Positions 1 to 64,000 of a stretch of DNA of 64,000 nt are shown here, one piece after another; position 1 is the stretch's first letter, and each line of letters begins with the position of its first letter. The translations under genes and the position numbers were made by a program. Origin of the DNA: Aminobacter anthyllidis (GTDB lineage: Bacteria > Pseudomonadota > Alphaproteobacteria > Rhizobiales > Rhizobiaceae). Under the pieces are notes generated by a model. That model had not been told where the DNA came from. It saw only the letters and a program-made list of their open reading frames with translations, and did no database searches. The stretch covers positions 62,001-126,000 of the forward strand of contig NZ_JAFLWW010000009.1 of the NCBI RefSeq assembly GCF_018555685.1. Direction: 5' to 3'.

Positions 1-213
1 GTCTTCGTCGCGCGTCTTCAGCCCGAACGGCCTGACCAAAAGGTTGCGCAGCGCCATCAGGGCGCCGATCCAGCTCGGCCGATGACGGAACACCCGTTCG
101 GCCGCGGTCCCCACGTCGAGGCGTTCACCACTGACCACCACGGCGAATCTGTCGGTGAAACTCGCGCCCGGCAGAATTTGCTCGGCATTGGAAACGACAG
201 GCACCACGGGCAT
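1..213 (-). CDS. DUF2867 family protein, 5' part only (runs off the window)
   Basis: Reading leftwards from an ATG at 213, an open frame continues to the window edge and gives about 71 residues. The stretch LPGASFTDRF, followed by RPSWIGALMALRN and VRPFGLKT, resembles the start of DUF2867 proteins, a small family of unknown function sometimes found fused to SDR-type proteins. An AGAGGA element lies 24-29 bases upstream of a TTG at 237, so the true start could be that TTG, which would add eight residues. The next gene is divergent. The 3' end lies outside the window, so the total length is unknown. Family assignment is by recognition of the motif pattern only. Confidence 0.7.
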   Translation of the reverse strand, partial: MPVVPVVSNAEQILPGASFTDRFAVVVSGERLDVGTAAERVFRHRPSWIGALMALRNLLVRPFGLKTRDED

Positions 214-312
214 GTTCTTGGCCTCGGCTCGTTGCAACCTTGCCGAGCCTATTCCTCTTTCTTGGCCTTGGCGGCGTGGCGAAACGCCGCCGCTGGACGT
301 TCGTTTCGAAAA

Positions 313-330
313 TTTCACGTCAATGTGAAA
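313..330. promoter_or_regulatory. Inverted repeat TTTCAC-N6-GTGAAA, candidate operator
   Basis: A perfect 6-bp inverted repeat with a 6-base spacer lies in the divergent spacer between the DUF2867 gene and the Pro/Ala-rich protein gene. The size and symmetry suit a dimeric helix-turn-helix repressor such as a TetR or GntR type, but no regulator gene is visible in the window. A second, weaker symmetry (TTGCG-N7-CGCAA, 354-370) and a direct repeat TGATTGCG (351-358 and 371-378) sit closer to the rightward gene. Confidence 0.35.
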
Positions 331-401
331 CCGAAACGCCCTTCGCGCGTTGATTGCGATGTTCACGCAATGATTGCGGAGCGCAGCTGAGGGAGATCTC
401 A

Positions 402-752
402 ATGGTGAACAATCCAGATCCAGGACGCCCAGCCGGCCAGTCGAGCATGGGCAGCACGTGGCTGATAGCCATCATCGTCGTGCTGCTCGCAGCGGTGGCC
501 TACTACATCTTCGGTCCCAGGACCGCGGAAGCCCCGGCACCGGCAGAACCGCCGGCAGCAACAGAACCGGCCCCGGCACCCGCTCCGGCCGAGCCTGCCC
601 CGGCACCTTCGGGTACGATGGCGCCTGCACCTGCCGAGCCCGCGCCCGCACCAGCTCCGGCTGAGCCCGCACCCGCCACTCCGGCTCCGGCCGAACCCGC
701 GCCTTCGGGCGGCGGCACCACGGCCCCGGCACCGGCACCTTCCGGCGGCTAA
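402..752 (+). CDS. Single-pass membrane protein with Pro/Ala/Glu-rich tail, hypothetical
   Basis: This is a 116-residue protein. Residues 1-16 are polar, residues 17-37 form one hydrophobic segment (around LIAIIVVLLAAVAYYIFG), and the remainder is a low-complexity tail built from repeated PAPAEPAPA-type units. The tail probably extends into the periplasm, as in TonB- or SPOR-like spacer regions, but no folded domain follows it. The ATG at 402 is chosen because GGGAGA lies just upstream; an in-frame ATG at 354 has no such site. The gene stands alone and is followed by a strong hairpin terminator. No function is recognised. The tail's period of a few residues makes it prone to length variation between strains. 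Confidence 0.7.
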   Translation: MVNNPDPGRPAGQSSMGSTWLIAIIVVLLAAVAYYIFGPRTAEAPAPAEPPAATEPAPAPAPAEPAPAPSGTMAPAPAEPAPAPAPAEPAPATPAPAEPAPSGGGTTAPAPAPSGG

Positions 753-770
753 CGGCGACAGCTGAAAAGC

Positions 771-799
771 AAACGGCCCGCTCATCGAGCGGGCCGTTT
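771..799 (+). terminator. Hairpin terminator after the Pro/Ala-rich protein
   Basis: A 13-bp perfect stem (771-783 with 787-799) closes a 3-base loop. It starts with AAACGGCCCG and ends in GTTT. It lies 18 bases after the stop of the rightward gene and may also stop transcripts from the leftward TCA block. Confidence 0.8.
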
Positions 800-816
800 C
801 ACTTTGGTTCGAAGCG

Positions 817-841
817 AAAAGCGGATCGAAACGATCCGCTT
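817..841 (-). terminator. Hairpin terminator after lpdA
   Basis: A 10-bp perfect stem AAGCGGATCG (819-828) with its complement (832-841) and a 3-base loop is followed on the minus strand by a T run (817-820). It begins two bases beyond the lpdA stop codon, so it probably ends the leftward TCA transcript. Confidence 0.8.
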
Positions 842-843
842 GC

Positions 844-2250
844 TCACATGTGGATCGGCTTGAAGAAGGTGGCGAGTGCTGCTTCCTTCACCGCTTCCGA
901 CATCGTCGGGTGCGCATGGCAGGTGCGGCCGAGGTCTTCCGACGAACCGCCGAACTCCATCAGCACCGCCGCCTCGTGGATCATCTCGCCGGCGCCGAAG
1001 CCGACGATGTGCACGCCCAGCACCTTGTCGCTGTCCTTGTCGGCCAGAACCTTGACGAAGCCGTCGGTGTGCAGCATGGCGCGTGCCCGCCCGTTGGCCG
1101 TGAACGGGAACTTGCCGGCCTTGTAGGCGATGCCGGCCTTCTTGAGCTCTTCCTCGGTCTTGCCGACCGAAGCGACCTCGGGGCTGGTGTAGACCACGCC
1201 GGGGATGACGTCGTAATTCACATGTCCGGCCTGGCCGGCGATGATCTCGGCAACCGCCACGCCCTCGTCCTCGGCCTTGTGCGCCAGCATCGGACCGACG
1301 ACGACGTCGCCGATGGCATAGATACCGGCAACGTTGGTGCGCAGGTGGCCGTCGGTTTTGACCCGGCCGCGCTCGTCCATCTCGACGCCAGCTTCCTTGA
1401 GGCCGAGGCCGTCAGTGTAGGGCCTGCGGCCGGTGGCGACCAAAACGACGTCAGCCTCGATGGTCTCGGCGGCACCGCCCTTCACCGGCTCGAAGGTCAC
1501 TGTCGCGCCCTTCTTGGCCTTGGCGACGCCCGTCACCTTGGAGCCGAGCTTGAACTCGAAGCCTTGCTTGGCCAGCATGCGCTGGAACTGCTTGGCGACG
1601 TCGCCATCCATGCCGCCCAGGATGGTGTCGAGATACTCGACGACGGTCACCTTGGCGCCGAGGCGCGCCCACACCGAGCCAAGCTCGAGGCCGATGACGC
1701 CGCCGCCGACAACCACCAGGTGGCCCGGCACCTTCTCCAGCGACAGGCCGCCGGTCGACGAGATGATCACCTTCTCGTCGAAGGCGACGTCGACTCCCGG
1801 AATGCCGGCAACGTCCGAGCCGGTGGCGATGACAATGTTCTTGGACTCGATTTCCTGCGTCTTGCCATCCGCGCCCACGACGCCGACCTTGCCGGCGCCG
1901 AGCACCTTGCCGGTGCCCTGGAAGCTGTCGATCTTGTTCTTCTTGAACAGGAACGACACGCCGTTGACGTTGGCGGCAACCGTCGCGTCCTTGTGCGCCA
2001 TCATCTTCTTCAGGTTCATCTTCGGCGTGCCGACCTCGACGCCGAGCGCGTCGAACGAATGCTGCGCCTCGGCCAGCATTTCGGACGCATGAAGCAGCGC
2101 CTTGGAGGGAATGCAGCCGATGTTAAGGCAGGTGCCGCCGAAGGTCGCGTTCTTCTCGACCACGGCGACCTTCAATCCGAGCTGCGCTGCCTTGATGGCG
2201 CACACATAGCCGCCTGGGCCCGATCCGATTACGACGACGTCATATGCCAT
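844..2250 (-). CDS. lpdA: Dihydrolipoyl dehydrogenase (E3)
   Basis: This 468-residue flavoprotein reoxidises dihydrolipoamide of the 2-oxoglutarate dehydrogenase complex with NAD+. The N-terminal FAD fold starts with GSGPGG (residues 9-14). The redox disulfide lies in [13 protein letters not shown], with cysteines 41 and 46. A second glycine-rich NAD fold ([12 protein letters not shown]) lies mid-protein, and the C-terminal dimer interface contains the catalytic HAHPTMSEA. The length is normal for the family. The ATG at 2250 follows AGGACAGGACA. It is the last gene of the TCA block: E1 and E2 of the same complex lie upstream, separated from it by five small accessory genes. Whether this E3 also serves pyruvate dehydrogenase cannot be told from the sequence. 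Confidence 0.97.
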
Positions 2251-2278
2251 TGTCCTGTCCTTCTCCTGGGGCGCGCGC

Positions 2279-3034
2279 TCAGCGGCCGCCGCTCACGTTC
2301 AAAATCGAGCCCGTCGTATATGATGCCTCGGCCGACAAAAGCCAGATGACGGCATGGGCAACTTCTTCAGCCTTGCCTTCGCGCTTCATCGGCACGAGGC
2401 CGCGAATGGCGGAGATCCGGTCCGGCTGGCCGCCGGAGGCGTGGATTTCGGTGTCGATGATGCCGGGCCGCACCGCATTCACCCGCACGCCCTCGGTCGC
2501 AACTTCCTTGGCAAGTCCGATGGTGAAAGTGTCGATCGCGCCCTTGGAGGCGGCATAGTCGACATATTCGCCGGGCGAACCGAGCGTCGCGGCCGCCGAA
2601 GAGATGTTGACGATGGCGCCACCCTTGCCGCCATGCAGGGTCGACATGCGCTTCACCGCCTCGCGGGCGCACAGGATCGAACCCACGACATTGATGCGCA
2701 TCATGCGCTCGAGCCGCGCAACACTCATCTCGTCGACCCGCGCTTTCATGTCGACAACGCCGGCATTGTTGACGAAGGCGTCGAGCCGGCCATAGGCGCG
2801 GTCGACCTCGGCGAACATGGCAAGCACATCGGCCTCGTTGCCGACATCGCCCTTGATGGCAATCGCCGCGCCACCTGATACCTTCAGTTCCGCCACCAGC
2901 GTCTTGGCCGCGGCATCGTTCGACACGTAGCTGAACGCCACGCGATAACCGGCCCTGGCCGCCAGCCGGCAGATGGCGGCGCCAATGCCACGGCTGCCGC
3001 CGGTCACCAGAAGAACTTTTCCCTGAGCGCTCAT
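2279..3034 (-). CDS. SDR family oxidoreductase
   Basis: This 251-residue classical short-chain dehydrogenase/reductase has the cofactor motif TGGSRGIG near the N terminus, NNAG, the active-site serine (NISS) and the YAASK catalytic Tyr/Lys. The C terminus [10 protein letters not shown] is typical of FabG-like enzymes. The start at 3034 overlaps the stop of the upstream gene as ATGA, which implies translational coupling; an upstream in-frame Met at 3067 would lie deep inside that gene. The substrate is unknown. The residue after TGGSRGIG and the FSYVSND region suggest NADP(H) preference (inference). It lies 28 bases before lpdA. Confidence 0.85.
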
Positions 3035-3525
3035 TCCTGGCACCCCTTCAGCTCGAACACGTCCCACGGCACTTTGGAAAAGCCTTGGGGACCATAGGCG
3101 GCGGATGTCCTGAGCCCGTGGCCCAGGTCGGAGAAGATCAGCTTCTTCGGTGCTGCCGCCGCGATGCGCTCACGTGGAAGCAGCCCGACATTGCCCTGCT
3201 CGTCGACGCTGTAGACCACGCCCTGCCACACCGTGCAGGCCTCGATCTCCTCGCCGGTCACGTCGCCCTCGGGGCATTGGTGCATCAGCATGCCGTTCGG
3301 CCGCGCCACGTCCTGCGACCACATCACCACGCCGTCGAGCACGACGGAATTGTCCAGCACCATCTTGAAGCTGTTGGTCACGGTTGCCGATTCCAGCGTC
3401 GGCCGGAAGTCGATCTCGGCGGCACCATCACGGTCGCCATAGACGGCAAGTTCGATCGGGCACGCCGCTTCGGCCGTCGTCGCCGACAGCACCGCAACCA
3501 CCGCGATCAGCGCCTCAATTCGCAT
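3031..3525 (-). CDS. Small secreted protein, hypothetical
   Basis: This 164-residue protein has a clear signal peptide (MRIEALIAVVAVLSATTAEA, cleavage before ACPIEL). The mature part contains four cysteines: one next to the cleavage site, two in the middle (HQC and EAC), and one three residues from the end, so two periplasmic disulfides are likely. No family was recognised. The gene is coupled at both ends: its start overlaps the LysE stop by one base (TGATG) and its stop overlaps the SDR start (ATGA). The tight packing suggests a shared transcript with the MAPEG-VOC-LysE-SDR set, but gives no clue to function. Confidence 0.75.
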   Translation of the reverse strand: MRIEALIAVVAVLSATTAEAACPIELAVYGDRDGAAEIDFRPTLESATVTNSFKMVLDNSVVLDGVVMWSQDVARPNGMLMHQCPEGDVTGEEIEACTVWQGVVYSVDEQGNVGLLPRERIAAAAPKKLIFSDLGHGLRTSAAYGPQGFSKVPWDVFELKGCQE

Positions 3526-4166
3526 CAGCCGGCCTGCACCGTGGCGAGCTTCACGCCAAGCCCGATGAAGATCATGCCGGTTGCCTTGTTGAACCAGCGG
3601 CCCCAGGCAACGAAGCGCTCGCGCACCGAGGCCATGGTGAAGAACATCGACACGCCGACGAACCAGGTGATCAGCACCACGGCCATCAGCAGGCCATAGA
3701 CGCCCTTCACAGCGGCCGGTGTCTCGTGGCTGACCATCGCCGTGAACAGCGGCAGGAAAAACAGCACCGCCTTGGGGTTGAGCGCGTTGGTCACGAACCC
3801 CGTCAGGAAGCAGCGCATGGCCGAGATCTTCTTGGCCTCGCCGCCATCCTGCACGTCGACAGGTGCCAGCTCCATCGGCCCGGCGCGCAGCGCCATGACA
3901 CCGAGATAGAGCAGGTATGCGGCACCCGCCCACTTGATCAGCGAAAACAGCAGCAGCGACTTCGACACGATCAGCCCGATGCCCAGGATCGTGTAGCTGA
4001 CGTGGAACAGCAGTGACACGCCGATGCCGAAGCTGGTGATGATCGCGGCGCGGCGGCCATGCACAACGCTCTGGCGCACCACCATCACGAAGTCGGCGCC
4101 CGGCACGACCATCAGCACCGAAAACACGGCCAGCAGGCCGGCAAATTCGAATGCATATTGCGTCAT
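3525..4166 (-). CDS. LysE/RhtB family exporter
   Basis: This 213-residue inner-membrane protein has about six hydrophobic segments. The N-terminal signature VVPGADFVMVV is the PGP-like motif of the LysE/RhtB amino-acid exporter family, and a GINALNPK-like motif appears as TNALNPKAVLFFLP near the middle. Members export basic or neutral amino acids and homoserine lactones, and the substrate here cannot be fixed. The start overlaps the stop of the upstream VOC gene (4163-4166), and the stop overlaps the next start by one base. A second, distinct LysE member lies at 57937-58578. Confidence 0.88.
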   Translation of the reverse strand: MTQYAFEFAGLLAVFSVLMVVPGADFVMVVRQSVVHGRRAAIITSFGIGVSLLFHVSYTILGIGLIVSKSLLLFSLIKWAGAAYLLYLGVMALRAGPMELAPVDVQDGGEAKKISAMRCFLTGFVTNALNPKAVLFFLPLFTAMVSHETPAAVKGVYGLLMAVVLITWFVGVSMFFTMASVRERFVAWGRWFNKATGMIFIGLGVKLATVQAG

Positions 4167-4609
4167 GCCTTGTCACTCCCCACCGACACGTTGCCCAAAG
4201 GCGCATTGAAAGCCCAGACATGGCCGAACGGGTCCTGGATCTTGGCGTAGCGGGCGCCCCAGAACATGTCGTCGGGCTGCATGGTGATCTTGGCGCCGGC
4301 CGCGACGGCGCGCTCGACGATTTGATCGACCTCGCCAGGCAGCTTCATGTTGATGTTGACCGTCATGCTGGCGCCGCCGCGCGTCAGCGGCGACAAGACA
4401 TCGCCGCCAAACTCGGGAAACTCGTCATGCAGCATCACTTCGCTGCCGAACATGGCAAGGTTGGCATGCAGCACGCGCACCCCGTCATCGGCCATCTGCT
4501 CGAAAGTCTCGACCGCATCGAACGCCTTTTCATAAAAGGCGATAGCCTGCTTGCCGTCCTTGACGCACAGATGCACCTGGATTGCGGGAATGTCTGGTTC
4601 AAAAGCCAT
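4163..4609 (-). CDS. VOC family (glyoxalase/PhnB-like) protein
   Basis: This 148-residue protein has the duplicated beta-alpha-beta-beta-beta layout of the vicinal oxygen chelate fold. It starts with IQVHLCVKDGKQAIAFYEKA and ends with the QDPFGHVWAF motif typical of PhnB-like proteins. The potential metal ligands His and Glu are not all in the positions of true glyoxalase I, so enzymatic activity is uncertain. It overlaps the downstream LysE gene by four bases (ATGA) and is probably co-transcribed with it. Confidence 0.85.
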   Translation of the reverse strand: MAFEPDIPAIQVHLCVKDGKQAIAFYEKAFDAVETFEQMADDGVRVLHANLAMFGSEVMLHDEFPEFGGDVLSPLTRGGASMTVNINMKLPGEVDQIVERAVAAGAKITMQPDDMFWGARYAKIQDPFGHVWAFNAPLGNVSVGSDKA

Positions 4610-4645
4610 GCGACCGTCTCGTTTCGGTTTCTTCAGGCGGCGATG

Positions 4646-5059
4646 TTACGTCATCAGGCGCACGACCATCAGGACCAGCCCGATGATCGAAACGAACCAG
4701 ACGATGGTGCGTAAAATGGGAACGCCGGCGACATAAAGCACGGCATAGGCCACACGCGCCAGGATCCAGGTAATGGCGCCGATGGCACCCAGCTCGCCGG
4801 TCTTGCCCGTCACCGCCAACGCTAGCGCAAGGCCGATGAAGGCGGGATAGGTCTCCAGCATGTTATTGAGCGACCGCAGCAGCCGTCCGGCTACCAGGCC
4901 TTTCGAGATGCGGCCCTCGTCACGCGGGCTGAGCAGGTATTTGATGCTGAGATCGCCTGACAGGTCGAGCGACAACGCCTGCACAAGGATGTGCACGATC
5001 AGCAGCACGACACTCCAGCCCAGGACCCAGATTTCAGTCGACGCTGCCGCGGCTTCCAT
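4646..5059 (-). CDS. MAPEG family membrane protein
   Basis: This protein has about 137 residues and four hydrophobic segments. RLLRSLNNMLETYPAFIGLA in the second helix matches the conserved helix of MAPEG proteins (membrane-associated glutathione and eicosanoid metabolism relatives), whose bacterial members have mostly unknown roles. The start at 5059 is preferred because GAGGGG lies just upstream; an in-frame ATG at 5071 would add four residues. It is the first gene of the accessory set lying between sucB and lpdA, 80 bases after the sucB stop. Confidence 0.8.
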   Translation of the reverse strand: MEAAAASTEIWVLGWSVVLLIVHILVQALSLDLSGDLSIKYLLSPRDEGRISKGLVAGRLLRSLNNMLETYPAFIGLALALAVTGKTGELGAIGAITWILARVAYAVLYVAGVPILRTIVWFVSIIGLVLMVVRLMT

Positions 5060-5139
5060 CGCCCCTCGCATTTTGAGGCTCTAGACCTTGGCCGACCAGA
5101 GCAGGTGCCCGGTAGCCCGGGCACCTTTCCTCGGTTGGA

Positions 5140-6399
5140 TCAGAGATCGAGAACCAGACGCTCCGGATCTTCCAGGCTGTCCTTGACGCGGACCAGGAAG
5201 GTCACGGCTTCCTTGCCGTCGACGATGCGGTGATCGTAGGACAGCGCGAGATACATCATCGGGCGGATGACGATCTGGCCGCCGACCACGACCGGACGGT
5301 CCTGGATCTTGTGCATGCCCAGGATGCCCGACTGCGGCGCATTCAGGATCGGCGTCGACATCAGCGAACCGTAGACACCACCATTGGAGATGGTGAAGGT
5401 GCCGCCCTGCATGTCGGCGACCGACAGCTTGCCGTCGCGCGCGGCGAGGCCGAGGCGGCCGATTTCCTTCTCGATCTCGGCGATCGACATCTGGTCGGCA
5501 TCGCGCACGACCGGAACCACCAGGCCCTTTTCGGTGCCAACGGCAACGCCGACATGGGCGAAGTTCTTGTAGATGATGTCGGTGCCATCGATCTCGGCGT
5601 TGACGGCCGGGATTTCCTTCAGCGCATGCGTCACCGCCTTGGTGAAGAAGCCCATGAAGCCGAGCTTCACGCCGTGCTTCTTTTCGAAGATGTCCTTGTA
5701 CTTGGTGCGCAGCGCCATCACGGCGCTCATGTCGACCTCGTTGAAGGTGGTCAGCATGGCAGCGGTCGACTGCGCTTCCTTGAGGCGACGCGCGATGGTC
5801 TGGCGCAGCTTGGTCATGCGCACGCGCTCTTCGCGCGGGGCATCGACGACACTGGACGGAACGCGGGCGACAGCCGGAGCGGCAATCGGAGCTGGAGCTG
5901 CCGTTGGCGCGGAAATGCCCTTGGTGATGGCGTCGAGCACGTCGCCCTTCAGCACCTGGCCGCGCTTGCCCGAGCCGGCGACCTGGTCGACCGACAAATT
6001 GGTCTCGGCGAGCAGCTTGGCGGCAGCCGGTGCCGGCGGCATCTTGCGTTCTTCGATCGCCGGGGCGCCGGCAACCGAGGCGGTCTGCGCCACGGCTTCC
6101 TTGACGGTCGAGGCCGTCGCCTGGGCGACAGCTGCGGGCTTTGCAGCAGCAACGGCGCCGTCGCCGGCACCGATCGTGCCGAGCAATGCGCCGACGCCGA
6201 CGGTCTCGCCTTCCTTGACGGTCAGCTCGACCAGCACGCCTGCGGAAGGTGCCGGTACTTCGATGGTGACCTTGTCGGTCTCGAGTTCAACCAGGGGCTC
6301 GTCGGCGACGATCACGTCGCCAGCCTTCTTGAACCACTTGCCGATGGTTGCCTCGGACACGGATTCGCCGAGGGTAGGGACACGGATTTCGGTAGCCAT
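5140..6399 (-). CDS. sucB: 2-oxoglutarate dehydrogenase E2, dihydrolipoyl succinyltransferase
   Basis: This 419-residue core component transfers the succinyl group from E1 to CoA via lipoate. It has one lipoyl domain (residues 1-75, with the lipoylated lysine 43 in ETDKVT), an Ala/Pro-rich linker, a peripheral subunit-binding domain (about 120-155, [19 protein letters not shown]), a second linker, and the catalytic domain ending in [12 protein letters not shown] with the catalytic His and Asp. A single lipoyl domain is normal for SucB. It follows sucA by 22 bases, so E1 and E2 are co-expressed. The Shine-Dalgarno region is weak, and coupling to sucA translation is possible. Confidence 0.97.
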
Positions 6400-6421
6400 T
6401 TTTTGCCTGTCCGTTCTTTGT

Positions 6422-9409
6422 TTATTCGCCGAGGGCGTCGTCGAGGAAGGCCTGGAGTTGCGCCAGGTGCTTGGACATCAGGCCCGTCGCCGGAGAGGCG
6501 GCAGCCGGACGGCCGGTGTAGCGTACGCGCTGGTGCTTGGCGTCGATATGAGCGAGCACCCATTCCAGATACGGGTCAATGAACGACCACGCACCCATGT
6601 TCTTGGGCTCTTCCTGGCACCACACCATCTCCGCGTTGCGGAAACGGCTGAGTTCGGTGATCAGCGCCTTGGCCGGGAACGGATAGAGCTGCTCGACGCG
6701 CAACAAATAGATGTCGTCGATGCCGCGCTTCTCGCGCTCCTCATAGAGGTCGTAATAGACCTTGCCGGTGCACAGCACGACGCGGCGGATCTTCGAATCC
6801 TTGACCAGCTTGATCGGCTCGTTGCCGAGATACTGGGCGTCGTCCCACAGCAGGCGGTGGAACGAGCTTTCGCCCGAGATCTCCGACAGCGAAGACACCG
6901 CCCGCTTGTGGCGCAGCAGCGACTTCGGCGTCATCAGGATCAGCGGCTTGCGGAAATCGCGCTTCAACTGCCGGCGCAAGATGTGGAAGTAGTTGGCCGG
7001 CGTCGTGACGTTGGCCACCTGCATGTTGTCTTCGGCGCAGAGCTGCAGGAAGCGTTCGAGTCGCGCCGACGAATGCTCCGGACCCTGGCCCTCATAGCCG
7101 TGTGGCAAGAGGCAGACGAGACCCGACATGCGCAGCCACTTGCGTTCGCCCGACGAGATGAACTGGTCGAACACCACCTGGGCGCCGTTGGCGAAGTCGC
7201 CGAACTGCGCTTCCCAAAGCGTCAGCGCCTTGGGCTCGGCCAGCGAGTAGCCGTATTCGAAGCCGAGCACGGCTTCTTCCGAGAGCATCGAGTTGATGAC
7301 CTCGTAACCGGCCTGCGCCGCCGACAGGTTGTTGAGCGGAATGTAGCGCGTCTCGTCCTTCTGGTCGTACAGCACCGAATGGCGCTGCGAGAACGTGCCG
7401 CGCTCGGAATCCTGGCCCGAAAGACGGATCGGATTGCCATCGAGCAGGATCGAGCCGAACGCCAGCGCTTCCGCCGTCGACCAGTCGATGCCTTCGCCCG
7501 ATTCGATCATCTTGCGGCGCGTTTCGAGGAAACGGCTGATCGTCTTGTGCGCCTCGAAATCGGCCGGCACCTCGGTCAGCTTCTTGCCGATTTCCTTCAG
7601 CGTCTTGACCGGCATCGCGGTCTTGCCGCGACGCTGTTCGTCCTGGTTGTCAGCCGTGCGCAGGCCCGACCAGGCGCCGTCCAGCCAGTCGGCCTTGTTG
7701 GGCTTGTAGGCCTGTCCGATCTCCCACTCGGTTTCGAGATGCGCACGCCAGTCGGCGCGCATCTTGTCGAGCTCGGCCTGGGCCATCTGGCCTTCCGCGA
7801 TCAGCTTGTCGGCATAGATCTGCACCGTGGTCTTATGGGTGCGGATGTTGCGGTACATGATCGGCTGCGTGAATGCAGGCTCATCGCCTTCATTGTGGCC
7901 GAAGCGGCGGTAGCAGAACATGTCCACGACCACCGGCTTGTGGAACTTCATGCGGAACTCGGTCGCAACCTTGGCCGCGAACACCACCGCTTCCGGATCG
8001 TCGCCGTTGACGTGGAAGATCGGCGCTTCGATCATCTTGGCAACGTCCGACGGGTACGGCGACGAGCGCGAGAAGCGCGGGTTCGTCGTGAAGCCGATCT
8101 GGTTGTTGATGATGAAATGCAGCGTGCCGGCGACGCGATGGCCACGCAGGCCCGACAGGCCGAGGATTTCGGCGATCACGCCCTGGCCGGCAAATGCCGC
8201 ATCGCCATGCAGCAGAAGCGGCATCACCTTGGCGCGCTCTTCCTGCGGCACGATCTCGCCACGCGCACGGCCGAACAGCTGGTCCTGCTTGGCGCGCGCC
8301 TTGCCCATCACCACGGGATCGACGATCTCGAGATGCGAGGGGTTGGCGGTCAGCGACAGGTGCACCTTGTTGCCGTCGAATTCGCGGTCCGAGGAGGCGC
8401 CGAGGTGGTACTTCACGTCGCCCGAGCCTTCGACGTCGTCAGGCGCGTAGGAGCCGCCCTTGAACTCGTGGAAGATGGCGCGGTGCGGCTTGGCCATCAC
8501 CTGGCTCAGCACGTTGAGGCGGCCGCGGTGGGCCATGCCGAAGACGACCTCCTGCAGGCCGAGCGCGCCACCGCGCTTGAGGATCTGCTCGAGTGCCGGG
8601 ATAAGCGCTTCGCCGCCGTCGAGGCCGAAACGCTTGGTGCCCTTGTACTTGACGTCGATGAATTGCTCGAAGCCTTCGGCCTCGATCAGCTTCTGCAAGA
8701 TCGCCTTCTTGCCGACGGGGGTGAATTCGATCGCCTTGTCCGGGCCCTCGATGCGAGCCTGGATCCACGCCTTCTCCTCGGGATCGGAGATGTGCATGAA
8801 CTCGACGCCGAGCGTCGAGCAATAGGTGCGCTTCAGGATTTCGAGCATGTCGCGGATGGTCGCGTATTCGAGCCCGAGCACATGGTCGATGAAGATCGGC
8901 CGGTCGTAGTCGGCCGCGGTGAAGCCATAGGCCTCGGGCGACAGCTCGTTATAGTCTTCGAGCGGCTTGGCGATGCCGAGCGGGTCGAGATTGGCGTGCA
9001 GATGGCCGCGCATGCGATAGGCGCGGATCATCATGATGGCGCGGACGGAGTCGCGCGTCGCCTGCAGCACATCGGCCGGAGACGGGGTGGCGCCGACGGC
9101 GACAGCCTTGTCCTTGACCTTCTTTTCGATGAGCTTTTCGACCATGCCCCAGTTGCCGTCGAGCGCGGAAACCAGTTCGCCATTGGCCTGCAGCGGCCAG
9201 CTCGGCGTCGACCACGAGGCGCCCTTGGCGTTCTTGCGGATGTCGACGGCGTCGTCCTTCAGCGCGCCAAAGAAGTCGCGCCACTCCGGATCGACCGATT
9301 CAGGGTCGTCGAGATAGGCGGCGTGCAGCGCCTCGATATAGTCGGCATTGCCGCCATAGAGGAACGAAGTGAGGGAAAATTGGTCGTTGGCCTGATCTGA
9401 TCGTGCCAT
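6422..9409 (-). CDS. sucA: 2-oxoglutarate dehydrogenase E1
   Basis: This 995-residue thiamine-diphosphate enzyme decarboxylates 2-oxoglutarate and succinylates the lipoyl group of SucB. An N-terminal segment ([20 protein letters not shown]) is the E1 tail that binds the core. The ThDP motif begins at GDAAFAGQG and ends at INNQIGFTT, and AHRGRLNVL precedes it. The C-terminal pyrimidine-binding and regulatory regions ([32 protein letters not shown]) are typical. The start at 9409 is preferred because AGGA lies just upstream; an in-frame Met 69 bases further up would run into the hairpin spacer. A large imperfect palindrome separates it from sucD. Confidence 0.97.
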
Positions 9410-9448
9410 CTTTGTCCTGCGGAGCCTCTGGCTCCTCTCCTGTTTTGA

Positions 9449-9517
9449 AGGGAGTAGGGCAGTAAGGCAGTAGGGCAATGATCTGGAATTCCCTGCTGCC
9501 TTACTGCCCTACTCCCT
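9449..9517. repeat. Large inverted repeat in the sucD-sucA spacer
   Basis: Two 27-base arms (9449-9475 and 9491-9517) are complementary at 26 positions, and the odd pair is a wobble G-U on the minus-strand RNA. The loop is 15 bases. Each arm carries the unit AGTAGGGCAGTAAGGCAG. The hairpin would form in the mRNA between sucD and sucA. No U run follows, so it looks like an RNA-processing or stability element or a dispersed repeat, not a terminator. Confidence 0.85.
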
Positions 9518-9529
9518 ATTCACTTGGCC

Positions 9530-10426
9530 TTAGCCCTTGATCGCCTCGACCAGCGTGGTGCCGAGACGTGCCGGCGACGGCGACACGCGGATGCCCGCTG
9601 CCTCCATTGCCGCGATCTTGTCTTCCGCGCCGCCCTTGCCGCCCGAGATCACGGCGCCTGCGTGACCCATGGTGCGTCCTTCCGGTGCGGTGCGCCCGGC
9701 GATGAAGCCGGCCATCGGCTTCCTGCGGCCGCGCTTGGCTTCGTCGATGAGGAACTGCGCTGCGTCCTCTTCGGCCGAGCCGCCGATTTCGCCGATCATG
9801 ATGATCGACTTGGTCTCGTCGTCGGCCAGGAACATCTCGAGCATGTCGATGAATTCCGTGCCCTTGACCGGGTCGCCGCCGATGCCGACGGCGGTCGACT
9901 GGCCGAGACCGGCATTCGTCGTCTGGAACACTGCTTCATAGGTAAGCGTGCCGGAGCGCGAAACAACGCCCACCGAACCCTTGCGGAAGATGTTGCCCGG
10001 CATGATGCCGATCTTGCACTGGTCGGGCGTGACGATACCCGGGCAGTTCGGGCCGATCAGGCGCGAGGTCGACCGGTCGAGACGCGCCTTGACCTTGATC
10101 ATGTCGGAGACCGGGATGCCTTCGGTGATGCACACGATCAGCGGGATCTCGGCGTCGATCGCCTCGATGATCGCGGCGGCAGCGCCCGCCGGCGGCACGT
10201 AGACCACCGACGCGTTGGCGCCGGTCTTTTCCTTGCCCTCGGCAACCGTCGAGAAGATCGGCAGCGGCACGGAGCCGTCCCACTTCTCGCCGCCCTTCTT
10301 GGGATGGATGCCGCCGACCATCTTGGTGCCGTGATAGGCCAAAGCCTGCTCGGTGTGGAACGAACCGGTGTTGCCGGTCAGGCCCTGCACCAGGATCTTG
10401 GTGTTCTTGTCGATGAGAATGGACAT
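9530..10426 (-). CDS. sucD: Succinyl-CoA synthetase alpha subunit
   Basis: This 298-residue subunit binds CoA and carries the phosphohistidine of ADP/GDP-forming succinyl-CoA ligase. The N-terminal CoA-binding Rossmann fold has [10 protein letters not shown] and [17 protein letters not shown] and [10 protein letters not shown] are family motifs, and the phosphorylated histidine lies in [17 protein letters not shown]. The length is standard. AGAGGA precedes the ATG by seven bases. It is separated from its partner sucC by an orphan secreted-protein gene, which is unusual because sucC and sucD are normally adjacent. Confidence 0.97.
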
Positions 10427-10484
10427 CTAAAGTCCTCTATACGAGTAAGTTTGAATTTTGTTCGATCAGGCTGGCTCAAAATCG

Positions 10485-11015
10485 TCAGCTAACCGGTTTC
10501 CTGCTGGGTACGTAGTTGAACTTGCGAAAGAACGGTGCTGATGACGCCCCTTCTGGTCTTTCGTCGCCAAGGAACTGAATCAGCTCGCAAGAGCCAAAAA
10601 ACTCAGACGCCTCTGCACATTCGCGGCTGACGAAAGTCCGGACTACCAAGCCCTCGGAGATCTGCCCCACGGCCTTTTCCTTGGGAACCTCAACCAGTCC
10701 CTTTGACAAGGCAACGTCGGCAATCGCCCCTTCAGCGACGGTTTCGCCAGCGACTGCGCACCGGTCATGCATGTTGCCATCGCCTGTAGGCGTGAGCATG
10801 ACAATTGGCCATCCCTTCGATCCTGCAATTCGGCCATAGCTGCCATCGAATTCGAAGCCGCGCCCCTGCGCTCGTTCCTTCGCAACGACCAGATCACCCT
10901 CACTCGCGATGCATATGTCGCGAAAGAGGGCTGCCGCGTCTGTCGCCTCGCCCGCAAACGAAGGCGACGTCAGCGCGAAGGCTGACAGCACCGACATTTG
11001 CGCGGCCCGAAGCAT
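10485..11015 (-). CDS. Orphan secreted protein inserted between sucC and sucD
   Basis: This 176-residue protein has a signal peptide (cleavage probably after FALTSPSFA) and four cysteines at about residues 35, 86, 133 and 143, which could form two disulfides. No family was recognised. The start at 11015 lies eight bases from the sucC stop and lacks a good ribosome-binding site, so translation may be coupled to sucC. The coding sequence looks more AT-rich and less third-position biased than sucC and sucD on either side, which suggests later acquisition. It shares the operon's direction, so it does not break transcription of sucD. Function unknown. Confidence 0.7.
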
Positions 11016-11023
11016 GCTCGTTG

Positions 11024-12217
<1,194 letters not shown>

Positions 12218-12228
12218 GCGCGTGTCCC

Positions 12229-13398
<1,170 letters not shown>

Positions 13399-13426
13399 GC
13401 TTTACGAAGAAAAGGTGAAGACCACG

Positions 13427-13873
13427 ATGCCATCCATCGAGATCCGCAGGCTCCGGTCGGGCGACGAGCACCTGCTCGACACCGTCGCCGACGATGTCTT
13501 CGACGAGCCGGTCGATCATGCCCGCCTGACGGCCTGTCTCGCTTCCCCTGGCCACCTTCTCTTCGTCGCCCTCGATGAGGGCCAGGTTGTGGCGCAGGCG
13601 GCCGCCATGGTTCACCGCCATCCTGACAAGCCGAGCGAACTGTATGTCGATGAGGTCGGCGTCTCGCCCGCCTGGCAGCGCCGCGGCATCGCCAACCGGC
13701 TTGTCGACGCGCTCTTCGCCGCCGGCCGCGAACTGGGCTGCGCCGAAGCCTGGCTCGGCACCGAACCCGACAACCTCCCCGCCCGTGCCCTCTATGAGAG
13801 GCGCAAGGAACCAGCCGGTCCGGCGGAGACGTTTGTCATGTATGTCTATGATCTCGGCGAGGGCTCTAGATAG
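13427..13873 (+). CDS. GNAT family N-acetyltransferase
   Basis: This 148-residue GNAT-fold protein has the acetyl-CoA binding motif WQRRGIANRLVDALF (Q/RxxGxG/A type). It ends with ALYERRKE and VMYVYDL, typical of aminoglycoside- or amino-acid-type acetyltransferases of unknown substrate. The ATG at 13427 is preferred because AAGGTG lies nine bases upstream; a GTG at 13415 would add four residues. It is divergent from mdh and followed by two tandem hairpins. The substrate is not known. Confidence 0.8.
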   Translation: MPSIEIRRLRSGDEHLLDTVADDVFDEPVDHARLTACLASPGHLLFVALDEGQVVAQAAAMVHRHPDKPSELYVDEVGVSPAWQRRGIANRLVDALFAAGRELGCAEAWLGTEPDNLPARALYERRKEPAGPAETFVMYVYDLGEGSR

Positions 13874-13906
13874 GGGAGCATCGATGCCGGCCTGATCTCC
13901 CCGCAT

Positions 13907-13961
13907 GCGGGGGTTGAGATGCGGTCCGCGCAGCGGACCAAAAGCCGACTGCTTGGCTTTT
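13907..13961. repeat. Tandem palindromes after the GNAT gene
   Basis: A CCCCGCATGCGGGG palindrome is followed by GGTCCGC-GCA-GCGGACC (13923-13939) and directly by AAAAGCC-N8-GGCTTTT (940-946 with 955-961). The last stem ends in a T run and could act as the terminator of the GNAT gene. The remaining sequence to 14133 shows no gene. The string of short palindromes resembles rhizobial intergenic repeats. Confidence 0.55.
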
Positions 13962-14133
13962 CGAGCATCGAACGCCGGTACGGCAGAGGGGCGAGAGGGA
14001 ACGAGACGTTCAAAAGTTGCAGTTCAACCCATCCACGCCCGGGACGGTTCGGCGCCTTGGCGTGAAGAGTTTCTCGAAGCCGCGGCATTTCTTTCGTGCA
14101 ACCTGCCAAGGCACTCAGCAACCCTGATCAAGC

Positions 14134-14156
14134 AAAACCCCGGCGCGAGGCCGGGG
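14134..14156 (-). terminator. Terminator of the outer-membrane protein gene
   Basis: A 7-bp GC stem (CCCCGGC 14138-14144 with GCCGGGG 14150-14156) and a 5-base loop are followed on the minus strand by TTTT (14137-14134). It lies about 25 bases beyond the stop of the beta-barrel gene. Confidence 0.75.
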
Positions 14157-14180
14157 CTTTGGTTCGCGGCGGAGCCGCGC

Positions 14181-14858
14181 TCAGAACTTGTAGGCGACGC
14201 CGAGGCGAATGTCGTGTGTCTTCAGCTCCGCCGTCGCAAACGACGACAGGTCGAAGTCGCCGAAGTCGGTGTAACGGTACTCCACGCGGCCGATGAGATT
14301 GTCGGTGAATGCGTATTCGACACCGGCACCGAGCGTCCATCCGACCATCGTGTCGCCAACGATCGGGCTGATCCGGACACCGTCGTCGGTGGCGTGGACG
14401 TTGACATCAGCGAACGCCACGCCGCCGGCAAGGTAAGGCAGCAGCCGGTCCATCGCATAGCCGACCTTCACACGCGCCGCGCCGGACCAGTTGAGCTCGT
14501 ACACGTCGCCGATCACGGGTGGCGGCAAGGGCGTGCCTGATCCATCATACGCCTGCCCGAAACCATCGGCATTGCTCCAGGCAAGGTCGGCTTCGATACC
14601 GATCACGACCTGGTTTGCCAGCTGATGGTTGTAGCCCGCATAAACGCCGCCAAGCCAACCAGCGACATCCGGCTCGGAATTCCAGCCGGTTTCAGCCGAA
14701 GTCCGCCCGTTGCCCCAGAGATGGCCAGCCTGCACGCCAACATAGCCGCCGGTCCAGACAAAGCCATCGACCGGCTGCACCGACGTCGCATCCGCAGCCA
14801 TTGCCACACCGCTGGACAGGGCAAGCAGCCCCGCCGCCCCAAGCGTCATCAACCTCAT
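14181..14858 (-). CDS. Outer membrane beta-barrel protein (Omp25/Omp31-like)
   Basis: This 225-residue protein has a signal peptide ending in AMAADAT. The mature part alternates short amphipathic strands with turns (WTGGYVGVQAGHLWG, LGGVYAGYNHQL, VGYAMDRLLPYLAGG, RVEYRYTDFGDF) and ends with an aromatic residue (GVAYKF), the signature of an eight-stranded porin-like barrel assembled by BAM. Such proteins are abundant surface proteins in Rhizobiales. GGGGAGCAGG precedes the start. It is monocistronic, with its own terminator. The barrel is structural, and no specific ligand is implied. Confidence 0.85.
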   Translation of the reverse strand: MRLMTLGAAGLLALSSGVAMAADATSVQPVDGFVWTGGYVGVQAGHLWGNGRTSAETGWNSEPDVAGWLGGVYAGYNHQLANQVVIGIEADLAWSNADGFGQAYDGSGTPLPPPVIGDVYELNWSGAARVKVGYAMDRLLPYLAGGVAFADVNVHATDDGVRISPIVGDTMVGWTLGAGVEYAFTDNLIGRVEYRYTDFGDFDLSSFATAELKTHDIRLGVAYKF

Positions 14859-15208
14859 TGAACCTGCTCCCCGTCAATCTCGACCCGCCACAACGGGGTC
14901 CTTCAGTTCGGCAGATGTCCCGGCGGCAGCCGTCAGGACAATACGGCATATGGCGTATTTCGACGTGTCGTTGACCGTGTCGGCTTGCGTTCGGTGACTT
15001 GCTAACCGCACCCGCTTCCGCCTGAGCGCAAGACTTCACAGCGGCTGTTTCTGCTTCGCTGGTTCGGTTGAATCGCATTGGGCAGGCAGAGCGTGGAGAG
15101 ATTATCCACGTTGCGTGGATTTCTTGGCGTCTTTGGGCTCCCAATTTCACCATCGCGATCCTTCACACCCTCTCTGGCCTGGCGGCTCCGGTGGGTGGCG
15201 GAACCTCA

Positions 15209-15471
15209 ACGGCATGGATCCCCGGGTCTCCGCACGTCGCTTCGCTCCTGCTCCGCCCGAGGATGACGAAGGCATGTTGGCTTTCGGCTAACCTCCAAGG
15301 TTGGCACTTGGCGGGAATTTCCGGGCAACTAGCAAGGCAGTGCCGTAGCAATGGACGGAAACGTTCTGCGAGCCGCCGCCGTCGGTGATTGGCCGCGGAC
15401 CCCAATGCCTTCGTCATCCTCGGGCGGAGCAGGAGCGAAGCGACGTGCGGAGACCCGGGGATCCATGCCGT
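15209..15471. repeat. 67-bp perfect inverted repeat pair with 129-bp spacer
   Basis: The arms 15209-15275 and 15405-15471 are exact reverse complements over 67 bases, reading from GGCATGGATCCCCGGGTCTC to GAGGATGACGAAGGCAT. The sequence type is common between rhizobial genes. The spacer has no recognisable coding content. Two copies in opposite orientation could recombine and invert the spacer, or form a long hairpin if transcribed. No transposase, terminal direct repeat or target duplication was seen. Confidence 0.9.
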
Positions 15472-15609
15472 GAAATGGCAACTGCTGCTGCGGTCCAATG
15501 CTACCCAATCTTCCGCGCGCTTGTCACCATCTGTCACCAACCCGCGTGGATAGCCGCCCCCATTTCTCCACGCCCTGAAAACCTGCCGTACAATTCCCCC
15601 ATCGCCCTT

Positions 15610-15890
15610 ACGGGATCTGGTGCGCACCGGGTATCAGGGAGGGCGGCGGTGACCTCCCGCCACTGCTACGGTAGCCGTGGCTCCGAGGGCCCGACGACAG
15701 GTCGGCGTTTTCCGGTGTGAGCCTCACAAGGCCAGCGCGGCGGGAAGATGCGGAGAAGCAGCGGCGATTGTCCATGGAATGTACATGGAGCGGCGCTGTG
15801 ACCGGCCAACCTCGGGACAGACACCGAGCGGGGCGCGAGTTCGCGCCACTAACATACTATCGGAAGGCACGGCCTCGCGCCCCGCTTCCC
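15610..15890. other. Palindrome-packed region, candidate structured RNA or decayed element
   Basis: Within 280 bases at least eight short stems follow each other: GGTGCGCACC (15619-15628), GGGAGG/CCTCCC (15637-15658), CCAC..GCTAC/GTAGC..GTGG (15660-15680), CCGAC/GTCGG (15691-15705), TGTGAG/CTCACA (15716-15728), TCCATG/CATGGA (15771-15789), GGCGCGA/TCGCGCC (15832-15847), and the 13-bp AGCGGGGCGCGAG with its complement (15827-15839, 15874-15886). The last two are mutually exclusive. No credible reading frame crosses the region. It fits no RNA family I could recognise (RNase P, tmRNA, 6S and cobalamin riboswitch were considered). It could also be the remnant of a mobile intron. Confidence 0.35.
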
Positions 15891-15968
15891 GACTGCTCCC
15901 CTAAACCGGGAGTGCTCTTTGACAATGGCCAGACCGGAAACGGGGCGGGGCAGTGAACAAGTGCGCTT

Positions 15969-16185
15969 CCTTCTCCCCGTCACTATACGGAGAGAAGGTC
16001 CCGGCAGGGGGATGAGGGGCAGCGCCAACGCCACTGCACGGGACGCCCGCAACCCGTCCGCCGTCATCCCGACCGAGCGAAGCGAGCGCCTGAAACCATG
16101 ACGGACTATCGTGAAGCACGGCCGGCTCCTCGCCCAGACAGCCCTTCACGAGCGCAGCCCTCATCCTGAGCCTGTCGAAGGATGA
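15969..16185. repeat. Dispersed intergenic palindromes
   Basis: CCTTCTC (15969-15975) pairs with GAGAAGG (15992-15998) around an inner CCGT/ACGG stem. TCATCCT (16161-16167) pairs with AGGATGA (16179-16185) around GAGCCTGTCGA. Both sequences are of the kind repeated many times between rhizobial genes. The rest of 15472-16245 has no gene I can support. Confidence 0.6.
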
Positions 16186-16245
16186 CAAAATCAGTCCGAA
16201 ACAGGCGCCGCTACCCTACCCCGGACCTCGGCGCCTGCCGGCAGC

Positions 16246-17085
16246 TCATAGCCTCGGCTGTATGATCAGGGTTTTCAGCCTGTCGTTCAGTGTATCGATT
16301 TGCCTGTCCCGCAAGATTTCGGCGGGGCTCGTCGCGTCAGCACCGGTCCTGCCTCCACCCGCGCCCTTGCGACCGCCGCTTCGAATGATCTCGGCAAGTG
16401 CCTCGAGGCTTTTCGGATCGATCTTCGTCGTCCTCTCCGAAGGCATGTCCGCGAATACAATCGTGATTTCAGCGCTTTGGGCGGCGGTGAAGCCGAGTCC
16501 CGGAGATATCGTTCCGGGTGTCAGGAACGAAAAGGCAAGTCCGTTGCGGCCAAAAACGACAGACCCATTCCTGTAGTAGGTCATCTCGGAAAGATACGAA
16601 CTTGCTGCCTTATCCTCCACCCGCGCAGACACCGACTTGTACCAGGCGAGCAGACTCAGCCTGCTGAGGTCGTAGGCACCGGTGCGGCCCCGGTCGCATT
16701 TGGATTCGTCCGGGACAACGGTATCGCCCATGACGACCGTTCCAGTTTCGTCGATGCGGCCAGACAAACCAGCCGATGCGGAAACTAGATCCGCCCTGCC
16801 GATCCCATATTTTTCAAGCCCCAATGAAAAACCGGCATCTCTGTTGAACTGTCCATTTATCTTCACGACAATATTGGCTTGTCGCTTCATCGCGACATTG
16901 CCGTCATAAAAGAACTTGGCAGATGTTGTTTCACGCCGATCATATGCGATCACATCTTCGACTTCACATCGAAGCCCCCCGACAAGCGCGCCATAGTTGA
17001 CAGAACCAGTGGAAACAAAGGCGCCGCCATTGGCACATCCGGACAACAGAAGTCCGCTCGCGAAAACGCGCAGATAAGCTCTCAT
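16246..17085 (-). CDS. Predicted lipoprotein, hypothetical
   Basis: This 279-residue protein has a signal peptide with the lipobox LLLSGC (lipidated cysteine near residue 17), so it is probably membrane-anchored. No family was recognised. The mature part is mostly beta-prone, has few cysteines, and near the end has a Gly/Arg-rich stretch (SGGRKGAGGGRTG) followed by a possible short helix. GGGGAGAG lies eight bases before the ATG at 17085. Base composition is more AT-rich than acnA next door. It sits next to a repeat-rich spacer, which together suggests an acquired, strain-variable gene. Confidence 0.7.
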   Translation of the reverse strand: MRAYLRVFASGLLLSGCANGGAFVSTGSVNYGALVGGLRCEVEDVIAYDRRETTSAKFFYDGNVAMKRQANIVVKINGQFNRDAGFSLGLEKYGIGRADLVSASAGLSGRIDETGTVVMGDTVVPDESKCDRGRTGAYDLSRLSLLAWYKSVSARVEDKAASSYLSEMTYYRNGSVVFGRNGLAFSFLTPGTISPGLGFTAAQSAEITIVFADMPSERTTKIDPKSLEALAEIIRSGGRKGAGGGRTGADATSPAEILRDRQIDTLNDRLKTLIIQPRL

Positions 17086-17140
17086 TGTACTCTCCCCTCT
17101 CCCAGGGAAAATACAACGCCTAATTGTATACTTGTGCAAC

Positions 17141-17175
17141 AAAAAAAACCGCCGGAGCTTGCGCCCCGGCGGTTT
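17141..17175 (-). terminator. Terminator of acnA
   Basis: A 10-bp stem (17146-17155 with 17166-17175, CCGCCGG core) with a 10-base loop is followed on the minus strand by eight T. It lies 26 bases beyond the acnA stop. Confidence 0.9.
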
Positions 17176-17200
17176 GTTTCACGTGAGTCCGGCGAAGCGC

Positions 17201-19891
<2,691 letters not shown>

Positions 19892-20093
19892 GTGCGATCC
19901 ATCCTTGTCTGTTCAGCCTGAAAGGGAACGGACTCCGATGGGCATGCAATCACGCGCAAAGGTGCGGGTACGGCCATTTCCGCTGTCCGGTCCCAAGCAA
20001 CCCGAGCCGTTCAAGGCGGCGCGTGCGCTGGTTCGGCGCAAATTCTGTTTCCATGCCGACCGCTGGCATGGTCGAGTGGCATATAGAGAATTT

Positions 20094-20110
20094 ATTGGAA
20101 TAGTTCTAGA
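20094..20110. promoter_or_regulatory. Irr-box (ICE)-like motif between acnA and ccmA
   Basis: ATTGGAATAGTTCTAGA resembles the iron control element TTTAGAA-N3-TTCTAAA recognised by the haem-responsive regulator Irr in rhizobia, with about three mismatches. It lies 67 bases before the ccmA start and about 200 bases from acnA, in the most AT-rich part of the spacer. Fe-S and haem-related genes are typical Irr targets. The match was judged by eye, so it is only a candidate. Confidence 0.4.
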
Positions 20111-20176
20111 CCGAGATTCGCCTATTTTGCTGCGACGCAAAGTGGCGGCGACAAGACTTTCGGCGATGGGGAACGA

Positions 20177-20791
20177 ATGCGGCTGATCGCCGAAAATCTC
20201 AGCGGAGAACGCGGCGGCGAGGCGGTTTTCGACGGCATCGGCTTCGTGCTTGCTGACGGCGAAGCACTTGTGGTCACCGGTCCCAACGGCTCGGGCAAGT
20301 CGACCCTGCTGCGCGTCATAGCCGGGCTCCTGCCACACAGCCACGGCCGAATCGCTTTCGAGGGCGACAGCGAGGACTTTCCGACAGTCGCCTCGGCCTG
20401 CCACTATCTCGGCCACCAGAACGCGATGAAGGCTGCGCTGACCGTGCAGGAGAACCTGCAGTTCTGGCGCGACTTCTCCGGCAACGGCAGGCTCGGCATC
20501 TCGGATGCGCTCGAAGAGGTCGGTCTCGGCGGCCTCGGCCACCTGCCCTTCGGCTACCTCTCGACCGGCCAGAAGCGTCGCGCCGCCATCGCCAAGCTGC
20601 TCATCAGCCACCGCCCGGTCTGGCTGCTCGACGAGCCGACCTCGGGCCTCGACAAGGCATCCGACGCGCGCTTCGCAGCGCTGATGCAGGACCATTGTGC
20701 CGCTGGCGGCATCATCATAGCAGCCACCCATCTGCCGCTCGGGCTGGAGGGGGTGAAGACGCTGGAGATGGGGCGGGTGCATGCTTTATAG
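20177..20791 (+). CDS. ccmA: Haem ABC exporter ATP-binding protein
   Basis: This 204-residue ATPase works with CcmB (and normally CcmC) to move haem or release holo-CcmE during cytochrome c maturation. Walker A is GPNGSGKST (residues 30-38), the signature motif is YLSTGQKRR, Walker B is VWLLDEPTSGLD, and the H-loop lies in AATHLPL. The length is normal. It starts the rightward ccm cluster, divergent from acnA. Unusually, 216 bases containing a palindromic repeat pair separate it from ccmB, where tight spacing is usual. Confidence 0.95.
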   Translation: MRLIAENLSGERGGEAVFDGIGFVLADGEALVVTGPNGSGKSTLLRVIAGLLPHSHGRIAFEGDSEDFPTVASACHYLGHQNAMKAALTVQENLQFWRDFSGNGRLGISDALEEVGLGGLGHLPFGYLSTGQKRRAAIAKLLISHRPVWLLDEPTSGLDKASDARFAALMQDHCAAGGIIIAATHLPLGLEGVKTLEMGRVHAL

Positions 20792-20806
20792 CTCCGCGAT
20801 CCTTCG

Positions 20807-20964
20807 CACCCCCCTCTGTCCTGCCGGACATCTCCCCCGCATGGGGGGAGATTGGCAGCTCCAGCCTCGTCGTCACTTCTGCAACGTTGGCGATTGGCGA
20901 TGGCCGGCCCACAGCGTGATCTCCCCCCTTGCGGGGGAGATGTCCGGCAGGACAGAGGGGGGTG
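20807..20964. repeat. Palindromic repeat pair between ccmA and ccmB
   Basis: The arms 20807-20838 and 20933-20964 are perfect 32-base reverse complements, from CACCCCCCTCTGTCCTGCCG to CATCTCCCCC. Each arm also has its own small hairpin: CTCCCCC with GGGGGAG around CGCATG or CTTGC. The sequence (CTCCCC..GGGGAG, ATGTCCGGCAGGACAGAGGG) belongs to the same family as the two copies inside ftsY. It would fold into a long stem in the ccmA-ccmB transcript. Confidence 0.9.
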
Positions 20965-21007
20965 GGAAGAAGCGCCACCTGTCCGCGCAGATCGCCGGAG
21001 CCGCAAC

Positions 21008-21673
21008 ATGCTAGCCCTCTACCTTCGCGATCTACGCATGGGCGTCCGCGCCGGCGGTGGGGCGCTGACGGGCGTGCTGTTCTTCCTGGCCGTGATCGTC
21101 ACCATCCCCTTCGGCGTCGGCCCCGACCTCAACCTGCTCGCCCGCATCGGCCCGGCGATTCTGTGGATCGGCGCCCTGCTCGCCAGCCTGCTCGGCCTCG
21201 ACCGGCTGTTCCAGGCCGACCGCGAGGACGGCTCGCTCGATCTTCTCGTGCTCAATGCCGACCGGCACATGCTGGCGCTGACTGTGTTCGTCAAATGCCT
21301 GGCACACTGGACCGCAAGCGTGCTGCCGCTTGTCATCGCTGCTCCGCTGCTTGGGCTGTTCATGAACATGTCACCGCTCGGCATCGGCGCGGCGGCGCTC
21401 ACTTTGCTCGTCGGCACCCCGGCCATCGTCTTCATTGGCGCAGCCGGGGCTGCCGTCACCGTCGCCCTGCCGCGTGGCGGGCTCTTAATCTCGGTGCTGG
21501 TGCTGCCGCTGGTCATCCCGGTGCTGATCTTCGGCGTGACCGCCGCCTATGGCGCGGTCAACGATCCCGACCCGTTCACCCCGCCTTTCATGATTCTCTG
21601 CGCGCTGACCATGTTCCTGGCCGTCATCGGTCCGCTGGCCGCGGCGGTCGCCTTGCGCTCGGGCACCGACTGA
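21008..21673 (+). CDS. ccmB: Haem exporter protein CcmB
   Basis: This 221-residue inner-membrane protein has six hydrophobic segments and is the permease partner of CcmA. The start MLALYLRDLRMGVRAGGGAL and the motif DREDGSLDLLVL after the second helix are typical of CcmB. A GGAG lies eight bases before the ATG at 21008; an upstream in-frame Met would translate part of the repeat. The expected next gene, ccmC, is missing, and ccmD follows after 120 bases. Confidence 0.95.
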   Translation: MLALYLRDLRMGVRAGGGALTGVLFFLAVIVTIPFGVGPDLNLLARIGPAILWIGALLASLLGLDRLFQADREDGSLDLLVLNADRHMLALTVFVKCLAHWTASVLPLVIAAPLLGLFMNMSPLGIGAAALTLLVGTPAIVFIGAAGAAVTVALPRGGLLISVLVLPLVIPVLIFGVTAAYGAVNDPDPFTPPFMILCALTMFLAVIGPLAAAVALRSGTD

Positions 21674-21793
21674 TCACGATCACTTCAACCGTGGCGGTGC
21701 GGCGCGGCGTCCGATTGCATCGCCGCTGGCCCGCCGCTAAGTGAAGGGAATGCTCGGAAACAGCGACATGACCACGTCTTGCCAGGGTGCCCG
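21674..21793. other. Gap where ccmC is expected
   Basis: In rhizobial ccm clusters ccmC (about 250 residues, with WGxWWxWDxR) normally sits between ccmB and ccmD. Here there are only 120 bases and no such motif. A 15-codon frame (ATG at 21750) ends in a TGA at 21795-21797 that overlaps the ccmD start as ATGA. This is how a ccmC stop would normally overlap ccmD, so it may be a deletion scar or simply a leader frame coupling ccmD translation. Confidence 0.55.
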
Positions 21794-21958
21794 ATGAGCG
21801 CACACGCCCTCTATGTCACCGCCGCCTACGGCGTCTCGGCACTTGCCATCGCCGGGCTGATCATCTGGATCCTGGCCGACCAGCGCGCCCGCAAGCGCGA
21901 AATGGCCGAACTCGAAGCCGCCGGCCATCGCCGCCGCTCGGACAAGGCCAAGGCATGA
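21794..21958 (+). CDS. ccmD: Haem exporter protein CcmD
   Basis: This 54-residue protein has one N-terminal membrane helix (YVTAAYGVSALAIAGLIIWI), then a charged cytoplasmic tail (DQRARKREMAELEAAGHRRR). That is the usual layout of CcmD, which helps release holo-CcmE from the CcmABC complex. It is short enough to be overlooked. Its stop overlaps the ccmG start (ATGA), showing coupling. Confidence 0.9.
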   Translation: MSAHALYVTAAYGVSALAIAGLIIWILADQRARKREMAELEAAGHRRRSDKAKA

Positions 21959-22530
21959 GCATCGACAGCCAGAAGCCGGCCCGGCCGCGCAGGATCTTCG
22001 TGATTTTGCCGCTGCTGATCTTCCTGGCGCTTGCCGGCGTGTTCCTGGCGCAGCTGTTGTCTGGCCGCGACCTGACCGCGGTGCCATCGGCGCTGATCGG
22101 CCAGACGGCACCCAAGACCGAGTTGCCGCCGCTCGAAGGCCTCTCGTTGCCGGGTCTCAACTCGGCTGATTTCGCCGGCAAGGTAACGCTGGTCAATGTC
22201 TGGGCGTCGTGGTGCGCGCCGTGCCGCGAGGAGCATCCGGTGCTGGTCGAATTGTCCAGGGACCAGCGCTTCTCCATCGCCGGGCTGAACTACAAGGACA
22301 AGCCGGAGAATGCCCGGCGCTTCCTTGGCGATCTCGGCAATCCGTTCAAGGCAATCGGCGTCGACCAGAATGGCCGCACGGCGATCGACTGGGGCGTCTA
22401 TGGCGTGCCCGAGACGTTCCTCGTCGGCAAGGACGGCAAAGTCGCCTTCAAGCATGTCGGGCCGCTGTCGCCCGAGGCCGTCGCCGCCACGCTGATGCCG
22501 GCCATCGAAAAGGCGCTCGCAGCGCAGTAA
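21955..22530 (+). CDS. ccmG: Thiol:disulfide interchange protein CcmG/DsbE
   Basis: This 191-residue membrane-anchored thioredoxin keeps apocytochrome c haem-binding cysteines reduced. Residues 14-34 form the anchor (IFVILPLLIFLALAGVFLAQ). The redox motif is WASWCAPC in the periplasmic domain, preceded by LVNVWA, and the cis-proline region is VYGVPETFLVG. The start overlaps ccmD. It closes the ccm cluster here; ccmC, ccmE, ccmF and ccmH are not in the window. Confidence 0.95.
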   Translation: MSIDSQKPARPRRIFVILPLLIFLALAGVFLAQLLSGRDLTAVPSALIGQTAPKTELPPLEGLSLPGLNSADFAGKVTLVNVWASWCAPCREEHPVLVELSRDQRFSIAGLNYKDKPENARRFLGDLGNPFKAIGVDQNGRTAIDWGVYGVPETFLVGKDGKVAFKHVGPLSPEAVAATLMPAIEKALAAQ

Positions 22531-22655
22531 TCGCCCAATATCGGCAGACTTTTCGCGACACGTGCGAATCGTCTGGATTTGCACTACATTTTCATACAGC
22601 CGCTGGGGAGAGGCACGCCGCGACGACGCGGCAAGCGGCTGCCGGGGAGGCGTAA

Positions 22656-23546
22656 ATGCAAGACAGTTCCGCGCTCATCATTTTTCTGCCGCTGGCGCTC
22701 GGCGTCATCATGCTCGGCCTTGGCCTGTCGCTGACAACAGACGATTTCCGCAACGTCCTGCAAAAACCCAAGGCAGTATTCGTCGCATTGCTCTGCCAGA
22801 CCGTCATCCTGCCGCTGGCCTGCCTGGGCATCGTCTATGTCTTTGGTCTCGAGCCGGCGCTGGCGGTCGGCATGATGCTTTTGGCGGCCAGTCCGGGCGG
22901 CACCTCGGCCAATCTCTACAGCCATCTGGCCGACGGCGATGTGGCGCTGAACATCACGCTGACGGCGATCAATTCGGCCCTGTCGATCCTCACACTGCCA
23001 TTGATCGTCAACTGGTCGCTGGCGCATTTCATGTCGGGCGACCAGGCGATTCCACTGCAATTCGCCAAGGTGGTGCAGGTGTTCGTCATCGTGCTCGGCC
23101 CCGTGCTGATCGGCATGTGGCTGCGCAGCCGTTTCCCCGCCTTTGCCGAACGCATGGCCCGGCCGGTGAAGATCTTCTCGATGCTGTTCCTGTTCGCTGT
23201 GGTTGCCGTAGCACTGATCCAGGAATGGGAGACGCTGAAAAGCTGGGGTCCGATCGTTGGCCTCGCCGCGCTCGCCTTCAACCTTGTCAGCCTCGGGGTG
23301 GGCTACTTCGTGCCACGCGCGGCGGGCGTTGAAAGACGCCAGGCAACCGCGATCGGCATGGAGATCGGCATCCACAACGGCACGCTGGCAATCGCCATCG
23401 CGCTGAGCCCGCTGCTGCTGAACAACGCGACGATGGCGGTTCCGGCGGCGATCTACGGGCTGATCGCCTTCATCACCGCTGCGATCTTCGGTTATTGGCT
23501 GAAGCGGGCTCATGCCAGCGTGACGGCGGCAAACCCGGCGCATTGA
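22656..23546 (+). CDS. Bile acid:sodium symporter (BASS) family transporter
   Basis: This 296-residue membrane protein has about nine or ten helices. ASPGGTSANLYSHLADGD near helix 4 and EIGIHNGTLAIAIAL near helix 9 are the two crossover motifs that bind sodium in BASS proteins. Bacterial members carry organic acids or pantoate-like compounds; the substrate here is unknown. GGGGAGG lies seven bases before the ATG. It stands alone, 125 bases after ccmG. Confidence 0.88.
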   Translation: MQDSSALIIFLPLALGVIMLGLGLSLTTDDFRNVLQKPKAVFVALLCQTVILPLACLGIVYVFGLEPALAVGMMLLAASPGGTSANLYSHLADGDVALNITLTAINSALSILTLPLIVNWSLAHFMSGDQAIPLQFAKVVQVFVIVLGPVLIGMWLRSRFPAFAERMARPVKIFSMLFLFAVVAVALIQEWETLKSWGPIVGLAALAFNLVSLGVGYFVPRAAGVERRQATAIGMEIGIHNGTLAIAIALSPLLLNNATMAVPAAIYGLIAFITAAIFGYWLKRAHASVTAANPAH

Positions 23547-23627
23547 GCCGACAAGCGACGCGAGCGCCGGAAACAGAAAAGGCGCTTGCGGCATGCCCAT
23601 GGGGTGCCCCTCGCGCCTTGTCGCAAC

Positions 23628-23646
23628 GGCCGGTCAGATACCGGCC
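23628..23646. terminator. Hairpin between the BASS gene and the DUF1127-like gene
   Basis: GGCCGG (23628-23633) pairs with CCGGCC (23641-23646) around TCAGATA. A second imperfect stem with AAGGCGC and GCGCCTT lies at about 23579-23620. There is no clear U run on either strand; the pair probably separates the two convergent genes. Confidence 0.5.
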
Positions 23647-23666
23647 GGCCTGATAATGGTTAGGTC

Positions 23667-23834
23667 TTAGCCGTAAACGTGCTTGTAGGCCTGGTACAGC
23701 ATCTCGCTGCGGTCGGCGCGCATGTCGGCCAGGTCACGGCCGGAGAAGCCGTCGATCTCGGCGACGAGGCGCTTGTAGTGCTTGCGCTTGGAAGCGCTTT
23801 CGCGGGCACGGCTCAGAAGGTTGTCAAAAAACAT
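23667..23834 (-). CDS. DUF1127-like small protein (55 aa)
   Basis: This 55-residue basic protein starts MFFDNLLSRARESASKRKHY and contains EIDGFSGRDLADMRADRSEM, which fits the DUF1127 pattern (a helical, Arg-rich small domain). In alphaproteobacteria such proteins affect stress responses, sRNA maturation or phosphate metabolism, often through RNA binding. AAAGGA lies eight bases before the ATG. A 7-bp hairpin (CGCCGCA with TGCGGCG, 23853-23869) sits just upstream of that ribosome-binding site, and a second palindrome (GCTGCATTGCAGC) lies further up, so the leader may control translation. Confidence 0.8.
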   Translation of the reverse strand: MFFDNLLSRARESASKRKHYKRLVAEIDGFSGRDLADMRADRSEMLYQAYKHVYG

Positions 23835-24006
23835 GGCAGGTTCCTTTCATCGCGCCGCAAGATGCGGCGAAAACTGACCTCCCTGATCAATCTGATGATG
23901 ACATAGGAACTGCCGCGCAGCAAAATAAGATGCTGCAATGCAGCAATGCGCTCGACGCATGACAGGTTAACGAGGCTTAACGCCGCTGCATGGATTGCGC
24001 GCGGAC

Positions 24007-24621
24007 CTACCACATGGTCTTGCGGTAGGCCTCGTCGAGCGAACGGTCCAGCGTCTCGGCATTGTCGGCGAGCGCCAGCTGGTCGCGCAGGATCTGCCCG
24101 AGCGTCGGCAGGCTGCCCCGGTCGCGCCAGGTGCCGGGCGCCCACAGCTCCGAGCGCATGAACGCCTTGGCGCAGTGCATGTAGGCAGCCTTGACCGAGA
24201 CGACCATGACCGTGACCGGCGGCTTGCCCTCGGCGGCGAGCTGCTCGCGCAAGGCCGGATCGGCTGTCAGGCGCGCATCGCCATTGATGCGCAGCGTCTC
24301 GTTCATGCCGGGAATGAGGAACAGCAAGCCGACAGCCGGATTGACCAGAACGTTTTCGAGCGTGTCGAGCCGGTTGTTGCCCGGCCGGTCGGGAATGGCG
24401 ATGGTGCTGTCGTCGAGCACCGCCACGAAGCCCGGCTTGTCGCCCTTCGGCGTGACGTCGGCATTGCCCTTGTCGTCGGATGAGCCGATCAGCACGAACG
24501 GGCTGCGCGCCAGAAAACTGCGGGCGTGATGATCAAGGCGGCGAAGTTCCTTCTTCACCGCGCCGTCGCCCGGCGCCCGGTAGTGCTGGCGCAGCGCCTC
24601 GCGGTCGGTGATGAACTCCAT
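24007..24621 (-). CDS. Pyridoxamine 5'-phosphate oxidase family (FMN-binding) protein
   Basis: This 204-residue protein has the split-barrel flavin fold. FVLIGSSDDKGNADVTPKGD and IPDRPGNNRLDTLENVLVNP are the signature of the MSMEG_1061/DR2398-like PPOX subgroup, whose members bind FMN. The reaction is unknown and it is unlikely to be true PdxH, which needs a different C terminus. The start at 24621 lies eight bases from the yciB stop, so it is probably co-transcribed with yciB and ftsY. Confidence 0.85.
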   Translation of the reverse strand: MEFITDREALRQHYRAPGDGAVKKELRRLDHHARSFLARSPFVLIGSSDDKGNADVTPKGDKPGFVAVLDDSTIAIPDRPGNNRLDTLENVLVNPAVGLLFLIPGMNETLRINGDARLTADPALREQLAAEGKPPVTVMVVSVKAAYMHCAKAFMRSELWAPGTWRDRGSLPTLGQILRDQLALADNAETLDRSLDEAYRKTMW

Positions 24622-24629
24622 GATGTCCC

Positions 24630-25283
24630 CTATTTCGAAGAATGCTCGTCCAGCGAATGGCGCATGATGAGCGGCATCTGGCTGAAAGTGAAGAGCAAGG
24701 TTATCGGCATGATGCCCCAGACCTTGAACGCCACCCAAGTGTCGGTCGAAAAGGACCGCCAAACAACTTCGTTGACCACGGCAAGGAACAGGAAGAACAG
24801 GCCCCAGCGGAAGGTCAGCTTGCGCCAGCCTTCGGCATCGAGGCGGAAGGCCGATGCGAAGACGTATCCGAGCAACGACTTGCCGAACCACAGCCCGCCA
24901 AGCAGGATCACGCCGAACAGCGTGTTGACGATCGTCGGCTTCATCTTGATGAAGACGTCGTCCTGGAGATAGAGCGTCAGCGCGCCGAAGACGAAGACCA
25001 CCACGCCCGAGACCAGCGGCATGATCGGCAGCGAGCGGGTCAGCAGCCACGACGCGATCAGGGCAGCAGCCGTTGCCGCCATGAACAGGCCGGTGGCGAT
25101 GAAGATCGGCCCGCCGAGTTCGGCCAGCGTGGGAAATTTCTGCGCCAGCCATTCGCCACGCGCATTGGCGAAGAAGAATACGACCAGCGGCCCGAGTTCC
25201 AGCACCAGCTTGAGCAGCGGGCTAACGTCTTCCTTCTTGGTCGTCGGGTCCGAGGGATCGCGTTCGAGGATAGGTGCATTCAT
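24630..25283 (-). CDS. yciB: Inner membrane-spanning protein YciB (septation protein A)
   Basis: This 217-residue integral membrane protein has five or six helices. [19 protein letters not shown] at the start, and the later [20 protein letters not shown], are highly conserved in the YciB/IspZ family, which is involved in envelope integrity and cell division in Enterobacteria. It follows ftsY by three bases. The order ftsY-yciB after dapF and mtaB is a conserved rhizobial arrangement. Confidence 0.93.
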
Positions 25284-25286
25284 AGG

Positions 25287-27050
25287 TCAGGCGACTCCTG
25301 CGATCGCCTTGGCGAAATCGCTTGCCGAAAAGGGTTCGAGATCGTCGACCTGTTCGCCGACGCCGATGAAATAGACCGGCAGCTTATGTTTGGCGGCGAT
25401 TGCGACCAAAATACCGCCGCGCGCCGTGCCGTCGAGCTTTGTCATCACAAGGCCGTTGACGCCGGCGATGTTGCGGAAGATCTCGACCTGGTTGAGCGCG
25501 TTCTGGCCGGTAGTGGCGTCGACCGTCTGCAGCACCGTGTGCGGCGCCTCGGGGTCGAGCTTGCCAAGCACGCGCACGATCTTTTCGAGCTCGGCCATCA
25601 GCTCTGTCTTGTTCTGCAGGCGCCCGGCCGTGTCGATGATCAAGACATCCGAGCCAGCTTCCTTGGCCTTCTCGAACGCGTCATAGGCGAGGCCCGCGGC
25701 ATCAGCGCCGAGCTTCGAGGCGATTACCGGCGACTTGGTGCGTTCGCCCCAGATCTTGAGCTGCTCGATGGCCGCGGCACGGAAGGTGTCGCCGGCAGCG
25801 AGCATGACCGAGAGCCCGCCTTCGGTGAGCTTGGCAGCGAGCTTGCCGATGGTGGTGGTCTTGCCGGTGCCGTTGACGCCGACGACCAGAATGACATGCG
25901 GCTTGTGCGACAGGTCGAGCTCCAGCGGCACCGCGACATGCGTCAAGACCTTTTCGATCTCGACGGCCATGATCGAACGGACTTCGTGGTCGGATACGTC
26001 CTTGCCGTAGCGGGTGGAAGCGAGTGCATCGGTGACGCGCAATGCAGTCTCGACGCCGAGATCGGCGCGGATCAGCACGTCTTCGAGGTCCTGCAGCGTG
26101 TCTTCGTCGAGCTTCCGCTTGGTGAAGATGCCGGCGATGTTGCCCGACAGCTCCTTCGACGAGCGCGACAGGCCCTGGCGCAGGCGCTGGAACCAGCTCT
26201 GCCTCGGCGCAGGCGCGGCCACTTCCACGACCTCGGCCTTTTGCTCGACCTTCTTCTGGACCGTGACCTTGCCGGCGGAGGGCTTTGGAGCAGGAGCTTC
26301 GGCAACGGGCGATGGCTGGGCGTCCTCTCCCCCCTTGAGGGGGAGATGGTCCGAAGGACCAGGGGGGATCGTCTCCGCCACGCTCGGCGTCGCGTCAGAC
26401 GATCCAACGACCCCACCCGGCCGTTGCGCGGCCACCTTCCCCTCAAGGTGGAGGGGAATCGCAGGCGCAACCGGCTCAGGCTCGGGAGCGCGCATCGTCG
26501 GCTCGGGTGCCAAAGGTGCTGGTTGGGCGGGAACCTCCTCGGGCACCTCCGGAACTGACGGTTCTTCCGGCAGGACCGGAACCTCCGCCGGCGCAGGCTC
26601 GGGCTCGACCGGGCTCGGTGCAGGCGCTGGCTGCTCGGCAGGCTTCTCGGGCTCGGGCGCAGGAACTTCCGGCGCTGGCTCGGGTTTTGGCTCTTCCGGC
26701 GGGGCGGGCTGTGGCGCAGGCTCGACCGGGACTGGCTGCTCGGCGGGCTTCGGTTCCGGCACAACAGGCTGCGGCGTTTGAGGCGCGGTCTCTTCCCCCT
26801 CCTTGAGGGGGAGATGGTCCGCAGGACCAGAGGGGGTCACCTCCAACTCGGCGACGACACCACCCCGATCGACTTCGTCGATCGACCCTCCCCTCAAGGG
26901 GGAGGGAGTCTCGGCTGGCGCCTCTTCCGCCGGCCTCAATGCTTTCAGCGCGTCGAAATTCAGCGGCGGCAGGACTTCGTCTTCGGCCGGCTGCTCGACA
27001 GCTTCCTTCTTGCCGAAGGAAAAGACTTTCTTGATGAACCCGAATGCCAT
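25287..27050 (-). CDS. ftsY: Signal recognition particle receptor FtsY, with repeat-derived segments
   Basis: This 587-residue SRP receptor GTPase docks translating ribosomes to the Sec machinery. The membrane-targeting start is MAFGFIKKVFSFGKK. Residues about 20-280 form a very long Pro/Glu/Ala-rich A domain. The N domain begins near residue 285 and the G domain follows with GVNGTGKTTT (391-400), DTAGRL and TKLDGTARGG. The A domain contains two in-frame insertions that match intergenic palindromic repeats, at residues 47-88 and 199-243; both end in DHLPLK followed by E or G and GE. The GTPase core looks intact. The start MAFGF is chosen by family; an upstream Met would overlap mtaB. It lies between mtaB and yciB. 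Confidence 0.95.
   Translation of the reverse strand: MAFGFIKKVFSFGKKEAVEQPAEDEVLPPLNFDALKALRPAEEAPAETPSPLRGGSIDEVDRGGVVAELEVTPSGPADHLPLKEGEETAPQTPQPVVPEPKPAEQPVPVEPAPQPAPPEEPKPEPAPEVPAPEPEKPAEQPAPAPSPVEPEPAPAEVPVLPEEPSVPEVPEEVPAQPAPLAPEPTMRAPEPEPVAPAIPLHLEGKVAAQRPGGVVGSSDATPSVAETIPPGPSDHLPLKGGEDAQPSPVAEAPAPKPSAGKVTVQKKVEQKAEVVEVAAPAPRQSWFQRLRQGLSRSSKELSGNIAGIFTKRKLDEDTLQDLEDVLIRADLGVETALRVTDALASTRYGKDVSDHEVRSIMAVEIEKVLTHVAVPLELDLSHKPHVILVVGVNGTGKTTTIGKLAAKLTEGGLSVMLAAGDTFRAAAIEQLKIWGERTKSPVIASKLGADAAGLAYDAFEKAKEAGSDVLIIDTAGRLQNKTELMAELEKIVRVLGKLDPEAPHTVLQTVDATTGQNALNQVEIFRNIAGVNGLVMTKLDGTARGGILVAIAAKHKLPVYFIGVGEQVDDLEPFSASDFAKAIAGVA
26322..26456. repeat. Palindromic repeat inside the ftsY coding sequence (copy B)
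   Basis: The plus strand reads CTCCCCCCTTGAGGGGGAG, then TGGTCC-GAA-GGACCA, then GGGGGG. A second half carries GGCCG/CGGCC and CCCCTC/GAGGGG palindromes. In the ftsY frame it encodes about 45 residues (199-243), from HLEGKVAAQRPGGVVGSSD to PSDHLPLKGGE. It belongs to the same family as the repeat pair between ccmA and ccmB. Confidence 0.8.
26787..26912. repeat. Palindromic repeat inside the ftsY coding sequence (copy A)
   Basis: The plus strand reads CCCCCTCCTTGAGGGGG, then TGGTCC-GCA-GGACCA, then GAGGGGGTC, and at the far end GATCGACTTCGTCGATC and CCTCCCCTCAAGGGGGAGG. In frame it encodes about 42 residues (47-88), from TPSPLRGGSIDEVDRGG to PADHLPLKEGE. Its first 45 bases are nearly identical to copy B. 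Confidence 0.8.
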
Positions 27051-27063
27051 GCGGTCGCTTTCG

Positions 27064-28347
27064 TCAGGCCGCGCGTGCGGCGGCTGGTGCCGCTGTGAGC
27101 CGCTCGCCGTCATGTCCGACGATGTCGACCTCTATGATTTCGCCTGACACACCCTGATCGAGTGCGACGAGCGTGAAGCCTTCCGTCCGCCCGAGCCCCT
27201 CGCGCTCGACAAGCACCTGCTGGCGCGAGCCCTTGAGGCTTTCGAGATGGCGCTTGTAGGCGGCATCGCCGGTGGCGCGCAGGCGCGCGGCGCGCTGCTT
27301 GACGATGTCGCGGCGGACCTGCGGCATGCGCGCGGCGGGCGTGCCCTCGCGCGGGCTGAAAGGGAAGACGTGGAGATGAGTCAGCCCGCACTCCTCGACG
27401 ATCCTGATCGAATTTTCGAACATCTCGTCGGTTTCGGTCGGGAAGCCGGCGATGATGTCGGCACCGAAGACGATGTCGGGGCGCAGCTTGCGCACATCGG
27501 CGCAGAACTGGATCGACTGGTCGCGCAGGTGCCTTCGCTTCATGCGCTTCAAAATCATGTCGTCGCCCGACTGCAGCGACAGATGCAGATGCGGCATCAG
27601 CCGGCTTTCGGTGGCAACCGCTTCGAGCAGGTCGTCGTCGGCCTCGATCGAATCGATGGAGGACAGGCGCAGGCGGCGCACGTCAGGCACCTGGCGCAGG
27701 ATCGTTTTGACCAGCTTGCCCAGACGCGGCGCGCCGGGAAGGTCGGCGCCGTAGCTGGTCATGTCGACGCCCGACAGCACCACTTCGGCATAGCCGTTGC
27801 CGGCGAGGCGCTTGATCTGCTCGACGACAGCGCCCATCGGCACCGAGCGCGAATTACCCCGGCCATAAGGAATGATGCAGAAGGTGCAGCGGTGGTCGCA
27901 GCCGTTTTGGACCTGGACGAAGGCGCGCGCCCTGCCCTCGATGGCGTCGACCAGATGCCCCGCCGTCTCGCGCACGGAAAAGATGTCGTTGACGCGGGCC
28001 TTCTCGAAATCGTTGACGCCGAAATCGGGCAGCGCCCGGTAGTTGTGCGACTTGAGCTTTTCCTCGTTGCCGAGCACGAGGTCGACCTCGGCCATGTCGG
28101 CGAAGGCGGTGGGATCCGTCTGGGCGGCACAGCCGGTGACGATGATGCGCGCGTCCGGGTTCTCGCGCCGCGCCTTGCGGATCGACTGCTTGGCCTGGCG
28201 CACGGCTTCGCTGGTGACCGCGCAGGTGTTGAAGATGACGGCGCCGCCCTTGAGCTCTTCCAGCCCGGCGGCCTTGGCCTCGCGCTTCATCACCTCTGAC
28301 TCGTAGGTGTTGAGGCGGCAGCCGAAGGTGACGACATCCACCGCCAT
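27064..28347 (-). CDS. mtaB: tRNA (t6A37) methylthiotransferase MtaB
   Basis: This 427-residue radical-SAM enzyme adds a methylthio group to t6A37 in ANN-decoding tRNAs. The N-terminal UPF0004 domain has cluster cysteines in FGCRLNTYES, NTCAVT and TGCAAQ. The radical-SAM cluster is CDHRCTFC, followed by IIPYGRGNSRS. A TRAM-like C-terminal part ends the protein. The start overlaps the dapF stop by one base (TGATG), so the two are coupled. The dapF-mtaB-ftsY order is conserved in Rhizobiales. Confidence 0.95.
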   Translation of the reverse strand: MAVDVVTFGCRLNTYESEVMKREAKAAGLEELKGGAVIFNTCAVTSEAVRQAKQSIRKARRENPDARIIVTGCAAQTDPTAFADMAEVDLVLGNEEKLKSHNYRALPDFGVNDFEKARVNDIFSVRETAGHLVDAIEGRARAFVQVQNGCDHRCTFCIIPYGRGNSRSVPMGAVVEQIKRLAGNGYAEVVLSGVDMTSYGADLPGAPRLGKLVKTILRQVPDVRRLRLSSIDSIEADDDLLEAVATESRLMPHLHLSLQSGDDMILKRMKRRHLRDQSIQFCADVRKLRPDIVFGADIIAGFPTETDEMFENSIRIVEECGLTHLHVFPFSPREGTPAARMPQVRRDIVKQRAARLRATGDAAYKRHLESLKGSRQQVLVEREGLGRTEGFTLVALDQGVSGEIIEVDIVGHDGERLTAAPAAARAA

Positions 28348-29231
28348 CAGGCGACGTCCTGCTGGTCGCGGCGCCAGGCGCCGGTGGCCGGGTTGAAGCT
28401 GCCGGAGAATTCCCACTCGGCCGGGCCGGTCATGACAACGTGGTCGTCGGCGCGCCAGTCGATCTGAAGCGTCCCGCCACTCGGCACGGTCACGGTTACG
28501 CTACGGCCAGTGCGGCCGGTACGCGCGGCGGAGACGGCAGCGGCACAGGTGGCCGAACCGCAGGCCAGCGTCAGGCCGGCGCCGCGCTCCCAGGTGCGCA
28601 GGTTGAGCGTCTCGCTTGATGTCACCTGGGCGATCGAGATGTTGGCACGCTCGGGGAAGATCGGATGGTTTTCGAGCAGCGGGCCGAAGCGGTCGAGGTC
28701 GTAGGACCAGACGTCGTTGTCGACCCAGAAAATGGCGTGCGGATTGCCCATCGAGGCGACCGAAGGCGAATGCAGCACCGGCGCGTCGATCGGCCCGATC
28801 TGCAACTCGATGGCACGCGTGTCGCGAAACTCCTCGGCCAGCGGAATGTCCTGCCAGCCGAAGCGCGGAATGCCCATGTCGACTGAGATCAGGCCGTCCT
28901 CATGCTCTTCTGCATTGAGGATGCCGGCGACGGTCTCAAACGTGAACACCTTCTGCCGCGTCTCGGCGGCAAGCGCCTGCACGACGCAGCGCGTGCCGTT
29001 GCCGCAGGCCTGGGCATGGGTGCCGTCGGAATTGATGATCTCGATGTAGTTGATTGTGCCCGGCGTGCGCGGGTCGTGGATCGCCATGATCTGGTCGAAC
29101 TTGGTCGCCGGATCGGCAGCCAGCGCAATCGCCGCGGCAGGCGTGACGCGGTCGGCGCGGCCGCGCATGTCGGCAACGATGATCTCGTTGCCGAGCCCGT
29201 TCATCTTGGCGAAAGGGGCCTCAATGGCCAT
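28347..29231 (-). CDS. dapF: Diaminopimelate epimerase
   Basis: This 294-residue cofactor-free epimerase interconverts LL- and meso-diaminopimelate for lysine and peptidoglycan. The two catalytic cysteines lie in QACGNGTRC and LACGSATCA. The N-terminal [11 protein letters not shown] is the family start. It is the first gene of a leftward unit dapF-mtaB-ftsY-yciB-PPOX. Threonine in place of the more usual alanine within the CGNGARC motif is a minor variation. Confidence 0.96.
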
Positions 29232-29451
29232 GGTCGGTAAGTCTCGCGGCTGTTTGGGGCCTATATGGCGGAAACATCGTCGAATTACCAGTCTCGCGGC
29301 ACGCTGGCTTATTGAGACAATTTTGCAACAATTTCATACGCAAACCCTATTTTAACCATATCAGGTTGAAATTCTGCCAACTTCGCCGCTTTAGAGGCGA
29401 ACTGTCGATCGCGCGGGGGCGCCCCCAGAACTGCCCCACGGAGGGAATGCA

Positions 29452-29997
29452 ATGGCTTTTTCGAAAACCGGCCTGCTGGCCGCATCGCTGGTGGCGCTTC
29501 TGGCTGCCGCCGGCTGTAACAGCACGCGCCTTTCGTCGATGGACACCCAGCCGGCTCCGCTGCCCGCGGCGCCCGCCGGCACGGTGACCAGCGGCCAGTT
29601 GCCGCCGCCCTCGGCACCGGGTGCTGCCGGCGCCTCGCAATTCCCGGCTGCTCCGCAGCAGCAGACCCAGGTCGCCGCCCTGCCCGCCGACGGTGGCGCC
29701 GCCGCCGCCAACGCGCCCGACATCACCGCAACCAGCGTGGCAGGCGTGTGGAGCGCTTCGGTTTCCGGCCAGAGCTGCAAGGTGGCAACGCCGCAGACCA
29801 AGTTCGGCCAGGGCTTCCGCGCCGGTCCGCTGCGCTGCCCGGCCCCGATCGATGGCGTCAAGTCGTGGAACGTCGCCGGCAAGCAGCTGACCCTGTTCGA
29901 TGAAGCCGGCTCGCCGCTGGCCAGGCTCTATCAGTCGGGCGAAGGCCGCTTCGACGGTCAGACCTCCAACGGCCTGCCGATCTCGCTCAACCGCTGA
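29452..29997 (+). CDS. Omp19-like lipoprotein, AprI/Inh-type protease inhibitor domain
   Basis: This 181-residue protein has a signal peptide with lipobox AAAGC (cysteine near residue 22), then a Pro/Ala/Gln-rich linker, then a C-terminal beta-barrel domain (about 90-181) with VAGVWSASVSGQSCKVATPQ and CPAPIDGVKSWNVAGKQLTLFD. This matches the Inh/AprI fold of Brucella Omp19, an outer-membrane lipoprotein that inhibits proteases. The two cysteines of the domain probably form its disulfide. GGAGGGA precedes the ATG. A GGCGAA/TTCGCC hairpin and GGGGGCGCCCCC lie in the leader. Confidence 0.85.
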   Translation: MAFSKTGLLAASLVALLAAAGCNSTRLSSMDTQPAPLPAAPAGTVTSGQLPPPSAPGAAGASQFPAAPQQQTQVAALPADGGAAAANAPDITATSVAGVWSASVSGQSCKVATPQTKFGQGFRAGPLRCPAPIDGVKSWNVAGKQLTLFDEAGSPLARLYQSGEGRFDGQTSNGLPISLNR

Positions 29998-29998
29998 T

Positions 29999-30043
29999 GC
30001 ATGACCTCCGAAAATCGACATCGATTTTCGGACAGGATCATGC
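29999..30043. repeat. Rhizobial-type palindrome after the Omp19-like gene
   Basis: CCGAAAATCG (30008-30017) pairs with CGATTTTCGG (30022-30031), and the outer arms GCATGA (29999-30004) and TCATGC (30038-30043) extend the stem. Sequences of this form are frequent in rhizobial intergenic DNA. It may also stop transcription between this gene and zapE. Confidence 0.75.
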
Positions 30044-30126
30044 GTAGACTTTTGGCGACACAGCGTCCGTTGCGCGTCCGACTGGGCGCGCAACGCTGCA
30101 AAGGCTTTCGAATTCCAGAGTGAACC

Positions 30127-31314
30127 ATGCACGTCCGTGACGGCCTACAGACCCATGTGACCGTCCGGCAGCGTTATGACCATCTGGTCGAGACCGGCAG
30201 TATCCGCCGCGATCCGGCGCAGCTTGCGATCGTTGCCGCGCTCGACAGGCTGATCGACGAGATTTCCGACAAAAGGCTGGCACGCAAATCAAGTGCGCTC
30301 GGCTGGCTGTTCGCCAAGCGCAAGCCGCAGCATGAGCCGGTGAAGGGCCTCTACGTCCATGGTGGCGTCGGCCGCGGCAAGACCATGCTGATGGACATGT
30401 TCTTCGAGCTGGTGCCGGTCAAGCACAAGCGCCGCGTCCATTTCAACGACTTCATGGCCGACGTGCACGACCGCATCCAAAAGCAGCGGGCGGCGCGCAA
30501 GAACGGCACCTCGCGCGACGACGACCCGATCCCGCCGGTGGCGGCAGCCCTTGCCGAAGAGGCGTGGGTGCTGTGTTTCGACGAATTCTCGGTCACCGAC
30601 ATCGCCGACGCGATGATCCTGTCTAGGCTGTTTTCGGCGCTGTTTTCGCTCGGCGTCGTGCTTGTCGCCACCTCCAACGTCGCGCCCCGCGATCTCTACC
30701 GCGACGGCCTCAACCGCCAGCTGTTCCTGCCGTTCATCGGCATGCTCGAACAGAACACCGCAGTACTCAATCTCGACGCCGACACCGACTACCGGCTCGA
30801 AAAGCTCGACCGCGTCCCGGTCTATCTCAGCCCGCTGGACGAGGCAGCCGACAAGGCGATGGACAAGACCTGGGCAAAGGTGACCCAGGGCGCAACCGCC
30901 GAACCGGCCACCGTCGCGGTCAAGGGCCGCAAGGTCGCCGTGCCGGCCGCCGTCGCCGGCTGCGCGCGCTTCGCATTCGCTGATCTGTGCGAAAAGCCGC
31001 TCGCGGCGCGCGACTATCTCGCGATCACCGCGCACTACAAGACCATCTTCGTCGACCACGTGCCTGTCCTGGCGGAAGCCAACCGCAACGAGGCCAAGCG
31101 TTTCATCCTTTTGGTCGACACGCTCTACGACCAGCATGTGCGCCTTGTGATCAGTGCCGCCGCGACGCCCGACAAGCTTTATGCCGGCAAACGCGGCCAC
31201 GAGGCGTTCGAGTTCGACCGGACGTCGTCGCGGCTTATCGAGATGCAGGGCGCCGAATGGCTCGACGGCTGGGCCGAAAGGCACGCCGAGCCAGCGGCTT
31301 CACTGGCCGGATAA
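30127..31314 (+). CDS. zapE: Cell division protein ZapE (AFG1-family ATPase)
   Basis: This 395-residue AFG1/ZapE-type ATPase is linked to Z-ring constriction in E. coli. Walker A is GGVGRGKTMLMDMFF and Walker B is WVLCFDEFSVTDIADAM. Later landmarks are ATSNVAPRDLYRDGLNRQLF and, near the C terminus, LVDTLYDQHVRLVISA. In many rhizobia zapE lies just before mdh; here it is 17 kb away and oppositely oriented. Its 3' end overlaps the convergent ceramidase-like gene by 15 bases. Confidence 0.95.
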   Translation: MHVRDGLQTHVTVRQRYDHLVETGSIRRDPAQLAIVAALDRLIDEISDKRLARKSSALGWLFAKRKPQHEPVKGLYVHGGVGRGKTMLMDMFFELVPVKHKRRVHFNDFMADVHDRIQKQRAARKNGTSRDDDPIPPVAAALAEEAWVLCFDEFSVTDIADAMILSRLFSALFSLGVVLVATSNVAPRDLYRDGLNRQLFLPFIGMLEQNTAVLNLDADTDYRLEKLDRVPVYLSPLDEAADKAMDKTWAKVTQGATAEPATVAVKGRKVAVPAAVAGCARFAFADLCEKPLAARDYLAITAHYKTIFVDHVPVLAEANRNEAKRFILLVDTLYDQHVRLVISAAATPDKLYAGKRGHEAFEFDRTSSRLIEMQGAEWLDGWAERHAEPAASLAG

Positions 31315-32028
31315 GGCACCGCCGGCCGTCATGCGTGCACGATTTTCATCGCCTGCCTGCCCGGTACGCGGCTTGCCATAGCGCGTCGTCGCGGCAAGCA
31401 ACACGCCGAGCATCAGCCCGTTGAGGACGTGCCACATGAAATGCGAGCCAAGCGGGAAGGCATCGCAGACAATCGGATCGATGACCCTGAAGGTGACGGA
31501 ACCGAGGAAGATCCCCGCGGCGACGATGTTGTACCAGCCGGCACGACTGCCCGTGGCGATGACCAGGCCGCCGAAAAAGACCAGCGCCAGGAACGGCGGC
31601 AGGTAGCCGGTGGTGCCATTGGAGGCCACGCGCAACCAGTCCGGCACCATATAGGTGAGGAAGCCGACGGCAACGTAGAAGCCAAGGAAGATGGCAAGCG
31701 CCCTTGGCCAGCCCATGCCGGCAAAACGGCGGAGATTGAACAGCGTATAGGCGAGCGTGAAGCCGGCGATGGGGATGATGTCGGCCCATTTCGTGCCTTC
31801 GGTGGCAAAGGTGTGGAACAGCGTCGAGCCTATGCCGATCGCCACCACCCACCAACCGAGCAGCTCGGCGAAAGTGCCGGCTTTGCGCCGCCGCGCCTCG
31901 TAGACACCCCACAAGCCGGCAGCGAAAAAGGCGAGATTGCTGACGGCATTGAGCGGCTCGGCCCACAGACCGATGTCAGTGCGCTCGCAATAGAGATCGA
32001 GATGTTGGCTGAATTGTTCCAGCATCAC
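31300..32028 (-). CDS. Ceramidase-domain membrane protein
   Basis: This 242-residue protein has about seven hydrophobic segments. YCERTDIGLWAEPLNAVSN at the start, GSTLFHT and WADIIP in the middle, and SHFMWHVLNG near the end correspond to the metal-binding Ser/His/Asp/His motifs of the alkaline ceramidase (CREST) superfamily. Whether it hydrolyses ceramide, another amide lipid, or something else in this organism is unknown. It overlaps the zapE 3' end by 15 bases on the opposite strand. Confidence 0.85.
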   Translation of the reverse strand: MMLEQFSQHLDLYCERTDIGLWAEPLNAVSNLAFFAAGLWGVYEARRRKAGTFAELLGWWVVAIGIGSTLFHTFATEGTKWADIIPIAGFTLAYTLFNLRRFAGMGWPRALAIFLGFYVAVGFLTYMVPDWLRVASNGTTGYLPPFLALVFFGGLVIATGSRAGWYNIVAAGIFLGSVTFRVIDPIVCDAFPLGSHFMWHVLNGLMLGVLLAATTRYGKPRTGQAGDENRARMTAGGALSGQ

Positions 32029-32225
32029 CTTGCCTTACAAGGACTCAATTCTACCGCCACGAGGCAATTTTCATAACGGTAATTTGTCCCGACAGCCTGA
32101 CGCAACGGAAACTCCACTTGTTGAAAATTTCACCGCAACGTGACTTCCCGTTGAATGGCGCTTCTGCCACATATTTCAGCAATCACGAAAAAGCCGGTGA
32201 CGCCGGCTGAGGATCTGGATCGGTC

Positions 32226-33005
32226 ATGGAGTTTCGCAGATATTTTCGGCTGGCGGCCGTGGCGCTGGCCTTTGCCGGGTTTGCCGGCGCAACGCATGCC
32301 GACACGACAATCAAAGCCAAGGCAGCGGCGCGCCCGCTCGGCGTCATTGAGCTCTTCACCAGCCAGGGCTGCAACTCGTGCCCGCCGGCCGACGAACTGT
32401 TTGCCAAGTTCGCCGCACAGGACGACATGGTCGCGCTCGCCTATCACGTCACCTACTGGGACTATCTGGGCTGGCAGGACAAGCTCGGCAGCAACGACAA
32501 CACCGAACGGCAATATGCCTATATGCGCGCCTTCGGCGCACGATCGGTCTACACCCCCCAGGCCGTCATCAATGGCCGTACACATGTCAACGGCGCCAAG
32601 AGTGAGGATGTGACCGGTGCGCTCGACAAGCTCGCCGAGACCGGCCAGGGCATGAATGTCGACCTCAATGTCACCGATAATGGCGACACCTTCACCATCG
32701 AGGTCGGCGCCGCGAAGGGCCCGGCCAGCCCCGCCCATGTGGTGGTCGTGCATTACCAGCCGCCGCAGGTCGTCGACCTGCAGAAGGGCGAAAACAAGGG
32801 CCGCAGCGTCACCTACTGGAATGCCGTGACCGACCTGCACACCGCCGGCATGTGGCACGGCCAGACGCAGCGGTTCGAGCTGCCCAAGAGCGAAGTGGAA
32901 AAGAAGGGCGGCTGCGCCGTGCTGTTGCAGGCTGTCGGCAAGGACGGCGTGCCCGGCCCGATCCTCGGCGCTGCGGTGGTGCGCAAGCCGGCGCCGGCGC
33001 TGTAA
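32226..33005 (+). CDS. DUF1223 secreted thioredoxin-like protein
   Basis: This 259-residue protein has a signal peptide (cleavage after FAGATHA). The mature N terminus VIELFTSQGCNSCPPADELF has the CxxC motif of the DUF1223 family, which has a thioredoxin-like fold. YHVTYWDYLGWQDKLGS and TPQAVINGRTHVNGA are further family segments. A redox role in the periplasm is likely, but partners are unknown. A clear terminator follows. Confidence 0.9.
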   Translation: MEFRRYFRLAAVALAFAGFAGATHADTTIKAKAAARPLGVIELFTSQGCNSCPPADELFAKFAAQDDMVALAYHVTYWDYLGWQDKLGSNDNTERQYAYMRAFGARSVYTPQAVINGRTHVNGAKSEDVTGALDKLAETGQGMNVDLNVTDNGDTFTIEVGAAKGPASPAHVVVVHYQPPQVVDLQKGENKGRSVTYWNAVTDLHTAGMWHGQTQRFELPKSEVEKKGGCAVLLQAVGKDGVPGPILGAAVVRKPAPAL

Positions 33006-33012
33006 AGCAAAA

Positions 33013-33046
33013 AAGCCGACGCAGGCTTGTGGCCAGACGTCGGCTT
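33013..33046 (+). terminator. Terminator of the DUF1223 gene
   Basis: AAGCCGACG (33013-33021) pairs with CGTCGGCTT (33038-33046) around a 16-base loop. A TTTT follows at 33051-33054. It lies eight bases after the stop codon. Confidence 0.75.
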
Positions 33047-33389
33047 CAGATTTTGGGATCGTCGCACCTGGTCCTGAAAAGGAACCGAGGTTGGTTCGAT
33101 CCGACTCTAGCCCGTGGGCGGGGGGCTTGGGGTTTACGAGCCGGTGCCGGACCGAACCGTCTCAGGCAACGAGGGTAAATTCGTCGGACAATGGGGCGTC
33201 AGCGCGGATAAAAAACGGCAGGAATGTGGCGAGTCATCACCAATTCCGACAGTCTGTCTCGCAAACGTTACCGCAACGGCAAGCCAGCCTACACTGTTCA
33301 TACAAGCGTTGCTTCGCCGTTCCGGGTTGCAATTCGGGTGCGAATGCGCGATTCTTTAGCCGAAGTCATGTTCTGCAAGGGAACGATGG
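33047..33389. other. Non-coding spacer, nothing assigned
   Basis: These 343 bases hold no convincing gene. A GGTTCGATCC string (33091-33100) looks like a tRNA T-loop but no cloverleaf forms around it. The second half is more AT-rich and probably contains the promoter of the DUF2794 gene. Confidence 0.5.
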
Positions 33390-33776
33390 ATGACTGATCG
33401 CGCTGCCGGAGCGGAGGATGGCGAGACATCCGCGGTCTTGATCCCGCTCCATGAAGCCCGTAGGGAGCGCCAAGACCTCCCCGTGGCATTCGAGAGACGG
33501 GAACTCGACCAGATTCTCAGGCTGTACGGACGCATGGTTGCCGCCAATGAGTGGCGCGACTACGCCATCGACCATCTCAGCGACCGCGCCGTGTTTTCAG
33601 TCTTTCGCCGCACCAGCGAAACCCCGCTGTTCCAGATCGTCAAGGATCCCAAACTCGCCCGCAAGCAGGGCGCCTTCTCGGTCATTGCGGCCGGCGGCCT
33701 GATCCTCAAGCGCGGCCATGAACTTGCCCGCGTGCTCGGTGTCTTCGACAAGCGGCTGAAGGTAGTGGAAGCCTAG
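33390..33776 (+). CDS. DUF2794 domain-containing protein
   Basis: This 128-residue protein matches the alphaproteobacterial DUF2794 family: FERRELDQILRLYGRMVAAN, EWRDYAIDHLSDRAVFSVFR and KDPKLARKQGAFSVIAAGGL. No function is known for the family. A first ATG at 33386 is out of frame and stops after three codons; the ATG at 33390 directly follows GGAACGATGG. It is a single gene. Confidence 0.88.
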   Translation: MTDRAAGAEDGETSAVLIPLHEARRERQDLPVAFERRELDQILRLYGRMVAANEWRDYAIDHLSDRAVFSVFRRTSETPLFQIVKDPKLARKQGAFSVIAAGGLILKRGHELARVLGVFDKRLKVVEA

Positions 33777-33861
33777 AGCCTCAACGCATCGGGCCATGGC
33801 GGCGCAATGCTTGCGGCCAGACGCTGAATCCCCTCGCCACCACTGGCTCGGATGCTATCAA

Positions 33862-33881
33862 TTCCGCTTCCCGAAGCGGAA
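33862..33881. repeat. Palindrome just upstream of the GNAT start
   Basis: TTCCGCTTC (33862-33870) pairs with GAAGCGGAA (33873-33881) around CC, leaving eight bases to the ATG. No ribosome-binding site is visible between stem and start. It may be a short dispersed repeat, or it may dampen initiation. Confidence 0.6.
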
Positions 33882-33889
33882 CCGCGCGA

Positions 33890-34408
33890 ATGAATACCAC
33901 AGCATCCGAGGCGCAAACCGTCACCATCCGTCCGGCGACATCGGACGATGCGCCGTTGCTGATGAGGGCGATCATCGGCCTTGCCGCGCATGTCGGCGAG
34001 GCTGACGGCGTAGCCTGCACCGAAGACGACCTCAGGCGTTTCGGATTTGGCGAAAACCCGGCCTTCGAGGCAGTGATTGCCGCAGTAGACGGCACATTTG
34101 CCGGCATGTGCCTGTTCTTTCCTGTTTTCTCGACCTGGTACGGCCGCCCCGGCGTCTTTGTGCAGGACCTGTTCGTCGACAGGCAGTTCCGCAGCCTTGG
34201 CATCGGCGAACGGCTTTTGCGCCATGTCGCCGGGCTTTGCCGCGACAAGGGCGGCGTCTACATGCGGCTGGCGGTCGATGACGACAACGCGCGGGCGCAT
34301 CCCTTCTACACCAGGCTCGGCTTTGCCTGGACGAGCGACCAGAGATCCTACATTGCCAGCGGACAGACATTCGCGGCGCTGAGCGAAACGACGGGGGGGC
34401 CCAAATGA
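33890..34408 (+). CDS. GNAT family N-acetyltransferase (SSAT-like)
   Basis: This 172-residue GNAT protein has the strand/loop YGRPGVFVQDLFVDRQFRSL, the acetyl-CoA loop RSLGIGERLLRH and the C-terminal DNARAHPFYTRLGF. The layout resembles spermidine/diamine acetyltransferase-like (SSAT) proteins, but the substrate is not proven. The stop overlaps the next start as ATGA (34405-34408). The next gene encodes an HDAC-superfamily deacetylase, so the two could act on the same acetylated compound in opposite directions. Confidence 0.82.
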   Translation: MNTTASEAQTVTIRPATSDDAPLLMRAIIGLAAHVGEADGVACTEDDLRRFGFGENPAFEAVIAAVDGTFAGMCLFFPVFSTWYGRPGVFVQDLFVDRQFRSLGIGERLLRHVAGLCRDKGGVYMRLAVDDDNARAHPFYTRLGFAWTSDQRSYIASGQTFAALSETTGGPK

Positions 34409-35424
34409 AGACCTTCTATGCCGAGGAGCAGAAGCGCCACGATCCCAAGGCTTTCCTGTCGATGGGGGCGCAAAAGCCCAATCCGGAACAGCCCGAGCGC
34501 GTCGAGCGCCTGCTTTTGGGCGCGCGTGCCGCGGGTTCGGCGATCCACCGCCCCGCCAATTACGGCCTCGGCCCGATCGCGGCCGTCCACACGCCCGAAT
34601 ACATCGAGTTCCTGACCCATATCTTCGAGCGCTGGCAGCGCATGGAGGGTGCGTCGGCCGAAGTCATTCCCAACATCCATCCCTTTGCCCGCAACGGCAG
34701 CTATCCGGCGGGTGCCGCAGGCCAGGCCGGATACCACATGGCCGACACCGCCTGCCCGATCTCGGCCGAAACCTTCGACAGTGCCTGCTGGAGCGCCTGG
34801 AGCGCGGTTGCCGCGACCGAGGCCGTGCTGTCAGGCGAACCGGCGGCCTATGCACTATGCCGTCCGCCCGGCCATCACGCCTTTGCCGACGTTGCCGGCG
34901 GCTTCTGCTTCTTCAACAATTCGGCCATCGCCGCGCAGCGGCTGCGGGCGACGGCCTCGCGCGTGGCCATCCTCGACGTCGACCTGCATCACGGCAACGG
35001 CACGCAAGGCATCTTTTACGCGAGATCGGACGTGTTGACCGTGTCGCTGCATGCCGACCCGAGCCGCTTCTACCCATTCTTCTGGGGCCATGCCGACGAG
35101 CGCGGCGAAGGTGCCGGCCTTGGCTACAACTACAACCTGCCATTGCCGCGCAAATCGGGCGACGCCGAGTTCCTCGAAGCGCTCGACCACGCTATCAGCC
35201 GCATCCAGGCCTTTGCGCCTGACGCACTTGTCGTGGCGCTCGGGCTCGATGCCTTCGAAGGCGACCCGTTCGGCGGCCTGTCGGTCACGACGCCGGGTTT
35301 TTCGCTCATCGCCCAAGCGATCGCCAGGCTGGGCCTGCCGACGGTCATCGTCCAGGAGGGCGGCTATCTCTGCGACGCGCTCGGCGATAATTTGACCGCC
35401 TTCCTCACTGGTTTTGCCAGTTAG
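34405..35424 (+). CDS. Histone deacetylase family protein (acetylpolyamine amidohydrolase-like)
   Basis: This 339-residue protein has the arginase/deacetylase fold. CRPPGHHAFADVAGGFCFFN holds the catalytic His-His pair and the tunnel Gly-Gly-Phe. DVDLHHGNGTQ and LDAFEGDP carry the zinc ligands (Asp, His, Asp). The N-terminal QKPNPEQPERVERLL is the usual start region of bacterial class II deacetylases, whose best-known substrates are acetylated polyamines. It overlaps the upstream acetyltransferase gene by four bases, so they are translated together. Confidence 0.9.
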   Translation: MKTFYAEEQKRHDPKAFLSMGAQKPNPEQPERVERLLLGARAAGSAIHRPANYGLGPIAAVHTPEYIEFLTHIFERWQRMEGASAEVIPNIHPFARNGSYPAGAAGQAGYHMADTACPISAETFDSACWSAWSAVAATEAVLSGEPAAYALCRPPGHHAFADVAGGFCFFNNSAIAAQRLRATASRVAILDVDLHHGNGTQGIFYARSDVLTVSLHADPSRFYPFFWGHADERGEGAGLGYNYNLPLPRKSGDAEFLEALDHAISRIQAFAPDALVVALGLDAFEGDPFGGLSVTTPGFSLIAQAIARLGLPTVIVQEGGYLCDALGDNLTAFLTGFAS

Positions 35425-35430
35425 AACTGA

Positions 35431-35982
35431 TCACCGCGCCGCACGAATGCTCCAGGCGCGGTAGAACAGCAGCAGCGCGTAGGCGAGCATCAGGATCATG
35501 GCGATGCGCAGCAGCGTTTCCGCGCTTGAGAGCGGCACGAACATCAATGCCAGGCCGAAGGCGGCATAGACCGCGCCACCGACGAGCGTTGGCCACAGCC
35601 GCGCCTGCCGCTCGCTATCGAGGAAGCTCGATGCCATCTCGATCAGGCCGACAAGCAGAGCCAGGAGGCCGACGATCCATGTCAGCGCCGACAAGGTGAA
35701 GATGCTGGTCAAAAGGCCGCTGGCGATGACGATAACGCCTGCGGCAATCGACAGCAGGTTGCGGACCAGCCCAAGCGTCTGGCCGGTCGTGCGTGGTGGC
35801 GAGCGGTCGAGCGTGACCAGGCCCAGAACGCCATCGACAAGCAGCAGGCCGCCGCCGACCATCACCAGCAATTGCACCGCCTGGGTCGGATAGAAGAAGG
35901 CGACCAATGCCGCCGCCGCAATCAGAACTCCCCGTAACGCGGTCAGCGTTGCGTCGAACCGCTTGCTCTTGCCCTCGGCCAT
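35431..35982 (-). CDS. HdeD/DUF308-like membrane protein
   Basis: This 183-residue membrane protein has six short hydrophobic segments in pairs with Gly/Leu-rich turns (GGGLLLVDGVLGL, ALTWIVGLLALLVGLIEM). That is the DUF308 repeat of HdeD-type acid-resistance proteins. The ATG at 35982 follows AAGGAG at six bases, and an in-frame Met at 36042 has no such site. It converges on the deacetylase gene with six bases between the stops. Role in stress is inferred from the family only. Confidence 0.82.
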   Translation of the reverse strand: MAEGKSKRFDATLTALRGVLIAAAALVAFFYPTQAVQLLVMVGGGLLLVDGVLGLVTLDRSPPRTTGQTLGLVRNLLSIAAGVIVIASGLLTSIFTLSALTWIVGLLALLVGLIEMASSFLDSERQARLWPTLVGGAVYAAFGLALMFVPLSSAETLLRIAMILMLAYALLLFYRAWSIRAAR

Positions 35983-36216
35983 GCCCTGCTCCTTAAACTG
36001 AGACAACCATTTGTCGAAGAAAAGAGCGCGGTTCGCAACCACGTTGCAGCGATCCGGCCATCGGCGGCGAACACCTCAGGCCGGTACGCAGACCATCGCG
36101 CAATTCGCGCACCGCGTGAACAAAACCATCCCTAAATTAGGAATTTCTTTCATCTTTCAGGAGGAGACTTGCCCAGGGCCCGACCGGACAGTCTCGGCGG
36201 GCATGGGGGCGTGGCA

Positions 36217-38286
36217 ATGTTCAAGGTCATTTCCTGTCTTGCTTACGAGCATGACTATTCGTTCGTCGTGGTCGCCGCGATTGTCTGTATTGCCGGCGCG
36301 GCCATGACTATTCGGCTTTTCGAGCGCGCCTCTCGTCTCTCAGCCAACGCCCGCTCCTCTTGGATCATGCTTTCCGGCATCGCCTGCGGGGCTGCGATCT
36401 GGACCACCCATTTCGTTGCCATGCTTGGCTTCGAGCTGCCTTTCGAGGCGGCGTTCGATCCGCTTTTGACCATCGCCTCGCTTGTCATCGCCATCGCCTT
36501 CACCGCCGCCGGACTGCATCTTTCGGCGAGCCCGCCCAACGGACTGCCGGTGGAGGCAGGCGGCGCGGTGATCGGCCTCGGCGTCGTTGCCATGCATTTC
36601 ACCGGCATGCGCGGTTTCGAGATCGCCGGCCGCATCGAATGGGATGCCAATCTTGTCGAGGCCTCGATCCTGTTTGCCGTGGCGTTCGGCGCGCTCGCCA
36701 TGCATCTGGCGGCGCGGCAGCGCATCCGCCACGCCAAGCCGCTGTCGGTCTTGGCCCTGGTGCTCGCCATCTGCGCCATGCACTTCACCGCCATGGGTGC
36801 CGCCACCGTCGTGCCCGATCCTTCGGTGCCGGTGCCGACGAAAGTGTTTTCGAGCGAATTCCTGGCCGTGCTGGTGCTCGCCACCATGGCGATCATTGCC
36901 GGGCTGACGCTTTATGTGATGGATGCCAAGTCACAGCGCGAACTGGTCGACAGCTTCCGCCATGCCGCGCAGCACGACCCGCTGACCGGCCTGCCCAACC
37001 GCGCCTTCCTGTCCGAAAATCTGCCCGGCATGCTCAGGCGCAGCGCCGCTGCCGGCAAGGAAGCCGCTGTGATCGTCGTCGATCTCGACCGCTTCAAGGA
37101 GATCAACGATGTCCACGGCCACAACGCCGGCGACATGCTGCTGCAGACGGTGGCCAACCGGCTGAAGATCCTGACCGGTCCCGGCGAGCTGGTGGCGCGC
37201 GTCGGCGGCGACGAGTTCATCGCGGTCAAGCAGGGTATCTCGAGCAAGGAAGAGGTCGACCGCTTCGTGATCCGGCTGATTTCCGGCGTGCTCGACCCGG
37301 TGCAGAACAAATCCAAGACGCTGTCGGTCGGCGCCAGCATCGGCATCAGCCTGTTCCCGCACCATGCAAGCGATGCCGACGAGCTGATCGGCGCGGCCGA
37401 CCTTGCCATGTACCGCGCCAAGCGCGCGGTGACCGACAAGGTCTGCTACTACGACCGCTCGATGGACGAAGGCCGCCGCGAGCGCAGCGCGCTGGCGATG
37501 GAGCTGCGGCACGCGCTGGAGCGCGACGAGTTCGAACTCTACTACCAGCCACAGCTCGACATGAAGAGCGGCGAGGTCACCGCCTATGAGGCGCTACTGC
37601 GCTGGCACCATCGCGAACGCGGCCTCGTGGCGCCGGAAGAATTCATCCCGATCGCCGAGGAAAACGGGCTGATCATCCCGATCGGGGAATGGGTGCTGAC
37701 GACCGCTTGTGCCGAGGTTGCCGGCTGGCGCAAGCCCTACAAGGTCGCCGTCAACATCGCCGCGGCCCAGCTGGTCCAGGCCGACCTGGTCAAGGTCGTG
37801 CACGAGACCTTGCTTTCAACCGGCCTCTCCGCCTCGCGCCTCGAGCTCGAGATCACGGAAGCCAGCATCATCGAGGACCGCGACCGCGCTTTGCACGTGG
37901 TGCGCCAGCTGAAGGCGCTGGGAGTCACCATTGCCATGGACGATTACGGCGTCGGCTATTCGTCGCTGTCGACGCTGCAGATCTTCCCCTTCGACAGGGT
38001 CAAGATCGACCGCTCCTTCGTCGAGGACGTCGCCAATGACAGCGCGGCGGCGGCGATCGTCAGGGCGACGATCCTGCTCGCCAACGACCTGCGCATCCCC
38101 GTGCTGGCTGAAGGCGTGGAGAAGCGGGAGAACTTCGAGTTCCTGCGCGCCGAAGGCTGCACCGAGATGCAGGGCTTCCTGTTTGGCCGGCCGTTGCCGC
38201 TGTCGGAGATCGCAAGCCTCGTCGGCCGCAACGAAGCTCCAGGCAACATGCGCTCGGAGTTGACCCAGCGGTCGAGTGCGGCCTGA
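36217..38286 (+). CDS. MHYT-GGDEF-EAL cyclic-di-GMP signalling protein
   Basis: This protein has about 689 residues. The N-terminal seven-helix MHYT sensor has three motif copies (TTHFVAM, AMHFTGM, AMHFTAM), proposed to sense a gas or copper ligand at the membrane. A GGDEF domain follows with intact VGGDEFIAV (near residue 330) and then an EAL domain with YEALLRW (near 457), MDDYGVGYSS and LAEGVEK. Both catalytic motifs look intact, so it could make or break c-di-GMP. The ATG at 36217 matches homologues; a TTG at 36169 directly after AGGAGGAG would add 16 residues and is a real alternative. Confidence 0.93.
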   Translation: MFKVISCLAYEHDYSFVVVAAIVCIAGAAMTIRLFERASRLSANARSSWIMLSGIACGAAIWTTHFVAMLGFELPFEAAFDPLLTIASLVIAIAFTAAGLHLSASPPNGLPVEAGGAVIGLGVVAMHFTGMRGFEIAGRIEWDANLVEASILFAVAFGALAMHLAARQRIRHAKPLSVLALVLAICAMHFTAMGAATVVPDPSVPVPTKVFSSEFLAVLVLATMAIIAGLTLYVMDAKSQRELVDSFRHAAQHDPLTGLPNRAFLSENLPGMLRRSAAAGKEAAVIVVDLDRFKEINDVHGHNAGDMLLQTVANRLKILTGPGELVARVGGDEFIAVKQGISSKEEVDRFVIRLISGVLDPVQNKSKTLSVGASIGISLFPHHASDADELIGAADLAMYRAKRAVTDKVCYYDRSMDEGRRERSALAMELRHALERDEFELYYQPQLDMKSGEVTAYEALLRWHHRERGLVAPEEFIPIAEENGLIIPIGEWVLTTACAEVAGWRKPYKVAVNIAAAQLVQADLVKVVHETLLSTGLSASRLELEITEASIIEDRDRALHVVRQLKALGVTIAMDDYGVGYSSLSTLQIFPFDRVKIDRSFVEDVANDSAAAAIVRATILLANDLRIPVLAEGVEKRENFEFLRAEGCTEMQGFLFGRPLPLSEIASLVGRNEAPGNMRSELTQRSSAA

Positions 38287-38299
38287 AACCCCGGAAGCC

Positions 38300-39163
38300 T
38301 CAGCGCGCCTCCGGCCGCGGCGTGTAGCCATCGGCCTGGATGACAGGCAGATGCGTCCAGGCGTCGTTGGCCATGCGCATCCAGGCACCGGCCGCCAGCA
38401 CGCCGCCATCGACATGGATCGTCGTGCCCGAAACCCAGCCTGAAAGCGTGTCCGACGCCAGGAACAGCGCGGCACCGGCGGAATCCGACCCTTCGCCGAA
38501 GCGGCCGATTGGAAACCAGCGCTTGAGGTGTTCGAGATTCTCGGGTGGCACGCGCGGCGTCGCCACGATCTGCGCCGAATTGGTGGTTTCGGGCGCAATC
38601 GCGTTGACGCGGATGCCGTGCTGGCCGAGTTCGACGGCGAGGCTCTGGGTGAAGCCGGTTACCGCTGCCTTGAACGCCGAATAGACGACGGTCATCGGGA
38701 TGCCGCGGAAGGCTTCGATGGTCGAGACATTGATGATGCTGCCGCCCGGGCCGCTCGCGCGCATCAGCGGAATCGCCGCCTTGCTGACGTGGAACATGTG
38801 CAGCAAATTGACGTGGTAGAGCGCGTGCCATTCGTCCTCGTTCGACTGCTCGAACGGCGTCTTGAAGCCGAGATAATCGCCGACATTGTTGACCACCACG
38901 TCGAGCCGGCCGAAGCGGCCGCGCACCGCCTCGATCAGGCGTGCGACGTCGTCTGCCTTGCGCACGTCGGCCTCGACGACGAGATGGTCGGAACCCAATG
39001 CCTCGCGCACCGAAGCCGCACGAACGGGTTCGATCTCGGCGACCGCGACCTTCATGCCGGCACGGGCATAGAGTTCGGCCGTGGCGCGGCCGATGCCGGC
39101 GCCACCGCCGGTGACCAGCGCCACTTTTCCGGCAAGGCCAAGGATGGAGATTTCGTCGGGCAT
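38300..39163 (-). CDS. SDR family oxidoreductase
   Basis: This 287-residue classical SDR has TGGGAGIGRAT, NNVGDYLG (in place of NNAG), and the active-site Ser/Tyr/Lys in NVST and YSAFK. The C terminus is extended by about 25 residues (AWMRMANDAWTHLPVI). The substrate is unknown. The genes to its right, all on the minus strand, encode an NTF2-like fold protein and an NAD(P)-dependent epimerase-like protein, which could make a small catabolic group. A small inverted-repeat element separates it from them. Confidence 0.85.
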   Translation of the reverse strand: MPDEISILGLAGKVALVTGGGAGIGRATAELYARAGMKVAVAEIEPVRAASVREALGSDHLVVEADVRKADDVARLIEAVRGRFGRLDVVVNNVGDYLGFKTPFEQSNEDEWHALYHVNLLHMFHVSKAAIPLMRASGPGGSIINVSTIEAFRGIPMTVVYSAFKAAVTGFTQSLAVELGQHGIRVNAIAPETTNSAQIVATPRVPPENLEHLKRWFPIGRFGEGSDSAGAALFLASDTLSGWVSGTTIHVDGGVLAAGAWMRMANDAWTHLPVIQADGYTPRPEAR

Positions 39164-39201
39164 GTTGTCCTCCGCAGTCTGTGTCTATGCTTGGCGCGAT
39201 C

Positions 39202-39323
39202 CGGATTCAGGTCAGGCCGAGCCGAAAATGGTGAACTTCAAGAACGGAGCGGAGCGGACATTCAGTCCGTGAGCACCGGAAGCGAACAAGGCCGCCATTT
39301 GCAGGCCTGCCTCACCTGAATCC
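39202..39323. repeat. Small inverted-repeat element between SDR and NTF2-like genes
   Basis: GGATTCAGGT (39202-39211) and ACCTGAATCC (39314-39323) are perfect complements, and CAGGCC/GGCCTG inside them extend the stem with a 4-base bulge. The 122-base unit has no gene. It looks like a miniature palindromic element; no target duplication was found. Confidence 0.55.
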
Positions 39324-39327
39324 ACGC

Positions 39328-39771
39328 TCAGCTCGCCGTGTCCTGCGCCTCGTATGTGTGGGTGCCGACGACCACCAGCTCGCGACGCGCAAGGCGCCAG
39401 CCGTCCGGGGTACGGACGAAGCGATCCTGGTAGCGGATGGTCATCTCGTAGCAGAGGTAGCGACCGGCCGGATCGCGGAAATAGTGGCGGGCGATGCAGT
39501 AGGTCTCGCCTTCAGCGCCGCCCTCGACCGGCCTGACCGCCTGGTTGAGCACCGCATGGAAGGTCTTGAGGTAGCGGCTCGCGACCATCGCCGGAATGCC
39601 GCGCAGCTGCGCGAGGCCTTCGAAGGTTCCGCGCGGCGCGATGACGGCGCCGTCCGCGGTGAACTGCGCGGCGAGCAGGTCGCCATCGCCGGTGTCGACA
39701 GCATAGGCGTAGCGCTCCGACACCCGTCGCAGCGCCACCTCCATCAGCAGGTCCGCCTGATTGTCCACCAT
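39328..39771 (-). CDS. NTF2-like/SnoaL-like domain protein
   Basis: This 147-residue single-domain protein starts with an amphipathic helix (LRRVSERYAYAVDTGDGDLL) followed by sheet segments QFTADGAVIAPRG and RYQDRFVRTPDGWRLARREL, the pattern of the SnoaL/NTF2 superfamily that includes ring-hydroxylating dioxygenase beta subunits and ketosteroid isomerases. The reaction is not known. It lies between an SDR and an epimerase-like gene on the same strand. Confidence 0.82.
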   Translation of the reverse strand: MVDNQADLLMEVALRRVSERYAYAVDTGDGDLLAAQFTADGAVIAPRGTFEGLAQLRGIPAMVASRYLKTFHAVLNQAVRPVEGGAEGETYCIARHYFRDPAGRYLCYEMTIRYQDRFVRTPDGWRLARRELVVVGTHTYEAQDTAS

Positions 39772-39798
39772 GGCTTCCTCCCCCGAGAAGGCGTTGCG

Positions 39799-40704
39799 CT
39801 ACTGGCCCGAGACCTGGGCAAAGACCTCGCGCAGCGCCCGCTGCACGTCGTTGCGGCGATAGCCCAGGAGCTTGGTCTCTTCGGCATCGGGCTCGTAGGC
39901 GAGGACGTTGCCACGGCCCGGCACGATGAACATGTCAGGCAACAGCGGATGCTCCTCGTTGCGCTCCTCGACCCGGTGCGGATTGCCGACGGCGTCGAAC
40001 AGCGACTGGAAATACTGCTGGAAGGTCAGGTTTTCGTCGCCGACAAGATAGGCCTTGCCGCTCTCGGCGCGCTGGAACGCGCCCCAGATCGCTTCGGCCA
40101 GCGACTGCACCGACATGTAGTTGGTGCCGCCCGGCGGGGCGAAGATCGGCAGCTGCGTCTCGCCGCGCGCATAGGCCATCAGCGTCTCGTAGCGCTTGGT
40201 CGGCAGGCCCCCGACATAACCGACGATCGACGGCGGGTTGAGCGTCGACACGTTGAAATCGTCGGTCGCAAGCGCGCGCACGCCTTCGTCGGCGAGGCTG
40301 CGGCCACGCACATAGGCGTTGGTCTCAACGAGGTTAGGCATGACCTGGTGATAATAGCTGCCGATATGGACAACGCGGCGCACGCCGGCCTTGCGGGCCA
40401 GCTCGACAAAGGTCGGCACGCCTTCGATCTGCATTTTGGTCCAGAATTCGTTCTCGTCCACGCCCTTGGGCAAATGGCGGATGTCGTTGCCGGCGGCAAA
40501 CAGGATACCGTCGAAGGGCGCCAGGTCGGCGGCCGAGAAATCGCCCTTGGTGTAGTCGCCATAAATGGTCGGATAGCCGGCCATCGGTGTCGCTTCGGGC
40601 GCCGGCTTGCGCGCCGCCAGCACCACCTCGTTGCCCTGCGCCTTGAGATAGCCGGCGGTGTGGCCGCCGATCATGCCCGTTCCGCCAATGATGAGGATTT
40701 TCAT
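39799..40704 (-). CDS. NAD(P)-binding epimerase/dehydratase-like protein
   Basis: This 301-residue protein begins MKILIIGGTGMIGGHTAGYL, a GxxGxxG Rossmann motif of the extended SDR/NmrA kind. YYHQVMPNLVETNAYVRGRS in the middle may contain the active-site Tyr, although no classic YxxxK is visible, so it may be an atypical or reductase-like member. The ATG at 40704 is fixed by the family start; longer frames run into the next gene's spacer. Function unknown. Confidence 0.8.
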   Translation of the reverse strand: MKILIIGGTGMIGGHTAGYLKAQGNEVVLAARKPAPEATPMAGYPTIYGDYTKGDFSAADLAPFDGILFAAGNDIRHLPKGVDENEFWTKMQIEGVPTFVELARKAGVRRVVHIGSYYHQVMPNLVETNAYVRGRSLADEGVRALATDDFNVSTLNPPSIVGYVGGLPTKRYETLMAYARGETQLPIFAPPGGTNYMSVQSLAEAIWGAFQRAESGKAYLVGDENLTFQQYFQSLFDAVGNPHRVEERNEEHPLLPDMFIVPGRGNVLAYEPDAEETKLLGYRRNDVQRALREVFAQVSGQ

Positions 40705-40780
40705 GCGCGCACTCCCGGGCATTTCGCAAATAATGCCGGGAAGATAGGCGGCGTTATAGGCGCGGCATCGTCCGTATCGA

Positions 40781-42424
40781 CTACCAGCCGGTGGCCGGGC
40801 GGATGGCAACCTCGCCGCCCAACGTCACCGCCTGCCCTTCCGATATGTCGACGTCGATGGCGACGCTCCATGTGCCCGCTGCCGGCAGGTCGAGGCTGTC
40901 GATCCGCCAGGTGCCGTCGCCGGGCTTGTGGGCTTTTGCCTCGATCTCGTCGGAACCGGGCTGGCTCAATCTCAGCGTCACGCCACGCGCATCGAGCGGG
41001 CCGAAATCGCCCGTCATCACCATGATGGAGGCGCTGACCTTGCCGGCATGGCCGGGACTGATGGCGAGATCGGCCATCGCCTCCGCCGTGTGGATGTGGA
41101 TCGCGGCGGGCTCCGCCGCCTCGATGGCCAGCACGCGCGGCGGCGGCGTGAAGCGGAAACCGGCGATGACGCCAAGGATCGCCACCATCAGCAGCGTCTC
41201 CACCACGATGCTGCGCACCAGCCAGCGCGTTGCGCCGGCCTGCTCGGCAAGAACAGGCTTCGTCAGCCGCCAGCGGTTGAAGCCGGCGAGCACCAGCAGG
41301 AGTACCGCAAGCCCGAGCTTCAGGCTGAGCAGCCGGCCATACCATGTGTGCCAAAGCGCCAGCGGCGTCTCGACCTGGATGATTGCCAGCACCAGACCGG
41401 CGGCGACCAGCGCTGCCACGACATAGGGGATCGCCGTGGAGAACCGCCGCAACGACGCCTCGGCACCTTCGCCGCCCGCGCGCCAGGCAAATGCCAACGG
41501 CAACAACGCCCCGGCCCAGTAGGCGATGCCTGCTCCATGTACGAACACCATCGGCCGCGTCAGCCATTGCGGCCCGGCGGCGCTGGCGTGACCACTGGCG
41601 GCGAGTGCCGCCCCGACGCCGACAAGCCCAGTGAGCGACAGCCAGCGCGACAGCCCGGCATCGCTGGCGAGTGCCAGCAACGCCAGGGCCAGCGCCATGA
41701 AGGCGAGCGCCGCGGTGAAGCCGTAGCTGGTCGCCGCCGCTGTCTGCCAGGCCATGGCGCTGCCGAACAGATTGAGCGGCGCGCCGAGCGCATCGAGCCC
41801 TTGCAGCCCGAACGACACTGGAGCTGCGGCGAGGCCGACCGCCAGCAGCGCGCCAACGGGTCCGACGCCGTAGTGCTTGCCGGGCGCAAGCCATGCGAGC
41901 GCGAAAGCGCCGCCGACGCCGAAGAACAGGCTGAGATAAAGCACAAGCTTTGCGCTCCAGATGGCGAGGCGCAGCGCGCCATCGTTCAGCTCGGGCGCCA
42001 TGGGTGGCGTCGCACTGGGGCTGCCGATGGAAAATGTCAGAACACCAGAAACAGGGTGGCCGTCGGAGGAAACGACGCGCCACGACAGCAGGTAGGTGCC
42101 TTCGGTCTTCGACGCGGGCCAGTCGATCGCCAGGTCTGCGCCGGCGACCCGTGCCATCAGTCGCGCCGCGCTGCCATCGGGCGCCCTCAGCTCGATGACG
42201 AGCGGCGTCACCGTCTCGCTGAAACCGAGCCGCACCTCTGCCGGCCCGGCCTGGACGACGCTGCCCTCGACAGGTGTCGAACGCAGCAGTGAGGCATGGG
42301 CGTGCGCCGCAGCCGTCGCCCCGAAAAGGGCGACAGCCGATACCAAGAGGCCGCAAATCAGGACGAGCAGGCGCGCGCCGTAACTGCCGTTACTTCTGGA
42401 CAGGAAAGGATGGCGCGCGCCCAC
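40781..42424 (-). CDS. CopC-CopD fusion, copper resistance protein
   Basis: This protein has about 547 residues. After a signal segment ending in TAAAHAHA comes a CopC domain (HASLLRSTPVEGS, SSDGHPVSGVLTFSIG) with the N-terminal histidine expected to bind Cu(II). About eight membrane helices of the CopD type follow, then a soluble C-terminal beta domain (from about FRFTPPP). The frame could start at GTG 42424 or at GTG 42460 inside the PCuAC gene; the first avoids overlap. It is downstream of the PCuAC gene, so copper delivery to membrane oxidases is a likely role. Confidence 0.88.
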   Translation of the reverse strand: MGARHPFLSRSNGSYGARLLVLICGLLVSAVALFGATAAAHAHASLLRSTPVEGSVVQAGPAEVRLGFSETVTPLVIELRAPDGSAARLMARVAGADLAIDWPASKTEGTYLLSWRVVSSDGHPVSGVLTFSIGSPSATPPMAPELNDGALRLAIWSAKLVLYLSLFFGVGGAFALAWLAPGKHYGVGPVGALLAVGLAAAPVSFGLQGLDALGAPLNLFGSAMAWQTAAATSYGFTAALAFMALALALLALASDAGLSRWLSLTGLVGVGAALAASGHASAAGPQWLTRPMVFVHGAGIAYWAGALLPLAFAWRAGGEGAEASLRRFSTAIPYVVAALVAAGLVLAIIQVETPLALWHTWYGRLLSLKLGLAVLLLVLAGFNRWRLTKPVLAEQAGATRWLVRSIVVETLLMVAILGVIAGFRFTPPPRVLAIEAAEPAAIHIHTAEAMADLAISPGHAGKVSASIMVMTGDFGPLDARGVTLRLSQPGSDEIEAKAHKPGDGTWRIDSLDLPAAGTWSVAIDVDISEGQAVTLGGEVAIRPATGW

Positions 42425-42428
42425 GATG

Positions 42429-42959
42429 TTAGTGACCCGAATGGTCCTGGCTCTGGCCACCCATCTTGTCGGCCTGGAACTCGACGGTCACGGTGCCGGC
42501 TTTTTCGAAAGTCAGCGTGCCCGGGAACTTTTCGCCCTCTTTCACCGGCGCCTTCAGGCCGATGAACATGATGTGGTAGGCGCCGGGCTTGAGGGCAACC
42601 TCGCCGCCGGCCGGGATTTCGACGCCGCCGGTCACCTGGCGCATGGTCATCACGCCCTTGGCGTCGACGGCCATCTCATGGATCTCGGCCTTCTCAGAAA
42701 CATCCGACTGGACCGATACCAGGCGATCGGGCTGGCTGCCGTTGTTCTTGACGGTCAGGTAGCCGGCGGCGACCTTGGCGCCCGCCGGCGTGGCACGCGA
42801 CCAGGGATGGCCGATCTCGAGATCGCCAAGCTTGAAGCCGTGGGCCAGCAGCTGGTGGGTCGAGGCAAACAGCAGCAGCAGCGCAAAGACGGCGACGCCG
42901 AAACGCTCCTCGAAGCTGCGCAAAAGCGGGCGCGAAGAAGCGCGAACGGAACGGGTCAT
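42429..42959 (-). CDS. Copper chaperone PCu(A)C
   Basis: This 176-residue periplasmic copper chaperone has a signal/anchor segment (FALLLLFASTHQLLAHG) and then the Cu(I) motif H-x-M...M...H-x-M, seen as EIHEMAV, GVMTMRQ and YHIMFIG. Members help load CuA of cytochrome oxidase. The His-rich end DHSGH may add a binding site. GGAG lies eight bases before the ATG. It precedes the CopC-CopD fusion and follows a DUF2946 gene, making a compact copper group. Confidence 0.92.
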   Translation of the reverse strand: MTRSVRASSRPLLRSFEERFGVAVFALLLLFASTHQLLAHGFKLGDLEIGHPWSRATPAGAKVAAGYLTVKNNGSQPDRLVSVQSDVSEKAEIHEMAVDAKGVMTMRQVTGGVEIPAGGEVALKPGAYHIMFIGLKAPVKEGEKFPGTLTFEKAGTVTVEFQADKMGGQSQDHSGH

Positions 42960-43052
42960 GGAAAACTCCGGAAACAATGGGCGCCGACACATGCGGCACA
43001 GGGTCTGTTGAAATGGGCGATTTAGTCCGGCTGCCGCAAGCGGCAGGCCGTC

Positions 43053-43523
43053 TCAGACCCGTGGCGGCGCGCGCGGATTCCCGGGGTCGTACTCCGGCGC
43101 GATCGACGCGTCGGGCCTGGGCGCCATGAAGACGATGCTGGTCTCGATCTGGCGACCGAGCAGAAGACCGGCGCCATCGGGCGGCGTCACCGCAACCACC
43201 GAGACCATGTTGCAGCCAAGCGTGCAGCATTCGTTCACGGCGGGATGTTCGCTCTTGGCCGGCGCGGTGTGGCCGCTTGCCGAGGTGACGCAGAGCGGAT
43301 TGCCGAACATGTCGAGCGGCGGCGTGCCCTGGCCGAGCGCCACGGCACCCGCCACCGTCTGCAGGACGAGCATCAGCGCCACGGCAAGCGCGACCCCCAA
43401 CCCAAATCCCTTGCGGCGAAATCCGACCAAGCGTCGCGACCTTTTCTTCGAGCGGCCACTGATAGCATCGATGGTACGAAAGCGAAAATAGACCGCGCTG
43501 CGACAAATTCTTTGATCCGGCAT
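43053..43523 (-). CDS. DUF2946-like protein
   Basis: This protein has about 156 residues: a basic N terminus, one hydrophobic segment (LGVALAVALMLVLQ), and a periplasmic part with the pattern LCVTSASGH...ECCTLGC that is characteristic of DUF2946 proteins. These are often found beside copper genes. The start is uncertain: ATG 43523 has no strong ribosome-binding site. The gene lies 93 bases upstream of the PCuAC gene, so it belongs to the same copper group. Confidence 0.72.
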   Translation of the reverse strand: MPDQRICRSAVYFRFRTIDAISGRSKKRSRRLVGFRRKGFGLGVALAVALMLVLQTVAGAVALGQGTPPLDMFGNPLCVTSASGHTAPAKSEHPAVNECCTLGCNMVSVVAVTPPDGAGLLLGRQIETSIVFMAPRPDASIAPEYDPGNPRAPPRV

Positions 43524-43627
43524 TGCCCAGCTGCCGACGCCATGTCCCCGCCGCGCCTCGTCCGATGCGACGATGAGCCGGTACGCGGCAGCCGCTACGC
43601 CTGATCCCAAAGCATGAGGAGAAGGGC

Positions 43628-44575
43628 ATGACGGCTGGCATTTCGGGGCTGCGCGATGTGTGGCGCGGCGGCGTCGCCACCTGGGAATGCGACGAGATGG
43701 GCCACATGAACACGCGCTTCTATGTGGCGCGCTGCATGGAGGCCGTCGCCATGCTGTTCGGCCTTGCCGGCCTGCCGCGCCTGTTTGCGCCCGCATCAGA
43801 GACGACGGTGGCCGCCAGCTCCATGCACATCCGCTTCCTGCGCGAGGCGCGGGCAGGCACGTCGATGCATATTTCGGCCGGCTTCACCGCCATCGGCGAG
43901 GGCACGGCCGAGCTCGTCGCCATGATGTTCGACAGCGCCTCGGGCGATTGCGCCGCGACCTTCCGCATCAGCATGCGCCATCTCGCCGTCGCGGACGGCG
44001 GCAGCATGCGGCCATGGCCAGAGGCGTTCGCTAGCCGTGTTGTCGCCGAACTCACCGAAACGCCGAAGCTGGCGTTGCCACGAGGCGTCGGCGATCTTCC
44101 TGCAACGACATCGGCATCAGGCGCCCGGGCAGAGCAGTTCGCCCTGCGCCAGCTCGGCCAAGGTGCGGTGCCGCAACAGGCCTGCGACCCCTGGGACAAG
44201 ATGCTGCCGCAAGCCTTCGTCGCTGCCATGGCCGACAGCGTCCGCAACATCATCACGCCACTGCGCGAGCTTTGCGCCCATCACAGCGAACGCAACGGAC
44301 CGCATTTCGGCGCCGCCGCGCTCGAATTCCTGATCCGGCTCGACGACATGCCCGAAAGCGGCGACTGCTGGGAGGTGCGCTCCGGCCTCGCCCGCGCCGA
44401 CAGCCGCACGATGAACATCGTCAACTGGATGCTCGACCCGTTCTCCGGCTGCGCCTTCGGTACCATGGAGGTGGTCGCCATCTGTTTCGATCTCGAAACG
44501 CGCCGGCTGCTGCCTATCGCATCCGCCGCGCAGGCTGAAATGGCGGGCTGGATCGTTCCGAATCTTGAGCTCTGA
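43628..44575 (+). CDS. Acyl-CoA thioesterase-like (hotdog) protein
   Basis: This 315-residue protein has ATWECDEMGHMNTRFYVARC near its start, which fits the 4HBT signature (Asp-x-x-Gly-His-x-x-x-x-x-Tyr). The second half (residues 170-310) looks like a further hotdog-like module ending in FDLETRRLLPI, so the protein may be a double-hotdog thioesterase. The substrate is unknown. AGGAGAAGGGC lies directly before the ATG. It converges on the ALDH gene. Confidence 0.75.
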   Translation: MTAGISGLRDVWRGGVATWECDEMGHMNTRFYVARCMEAVAMLFGLAGLPRLFAPASETTVAASSMHIRFLREARAGTSMHISAGFTAIGEGTAELVAMMFDSASGDCAATFRISMRHLAVADGGSMRPWPEAFASRVVAELTETPKLALPRGVGDLPATTSASGARAEQFALRQLGQGAVPQQACDPWDKMLPQAFVAAMADSVRNIITPLRELCAHHSERNGPHFGAAALEFLIRLDDMPESGDCWEVRSGLARADSRTMNIVNWMLDPFSGCAFGTMEVVAICFDLETRRLLPIASAAQAEMAGWIVPNLEL

Positions 44576-44589
44576 CCCATAAACGAAAA

Positions 44590-44613
44590 CGCCGCCCGCT
44601 TTCGCGGACGGCG
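44590..44613. terminator. Terminator between the thioesterase and ALDH7 genes
   Basis: CGCCGCCCGC (44590-44599) pairs with GCGGACGGCG (44604-44613) with one mismatch around TTTC. It lies 15 bases after the thioesterase stop and is flanked by A-rich sequence on its left, so it could also serve the convergent ALDH gene. Confidence 0.65.
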
Positions 44614-44673
44614 CCTGACGTCATGCATGCTGCGGCGTGGTCGGTGCCAGCGCCGCAGCCGGTGTCGTCTTGG

Positions 44674-46188
44674 TCAGTCGATATCGAACGACACGCCCTG
44701 GGCGAGCGGCAGCGCCTTGGAGTAGTTCACCGTGTTGGTGGCGCGGCGCATGTAGGCGCGCCAGGCGTCCGAACCGCTCTCGCGGCCGCCGCCGGTCTCC
44801 TTCTCGCCGCCGAACGCGCCGCCGATCTCGGCGCCAGAGGTGCCGATATTGACGTTGGCGATGCCGCAGTCGGAGCCTTCGACCGACAGGAAGCGCTCGG
44901 CCTCCTGCAGGTCGAGCGTGAAGATCGACGACGACAGGCCGGCACCGACGGCGTTGTGTTGTTCCAGCACCTGGTCGAAGTCGGAATATTTCATGACATA
45001 GAGGATCGGCGCGAAGGTCTCTTCGAGCACCGGGCCGACCTGGCCCGGCATCTCGACAAGTGCCGGCTTGACGTAATAGGCGCCGTCATGACCCTGGTCG
45101 ACGCGGGCGCCGCCGGTGATCTGGCCGCCGCTTTCGGCCGCGTGCTTCAGCGCCTTCTGCATGCCGTCGAAGGCAGCCTTGTCGATCAGCGGGCCGACCA
45201 GCGCCGCGCTTTCCAAGGGGCTTCCGACCGAGACGCTGTCATAGGCCTTCTTCAGCCGCGGCACGAGCTGGTCGTAGACGCTCTCATGGACGAACAGGCG
45301 GCGCATGGTGGTGCAGCGCTGGCCGGCGGTGCCCATGGCGCCGAAGGCAATGGCGCGCAGCGCCATGTCGAGATTGGCCGAGGGGCAGACGATGCCGGCA
45401 TTGTTGCCGCCGAGCTCGAGGATGGCGCGGGCAAAACGTTTTGCCAGGCGCGGGCCCACGTCGCGGCCCATGCGGGTCGAGCCGGTGGCCGAGACCAGCG
45501 GCACCTTGGGGTGGTCGACAAGCACTTCGCCGATGGCGCGGTCGCCGATCAGCAGCTGCGACAGGCCTTCCGGCGCGTCAGCACCGAAGCGTTTTGCCGC
45601 GCGCTCGAAGATCGCCTGGCAGGCGAGTGCGGTCAGCGGCGTCTTTTCCGACGGCTTCCAGACCACCGAGTTGCCGCAGACAAAGGCCAGTGCCGCATTC
45701 CACGACCACACCGCGACGGGGAAGTTGAAGGCCGAGATGACGCCGACGACGCCGAGCGGATGCCAGGTTTCCATCATGCGATGGCCGGGACGTTCGGTGG
45801 CGATGGTCAGGCCATAGAGCTGGCGCGACAGGCCGACGGCGAAGTCGCAGATGTCGATCATTTCCTGGACTTCGCCGAGACCCTCGGATGGGATCTTGCC
45901 GACCTCGATCGAGACCAGGCGGCCGAGATCGGTCTTGGAAGCGCGCAGTTCCTCGCCGAGCAGGCGTACCAGTTCGCCGCGCTTGGGCGCCGGCACGTTG
46001 CGCCAGGCCTTGAAGGCAGCATCGGCGCGCGCGATCGTGGCACCGGCTTCATCCGATGAAATCGACTTCAGTGCGCCGATCTGTTCGCCCGTCACCGGGC
46101 TGCGCACGATCAGGTCGCCGCCGCTGAAAGCAGCTGTGGCAACGCCGAGCCGTTCGAGAAGGGCAGCGGTTTCGCTGGTCACGTTCAT
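44674..46188 (-). CDS. amaB: Aldehyde dehydrogenase family 7 (aminoadipic semialdehyde dehydrogenase-like)
   Basis: This 504-residue NAD-dependent aldehyde dehydrogenase has the catalytic cysteine in GTAGQRCTTMRR, the general base in ELGGNNAGIV, and the cofactor segment FNFPVAVWSWNAALA. The C-terminal GEKETGGGRESGSDAWRAYM is specific to the ALDH7/AmaB group, which oxidises L-2-aminoadipate 6-semialdehyde in lysine breakdown. GAAAGGA precedes the ATG at 46188. The lysine pathway is inferred from the subgroup; no neighbouring lysine gene supports it. Confidence 0.9.
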   Translation of the reverse strand: MNVTSETAALLERLGVATAAFSGGDLIVRSPVTGEQIGALKSISSDEAGATIARADAAFKAWRNVPAPKRGELVRLLGEELRASKTDLGRLVSIEVGKIPSEGLGEVQEMIDICDFAVGLSRQLYGLTIATERPGHRMMETWHPLGVVGVISAFNFPVAVWSWNAALAFVCGNSVVWKPSEKTPLTALACQAIFERAAKRFGADAPEGLSQLLIGDRAIGEVLVDHPKVPLVSATGSTRMGRDVGPRLAKRFARAILELGGNNAGIVCPSANLDMALRAIAFGAMGTAGQRCTTMRRLFVHESVYDQLVPRLKKAYDSVSVGSPLESAALVGPLIDKAAFDGMQKALKHAAESGGQITGGARVDQGHDGAYYVKPALVEMPGQVGPVLEETFAPILYVMKYSDFDQVLEQHNAVGAGLSSSIFTLDLQEAERFLSVEGSDCGIANVNIGTSGAEIGGAFGGEKETGGGRESGSDAWRAYMRRATNTVNYSKALPLAQGVSFDID

Positions 46189-46424
46189 GCTGAATTCCTT
46201 TCCTCGTTCCTCACCCGCCCTCGGTCGACTGCGCTTTTTGGGTCGCGGGCCGAGGGCATTGTTTCGTTTCTCCACGCCGGGAGACGCTTGGCACTGCCTA
46301 TAGCCTGTTCAGCCACCTGAGCGCCACACCGGTCGCAGCAGAGGTCCGGCGATTGGCGAGCTGTGGTCCACAGGCGGCGCAAGGCGGCGTGAGGGAGAAA
46401 CTGTCGATGTGTGGGGAGAAGCTG

Positions 46425-46549
46425 AAAAAACAACACCCGCCGGGGGAGGAGGTCCGGCGGGTGTCGTATTTGTGGCCAGCGTCTGGGAGGAGGTAGGCGC
46501 TGACCTATTCGTCGGAAACCTGGGAGGAGGTAGGCCCGACAAATTCGAT
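46425..46549 (-). ncRNA. Small RNA with three anti-Shine-Dalgarno loops (cuckoo/alpha-r14 type)
   Basis: Read leftwards, three hairpins each display CCTCCTCCC in the loop. They span 46540-46511 (stem GTCGG/CCGAC), 46502-46477 (CAGCG/CGCTG), and 46464-46433 (11-bp stem ACACCCGCCGG with loop ACCTCCTCCC). The last is followed by a TGTTTTTT run and is a textbook Rho-independent terminator. Upstream, CTTTAA (46585-46580), 18 bases and TAGATAT (46561-46555) form a plausible promoter, giving an RNA of about 125 bases. This matches the known family of alphaproteobacterial sRNAs that expose anti-SD motifs (alpha-r14/cuckoo RNAs, CcsR in Rhodobacter), which bind mRNA ribosome sites, often with Hfq. Three loops are seen here. 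The target set is unknown. Confidence 0.87.
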
Positions 46550-46727
46550 GACCCATATCTAGCTCCGGTGAGCCGTGATTTAAAGTGTTGATATTGCATA
46601 GGAGCTTTGCATTTTGTGCAATGCAGCAAGAGGCGTCGCGCTGCAGCATCAGGCGGACGCTGCGGCAGGTGCTGTGGCCGGGAACCTTGCTCGCTCGCCA
46701 GGGTTAATGCGCAACGGCAGGCAGGCC

Positions 46728-47366
46728 ATGATCGACTACCAGGCAGCGCGTCTCAGCATGGTGGACTACCAGATCGCCCGGCGCGGCATCACCGAGCTGG
46801 CAGTGCTGGAAGCCATGGCAGCTGTGCCGCGCGAGGAATTCGTTCCCAAGGCATTGCGCGACCGTGCCTATGACGACACGGCACTTCCCATCGACAACGA
46901 CCAGACGATCTCGCAACCCTACATCGTGGCGCTGATGACCTGGGCAGCGGAACTCAAGGGCGGCCACAAGGTGCTGGAGATCGGCACCGGCTCAGGTTAC
47001 GCGGCCGCCGTCATGGCCAAGCTTGCTGGCCACGTCATCACCATCGAACGCATCGCTTCGCTGGCCGAGACCGCCAGGATGCGGCTGCAGAGGCTCGGCT
47101 ATGCCAACATCGATGTGATGTCAGGCGACGGCTCGGCAGGCTGCGAGGCTGAAGCGCCGTTCGACGCGATCCTGTCGGCGGCGGGCACGCGCACCGTTCC
47201 GCCAGCGTGGAAGGAGCAGCTTGCGATCGGCGGACGGCTGATCATGCCACTCGGCCCGTTCGGCGATCAGCAACTGGTCAAGATCGTGCGAACCGGCAAA
47301 ACCGACTACACGCAGAAGACGCTGGTCGCGGTGCGCTTCGTGCCGCTTGTCGGCGGAACGCGCTGA
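46728..47366 (+). CDS. pcm: Protein-L-isoaspartate O-methyltransferase
   Basis: This protein has about 212 residues. It repairs isoaspartyl residues in aged proteins using SAM. The SAM motif is VLEIGTGSGYAAAV. The start region MVDYQIARRGI, the segment REEFVPKALRDRAYDDTALP and DNDQTISQPYIVALM are family landmarks. The start could be ATG 46707, 46728 or 46758; 46728 is chosen for the AGGCAGG just before it. It converges on a GNAT gene with four bases between the stops. The sRNA gene is divergent upstream. Confidence 0.93.
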   Translation: MIDYQAARLSMVDYQIARRGITELAVLEAMAAVPREEFVPKALRDRAYDDTALPIDNDQTISQPYIVALMTWAAELKGGHKVLEIGTGSGYAAAVMAKLAGHVITIERIASLAETARMRLQRLGYANIDVMSGDGSAGCEAEAPFDAILSAAGTRTVPPAWKEQLAIGGRLIMPLGPFGDQQLVKIVRTGKTDYTQKTLVAVRFVPLVGGTR

Positions 47367-47370
47367 CTGC

Positions 47371-47946
47371 TCAGCCTTGGCCGCCCTTGGCCCTGAAGCG
47401 CCGCTCCGGCATCGAACCCGGATCCGGCGGCAGCGTGGCACCGCCATTCAGCGCCAGTTGCATGAACACGGTGTCGAGCCAGCGGCCATGCTTGTAGCCG
47501 GAACCTTCCATGCGACCAGTGTGGTGAAAACCGAGCTTTTCATGCAGCCGCACCGAGGCACTGTCGGCATGGCCGTCACCGATGACGGCAATGATCTGGC
47601 GGAAACCGAGCGCTGTCGATTCGTCGACCAGCGCCTGCATCAGGGCCTTGCCGATGCCCGCGCCCTTGGCCTCGGGCGCAATGTAGATCGAATCCTCGAC
47701 GATGAAACGATAGGCCGGGCGCGCCCTGAACGGCCCCGCATAGGCGTAGCCGATGATCGCGCCATCGCGCTCGACGACGAGATAAGGATAGCCGCCCTCC
47801 ATAAGCGCCTCGAAGCGCTCGCCCATCTCGGTGCGTGTCGGCGGCTCCAGCTCGTAGCTCGCCGTGCCGTTGAGCACGGCGTCGGCATAGATTTCGGTGA
47901 TCCGGTCGAGGTCGGCTGGCAGCGCGTGCCGTATCGTCATGCTCAT
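47371..47946 (-). CDS. GNAT family acetyltransferase (phosphinothricin acetyltransferase-like)
   Basis: This 191-residue GNAT protein resembles the PAT/MnaT group: RHALPADLDRITEIYADAVL, AGPFRARPAYRFIVEDSIYI, the acetyl-CoA loop APEAKGAGIGKALMQALV, and HEKLGFHHTGRM. Relatives acetylate phosphinothricin, methionine sulfone or similar amino acids. The tail after residue 170 is longer than usual (PPDPGSMPERRFRAKGG). Two in-frame starts (47946 or 47940) are possible. Confidence 0.87.
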   Translation of the reverse strand: MSMTIRHALPADLDRITEIYADAVLNGTASYELEPPTRTEMGERFEALMEGGYPYLVVERDGAIIGYAYAGPFRARPAYRFIVEDSIYIAPEAKGAGIGKALMQALVDESTALGFRQIIAVIGDGHADSASVRLHEKLGFHHTGRMEGSGYKHGRWLDTVFMQLALNGGATLPPDPGSMPERRFRAKGGQG

Positions 47947-47997
47947 TTTTTAGGCAGTCCATTTTTCTGCCTCCATTAGAGCAAAGCCTGGCGCAAA

Positions 47998-48025
47998 TGA
48001 AAAGGGCGGCCATTAGGCCGCCCTT
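47998..48025 (-). terminator. Terminator of ybhL
   Basis: AAGGGCGGCC (48002-48011) pairs with GGCCGCCCTT (48016-48025) around ATTA and is followed on the minus strand by TTTTCATTT. It lies about 30 bases beyond the ybhL stop. Confidence 0.85.
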
Positions 48026-48056
48026 CGAAAGTCTGATGGTCCAGCTTCTCGATGCG

Positions 48057-48836
48057 TTATTCGCGGTTGCCCAGGAACGACAGCAGGAACGAGAACAGGT
48101 TGATGAAGTCGAGATAGAGCGTGAGTGCGCCCATGATCGCCTTGCGGCCGGAAACGAGCGCGTCGTCGCCGTCGAAATACATCTCCTTGATCTTCTGCGT
48201 GTCGTATGCGGTCAAGCCCGAGAACACCAGCACGCCGATCGCCGAGATGGCGAACTGCAGAGCCGACGACTGCAGGAAGATGTTGACCACCATCGCGATC
48301 AGGATGCCGAACACGCCCATGATCAGGAACGAGCCCATGGCCGTCAGGTCACGCTTGGTCGTGTAGCCGAACAGCGACAGCGCGCCGAAGGCGGCTGCGG
48401 TCACGAAGAAGGTCTGCACGATGCTGGCGCTGGTATAGACCAGGAAGACCGACGACAGCGACAGGCCCATCAGGCCGGCGAAGACCCAGAACGCGGTCTG
48501 CGCGCCCGAAGTGCTCATCGACTGGATGCGGGCGCTCAGGAAGAACACCATGCCGATCGGCGCCAGCATGACGACCCACTTCAGCGGCGAACCATAAAGC
48601 GCCACGCCGAGGCTGGTCAGCATCTTGCCGTTGCCCATCGTGGCGACGGCGGTGGCCGGATCGTTGGTGGTCGCCAGCATCATGGTACCGAACGCGGCAA
48701 GACCGGTGATAACCAGGCCAAGCGCCATAAGGTTGTAAACCTTGAGCATGTAGGCGCGCAGGCCTTCGTCGATCGACGCGTCGGTGCGGCTGCCTGCCGT
48801 CGCCATGCGCGTCTGGTAGTTTCTAAAGTCGGACAT
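48057..48836 (-). CDS. ybhL: Bax inhibitor-1/YccA family membrane protein (YbhL)
   Basis: This 259-residue protein has seven membrane segments. MSDFRNYQTRM, then GLRAYMLKVYNLMALGLVITG, then the later FSGLTAYDTQKIKEMYFDG and ALTLYLDFINLFSFLLSFLG, are hallmarks of the BI-1/TMBIM family. Eukaryotic members leak calcium; bacterial roles are unclear. The ATG at 48836 is chosen as MSDF because the longer frame would translate the leader RNA. A strong terminator follows. Confidence 0.93.
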   Translation of the reverse strand: MSDFRNYQTRMATAGSRTDASIDEGLRAYMLKVYNLMALGLVITGLAAFGTMMLATTNDPATAVATMGNGKMLTSLGVALYGSPLKWVVMLAPIGMVFFLSARIQSMSTSGAQTAFWVFAGLMGLSLSSVFLVYTSASIVQTFFVTAAAFGALSLFGYTTKRDLTAMGSFLIMGVFGILIAMVVNIFLQSSALQFAISAIGVLVFSGLTAYDTQKIKEMYFDGDDALVSGRKAIMGALTLYLDFINLFSFLLSFLGNRE

Positions 48837-48849
48837 GGTATCCTCTGTT

Positions 48850-48925
48850 GCTTCTGCCCCGTCGGGTGTCAGGCCGAGACCCAGGCGCCGCTGGCGGGAC
48901 TCCAGCATGCCTCCGCCGAAATATG
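48850..48925 (-). ncRNA. Candidate ybhL leader RNA motif
   Basis: The 5' leader of ybhL contains GGCGGAGGCATGCTGGAGTC followed by hairpins: GCTGG/CCAGC (48906-48890) and GGGT/ACCC types near 48882-48864. The position directly upstream of a BI-1 gene in an alphaproteobacterium fits the predicted cis-regulatory ybhL motif. The ligand and mechanism of that motif are unknown. Assignment relies on context and remembered consensus, not on a covariance model. Confidence 0.5.
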
Positions 48926-49029
48926 ATGTTTCTTTCAGACCTAAACAAGGCCCGTTACGGCTTGAAACCGGCTGTGAGCGCACATTTTCATACAAATGTC
49001 GTTGAAGTCCAGCCCACAACGACAATCCG

Positions 49030-51573
49030 TTACTCGCTACGCAGCACCGGAGCCGCCTTGTGGCCAAGCACGCGCCAGGTGCCGATGAGGCCGAAGCCGA
49101 CGGTCAGCACCAGGGCGAAGACGATCGTCGCCACCGCGACCTCGGGCAGGAAGGAAGACGGCAGCGTCATGATTCGGGCAACCACGAACCAGGCAGCGAC
49201 GCCGCCGGCGGCGAGCGCGAAGACCGCGGTGGCGAGGCCGATCAGCATGTATTCGAGCGAAAACGCCGATATCAGCGTCCGTCGCGTCGCACCCAGCGTC
49301 TTCAGGATGACCGCGTCATGGACCCGGGCGCGGTTGCCGGCGGCAAGCGCGCCGGCCAGCACCAGCACCGAGGCGATCAGCGCCACGCCGGCGGCGGCGC
49401 GGATCGCGGTGCCGAGCTGGGCGACGAGCCGGTTGACGACGTCGAGCGCGTCCTTGACCCGCACCGTGGTGATGGCCGGATAGCTACGGGTCACCGAATT
49501 GAGGATGCGCGATTCCTGGACGGGCGATGCCTTGTCTTCGGCCAGCGTGGCGAGCCAGCTGTGCGGCGCACCGGCGAATGTGTTGGGCGAAAACACCATG
49601 ACGAAGTTGATGCCCATCGATTCCCACTGCACTTCGCGGAAATTGGCGATCTTTGCCGTGACGTTTCGGCCCAGCACGTTGACAGTCACCATGTCGCCGA
49701 GCTTGAGGCCGAGTTCGCCCGCCTCCTGTGCCGAAAACGACACCAGCGGCTCGCCGGAATAGTCCGCAGGCCACCAGGTGCCTTGCGACAGCGTCGAATT
49801 TTCCGGGAGATTCTTGGCGTAGGTCAGGCCACGGTCGCCGCGCAGCACCCAGGCGCCTTCCGGCGGCACGTTGAGCTTCTGCACGTCGGTGCCGTTCAGC
49901 GCCATGACGCGGCCGCGGAGCATCGGCACCCGCACGAGCTTGCCGCCAGGTGCCTCGGCCTCGACGAGCTTGGCGAAAGCGTCGACCTGATCGGGCTGTA
50001 TGTCGACAAAGAAGAAGTTCGGCGCCCGCTCCGGCAGGCTGCCGGCGATCTGGCGGCGCAGGTTGCCGTCGATCAGCGCCAGCGTCACCAGCAGCGTCAG
50101 CCCGAGACCGAGCGACAGCACCACCGACGGCGTCAACGCGCCGGGCCGGTGAATGTTGCCTATTGCAAGCCTGAGTGCCGTCGAGCGCACGCGCGGGCTC
50201 TTTCGCGCCAGCCACTGCACCCCGCTGGCCACGGCGCGCAGCACCAAAAACGAAACGATCGTCGCCCCGACGAAGATGGTGGCGATACGGCGGTCGCCGG
50301 CGAACCAGATGGCGAGCAAGGCCAGAACGGCCGCGATGCCAAGGGCGGTGGCGATGTAGACAAGCCTCGGCAGTCCACGGCCTTCGAATCCCATCTCGCG
50401 GAACAGCGCGGTCGCCGGTACGTCGCGGGCGCGGCCGAGCGGCAGGATGGCGAAGGCGAGCGTCACCAGGATGCCAAACAGAGCGGCCATGCCGAGCGCT
50501 GCGGGGTAGACGCCAGCCTCAGCCGGCACAGGGATGACCGACTGGAGCGCGGCACTTGCGGCAAACGGCATCAGCGCCCCGAGCACGAGGCCGACAACGA
50601 CGCCGACTGCCGCGATCAGCAGGATCTGGATGAGATAGACAGAAAGCACGAAGCCGCCCGAGGCGCCCAGGCTTTTGAAGGTGGCGATGACGCCGCGCTT
50701 GCCGTCGAGATAGGCACGCACGGCGTTGGCCACGCCAACGCCGCCGACGACGAGCGATGTCAGTCCGACAAGTGTCAGGAATTGGGTGAAGCGCTCGATA
50801 TTGGCTGACAGTGCTGGGGCCGCATTGCTACGGGTGCGCACGCTCCAACCGGCTTCGGGGAATTCGGCATTCGCCCGCTCGCGCACGGCTGTCACCTCGG
50901 CCTCGCTCGTACCGACAGGCATGCGGACCTTGTAGGCGTGCTCGACCAGGCTGCCCGGCTGGATCAGGCCGGAGGCACCAAGACCTTCCATCGACACCAG
51001 CAGCCGCGGCGCGAAGCCGAAGCCGTCGGAGACCGCGTCGGGCTCGGTCACGAGCTTGGACCTCAGTTCGAAGGTGGCAGCGCCGAGCTTGATGCGATCG
51101 CCGAGCTTGAGGCCAAGGCGTTCAAACAAAAGGTCGGGTGCCGCCGCCCCAAAAACGCCCGAACGCTCGGCGAACAGGTCGTCACGCGGCAGGGCCGGCT
51201 CGGTGACCAGTGCGCCATAGAGCGGATAGGTAGCATCGACCGCCTTGGCCTCGACCAGCGACTGGTCGGAACCGTCCTCCAGCCGCGCCATCGAGCGCAT
51301 GCCGGCATTGTGCGAGACGGTGCCGAGGCTCTCAAGGAAGGCCTTTTCCTTGTCGGTCGCTTCGCGCTGGATCAGCTGGAAGCGGATGTCGCCGCCAAGC
51401 AGCGCCTGGCCTTCGCTGGCGACGCCGGCAGTGATGGCGCGAGCCACCGAATTGACCCCGCCGATGGCGGCGACGCCGAGCGCGATGCAGGTCAGGAAGA
51501 TCAGGAAGCCGCGCAAGCCGCCGCGCATTTCGCGCGAGGCAAAGCGGAAAGCCAGAGGCAGGTCTTTCAGCAT
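49030..51573 (-). CDS. ybbP: ABC transporter permease, YbbP/FtsX-like
   Basis: This 847-residue permease has an N-terminal helix and a large periplasmic part, then a block of helices, a second periplasmic part and a C-terminal block, as in the MacB/FtsX (DUF214) superfamily. RFASREMRGGLRGFLIFLTC at the start and AVILKTLGATRRTLISAFSLEY near residue 755 are typical. YbbP-type systems act on lipids or lipoproteins in the envelope, and the precise substrate is unknown. It follows ybbA with six bases between and is co-transcribed. Confidence 0.92.
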   Translation of the reverse strand: MLKDLPLAFRFASREMRGGLRGFLIFLTCIALGVAAIGGVNSVARAITAGVASEGQALLGGDIRFQLIQREATDKEKAFLESLGTVSHNAGMRSMARLEDGSDQSLVEAKAVDATYPLYGALVTEPALPRDDLFAERSGVFGAAAPDLLFERLGLKLGDRIKLGAATFELRSKLVTEPDAVSDGFGFAPRLLVSMEGLGASGLIQPGSLVEHAYKVRMPVGTSEAEVTAVRERANAEFPEAGWSVRTRSNAAPALSANIERFTQFLTLVGLTSLVVGGVGVANAVRAYLDGKRGVIATFKSLGASGGFVLSVYLIQILLIAAVGVVVGLVLGALMPFAASAALQSVIPVPAEAGVYPAALGMAALFGILVTLAFAILPLGRARDVPATALFREMGFEGRGLPRLVYIATALGIAAVLALLAIWFAGDRRIATIFVGATIVSFLVLRAVASGVQWLARKSPRVRSTALRLAIGNIHRPGALTPSVVLSLGLGLTLLVTLALIDGNLRRQIAGSLPERAPNFFFVDIQPDQVDAFAKLVEAEAPGGKLVRVPMLRGRVMALNGTDVQKLNVPPEGAWVLRGDRGLTYAKNLPENSTLSQGTWWPADYSGEPLVSFSAQEAGELGLKLGDMVTVNVLGRNVTAKIANFREVQWESMGINFVMVFSPNTFAGAPHSWLATLAEDKASPVQESRILNSVTRSYPAITTVRVKDALDVVNRLVAQLGTAIRAAAGVALIASVLVLAGALAAGNRARVHDAVILKTLGATRRTLISAFSLEYMLIGLATAVFALAAGGVAAWFVVARIMTLPSSFLPEVAVATIVFALVLTVGFGLIGTWRVLGHKAAPVLRSE

Positions 51574-51579
51574 GGGCGC

Positions 51580-52287
51580 CTATGCCCGCACTTTTTCGGC
51601 CAGCGGCGCGACCGTCGCCGTTTCGATCCGCCCCGAACGCATCGCCACCTGGCGGTCGCAACGCGCGGCAAGCGCGGGATCGTGTGTCACCAGCACCAAT
51701 GTCATGGCGCGTTCGGCGGCCTTGGCGAACAGGAGGTCGGCGATCTGGCGGCCGGTCGCCTGGTCGAGATTGCCTGTCGGCTCGTCGGCGATCAGGATGC
51801 GCGGCTCGGGCGCCAAAGCGCGGGCGATCGCCACGCGCTGCTGCTCGCCGCCCGAAAGCTCGCCCGGATAATGCGTCACACGATCGGCAAGGCCCACGGC
51901 GGCAAGTTCCCGCGCGGCGATGGCGAAGGCATCGCGCTTGCCGGCAAGCTCAAGCGGCACGGCAACGTTTTCCAGCGCCGTCATGTTGGGAATGAGGTGG
52001 AACGACTGGAACACGATGCCGATGTTGCGCCCGCGGAATGCGGCGATCTGGTCCTCGCTGCGGCCATTGAGCAGCTCGCCGGCGATCTTCACCGTACCGC
52101 CATCAACACGTTCCAGCCCGGCCAGAACCATCAACAGCGTCGACTTGCCCGAGCCCGAGGGACCGACGATGCCCGTCGCCTCGCCGGCAGCGACATCAAG
52201 GCTCACGCCTTTCAGCACGTGCACGGAAGACGCACCGGTGCCCAGCGTCAACGACACGTCTCTCAGTTCGATGACTGCTTCTGTCAC
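51580..52287 (-). CDS. ybbA: ABC transporter ATP-binding protein, YbbA-like
   Basis: This 235-residue ATPase of the LolD/MacB type has Walker A GPSGSGKSTLL, signature LSGGEQQRVAIARALA, Walker B RILIADEPTGNLD, and H-loop LVTHDPAL. Partner permease ybbP lies directly downstream. The lipase-like gene tesA is divergent on the other side, the same trio as E. coli ybbP-ybbA-tesA. This conserved context supports a joint role in envelope lipid handling. Confidence 0.94.
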   Translation of the reverse strand: MTEAVIELRDVSLTLGTGASSVHVLKGVSLDVAAGEATGIVGPSGSGKSTLLMVLAGLERVDGGTVKIAGELLNGRSEDQIAAFRGRNIGIVFQSFHLIPNMTALENVAVPLELAGKRDAFAIAARELAAVGLADRVTHYPGELSGGEQQRVAIARALAPEPRILIADEPTGNLDQATGRQIADLLFAKAAERAMTLVLVTHDPALAARCDRQVAMRSGRIETATVAPLAEKVRA

Positions 52288-52349
52288 GGCAAATCTGTCC
52301 TATATGAAAATGAAAGAGGCGCGAATTTCCGTCATATGGGTTTTGAGAC

Positions 52350-52982
52350 ATGGCATTGAAACATCTTACTTTCGCAATCTTTGCCGCCTCTCTTGCCTTT
52401 TTCACGACAGCTGCCCCGGTTTGGGCCGAACCTTTCAAGATCGTCGGCTTTGGCGACAGTCTGATGGCCGGATATGGCCTCAATCCCGGCGAGAGCTTTC
52501 CCGAAAAGCTTGAAAAGGCGCTACGCAACAATGGTCACGATGTCGTGATTACCAATGCCGGCGTCTCCGGCGACACGACAAGCGGCGGCCTGTCGCGGCT
52601 CGACTGGTCGATTCCCGACGGAACGCAGCTGGTCATATTGGAACTCGGCGCCAACGACATGCTGCGCGGCATCGACCCGGCGCTCGTCGAGCAGAACCTC
52701 GACAAAATGCTTGCCCGGCTCAAGGAGCGCAAGATCGAGGTACTGCTGGCCGGCATGGTGGCGGCGCCAAATCTCGGCCATGCCTATGGCGAACAGTTTG
52801 GCACGATCTATCCGAAGCTGGCCGAGAAGTACGATGCCACGCTCTACCCGTTCTTCCTCGATGGTGTTGCCGGCGATCCGAAGCTGTTGCTGGAAGACGG
52901 GATGCACCCGACTGCCCAAGGCATCGACCGCATGGTCGAAAAGGCGTTGCCGACTGTCGAGAAGGTCATTGCCGGCAAATGA
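52350..52982 (+). CDS. tesA: SGNH arylesterase/acyl-CoA thioesterase I (TesA-like)
   Basis: This 210-residue secreted hydrolase has a signal peptide ending in APVWAEP. The SGNH blocks are FGDSLMAGYG (catalytic Ser), AGVSGDTTSGG (Gly), ELGANDML (Asn) and DGMHPTAQG (Asp and His). TesA-type enzymes cleave thioesters and esters in the periplasm. It is divergent from ybbA-ybbP, the typical arrangement. A CAAGTGCT/AGCACTTG hairpin (53035-53056) follows, without a U run. Confidence 0.92.
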   Translation: MALKHLTFAIFAASLAFFTTAAPVWAEPFKIVGFGDSLMAGYGLNPGESFPEKLEKALRNNGHDVVITNAGVSGDTTSGGLSRLDWSIPDGTQLVILELGANDMLRGIDPALVEQNLDKMLARLKERKIEVLLAGMVAAPNLGHAYGEQFGTIYPKLAEKYDATLYPFFLDGVAGDPKLLLEDGMHPTAQGIDRMVEKALPTVEKVIAGK

Positions 52983-53120
52983 CTGCGTCATGCAGCTATG
53001 CAACACACCTGCTTTCGTTGCGCTTTCGAAGCAGCAAGTGCTGAACAAAGCACTTGCCCGGCGCTGCGATCGATGATTCGCTGAGCTTACGAATTGCGAT
53101 TCGAGGAAGGGAGCCTGGCC

Positions 53121-53717
53121 ATGCCGCGTCTTTTCACCGCCCTCGAAATTCCGCGTGATGCCGCCTTATCGCTGTCCCTGCTCAGGGGTGGCCTGTCGGG
53201 CGCCCGCTGGATCGACGTCGAGAACTATCATCTCACCTTGCGTTTCTTTGGCGATATCGAAGGCCACGTCGCCGACGAGATCGTCGAAGCACTCGACCGC
53301 GTCGACCGCCCCGGCTTCCAACTCACGCTGTCGGGTGTCGGCGCCTTCGGGCAGAAGAAGCCGCATGCGGTCTGGGCCGGGGTCATTCCCTCGCCGGAGA
53401 TGAACGCGCTGCAGGCCGAGATCGAGCGCATCAGCAAGCGCCTCGGACTGCCGTCCGATCCGCGCAAGTTCACGCCGCATGTGACGCTGGCACGGCTCAG
53501 GAACACCAGCCCGCTGGATGTCGCGCATTATCTGTCGGCACGCGGCAATTTCGCTACGGTGCCCTTCCGCGTCGGCCGCTTCGTCCTGATGTCGTCACGC
53601 GACTCGGTCGGCGGCGGCCCCTACATCGTCGAGGAGGCCTGGCCGCTGAATGGCAGCGATGCCCGCGCGTCGAGCCGGTCGACGAGTGCCTCGGAAGCCT
53701 CGCGGATCATGCGGTAG
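53121..53717 (+). CDS. thpR: RNA 2',3'-cyclic phosphodiesterase ThpR
   Basis: This 198-residue 2H phosphoesterase has the paired motifs YHLTLRF and PHVTLAR holding the two catalytic His-x-Thr units. It opens 2',3'-cyclic RNA ends to 2'-phosphate in vitro; the in vivo role is unclear. The ATG at 53121 is chosen by family start (PRLFTALEIP) and the GGGAGC upstream. Its last 97 bases overlap, in antisense, the 3' end of a phosphatase gene, and the tail after residue 180 (ARASSRSTSASEASRIMR) looks unconserved. Confidence 0.9.
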   Translation: MPRLFTALEIPRDAALSLSLLRGGLSGARWIDVENYHLTLRFFGDIEGHVADEIVEALDRVDRPGFQLTLSGVGAFGQKKPHAVWAGVIPSPEMNALQAEIERISKRLGLPSDPRKFTPHVTLARLRNTSPLDVAHYLSARGNFATVPFRVGRFVLMSSRDSVGGGPYIVEEAWPLNGSDARASSRSTSASEASRIMR

Positions 53718-54139
53718 ACCGCAGAAAACCCGTCTTCACCGCCATAATAGGGATCAGGCACATCCATTGGCCCGCCCTTGGCGTTGCCAAGGAAAAGCTC
53801 GACACGCTCGACCGCCCCTGATGGCGCGAGCGCCCGGAGATCGTCGACATTCGAGCGATCCATGCCGAGGATCAGGTCGAAACGCTCGAAATCGCGCGCC
53901 ACGACCTTGCGCGCCTGCTGGGCGGTGATGTCGATGCCATGTTCGGCCGCAACCGCGATCGAACGCGGATCCGGTGCCGAACCGGCATGCCAGCCGCCGG
54001 TTCCCGCCGAGTCGATGGTGTACTGTCCGTCCAGCCCGCGTTCGGCAAGCACGGCTCGAAACACGCCCTCGGCGAGCGGCGAACGGCAGATATTGCCGAG
54101 GCAAACGAAGAGTATTGATTTTACCGGCTTCTCGCTCAT
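53621..54139 (-). CDS. Low molecular weight protein-tyrosine phosphatase
   Basis: This 172-residue phosphatase has the P-loop CLGNICRSP (Cys-x5-Arg-Ser) near the N terminus and the general acid loop VPDPYYGG. Such enzymes act on tyrosine phosphate or on arsenate (some are arsenate reductases), and the surrounding genes give no hint of arsenic. The start at 54139 fits the family (KSILFVCLGNICRSP). Its 3' part overlaps thpR by 97 bases on the opposite strand, with a short extra tail after EALVDRLDA. Confidence 0.9.
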   Translation of the reverse strand: MSEKPVKSILFVCLGNICRSPLAEGVFRAVLAERGLDGQYTIDSAGTGGWHAGSAPDPRSIAVAAEHGIDITAQQARKVVARDFERFDLILGMDRSNVDDLRALAPSGAVERVELFLGNAKGGPMDVPDPYYGGEDGFSAVYRMIREASEALVDRLDARASLPFSGQASSTM

Positions 54140-54188
54140 CGATCCCGCGCTATGCTGGTGAACACTTCGAATATCACGGGAGCATGAA

Positions 54189-54485
54189 ATGGCCAGAGAG
54201 AAACTTGAACCGAAGGAGCTGAAGGCAGCGCTTGACGCGCTCGGCGGCTGGACACTTGCCGCCGACGGGCTGTCGATGTCGCGCAGCTTCGTGTTCAAGA
54301 ACTTCAGCGAGGCCTTCGCCTTCATGACCCGCGTCGCCCTCGCCGCCGAACAGCTCGACCATCATCCCGACTGGTCGAACGTCTACAAGACTGTCGACGT
54401 CACGCTCAACACCCATGACGCCGGGGGGCTGACCGAGCTCGATATCAAGCTGGCGAAGCGCATGAACGGCTTTTTCGGTTCCTGA
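54189..54485 (+). CDS. phhB: 4a-hydroxytetrahydrobiopterin dehydratase (PCD/DCoH)
   Basis: This 98-residue pterin dehydratase regenerates the cofactor of aromatic amino-acid hydroxylases. [20 protein letters not shown] contains the conserved active-site His-His and the VDV(T)L strand, and [14 protein letters not shown] matches the C-terminal helix. It is a single gene between the phosphatase and a DUF1232 gene. No phenylalanine hydroxylase is in the window; the protein may act elsewhere. Confidence 0.94.
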
Positions 54486-54607
54486 GCCCGGCATCTTGCA
54501 GTGGAGGCCGAACCTTCCCACATCTTTGACTGCGCATTGGCCCGGAGACCGAAACCGGTTTCCGGCAAGCGCGAGAAGATAGAGTTCGGGCAAAGGAGAT
54601 TGTCTGG

Positions 54608-54976
54608 ATGATGAAGTTCCCCGGCTTTGACAGCTTTCGCGGCGGCACCAACGATGCTCCGGCAAGCGAAGCCGAGGTGCGCGAGAAATTCTGGCGCACC
54701 GCCAAGCGTGCTGCCCGCCATGTGCCTTTCATGGAAGAGGTGGTGGCGGCCTATTATTGCGCGCTCGACAAGGACACGCCGCTGCGGGCCAAGGGTATCC
54801 TGATCGCTGCGCTCGGTTATTTCATCCTGCCGGTCGACACCATCCCCGACGTCATCCTGGGCCTCGGCTTCACTGACGACATCGCCGTGCTGACAGCGGC
54901 GATCACCGCAGTTCGGGCCCACATGACCCCGGCCCACCGGCTTGCCGCGAGGGAAGCGCTGTCGCAGGACCAGTGA
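54608..54976 (+). CDS. DUF1232 (YkvA family) membrane protein
   Basis: This 122-residue protein has a central pair of hydrophobic segments. RAKGILIAALGYFILPVDTI followed by PDVILGLGFTDDIAVLTAAI is the hallmark of the YkvA/DUF1232 family, small membrane proteins of unknown function. The preceding ATG of a tandem ATGATG is used as start. GGAGA lies nine bases upstream. Confidence 0.88.
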   Translation: MMKFPGFDSFRGGTNDAPASEAEVREKFWRTAKRAARHVPFMEEVVAAYYCALDKDTPLRAKGILIAALGYFILPVDTIPDVILGLGFTDDIAVLTAAITAVRAHMTPAHRLAAREALSQDQ

Positions 54977-55031
54977 CGGCGCGGCCCCGCTTGTTTCATC
55001 CTGAAACGAAAAGTCAAACTCTTGCCGTTTT

Positions 55032-55079
55032 CGTGGTTTTCAACCACGTCAGGGACAAGGTGCCTGTCCACAACAGGCA
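55032..55079. other. Tandem hairpins in the DUF1232-IalB spacer
   Basis: CGTGGTT-TTC-AACCACG (55032-55048) and TGCCTGT-CCACA-ACAGGCA (55061-55079) stand 12 bases apart in a 240-base spacer. The first could end DUF1232 transcription, but no U run follows, so a small RNA or leader for the IalB-like gene is also possible. Confidence 0.4.
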
Positions 55080-55216
55080 GTTCGGCGGGGTTCCACGCGG
55101 TGAAAGTCCTTTCTGAAAGACGTTCACCCTTTGGTAACCCAGATTAAATCAAAATGAAGCGAACGGGCGGGCGCGCAGTCGGCCTGCCCCGCTCCATTTG
55201 AGGTACAGGAAAAGCG

Positions 55217-55720
55217 ATGCGCGGTTTGATAGCTACAATTTCGGGTCTGGTGCTTGCAGTGTCGGCAATGCCGGCGCTCGCCCAGTCGGCGACCAAGATC
55301 GGCCAGCACAACGCCTGGGGCACCTACAGCTACCAAGCGCAGAACGGCAAGGTCTGCTACGTGCTGACGGTGCCGACCGACAAGCAGCCACCGACCCTCG
55401 ACCATGGCGACATGTTCTTCTTCGTCAGCCAGCGCCCGGGCCAGAAGGTTTCCTTCGAGCCGCAGTTCATTGCCGGCTACAATTTCCAGGAAAATTCCAA
55501 GGTCTCCGTCACCATTGGCGACAAGTCGTTCTCGATGTTCACCAAGGGCAAGTCGGCCTGGGTCGAGAACGCGGCCGAAGAGCCGGCCCTGATCGCCGCG
55601 ATGAAGGGCGGCACGGACATGAAGGTCTCGGCCAAGTCCGGCCGCGGCAACCCGACCAACTACATCTTCTCGCTCAAGGGCATTTCAGCGGCGCTGACGT
55701 CGATCACCAGCTGCAAGTAA
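55217..55720 (+). CDS. Invasion-associated locus B (IalB) family protein
   Basis: This 167-residue secreted protein has a signal peptide (cleavage after MPALAQ) and a beta-rich domain with HNAWGTYSYQAQNGKVCYVL, VSQRPGQKV and GTDMKVSAKSGRGNPTNYIF, which fit the IalB family. IalB of Bartonella helps erythrocyte invasion, but free-living relatives carry it with no known role in infection. The two cysteines (residues 46 and 166) probably form a disulfide. A strong terminator follows. Confidence 0.85.
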   Translation: MRGLIATISGLVLAVSAMPALAQSATKIGQHNAWGTYSYQAQNGKVCYVLTVPTDKQPPTLDHGDMFFFVSQRPGQKVSFEPQFIAGYNFQENSKVSVTIGDKSFSMFTKGKSAWVENAAEEPALIAAMKGGTDMKVSAKSGRGNPTNYIFSLKGISAALTSITSCK

Positions 55721-55743
55721 GCGCAGGCGCGAGACAGGTTTCG

Positions 55744-55775
55744 AAAGCCGGGCGGTCCATCGCCCGGCTTTTTTG
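55744..55775 (+). terminator. Terminator of the IalB-like gene
   Basis: AAAGCCGGGCG (55744-55754) pairs with CGCCCGGCTTT (55761-55771) around GTCCAT, with TTT continuing to 55774. It lies 24 bases after the stop. Confidence 0.9.
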
Positions 55776-55785
55776 CGTCGGGAAC

Positions 55786-56118
55786 CTACGAAACCGCCGG
55801 GCCGCTCAGCGCGTTGAACAGCCCCGAAGCCCATTGCGGCGCAATCAGCCAGATCGCCAGCGCGGCGACAGCGACCGCATGCAGGACGACGATCGCGTAG
55901 AGCCTGCTGCGGAATGGCTCCTTGCGGGTCTTGTGCCGAAACAGGTGCTGGGCCGACAACGCACCCAGGCTGCCGCCGGCGAAGGCGAGCCAGAGCAGGG
56001 TTTTCTCAGGGATGCGCCTTGAGCCGGCGCGAGCCAGGAGCTTGTCGCGCCAGAAGGCAGCAAACGCCGCAAGGTTGACGGCGAGCACCACCAGCACGAT
56101 ATGGAGGATGTTGCTCAT
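55786..56118 (-). CDS. DUF1294 membrane protein
   Basis: This 110-residue protein has three or four hydrophobic segments. AFAAFWRDKLLARAGSRRIP, then ALSAQHLFRHKTRKEPFRSR, are the DUF1294 signature, a family of small membrane proteins sometimes fused to cold-shock or zinc-ribbon domains; here it is free-standing. It converges on the IalB terminator. Function unknown. Confidence 0.87.
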   Translation of the reverse strand: MSNILHIVLVVLAVNLAAFAAFWRDKLLARAGSRRIPEKTLLWLAFAGGSLGALSAQHLFRHKTRKEPFRSRLYAIVVLHAVAVAALAIWLIAPQWASGLFNALSGPAVS

Positions 56119-56262
56119 CGGGGCAGCATCCCAGCCATTGCCTAACAGAACGCAAAGCTGCGGCAGAAATGCATGGCCGCCAAAACGTGACGCGGCGACA
56201 GACCTGTGATATGTCGCCCCAAAATCCTACATTTGCCGCGATATGAACCTAGCTGAGCCCGA

Positions 56263-57498
56263 ATGACCCTTTCGCTCGACCTCACCACCGATGCCACCCG
56301 GGACGCGTTGCGCGCCCGTGCGGCCGCGCCCGTCAAGGAGTCGCTGATCGGCCTCACCCGCGAGGAGCTTGCCGAAGCGTTGATCGCCTCCGGTACCGTT
56401 CCCGAACGCCAGGCCAGGATGCGCGTCCAGCAGCTGTGGCACTGGCTCTATGTCCGCGGCGTCTCCGACTTCGCCGACATGTTCAACATCTCCAAGGACC
56501 TGCGCGCCAAACTGGCGAAGCACTTCACCATCGCAAGGCCGGAGATTGTCGAGGAGCAGATCTCCTCCGACGGCACGCGCAAGTGGCTGTTCCGCTTTCC
56601 GCCGCGCGGCGCTGGTCGCCCGGTCGAGATCGAAACCGTCTACATTCCCGAGGAAGGCCGCGGCACGCTGTGCATCTCGTCCCAGGTCGGCTGCACGCTG
56701 ACCTGCTCGTTCTGCCACACCGGCACGCAGAAGCTGGTGCGCAACCTGACGGCCGAAGAGATCCTGACGCAGCTGATGACGGCGCGCGACCGGCTCGGCG
56801 ATTTCCCCGACCGCAATACGCCTGATGGCGCCATCGTGCCGGCCGAGGGCCGCAAGATCTCCAACATCGTCATGATGGGCATGGGCGAGCCGCTCTACAA
56901 TTTCGAGGCGGTGAAAAAGGCATTGCTGATCGCCTCCGACGGCGACGGCCTGTCGCTGTCCAAGCGCCGCATCACGCTGTCGACCTCCGGTGTCGTCCCG
57001 GAAATCTTCCGCACCGGCGAGGAGATCGGCGTCATGCTGGCGATCTCGCTGCATGCCACCAATGACGATTTGCGCGACCTGCTTGTGCCGATCAACAAGA
57101 AGTACCCGCTCAAGGAGCTGATCGAGGCCTGCCGCTCCTATCCCGGCCTGTCCAACGCCCGCCGCATCACCTTCGAGTATGTGATGCTCAAGGACGTCAA
57201 TGACAGCATCGAGGATGCCAAGGCGCTGGTGAAGCTTTTGCGCGGCGTTCCGGCCAAGATCAACCTGATCCCGTTCAACCCCTGGCCCGGCACCAACTAC
57301 CAGTGCTCGGATTGGGAGACGATCGAGAAATTCGCCGACTACATCAACAATGCCGGCTACGCCTCGCCGATCCGCACACCGCGCGGCCGCGACATCCTCG
57401 CCGCCTGCGGCCAGCTCAAGTCGGAATCCGAGCGTATGAAGAAGACCGAGCGCCTGGCGCTCGAGGCGATGATGATCGCTGGACACGGCGAGGCGTGA
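56263..57498 (+). CDS. rlmN: 23S rRNA/tRNA adenine-C2 methyltransferase RlmN
   Basis: This 411-residue radical-SAM enzyme methylates C2 of A2503 of 23S rRNA and A37 of some tRNAs. The cluster motif is [31 protein letters not shown] at the start and [12 protein letters not shown] near the end (the latter with the methyl-carrying cysteine) are family landmarks, along with [10 protein letters not shown]. The stop overlaps the start of the next gene (GTGA). Confidence 0.96.
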
Positions 57499-57956
57499 GC
57501 CGCGTCCTTCTTTATCTCGGCAAGTTCGCCCACATGGTGCTGGGCTACGCGGCGGCATCCCTTGCCGCCAGCGCCTTTCTCAACATGGTCTTCCTCGGCG
57601 CCGCCGGCCTGATGGCCGCCGACATCCCGCCAGAGGTCGCAACCGGGTCGATGGTCTTCACCATCCCCTTCACCGCGCTTTTCGTGGCCTATTTCGCCTT
57701 CGTGCCGGCGATCGTGGTCATGCTGCTCGCCGAGTTGCTCGGCAAGCGCGACTGGCTGTTCTACGCACTCGCCGGCGGCTTCGTGGCGCTGGTGTTCATC
57801 GGCTTCGCCTATCAGAGTGGCGACCATGGCTTCGCTTATCGCGACCCGCTGCTGCCGGTATCGATCATCGGCAGCGGCCTGATCGGCGGCATTGCCTACT
57901 GGTTCGTCACCGGCCGCTTCGCCGGTGCGCTGCGGCCTACTTCGCCTGCGCCGTAA
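57495..57956 (+). CDS. Small membrane protein, hypothetical
   Basis: This 153-residue protein starts at GTG 57495, overlapping the rlmN stop (GTGA). Four hydrophobic segments are visible: [60 protein letters not shown] and [17 protein letters not shown]. No family was recognised. Translational coupling suggests co-expression with rlmN, without implying a functional link. Its last 20 bases overlap a convergent LysE-type gene. Confidence 0.75.
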
Positions 57957-58578
57957 GGATCTTCAGCGCGAAGGCCGAGAACACGCCCGCGAACAGGTAG
58001 TCGACGATGCGCGTCACGCGCGGGCTCTTCCTGAGCAGGCCGGCGAACTTGTCTGCCGCGATGACCATCGGTGCCACAACCGGCAGCGACAGCACGATGA
58101 ACATCGCGCCGAGGAAGAGCAGCTTGCCCGGCGCGTTGGTGTCGTGGGCGGAGACGAATTGCGGCAGGAAGGTCATGAAGAACAGGATGATCTTCGGATT
58201 GAGCAGGTTGATGCCAAGCCCGGTCGCCCAGTTCTGGAACACTGAGCGCGGCGCGCGCTTGGTGGTGTCGGGCGAAAACGCCGAACCCTTGGTGATCGCC
58301 TGGAAGGCGAGCCAGACCAGATAGCCGGCACCGACGATCTTGAGCGCCATGAAGGCCTGCGGCGAGGCAACGATGAGCGCCGACAGCCCGAGCGCCACCA
58401 GCGAGGTGTGGAAGACGATGCCGGTCATCGCGCCGGCCATGCAGGCAAAACCAGCCCTGCGGCCTTCCGACAGCGCCCGGCCGACGAACAGGGTCATGTC
58501 GGGTCCAGGCGTGATCGCGATGATGAAGGTTGCGATCGCGAACTGGATGATGGTCGACCAATCGGGAATGAAGGACAT
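57937..58578 (-). CDS. LysE/RhtB family exporter
   Basis: This 213-residue six-helix exporter has the N-terminal ITPGPDMTLFVGRAL signature and the mid-protein GINLLNPKIILFFMTFLPQF. It is related to, but clearly distinct from, the exporter at 3525-4166. It starts at MSFIPDW (58578); an upstream in-frame Met lacks support. It lies beside a Glu/Leu/Phe/Val dehydrogenase gene, so amino-acid export may be connected with amino-acid metabolism, an inference from proximity only. Confidence 0.88.
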   Translation of the reverse strand: MSFIPDWSTIIQFAIATFIIAITPGPDMTLFVGRALSEGRRAGFACMAGAMTGIVFHTSLVALGLSALIVASPQAFMALKIVGAGYLVWLAFQAITKGSAFSPDTTKRAPRSVFQNWATGLGINLLNPKIILFFMTFLPQFVSAHDTNAPGKLLFLGAMFIVLSLPVVAPMVIAADKFAGLLRKSPRVTRIVDYLFAGVFSAFALKILTAQAK

Positions 58579-58737
58579 TGTCGGGCCGCCGGATCTGCCT
58601 CGAAGGCAAGGTTTGTGGGGGATTTCAGGCAACAGCCCTACCCGCAGCAATTCGGCGCTTCAACCGGAAAATGGCGGGCCAGAGCGCCGTGCGTCCGGTT
58701 GGACGCACAAATGACGCTCTAAATCATTGAATCAGTA

Positions 58738-58762
58738 CCGCCGGACCATCTCGATCCGGCGG
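58738..58762 (-). terminator. Hairpin after the dehydrogenase gene
   Basis: CCGCCGGA (58738-58745) pairs with TCCGGCGG (58755-58762) around nine bases, 14 bases beyond the stop of gdhA-like. Only a weak AT-rich tail follows on the minus strand. Confidence 0.5.
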
Positions 58763-58776
58763 CGTATCGGATTGGA

Positions 58777-60042
58777 TCAGCTTGCGAAGTAGTTCTGCGT
58801 GCCGTGCGCTTCGATCGCCTCGGCAAGTCGTGCCAGCGCATGGACATAGGCGGCGGTGCGCACCGACACATCCTTGGCCTTGGCGACGTCCCAGATGGCA
58901 CGTCCCTCGCGCTCCATGATGGTGCGCAGGCGCTCGTGGATCTCCTCGATCGGCCAGTAATAGCCCTGGCGGTTCTGCACCCATTCGAAATACGAGACGG
59001 TGACGCCACCGGCATTGGCCAGGATATCGGGCAGGACGACGACGCCCTTCTTCTCCAGGATCGCGTCGGCTTCCGCGGTGACCGGGCCGTTGGCCAGTTC
59101 GAGCACGATCCGCGCCTTGACCAGATCGGCATTGTCGATGCGGATCATGTTCTCCAGCGCCGATGGCACCAGGATGTCGCAATCGACACCGACGAGAGCC
59201 GCGCCATCGAGCAGCTCATGGCCACCCTGGCCGGCGGTGGTGACGACCGAACGGCCAGCGTCCTTGGCAACGAAAAGGCGATCGAGGTCGAGACCGCCCG
59301 CAGCCCGCACCGCGCCCTCCGAATCCGACACGGCAACGATCTTGTGGCCATCCGAGGCAAGCAGGCGGGCGATGTGCTGGCCGGCATTGCCAAAGCCCTG
59401 CACGGCGATGCGCAGGCTGCCCTTGAGGCCGAGTTCCTCGGCGAGATGGCGAACCAGATAGAAACCGCCGCGCGCGGTGGCGTCGCCACGACCGAGCGAA
59501 CCGCCCAGCGCCAGCGGCTTGCCGGTGATCACGCCCGGCGAGGCCTGGCCGACGATCTGAGCGTATTCATCGGCCATCCAGCCCATGATCATCGAATTGG
59601 TGTAGACGTCGGGAGCCGGTATATCGCGATCCGGGCCGATGATGCGGGCGAAAGCTTGGATGTAGGCGCGGGACAGCCGCTCCAGTTCCGCCTTCGACAG
59701 CTTGCGCGGGTCGACCTGCACGGCACCCTTGCCACCGCCATAGGGCAGGTTCATCACGGCGCATTTGAAGGTCATCCAGAACGCCAGCATCTCGACCTCG
59801 TCGGCCGTCGATTCCGGATGGAAGCGGATGCCGCCCTTTGTCGGTCCGCGCGTGTCGTCATAGCGGCAGCGCCAGGCCAGGAAGGATTTGCGCGAGCCGT
59901 CGTCCATGCGGATCATCAGGCGGGCCTTGGTGGTCTCGCGGGCAAATTTCAGTTTCTCGATTACGTCGGCATCGACATTGAGATGTTTCGCCGCCTCGTC
60001 GAGGCGCACGAGTGCATGATCGAGAAGACTGACTTCTGACAT
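58777..60042 (-). CDS. gdhA: Glu/Leu/Phe/Val dehydrogenase family protein (glutamate dehydrogenase-like)
   Basis: This 421-residue amino-acid dehydrogenase deaminates an amino acid with NAD(P)+. GPTKGGIRFHPE and MNLPYGGGKGAV contain the substrate lysines, and VQGFGNAGQHIARLLASDG is the cofactor-binding motif. The size fits the hexameric 420-residue NAD-type glutamate dehydrogenases. The ATG at 60042 follows AGGAAA; an upstream in-frame Met is unsupported. Its neighbours, a LysE exporter and divergently a peptide uptake/dipeptidase set, suggest a role in amino-acid catabolism. Substrate specificity (glutamate versus other) is not certain. Confidence 0.88.
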   Translation of the reverse strand: MSEVSLLDHALVRLDEAAKHLNVDADVIEKLKFARETTKARLMIRMDDGSRKSFLAWRCRYDDTRGPTKGGIRFHPESTADEVEMLAFWMTFKCAVMNLPYGGGKGAVQVDPRKLSKAELERLSRAYIQAFARIIGPDRDIPAPDVYTNSMIMGWMADEYAQIVGQASPGVITGKPLALGGSLGRGDATARGGFYLVRHLAEELGLKGSLRIAVQGFGNAGQHIARLLASDGHKIVAVSDSEGAVRAAGGLDLDRLFVAKDAGRSVVTTAGQGGHELLDGAALVGVDCDILVPSALENMIRIDNADLVKARIVLELANGPVTAEADAILEKKGVVVLPDILANAGGVTVSYFEWVQNRQGYYWPIEEIHERLRTIMEREGRAIWDVAKAKDVSVRTAAYVHALARLAEAIEAHGTQNYFAS

Positions 60043-60374
60043 ATGTAAATTTCCTGTTGGTACTAAGCCTGCGGCTACGCCGCCGGCTTCACTCGCCTGC
60101 ATAAATATTCACCACAGTTCAAGACCGAAGAAGGTCGCAGCTCTTCCGCAAGGTCAGGTGCAGAACTGCCTTTGGCCAGATAGCACAGCCGATTGCTTAT
60201 ATTTCCGCGGCCAAATGGGACCGCTGAAGACGAGTGGTCCAGGCCAAGATTCCTTTTGGTCCTGCCTGCCTGCGCGAAGCGGATTTGCGGCATCGGCGCA
60301 AAGCGCACGCCAGCGGGCAGGTTGACTTGCCCTGTCGCGCATCATCCAACTGCCGCCGCAGACAGGAGTGGGTA
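60043..60374. promoter_or_regulatory. Divergent spacer between gdhA-like and dipeptidase genes
   Basis: These 332 bases contain no convincing gene. TGCATAAATATTCA (near 60100) is the most AT-rich spot and could hold the gdhA-like promoter. TTGACT (60321-60326) might be the -35 of the rightward gene, but its -10 is not clear. A TTTGGCC/GGCCAAA inverted repeat (60171-60177, 60209-60215) lies in the middle. Confidence 0.35.
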
Positions 60375-61433
60375 ATGCAGGCAGTTTTCGACGGCCACAA
60401 CGACGTGCTTTATCGGTTGTGGAACAACGCCGCCAAGGGTGCCGACCCGGTGGCCGAATTCATCGAAGGCACCAAGCAGGGCCATATCGACATGCTGCGC
60501 GCCCAAAAGGGCGGCCTCGTCGGCGGCCTGTGTGCGATCTACATCACCTCCACCAACATGCCCGACGAAGTGCGCGACGAAAACGGCCACTACGCCATTC
60601 CGCTGTGCAAGCCGCTCGAACGCGCGCCTTCGCTCGACATCGCCCTCGACATGGCATCGATTGCCTTCAGGATCGAGCGTGCCGGCGGCTGGAAGATCTG
60701 CCGCAACGGCGCCGACATCGACGCAGCACAAGCCGCTGGCAAGTTCGCGGCAGTGCTGCACATGGAAGGCTGCGAGGCGATCGACGTCGATCTTGCCGCG
60801 CTTGATGTGTTCTACGCCGCCGGCCTGCGCTCGCTCGGCCCGGTGTGGAGCCGCAACACGGTGTTCGGCCATGGCGTGCCCTTTGCCTTCCCGTCGAGCC
60901 CCGATACCGGTCCCGGCCTGACCGAGGCCGGCAGGCGGCTGGTCAAGGAATGCAATCGCATCGGCATCGCCATCGATCTCGCCCACATCACCGAACAGGG
61001 ATTCTGGGACGTCGCCAAGCTCAGCGACCAGCCGCTGATCGTCAGCCACTCCAACGTCCATGCGATCACGCCGATCAGCCGCAACCTGACCGACAAGCAG
61101 CTTGCCGCCGTGCGCGAGAGCAACGGCCTGGTCGGGCTCAACTTCGCCGTCACCATGCTGCGCGAGGACGGAGCCAAGAACACCGACACACCGCTCTCCG
61201 ACATGATCCGCCACATCGACTATCTCGTCGAGCATGTCGGCATCGACGGCGTGGCGCTCGGTTCGGACTTCGACGGCGCCACCATGCCGGCCGAGATCGG
61301 CGACGCAACCGGGCTTCAGAACCTCGTTGCGGCTCTGCGGAATGCTGGATACGGTGACGCCGATCTGGCGAAAATCTGCCGTGACAACTGGCTGAGGGTG
61401 TTGCGCTCGGCCTGGCACGAAACGGCGGCCTAA
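60375..61433 (+). CDS. Membrane dipeptidase family (M19) peptidase
   Basis: This 352-residue zinc peptidase has the N-terminal metal pair in FDGHNDVLYRLW, the bridging Glu in LHMEGCEAID, and later histidines in IDLAHITEQGFWDV and VSHSNVHAI, with GSDFDG near the end. It cleaves dipeptides (including D-amino-acid ones). No lipid anchor or signal is seen, so it is cytoplasmic despite the family name. AGGAGTGGG precedes the ATG. The next genes encode a peptide ABC transporter, which probably delivers its substrates. Confidence 0.93.
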   Translation: MQAVFDGHNDVLYRLWNNAAKGADPVAEFIEGTKQGHIDMLRAQKGGLVGGLCAIYITSTNMPDEVRDENGHYAIPLCKPLERAPSLDIALDMASIAFRIERAGGWKICRNGADIDAAQAAGKFAAVLHMEGCEAIDVDLAALDVFYAAGLRSLGPVWSRNTVFGHGVPFAFPSSPDTGPGLTEAGRRLVKECNRIGIAIDLAHITEQGFWDVAKLSDQPLIVSHSNVHAITPISRNLTDKQLAAVRESNGLVGLNFAVTMLREDGAKNTDTPLSDMIRHIDYLVEHVGIDGVALGSDFDGATMPAEIGDATGLQNLVAALRNAGYGDADLAKICRDNWLRVLRSAWHETAA

Positions 61434-61466
61434 AAATAAATAATCGTCAACTTGGGGAACTGAAAA

Positions 61467-63107
61467 ATGATGATCGGTAAAATGAACGGGCATTTCCGTC
61501 TTATGCTTGCAGGCGCTGCGCTGTCGGCAATGGTGTTCGCGGCACCCGCGCTTGCAGTGACTCCTGCCGACACGCTGGTCCAGGCCTGGGCCATCGACGA
61601 CACCATCACGCTTGACCCGGCAGAGTCGTTCGAGCTCAGCCCGGCCGAATTCCTCGGCAACGCCTATGACATGCTGGTGCGCCTCGACATCAACGACACC
61701 ACCAAGGTACGCCCAGGTGTCGCCGAGAGCTGGACGGTTTCCGACGACGGCCTGGTCTACACCTTCAAGCTCAAGTCCGGCCTGAAGTTCGCGTCCGGCA
61801 ATGCGATCACCGCCAAGGACGTCGCCTGGTCGTTCGAGCGCGTCGTCAAGCTCGACAAGAGCCCGGCCTTCATCCTCACCCAGTTCGGCCTGACCAAGGA
61901 CAACGTCACCGAAAAGGCAAAGGCCGTCGACGACAGCACCTTCGTCTTCACCGTCGACAAGTCTTACGCGCCGTCCTTCGTGCTGAACTGCCTGACGGCA
62001 ACTGTCGGCGCCGTGATGGACAGCAAGCTGGTGCTCGAGCACGTCGCACCGGTGACACCGACCGACGACTACAAGTTCGACAACGATTTCGGCAATGGCT
62101 GGCTCAAGACAGGTTATGCCGGCTCGGGTCCGTTCAAGATCCGCGACTGGCGCGCCAACGAAATCCTCGTGTTGGAACGCAACGACAACTACTACGGCGA
62201 CAAGCCGGCCCTCGCCCGTGTCATCTATCGCCACGTCAAGGAAAGCGCGACCCAGCGCCTGATGCTCGAAGCCGGCGACATCGACGTCGCCCGCAACCTC
62301 GAGCCAGGCGACCTCGAAGCGGTCTCGAAGAACGCCGATCTGACCACCACCAGCGCGCCCAAGGGCACCGTCTACTACATCAGCCTCAACCAGAAGAACC
62401 CCAACCTGGCCAAGCCCGAAGTGCGCCAGGCGCTGAAGTACCTGGTCGACTACGACGCCATCGGCTCGACGCTGATCAAGGGCATCGGTGAAATCCGCCA
62501 GACCTACCAGGCCAAGGGCGTGCTCGGCGCGCTCGACTCCAACCCGTTCACCTTCGACGTCGCCAAGGCCAAGGAACTGCTGGAGAAGGCAGGGCTGAAG
62601 GATGGCTTCACCGTCACCATGGACGTGCGCAACACCCAGCCGGTGACGGGCATCGCCGAATCCTTCCAGCAGACCGTCGGCCAGGCCGGTGTCAAGCTCG
62701 AGATCATCCCCGGCGACGGCAAGCAGACGCTGACCAAGTACCGCGCCCGCAACCACGACATGTATATCGGCCAGTGGGGAATGGATTACTGGGATCCGAA
62801 CTCCAACGCCGAGACCTTCACCTCCAACCCCAACAATGCCGACGACGGCACCGTGAAGACGCTGGCCTGGCGCAATGCCTGGGACGTGCCGGAGCTGACC
62901 GAAAAGACCAAGGCCGCCCTTCTGGAGCGCGACAACGACAAGCGCGCCACCATGTACAAGGAGCTGCAGCAGGCAGCGCTCGACACCAGCCCGTTCCTGC
63001 TGATCTTCCAGCAGACCGAGGTTGCCGGCCTGCGCGGCAACGTCAAGAACTACAAGCTCGGGCCGAACTTCGACTCCAACTTCGTCGCCCCCGTGACCAA
63101 GGAATGA
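61467..63107 (+). CDS. Peptide ABC transporter substrate-binding protein
   Basis: This 546-residue periplasmic protein has a signal peptide (cleavage after AAPALA). The mature part is SBP_bac_5-like: ESWTVSDDGLVYTFKLKSGL, KDVAWSFERV, and AVDDSTFVFTVDKSYAPSF are typical of the DppA/OppA group, which binds di- and oligopeptides. The TM-less mature protein is soluble. It lies 33 bases after the M19 gene and 28 bases before the permease, a single transport operon. Opines or other ligands are also possible for this family. Confidence 0.92.
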   Translation: MMIGKMNGHFRLMLAGAALSAMVFAAPALAVTPADTLVQAWAIDDTITLDPAESFELSPAEFLGNAYDMLVRLDINDTTKVRPGVAESWTVSDDGLVYTFKLKSGLKFASGNAITAKDVAWSFERVVKLDKSPAFILTQFGLTKDNVTEKAKAVDDSTFVFTVDKSYAPSFVLNCLTATVGAVMDSKLVLEHVAPVTPTDDYKFDNDFGNGWLKTGYAGSGPFKIRDWRANEILVLERNDNYYGDKPALARVIYRHVKESATQRLMLEAGDIDVARNLEPGDLEAVSKNADLTTTSAPKGTVYYISLNQKNPNLAKPEVRQALKYLVDYDAIGSTLIKGIGEIRQTYQAKGVLGALDSNPFTFDVAKAKELLEKAGLKDGFTVTMDVRNTQPVTGIAESFQQTVGQAGVKLEIIPGDGKQTLTKYRARNHDMYIGQWGMDYWDPNSNAETFTSNPNNADDGTVKTLAWRNAWDVPELTEKTKAALLERDNDKRATMYKELQQAALDTSPFLLIFQQTEVAGLRGNVKNYKLGPNFDSNFVAPVTKE

Positions 63108-63135
63108 TCTCACAAAGATCACTCCGTTGAGCAGC

Positions 63136-64000
63136 ATGGAAAACCAAACCCAAGCGAGGCGCGCCAACAAGCGCGCCTCCGACATTCTCAAGGCGGTCGC
63201 CAGTTTTGTGGTGATCGTGGCAACGACCTATCTCGGCCTATTGGCGGTGACCTTCTTCATCGGCCGTGTCGTGCCGATCGATCCGGTTCTGGCCATCGTC
63301 GGCGACCGGGCGCCCGCTCATGTCGTCGAGCGCACACGCATCGAGATGGGCTTCAACCTGCCCTACTACCAGCAGTTCTATCTCTATGTGAAAGGCGTGC
63401 TGCAGGGCGATTTCGGCACCTCGGTGCTGACCACCAACCCTGTCATGGCTGACATCCGCCGGGTCTTCCCGGCGACCATGGAACTCGCCACCGTCGGCAC
63501 CGTCATCGGTGCGGCGCTCGGCATCCCGCTCGGCGTGCTCGCCGCGGTCAAGCGCGGCAGCCTCGCCGACCAGGTCGTGCGCATCATCGGGCTGATCGGC
63601 TATTCGGTGCCGATCTTCTGGCTCGGCCTGTTGGCGCTATTGGTGTTCTATGCCCGGCTCGGCTGGACCGCCGGCCCCGGCCGCATCGACGTGGTGTTCG
63701 AATACACCTTCACCCCGATCACCGGCTTCTATTTGCTCGACGCGGTGCTCAACCGCGACTGGGCGGCGTTCAAGGACATCTTTGCCCACATCATCCTGCC
63801 GGCCTCGCTGCTCGGCTACTTCTCGCTCGCCTATATCAGCCGCATGACTCGCTCCTTCATGCTCAACGAGCTGAGCCAGGAATACATTGTCGCCGCGCGC
63901 GCCAAGGGCCTGTCGGAAACCCGCATCATCTGGGGCCACGCGCTGCGCAACGCCGCCGTGCCGCTGGTGACGGTCATCGCGCTGTCCTACGCCGGCTTGC
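63136..64000 (+). CDS. Peptide ABC transporter permease, DppB-like (truncated by the window)
   Basis: The open frame begins at ATG 63136 (MENQTQARRANKRASDILKA) and runs off the right edge. The first helix (SFVVIVATTYLGLLAVTFFI) and the segment YYQQFYLYVKGVLQGDFGTS are typical of DppB/OppB. The EAA loop is present as EYIVAARAKGLSETRIIWGHA, just short of the window edge. A second permease and two ATPases probably follow outside. About 288 residues are visible. Confidence 0.9.
   Translation, partial: MENQTQARRANKRASDILKAVASFVVIVATTYLGLLAVTFFIGRVVPIDPVLAIVGDRAPAHVVERTRIEMGFNLPYYQQFYLYVKGVLQGDFGTSVLTTNPVMADIRRVFPATMELATVGTVIGAALGIPLGVLAAVKRGSLADQVVRIIGLIGYSVPIFWLGLLALLVFYARLGWTAGPGRIDVVFEYTFTPITGFYLLDAVLNRDWAAFKDIFAHIILPASLLGYFSLAYISRMTRSFMLNELSQEYIVAARAKGLSETRIIWGHALRNAAVPLVTVIALSYAGL

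Follow-up and report, generated by a model that had tools for sequence, protein, structure and literature searches.

Reports of palindromic repeats lying in frame within protein-coding genes come chiefly from Rickettsia and some REP-rich genomes. The Rickettsia palindromic elements (RPEs) are described as palindromes of approximately 100-150 bp that are open in several frames and are located in frame in unrelated conserved genes as well as in intergenic regions (PMC10969869, PMC2229807). The GTAG- and CGTC-tagged REPs occur as inverted pairs that are mostly intergenic, some being found in ORFs, encoding 20 to 82 residues, and different REPs have been recorded at about one site in the recB genes of Xanthomonas (PMC3733652). 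Enterobacterial RU/ERIC sequences are mobile repeats of 127-168 bp that carry open frames and are found within genes (PMC2759123), and rhizobia contain palindromic intergenic repeats known as RIME (cited in PMC2873474). Among the literature matches listed, as far as titles and the openings of abstracts extend, there is no report of in-frame palindromic repeats in Mesorhizobium or Aminobacter, and a description elsewhere is possible.

This article concerns two segments of the ftsY gene of Aminobacter anthyllidis, contained in a 64-kb stretch of DNA that was analysed as a whole (hereafter, the window). Both very probably belong to a dispersed group of palindromic repeats and came to lie in frame within the A domain of FtsY; the group is also found in frame in at least seven other genes of this genome, and its members would be scattered, tolerated as linker filler and eroding. 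Likened to the published descriptions only, these elements resemble RPEs in their strong predicted hairpins, their dispersal throughout the genome and their in-frame copies in unrelated conserved genes, which are absent from homologues. They differ in that RPE hosts are obligately intracellular whereas the host here is a free-living rhizobial relative, and in that the family occupying a given linker varies between species. With the GTAG/CGTC REPs, as the cited text presents them, they have in common palindromic repeats in inverted pairs, some inside ORFs, but there is no Y1 transposase match here, the elements are longer and of two modules, they occupy inter-domain linkers, and filled and empty sites can be compared over several genera. 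RU/ERIC sequences are similarly described as repeats with open frames inside genes, but represent another sequence group by name and host, and the elements here give no duplication signal. RIME and the present elements are alike by description only, both being rhizobial palindromic intergenic repeats, and the cited text on RIME makes no mention of copies in frame.

The ftsY gene and its two elements

Pfam places SRP54_N at residues 301-357 and SRP54 at residues 384-583 of FtsY, so that the A domain comprises approximately residues 1-300. A first-pass annotation of this DNA had located two segments in open frame inside the A domain, and the sequence positions and open reading frame agree (Table 1). 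AlphaFold models FtsY poorly (mean pLDDT 47.1 from 7 sequences), and the model includes, before residue 286, a single helix of at least 4 residues, at 32-36, which suggests that this region may be disordered.

Each ftsY element is approximately 115-135 bp in size and combines an A-type palindrome with a B-type palindrome that differs between the sites. The A module consists of a CTCCCC..GGGGAG hairpin, followed by ATGGTCC..GGACCA and then a run of G, and the B module, across a spacer from it, is a hairpin around CCTCCCCTCAAGG. Both segments had been assigned to the family of a supposedly perfect inverted pair between ccmA and ccmB, the genes that presumably flank the intergenic A-A element, judging by gene order. 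The arms of that pair fall short of perfect complementarity (Table 1), and it has only the A half in common with the ftsY elements, each of which has a distinct B module. The claim that both copies are in the same frame is likewise correct for the A half, read as TPSGPxDHLPLK at site 1 and PPGPSDHLPLK at site 2, and incorrect for the B half, which is read in two frames, as SPLRGGSIDEVDRGG at site 1 and PLHLEGKVAAQRPGG at site 2. The suggestion that the repeats may add mRNA hairpins to ftsY is borne out to the extent that the mRNA strand of both elements is predicted to fold better than shuffles (z -3.5 and -4.6).

Table 1. Coordinates of ftsY, its elements and related features (window positions unless a genome and contig are given).
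Feature	Position	Strand	Description
ftsY	25287..27050	-	Open frame, 587 aa from MAFGFIKK
Element 1 (site 1), A+B- class	26793..26907	-	~residues 48-86; in-frame peptide, relatives' alignment, repeat profile matches (L231)
A module of element 1	26793..26838	+	Repeated directly at 20908-20970 and 26314-26376
B module of element 1	26860..26907	+	B-arm match G000:C30:88886; 93% over 54 bases to C5:128864
Element 2 (site 2), A+B- class	26326..26459	-	~residues 198-242; relatives' alignment, repeat profile matches (L231)
A module of element 2	26326..26369	+	Direct repeat family D1
B module of element 2	26409..26459	+	B-arm match G000:C30:88435, 3 mismatches
Intergenic A-A element, two inverted A modules	20796..20975	.	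57-nt arms, only 93% complementary, 66 nt between
L295, PdhB (pyruvate dehydrogenase E1 beta), AR07	G001:C1:747214-749728		M1-type, in frame, between lipoyl (9-82) and transketolase (from 159) domains

Distribution of the repeats across genomes

The window has five occurrences of an 18-base arm pattern, for which shuffles predict 0.12. The genome as a whole (6.71 Mb in 30 contigs) contains 94 B-arm and 51 A-arm pattern matches, and no match to the reversed pattern of either arm. Pattern matches, together with 7 arms added from other repeat comparisons, make up 91 arm clusters, which include A-A, B-B and single-arm clusters and five of the A+B- class. The A-A and B-B clusters are inverted pairs, i.e., terminal inverted repeats as in MITEs. 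Three of the five A+B- clusters are in genes (P 0.006), two of these three being those of ftsY. Since non-coding copies with two arms have on average 2.5-2.9 of their 6 frames open, in-frame survival should be easy wherever length permits.

Two other repeats, M1 and M2, are dispersed in Mesorhizobium sp. AR07, with 29 and 78 matches, respectively, counts that include both strands for some copies as well as the ftsY copies. The M2 unit may resemble RIME. Spacers of the A-A elements of A. anthyllidis and of Mesorhizobium M2 elements have a similar stretch like AACGTTGGCGATTGGCGA, which hints at a common origin or a common binding site. The window also contains a 97-nt inverted repeat of another sequence type (GGCATGGATCCCCGGGTCTCCGCACGTCGCTTCG...) at 15209-15305 and 15375-15471, 86% complementary and with 69 nt between its halves, which is probably a further intergenic repeat family.

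The Y1 transposase family (PF01797) has no match in the A. anthyllidis genome, the control search giving matches in 5 of 14 genomes. No signal of target-site duplication was obtained: the longest word shared by the flanks was 4.38 for 16 A-A elements (3.93 for mismatched flanks) and 3.25 for 20 B-B elements (3.48 for mismatched flanks). A target duplication seemed visible by eye in L137/L139, but the wider test, made on other elements, yielded none. The ends of 36 elements, inspected by eye, display no apparent constant GTAG/CGTC tag, CGTC being found beside a few. Neither the test for a target duplication nor the Y1 search thus lends support to transposition.

In-frame copies in other genes

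Some open frame spans 31 of the 91 clusters with at least 60 residues on each side (39 frames). In-frame clusters were accepted on the basis of Pfam families plus homologues, the Pfam scan covering 32 of the 39 frames and at least one frame for each of the 31 clusters. Nine clusters in eight genes were accepted, namely ftsY (two clusters), hrpB, an acyl-CoA ligase gene, hyuA, cobN, cobG, xdhC and a gene for an Lhr-like helicase. The genome-wide search for further copies that the first-pass annotation had proposed thus yielded 91 clusters, at least nine of them in frame inside genes; this figure is a lower bound because elements fewer than 60 residues from a gene end were excluded and genes without a Pfam family may have been lost. 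Pfam matches flank the element on both sides in hyuA, xdhC, cobG, the acyl-CoA ligase gene, the Lhr-like helicase gene and hrpB, with one flanking match each in cobG and hrpB falling below Pfam's cut-off. Element-free homologues exist for all eight genes. For HyuA, CobN, XdhC and the Lhr-like protein, two of two fetched homologues each are without the element and the alignment closes around the gap, and both CobG homologues are also without it; as these homologues come from other genera and are approximately 40-75% identical, they establish absence and not exact junctions. By alignment, HyuA has 64 residues here versus 12 at the matching place in the solved N-methylhydantoinase.

Candidates without a Pfam family were rejected (L006, L027, L203 minus strand, L145, L008, L165, L215, L219, L148 and L176; also L055, L156, L159, L188, L192, L012, L169, L218, L225 and L229), a requirement that may lose true genes having no such family. 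With a domain on only one side, L201, L227 and L168 were left uncounted, because the element may precede the start codon. At L201 (contig C27, ~488823), a lytic transglycosylase has a signal-peptide region that continues straight from an A-A element, which may therefore supply the start codon. The N-terminal half of CobN (L184, contig C23) has a second repeat-like stretch of another type (PFSPFTGRRSRQGDEGQEP...GAPSPRERGEGS). The ends of the acyl-CoA ligase frame (L022/L270, contig C5, ~127363-129756) are also element-like, with TPTPTLRVDPQKGEGKG near the start and SSPLEREVAAQRPEG plus a stop at the end.

In AR07, a spanning open frame is present at 15 of the 59 copies fetched, giving 19 frames, of which the Pfam scans covered all but L295 minus and L304 plus. 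Outside ftsY, two of the 59 are in frame between domains, in PdhB (Table 1) and HyuA; L303, L334 and L345, with domains on one side only, were not accepted.

Filled and empty sites among relatives

Ten members of the genus were searched and ftsY was obtained from nine. Site 1 is filled in three of the nine and site 2 in five, and one more member (L237) has the A half alone; L135 is also a half element in FtsY. Comparison with relatives therefore confirmed patchy presence within the genus. In ftsY, the native linker is partly missing where the elements sit and the junctions in the genus alignment are not clean, so that the comparison does not give a base-exact insertion. The segments are neither present in all relatives nor without copies elsewhere, and the proposal that a repeat has spread into a disordered linker of ftsY is supported by these other genomic copies and by the filled and empty sites.

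HrpB, with element types assigned by profile, contains among 10 genus members a B-B element in L240 and L241, an M2-type element in L242 and L244, and an A-B element in L243; the other five have a short, element-free linker, as does L245 from another genus. The acyl-CoA ligase carries one element in five of 10 genus members and a different element at the same place in L275, and is empty in four, and in L280 from another genus. HyuA has an A-type element in A. anthyllidis; at the corresponding place AR07 has one of M2 type and two rhizobia have none. In the sequences compared, the FtsY, HrpB, acyl-CoA ligase and HyuA linkers each hold different repeat families across species.

FtsY linkers in the wider group

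The set of FtsY sequences derived from 79 named loci, 74 with a linker (L094, L108, L109, L126 and L136 were dropped as having none); with 4 further genus members, and with 5 duplicates left out, five Aminobacter FtsY (L064-L068) being present twice, the set numbers 78. Profiles were built from non-ftsY copies only, 11 for M1 and 14 for M2, both from AR07, and two from the A. anthyllidis genome, one being the xdhC copy, for the AB profile. They match 55 of the 78 FtsY linkers (E<1e-3; 54/77 without L100, a partial linker), a proportion that is not a random-sample estimate because the set was picked by similarity to the FtsY of the window. The same profiles have no match at E<1e-3 to GTPase domains or reversed linkers, and L070, which has AB-like peptides by eye, was missed by the AB profile. 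A further 28 FtsY loci from other genera provided 26 usable linkers (L370 and L373 having none) and 5 matches, of which L348 and L352 repeat L112 and L080, respectively, and L358 is borderline (8.7e-4). Hairpins with a stem of at least 9 number 85 in 76 FtsY linkers, versus 1 in 76 GTPase domains and a mean of 3.9 in codon-shuffled linkers.

These counts bear upon an alternative that treats the segments as ancient, native A-domain sequence whose match to intergenic repeats arose through convergence of GC-rich, low-complexity coding sequence. The FtsY linker abounds in P, E and A and its length varies everywhere, and that of the window itself contains no perfect hairpin with a stem of at least 9. 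Against such convergence are the profile matches with their empty controls, the excess of hairpins and the occurrence of the same elements in unrelated genes, and it is contradicted by patchy presence within one genus, by empty sites and by the other copies; it is accordingly held to be extremely improbable, and descent of the segments from dispersed repeats is preferred.

Divergence and tree signal

A quick tree of FtsY GTPase DNA (76 rows, 900 columns; L100, with its partial linker, and the misaligned L140 were left out) has many weak branches. On this tree, M1 at its first position requires 12 changes for 18 carriers (shuffles 16.4) and M2 17 changes for 36 carriers (25.9), so that these two states have some phylogenetic signal. 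M1 at later positions, a category that pools several sites, requires 13 changes for 13 carriers (12.2), and AB sites 1 and 2 require 4 changes for 4 carriers (3.9) and 4 for 6 (5.9), respectively. The change counts therefore indicate some inheritance and much turnover of elements.

Synonymous divergence (pS) is 0.125 and 0.133 in M1 elements versus 0.302 and 0.303 in the GTPase domain, being lower in the element in all 120 and 78 pairs, with correlations between the two of 0.41 and 0.35; pN is 0.087 and 0.118 versus 0.024 and 0.026. The M1 arms in Mesorhizobium ftsY have divergences of 0.059/0.057/0.067 at codon positions 1/2/3 for the first position (L116 and L129, present in alignment A1, were excluded from the first-position divergence counts, pS and pN included) and 0.081/0.090/0.082 for later positions, the GTPase domain giving 0.041/0.016/0.231 and 0.047/0.017/0.230. 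The element peptide shows no sign of selection. The three Aminobacter sequences used for site 1 give a pS of 0.111 there and 0.304 in their GTPase domains, and the five used for site 2 give 0.199 and 0.315; the native linker that separates the sites has a pS of 0.542. The low pS implies that the element DNA arose after the species did, has been homogenised, or is maintained as DNA; it could stem from gene conversion or from constraint at the DNA level.

In a second alternative, the elements are kept in ftsY for a function, with mRNA hairpins tuning translation or stability, or palindromes binding a protein. The predicted folds, the low synonymous divergence, the lesser divergence of arms than of spacers, and one stem pair with both of its bases altered in 4 of 18 sequences are all in keeping with this, but covariation is slight (2/35 pairs, covariation term 0.26), so that hairpin selection is possible only, and patchy presence, half elements and the same elements in unrelated genes make a function improbable. 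Somewhat better placed, though still doubtful, is a history of few insertions and many transfers, in which elements rarely entered ftsY and spread by recombination of alleles, gene conversion keeping the arms alike. Spacers at the same ftsY site are common to several species, so part of the distribution is inheritance; copies at the two ftsY positions have a mean likeness of 0.894 within a genome and 0.889 between genomes, and thus hardly differ in this respect; and M1 at later positions is without tree signal. Those later positions, however, lie in several different contexts, and neither the differing families in one linker of HrpB, acyl-CoA ligase and HyuA nor the spread over unrelated genes is explained by transfer.

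Probable landing in linkers and its significance

The repeats are best read as a putative rhizobial counterpart of RPEs, tolerated in linkers without selection as protein. Some activity would scatter palindromic elements of ~100-180 bp, which are observed to lie mostly outside open frames. Copies within genes would persist if their net length leaves the reading frame intact and they lie in a flexible inter-domain linker, selection of this kind being consistent with the positions observed. The element would then be read as an unconstrained filler peptide and erode, presumably neutrally, in line with the equal divergence of codon positions and the half elements observed. The linkers of FtsY, HrpB, acyl-CoA ligase and HyuA would in this way have received elements of differing families in differing species. 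More tentatively, and with slightly less than even confidence, these four linkers may be standing landing pads that several families enter, where elements are homogenised as DNA with other genomic copies, erode and are replaced, so that, in FtsY as an essential protein, linker length and content would largely reflect selfish DNA instead of protein selection. The kind of event is already known, and what would be new is recurrent landing of multiple families in the same linkers.

These findings place in-frame palindromic repeats in a free-living group, where one genome has them in at least eight genes and dozens of species have them in FtsY. Element peptides are found again in unrelated proteins of rhizobia, where they could lead homology searches astray. 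Filled and empty orthologues provide a natural record of protein linkers tolerating foreign sequence of some 40 residues, and such natural pairs could reveal how the repeats move without a recognised transposase and whether hairpins in an essential mRNA carry a cost.
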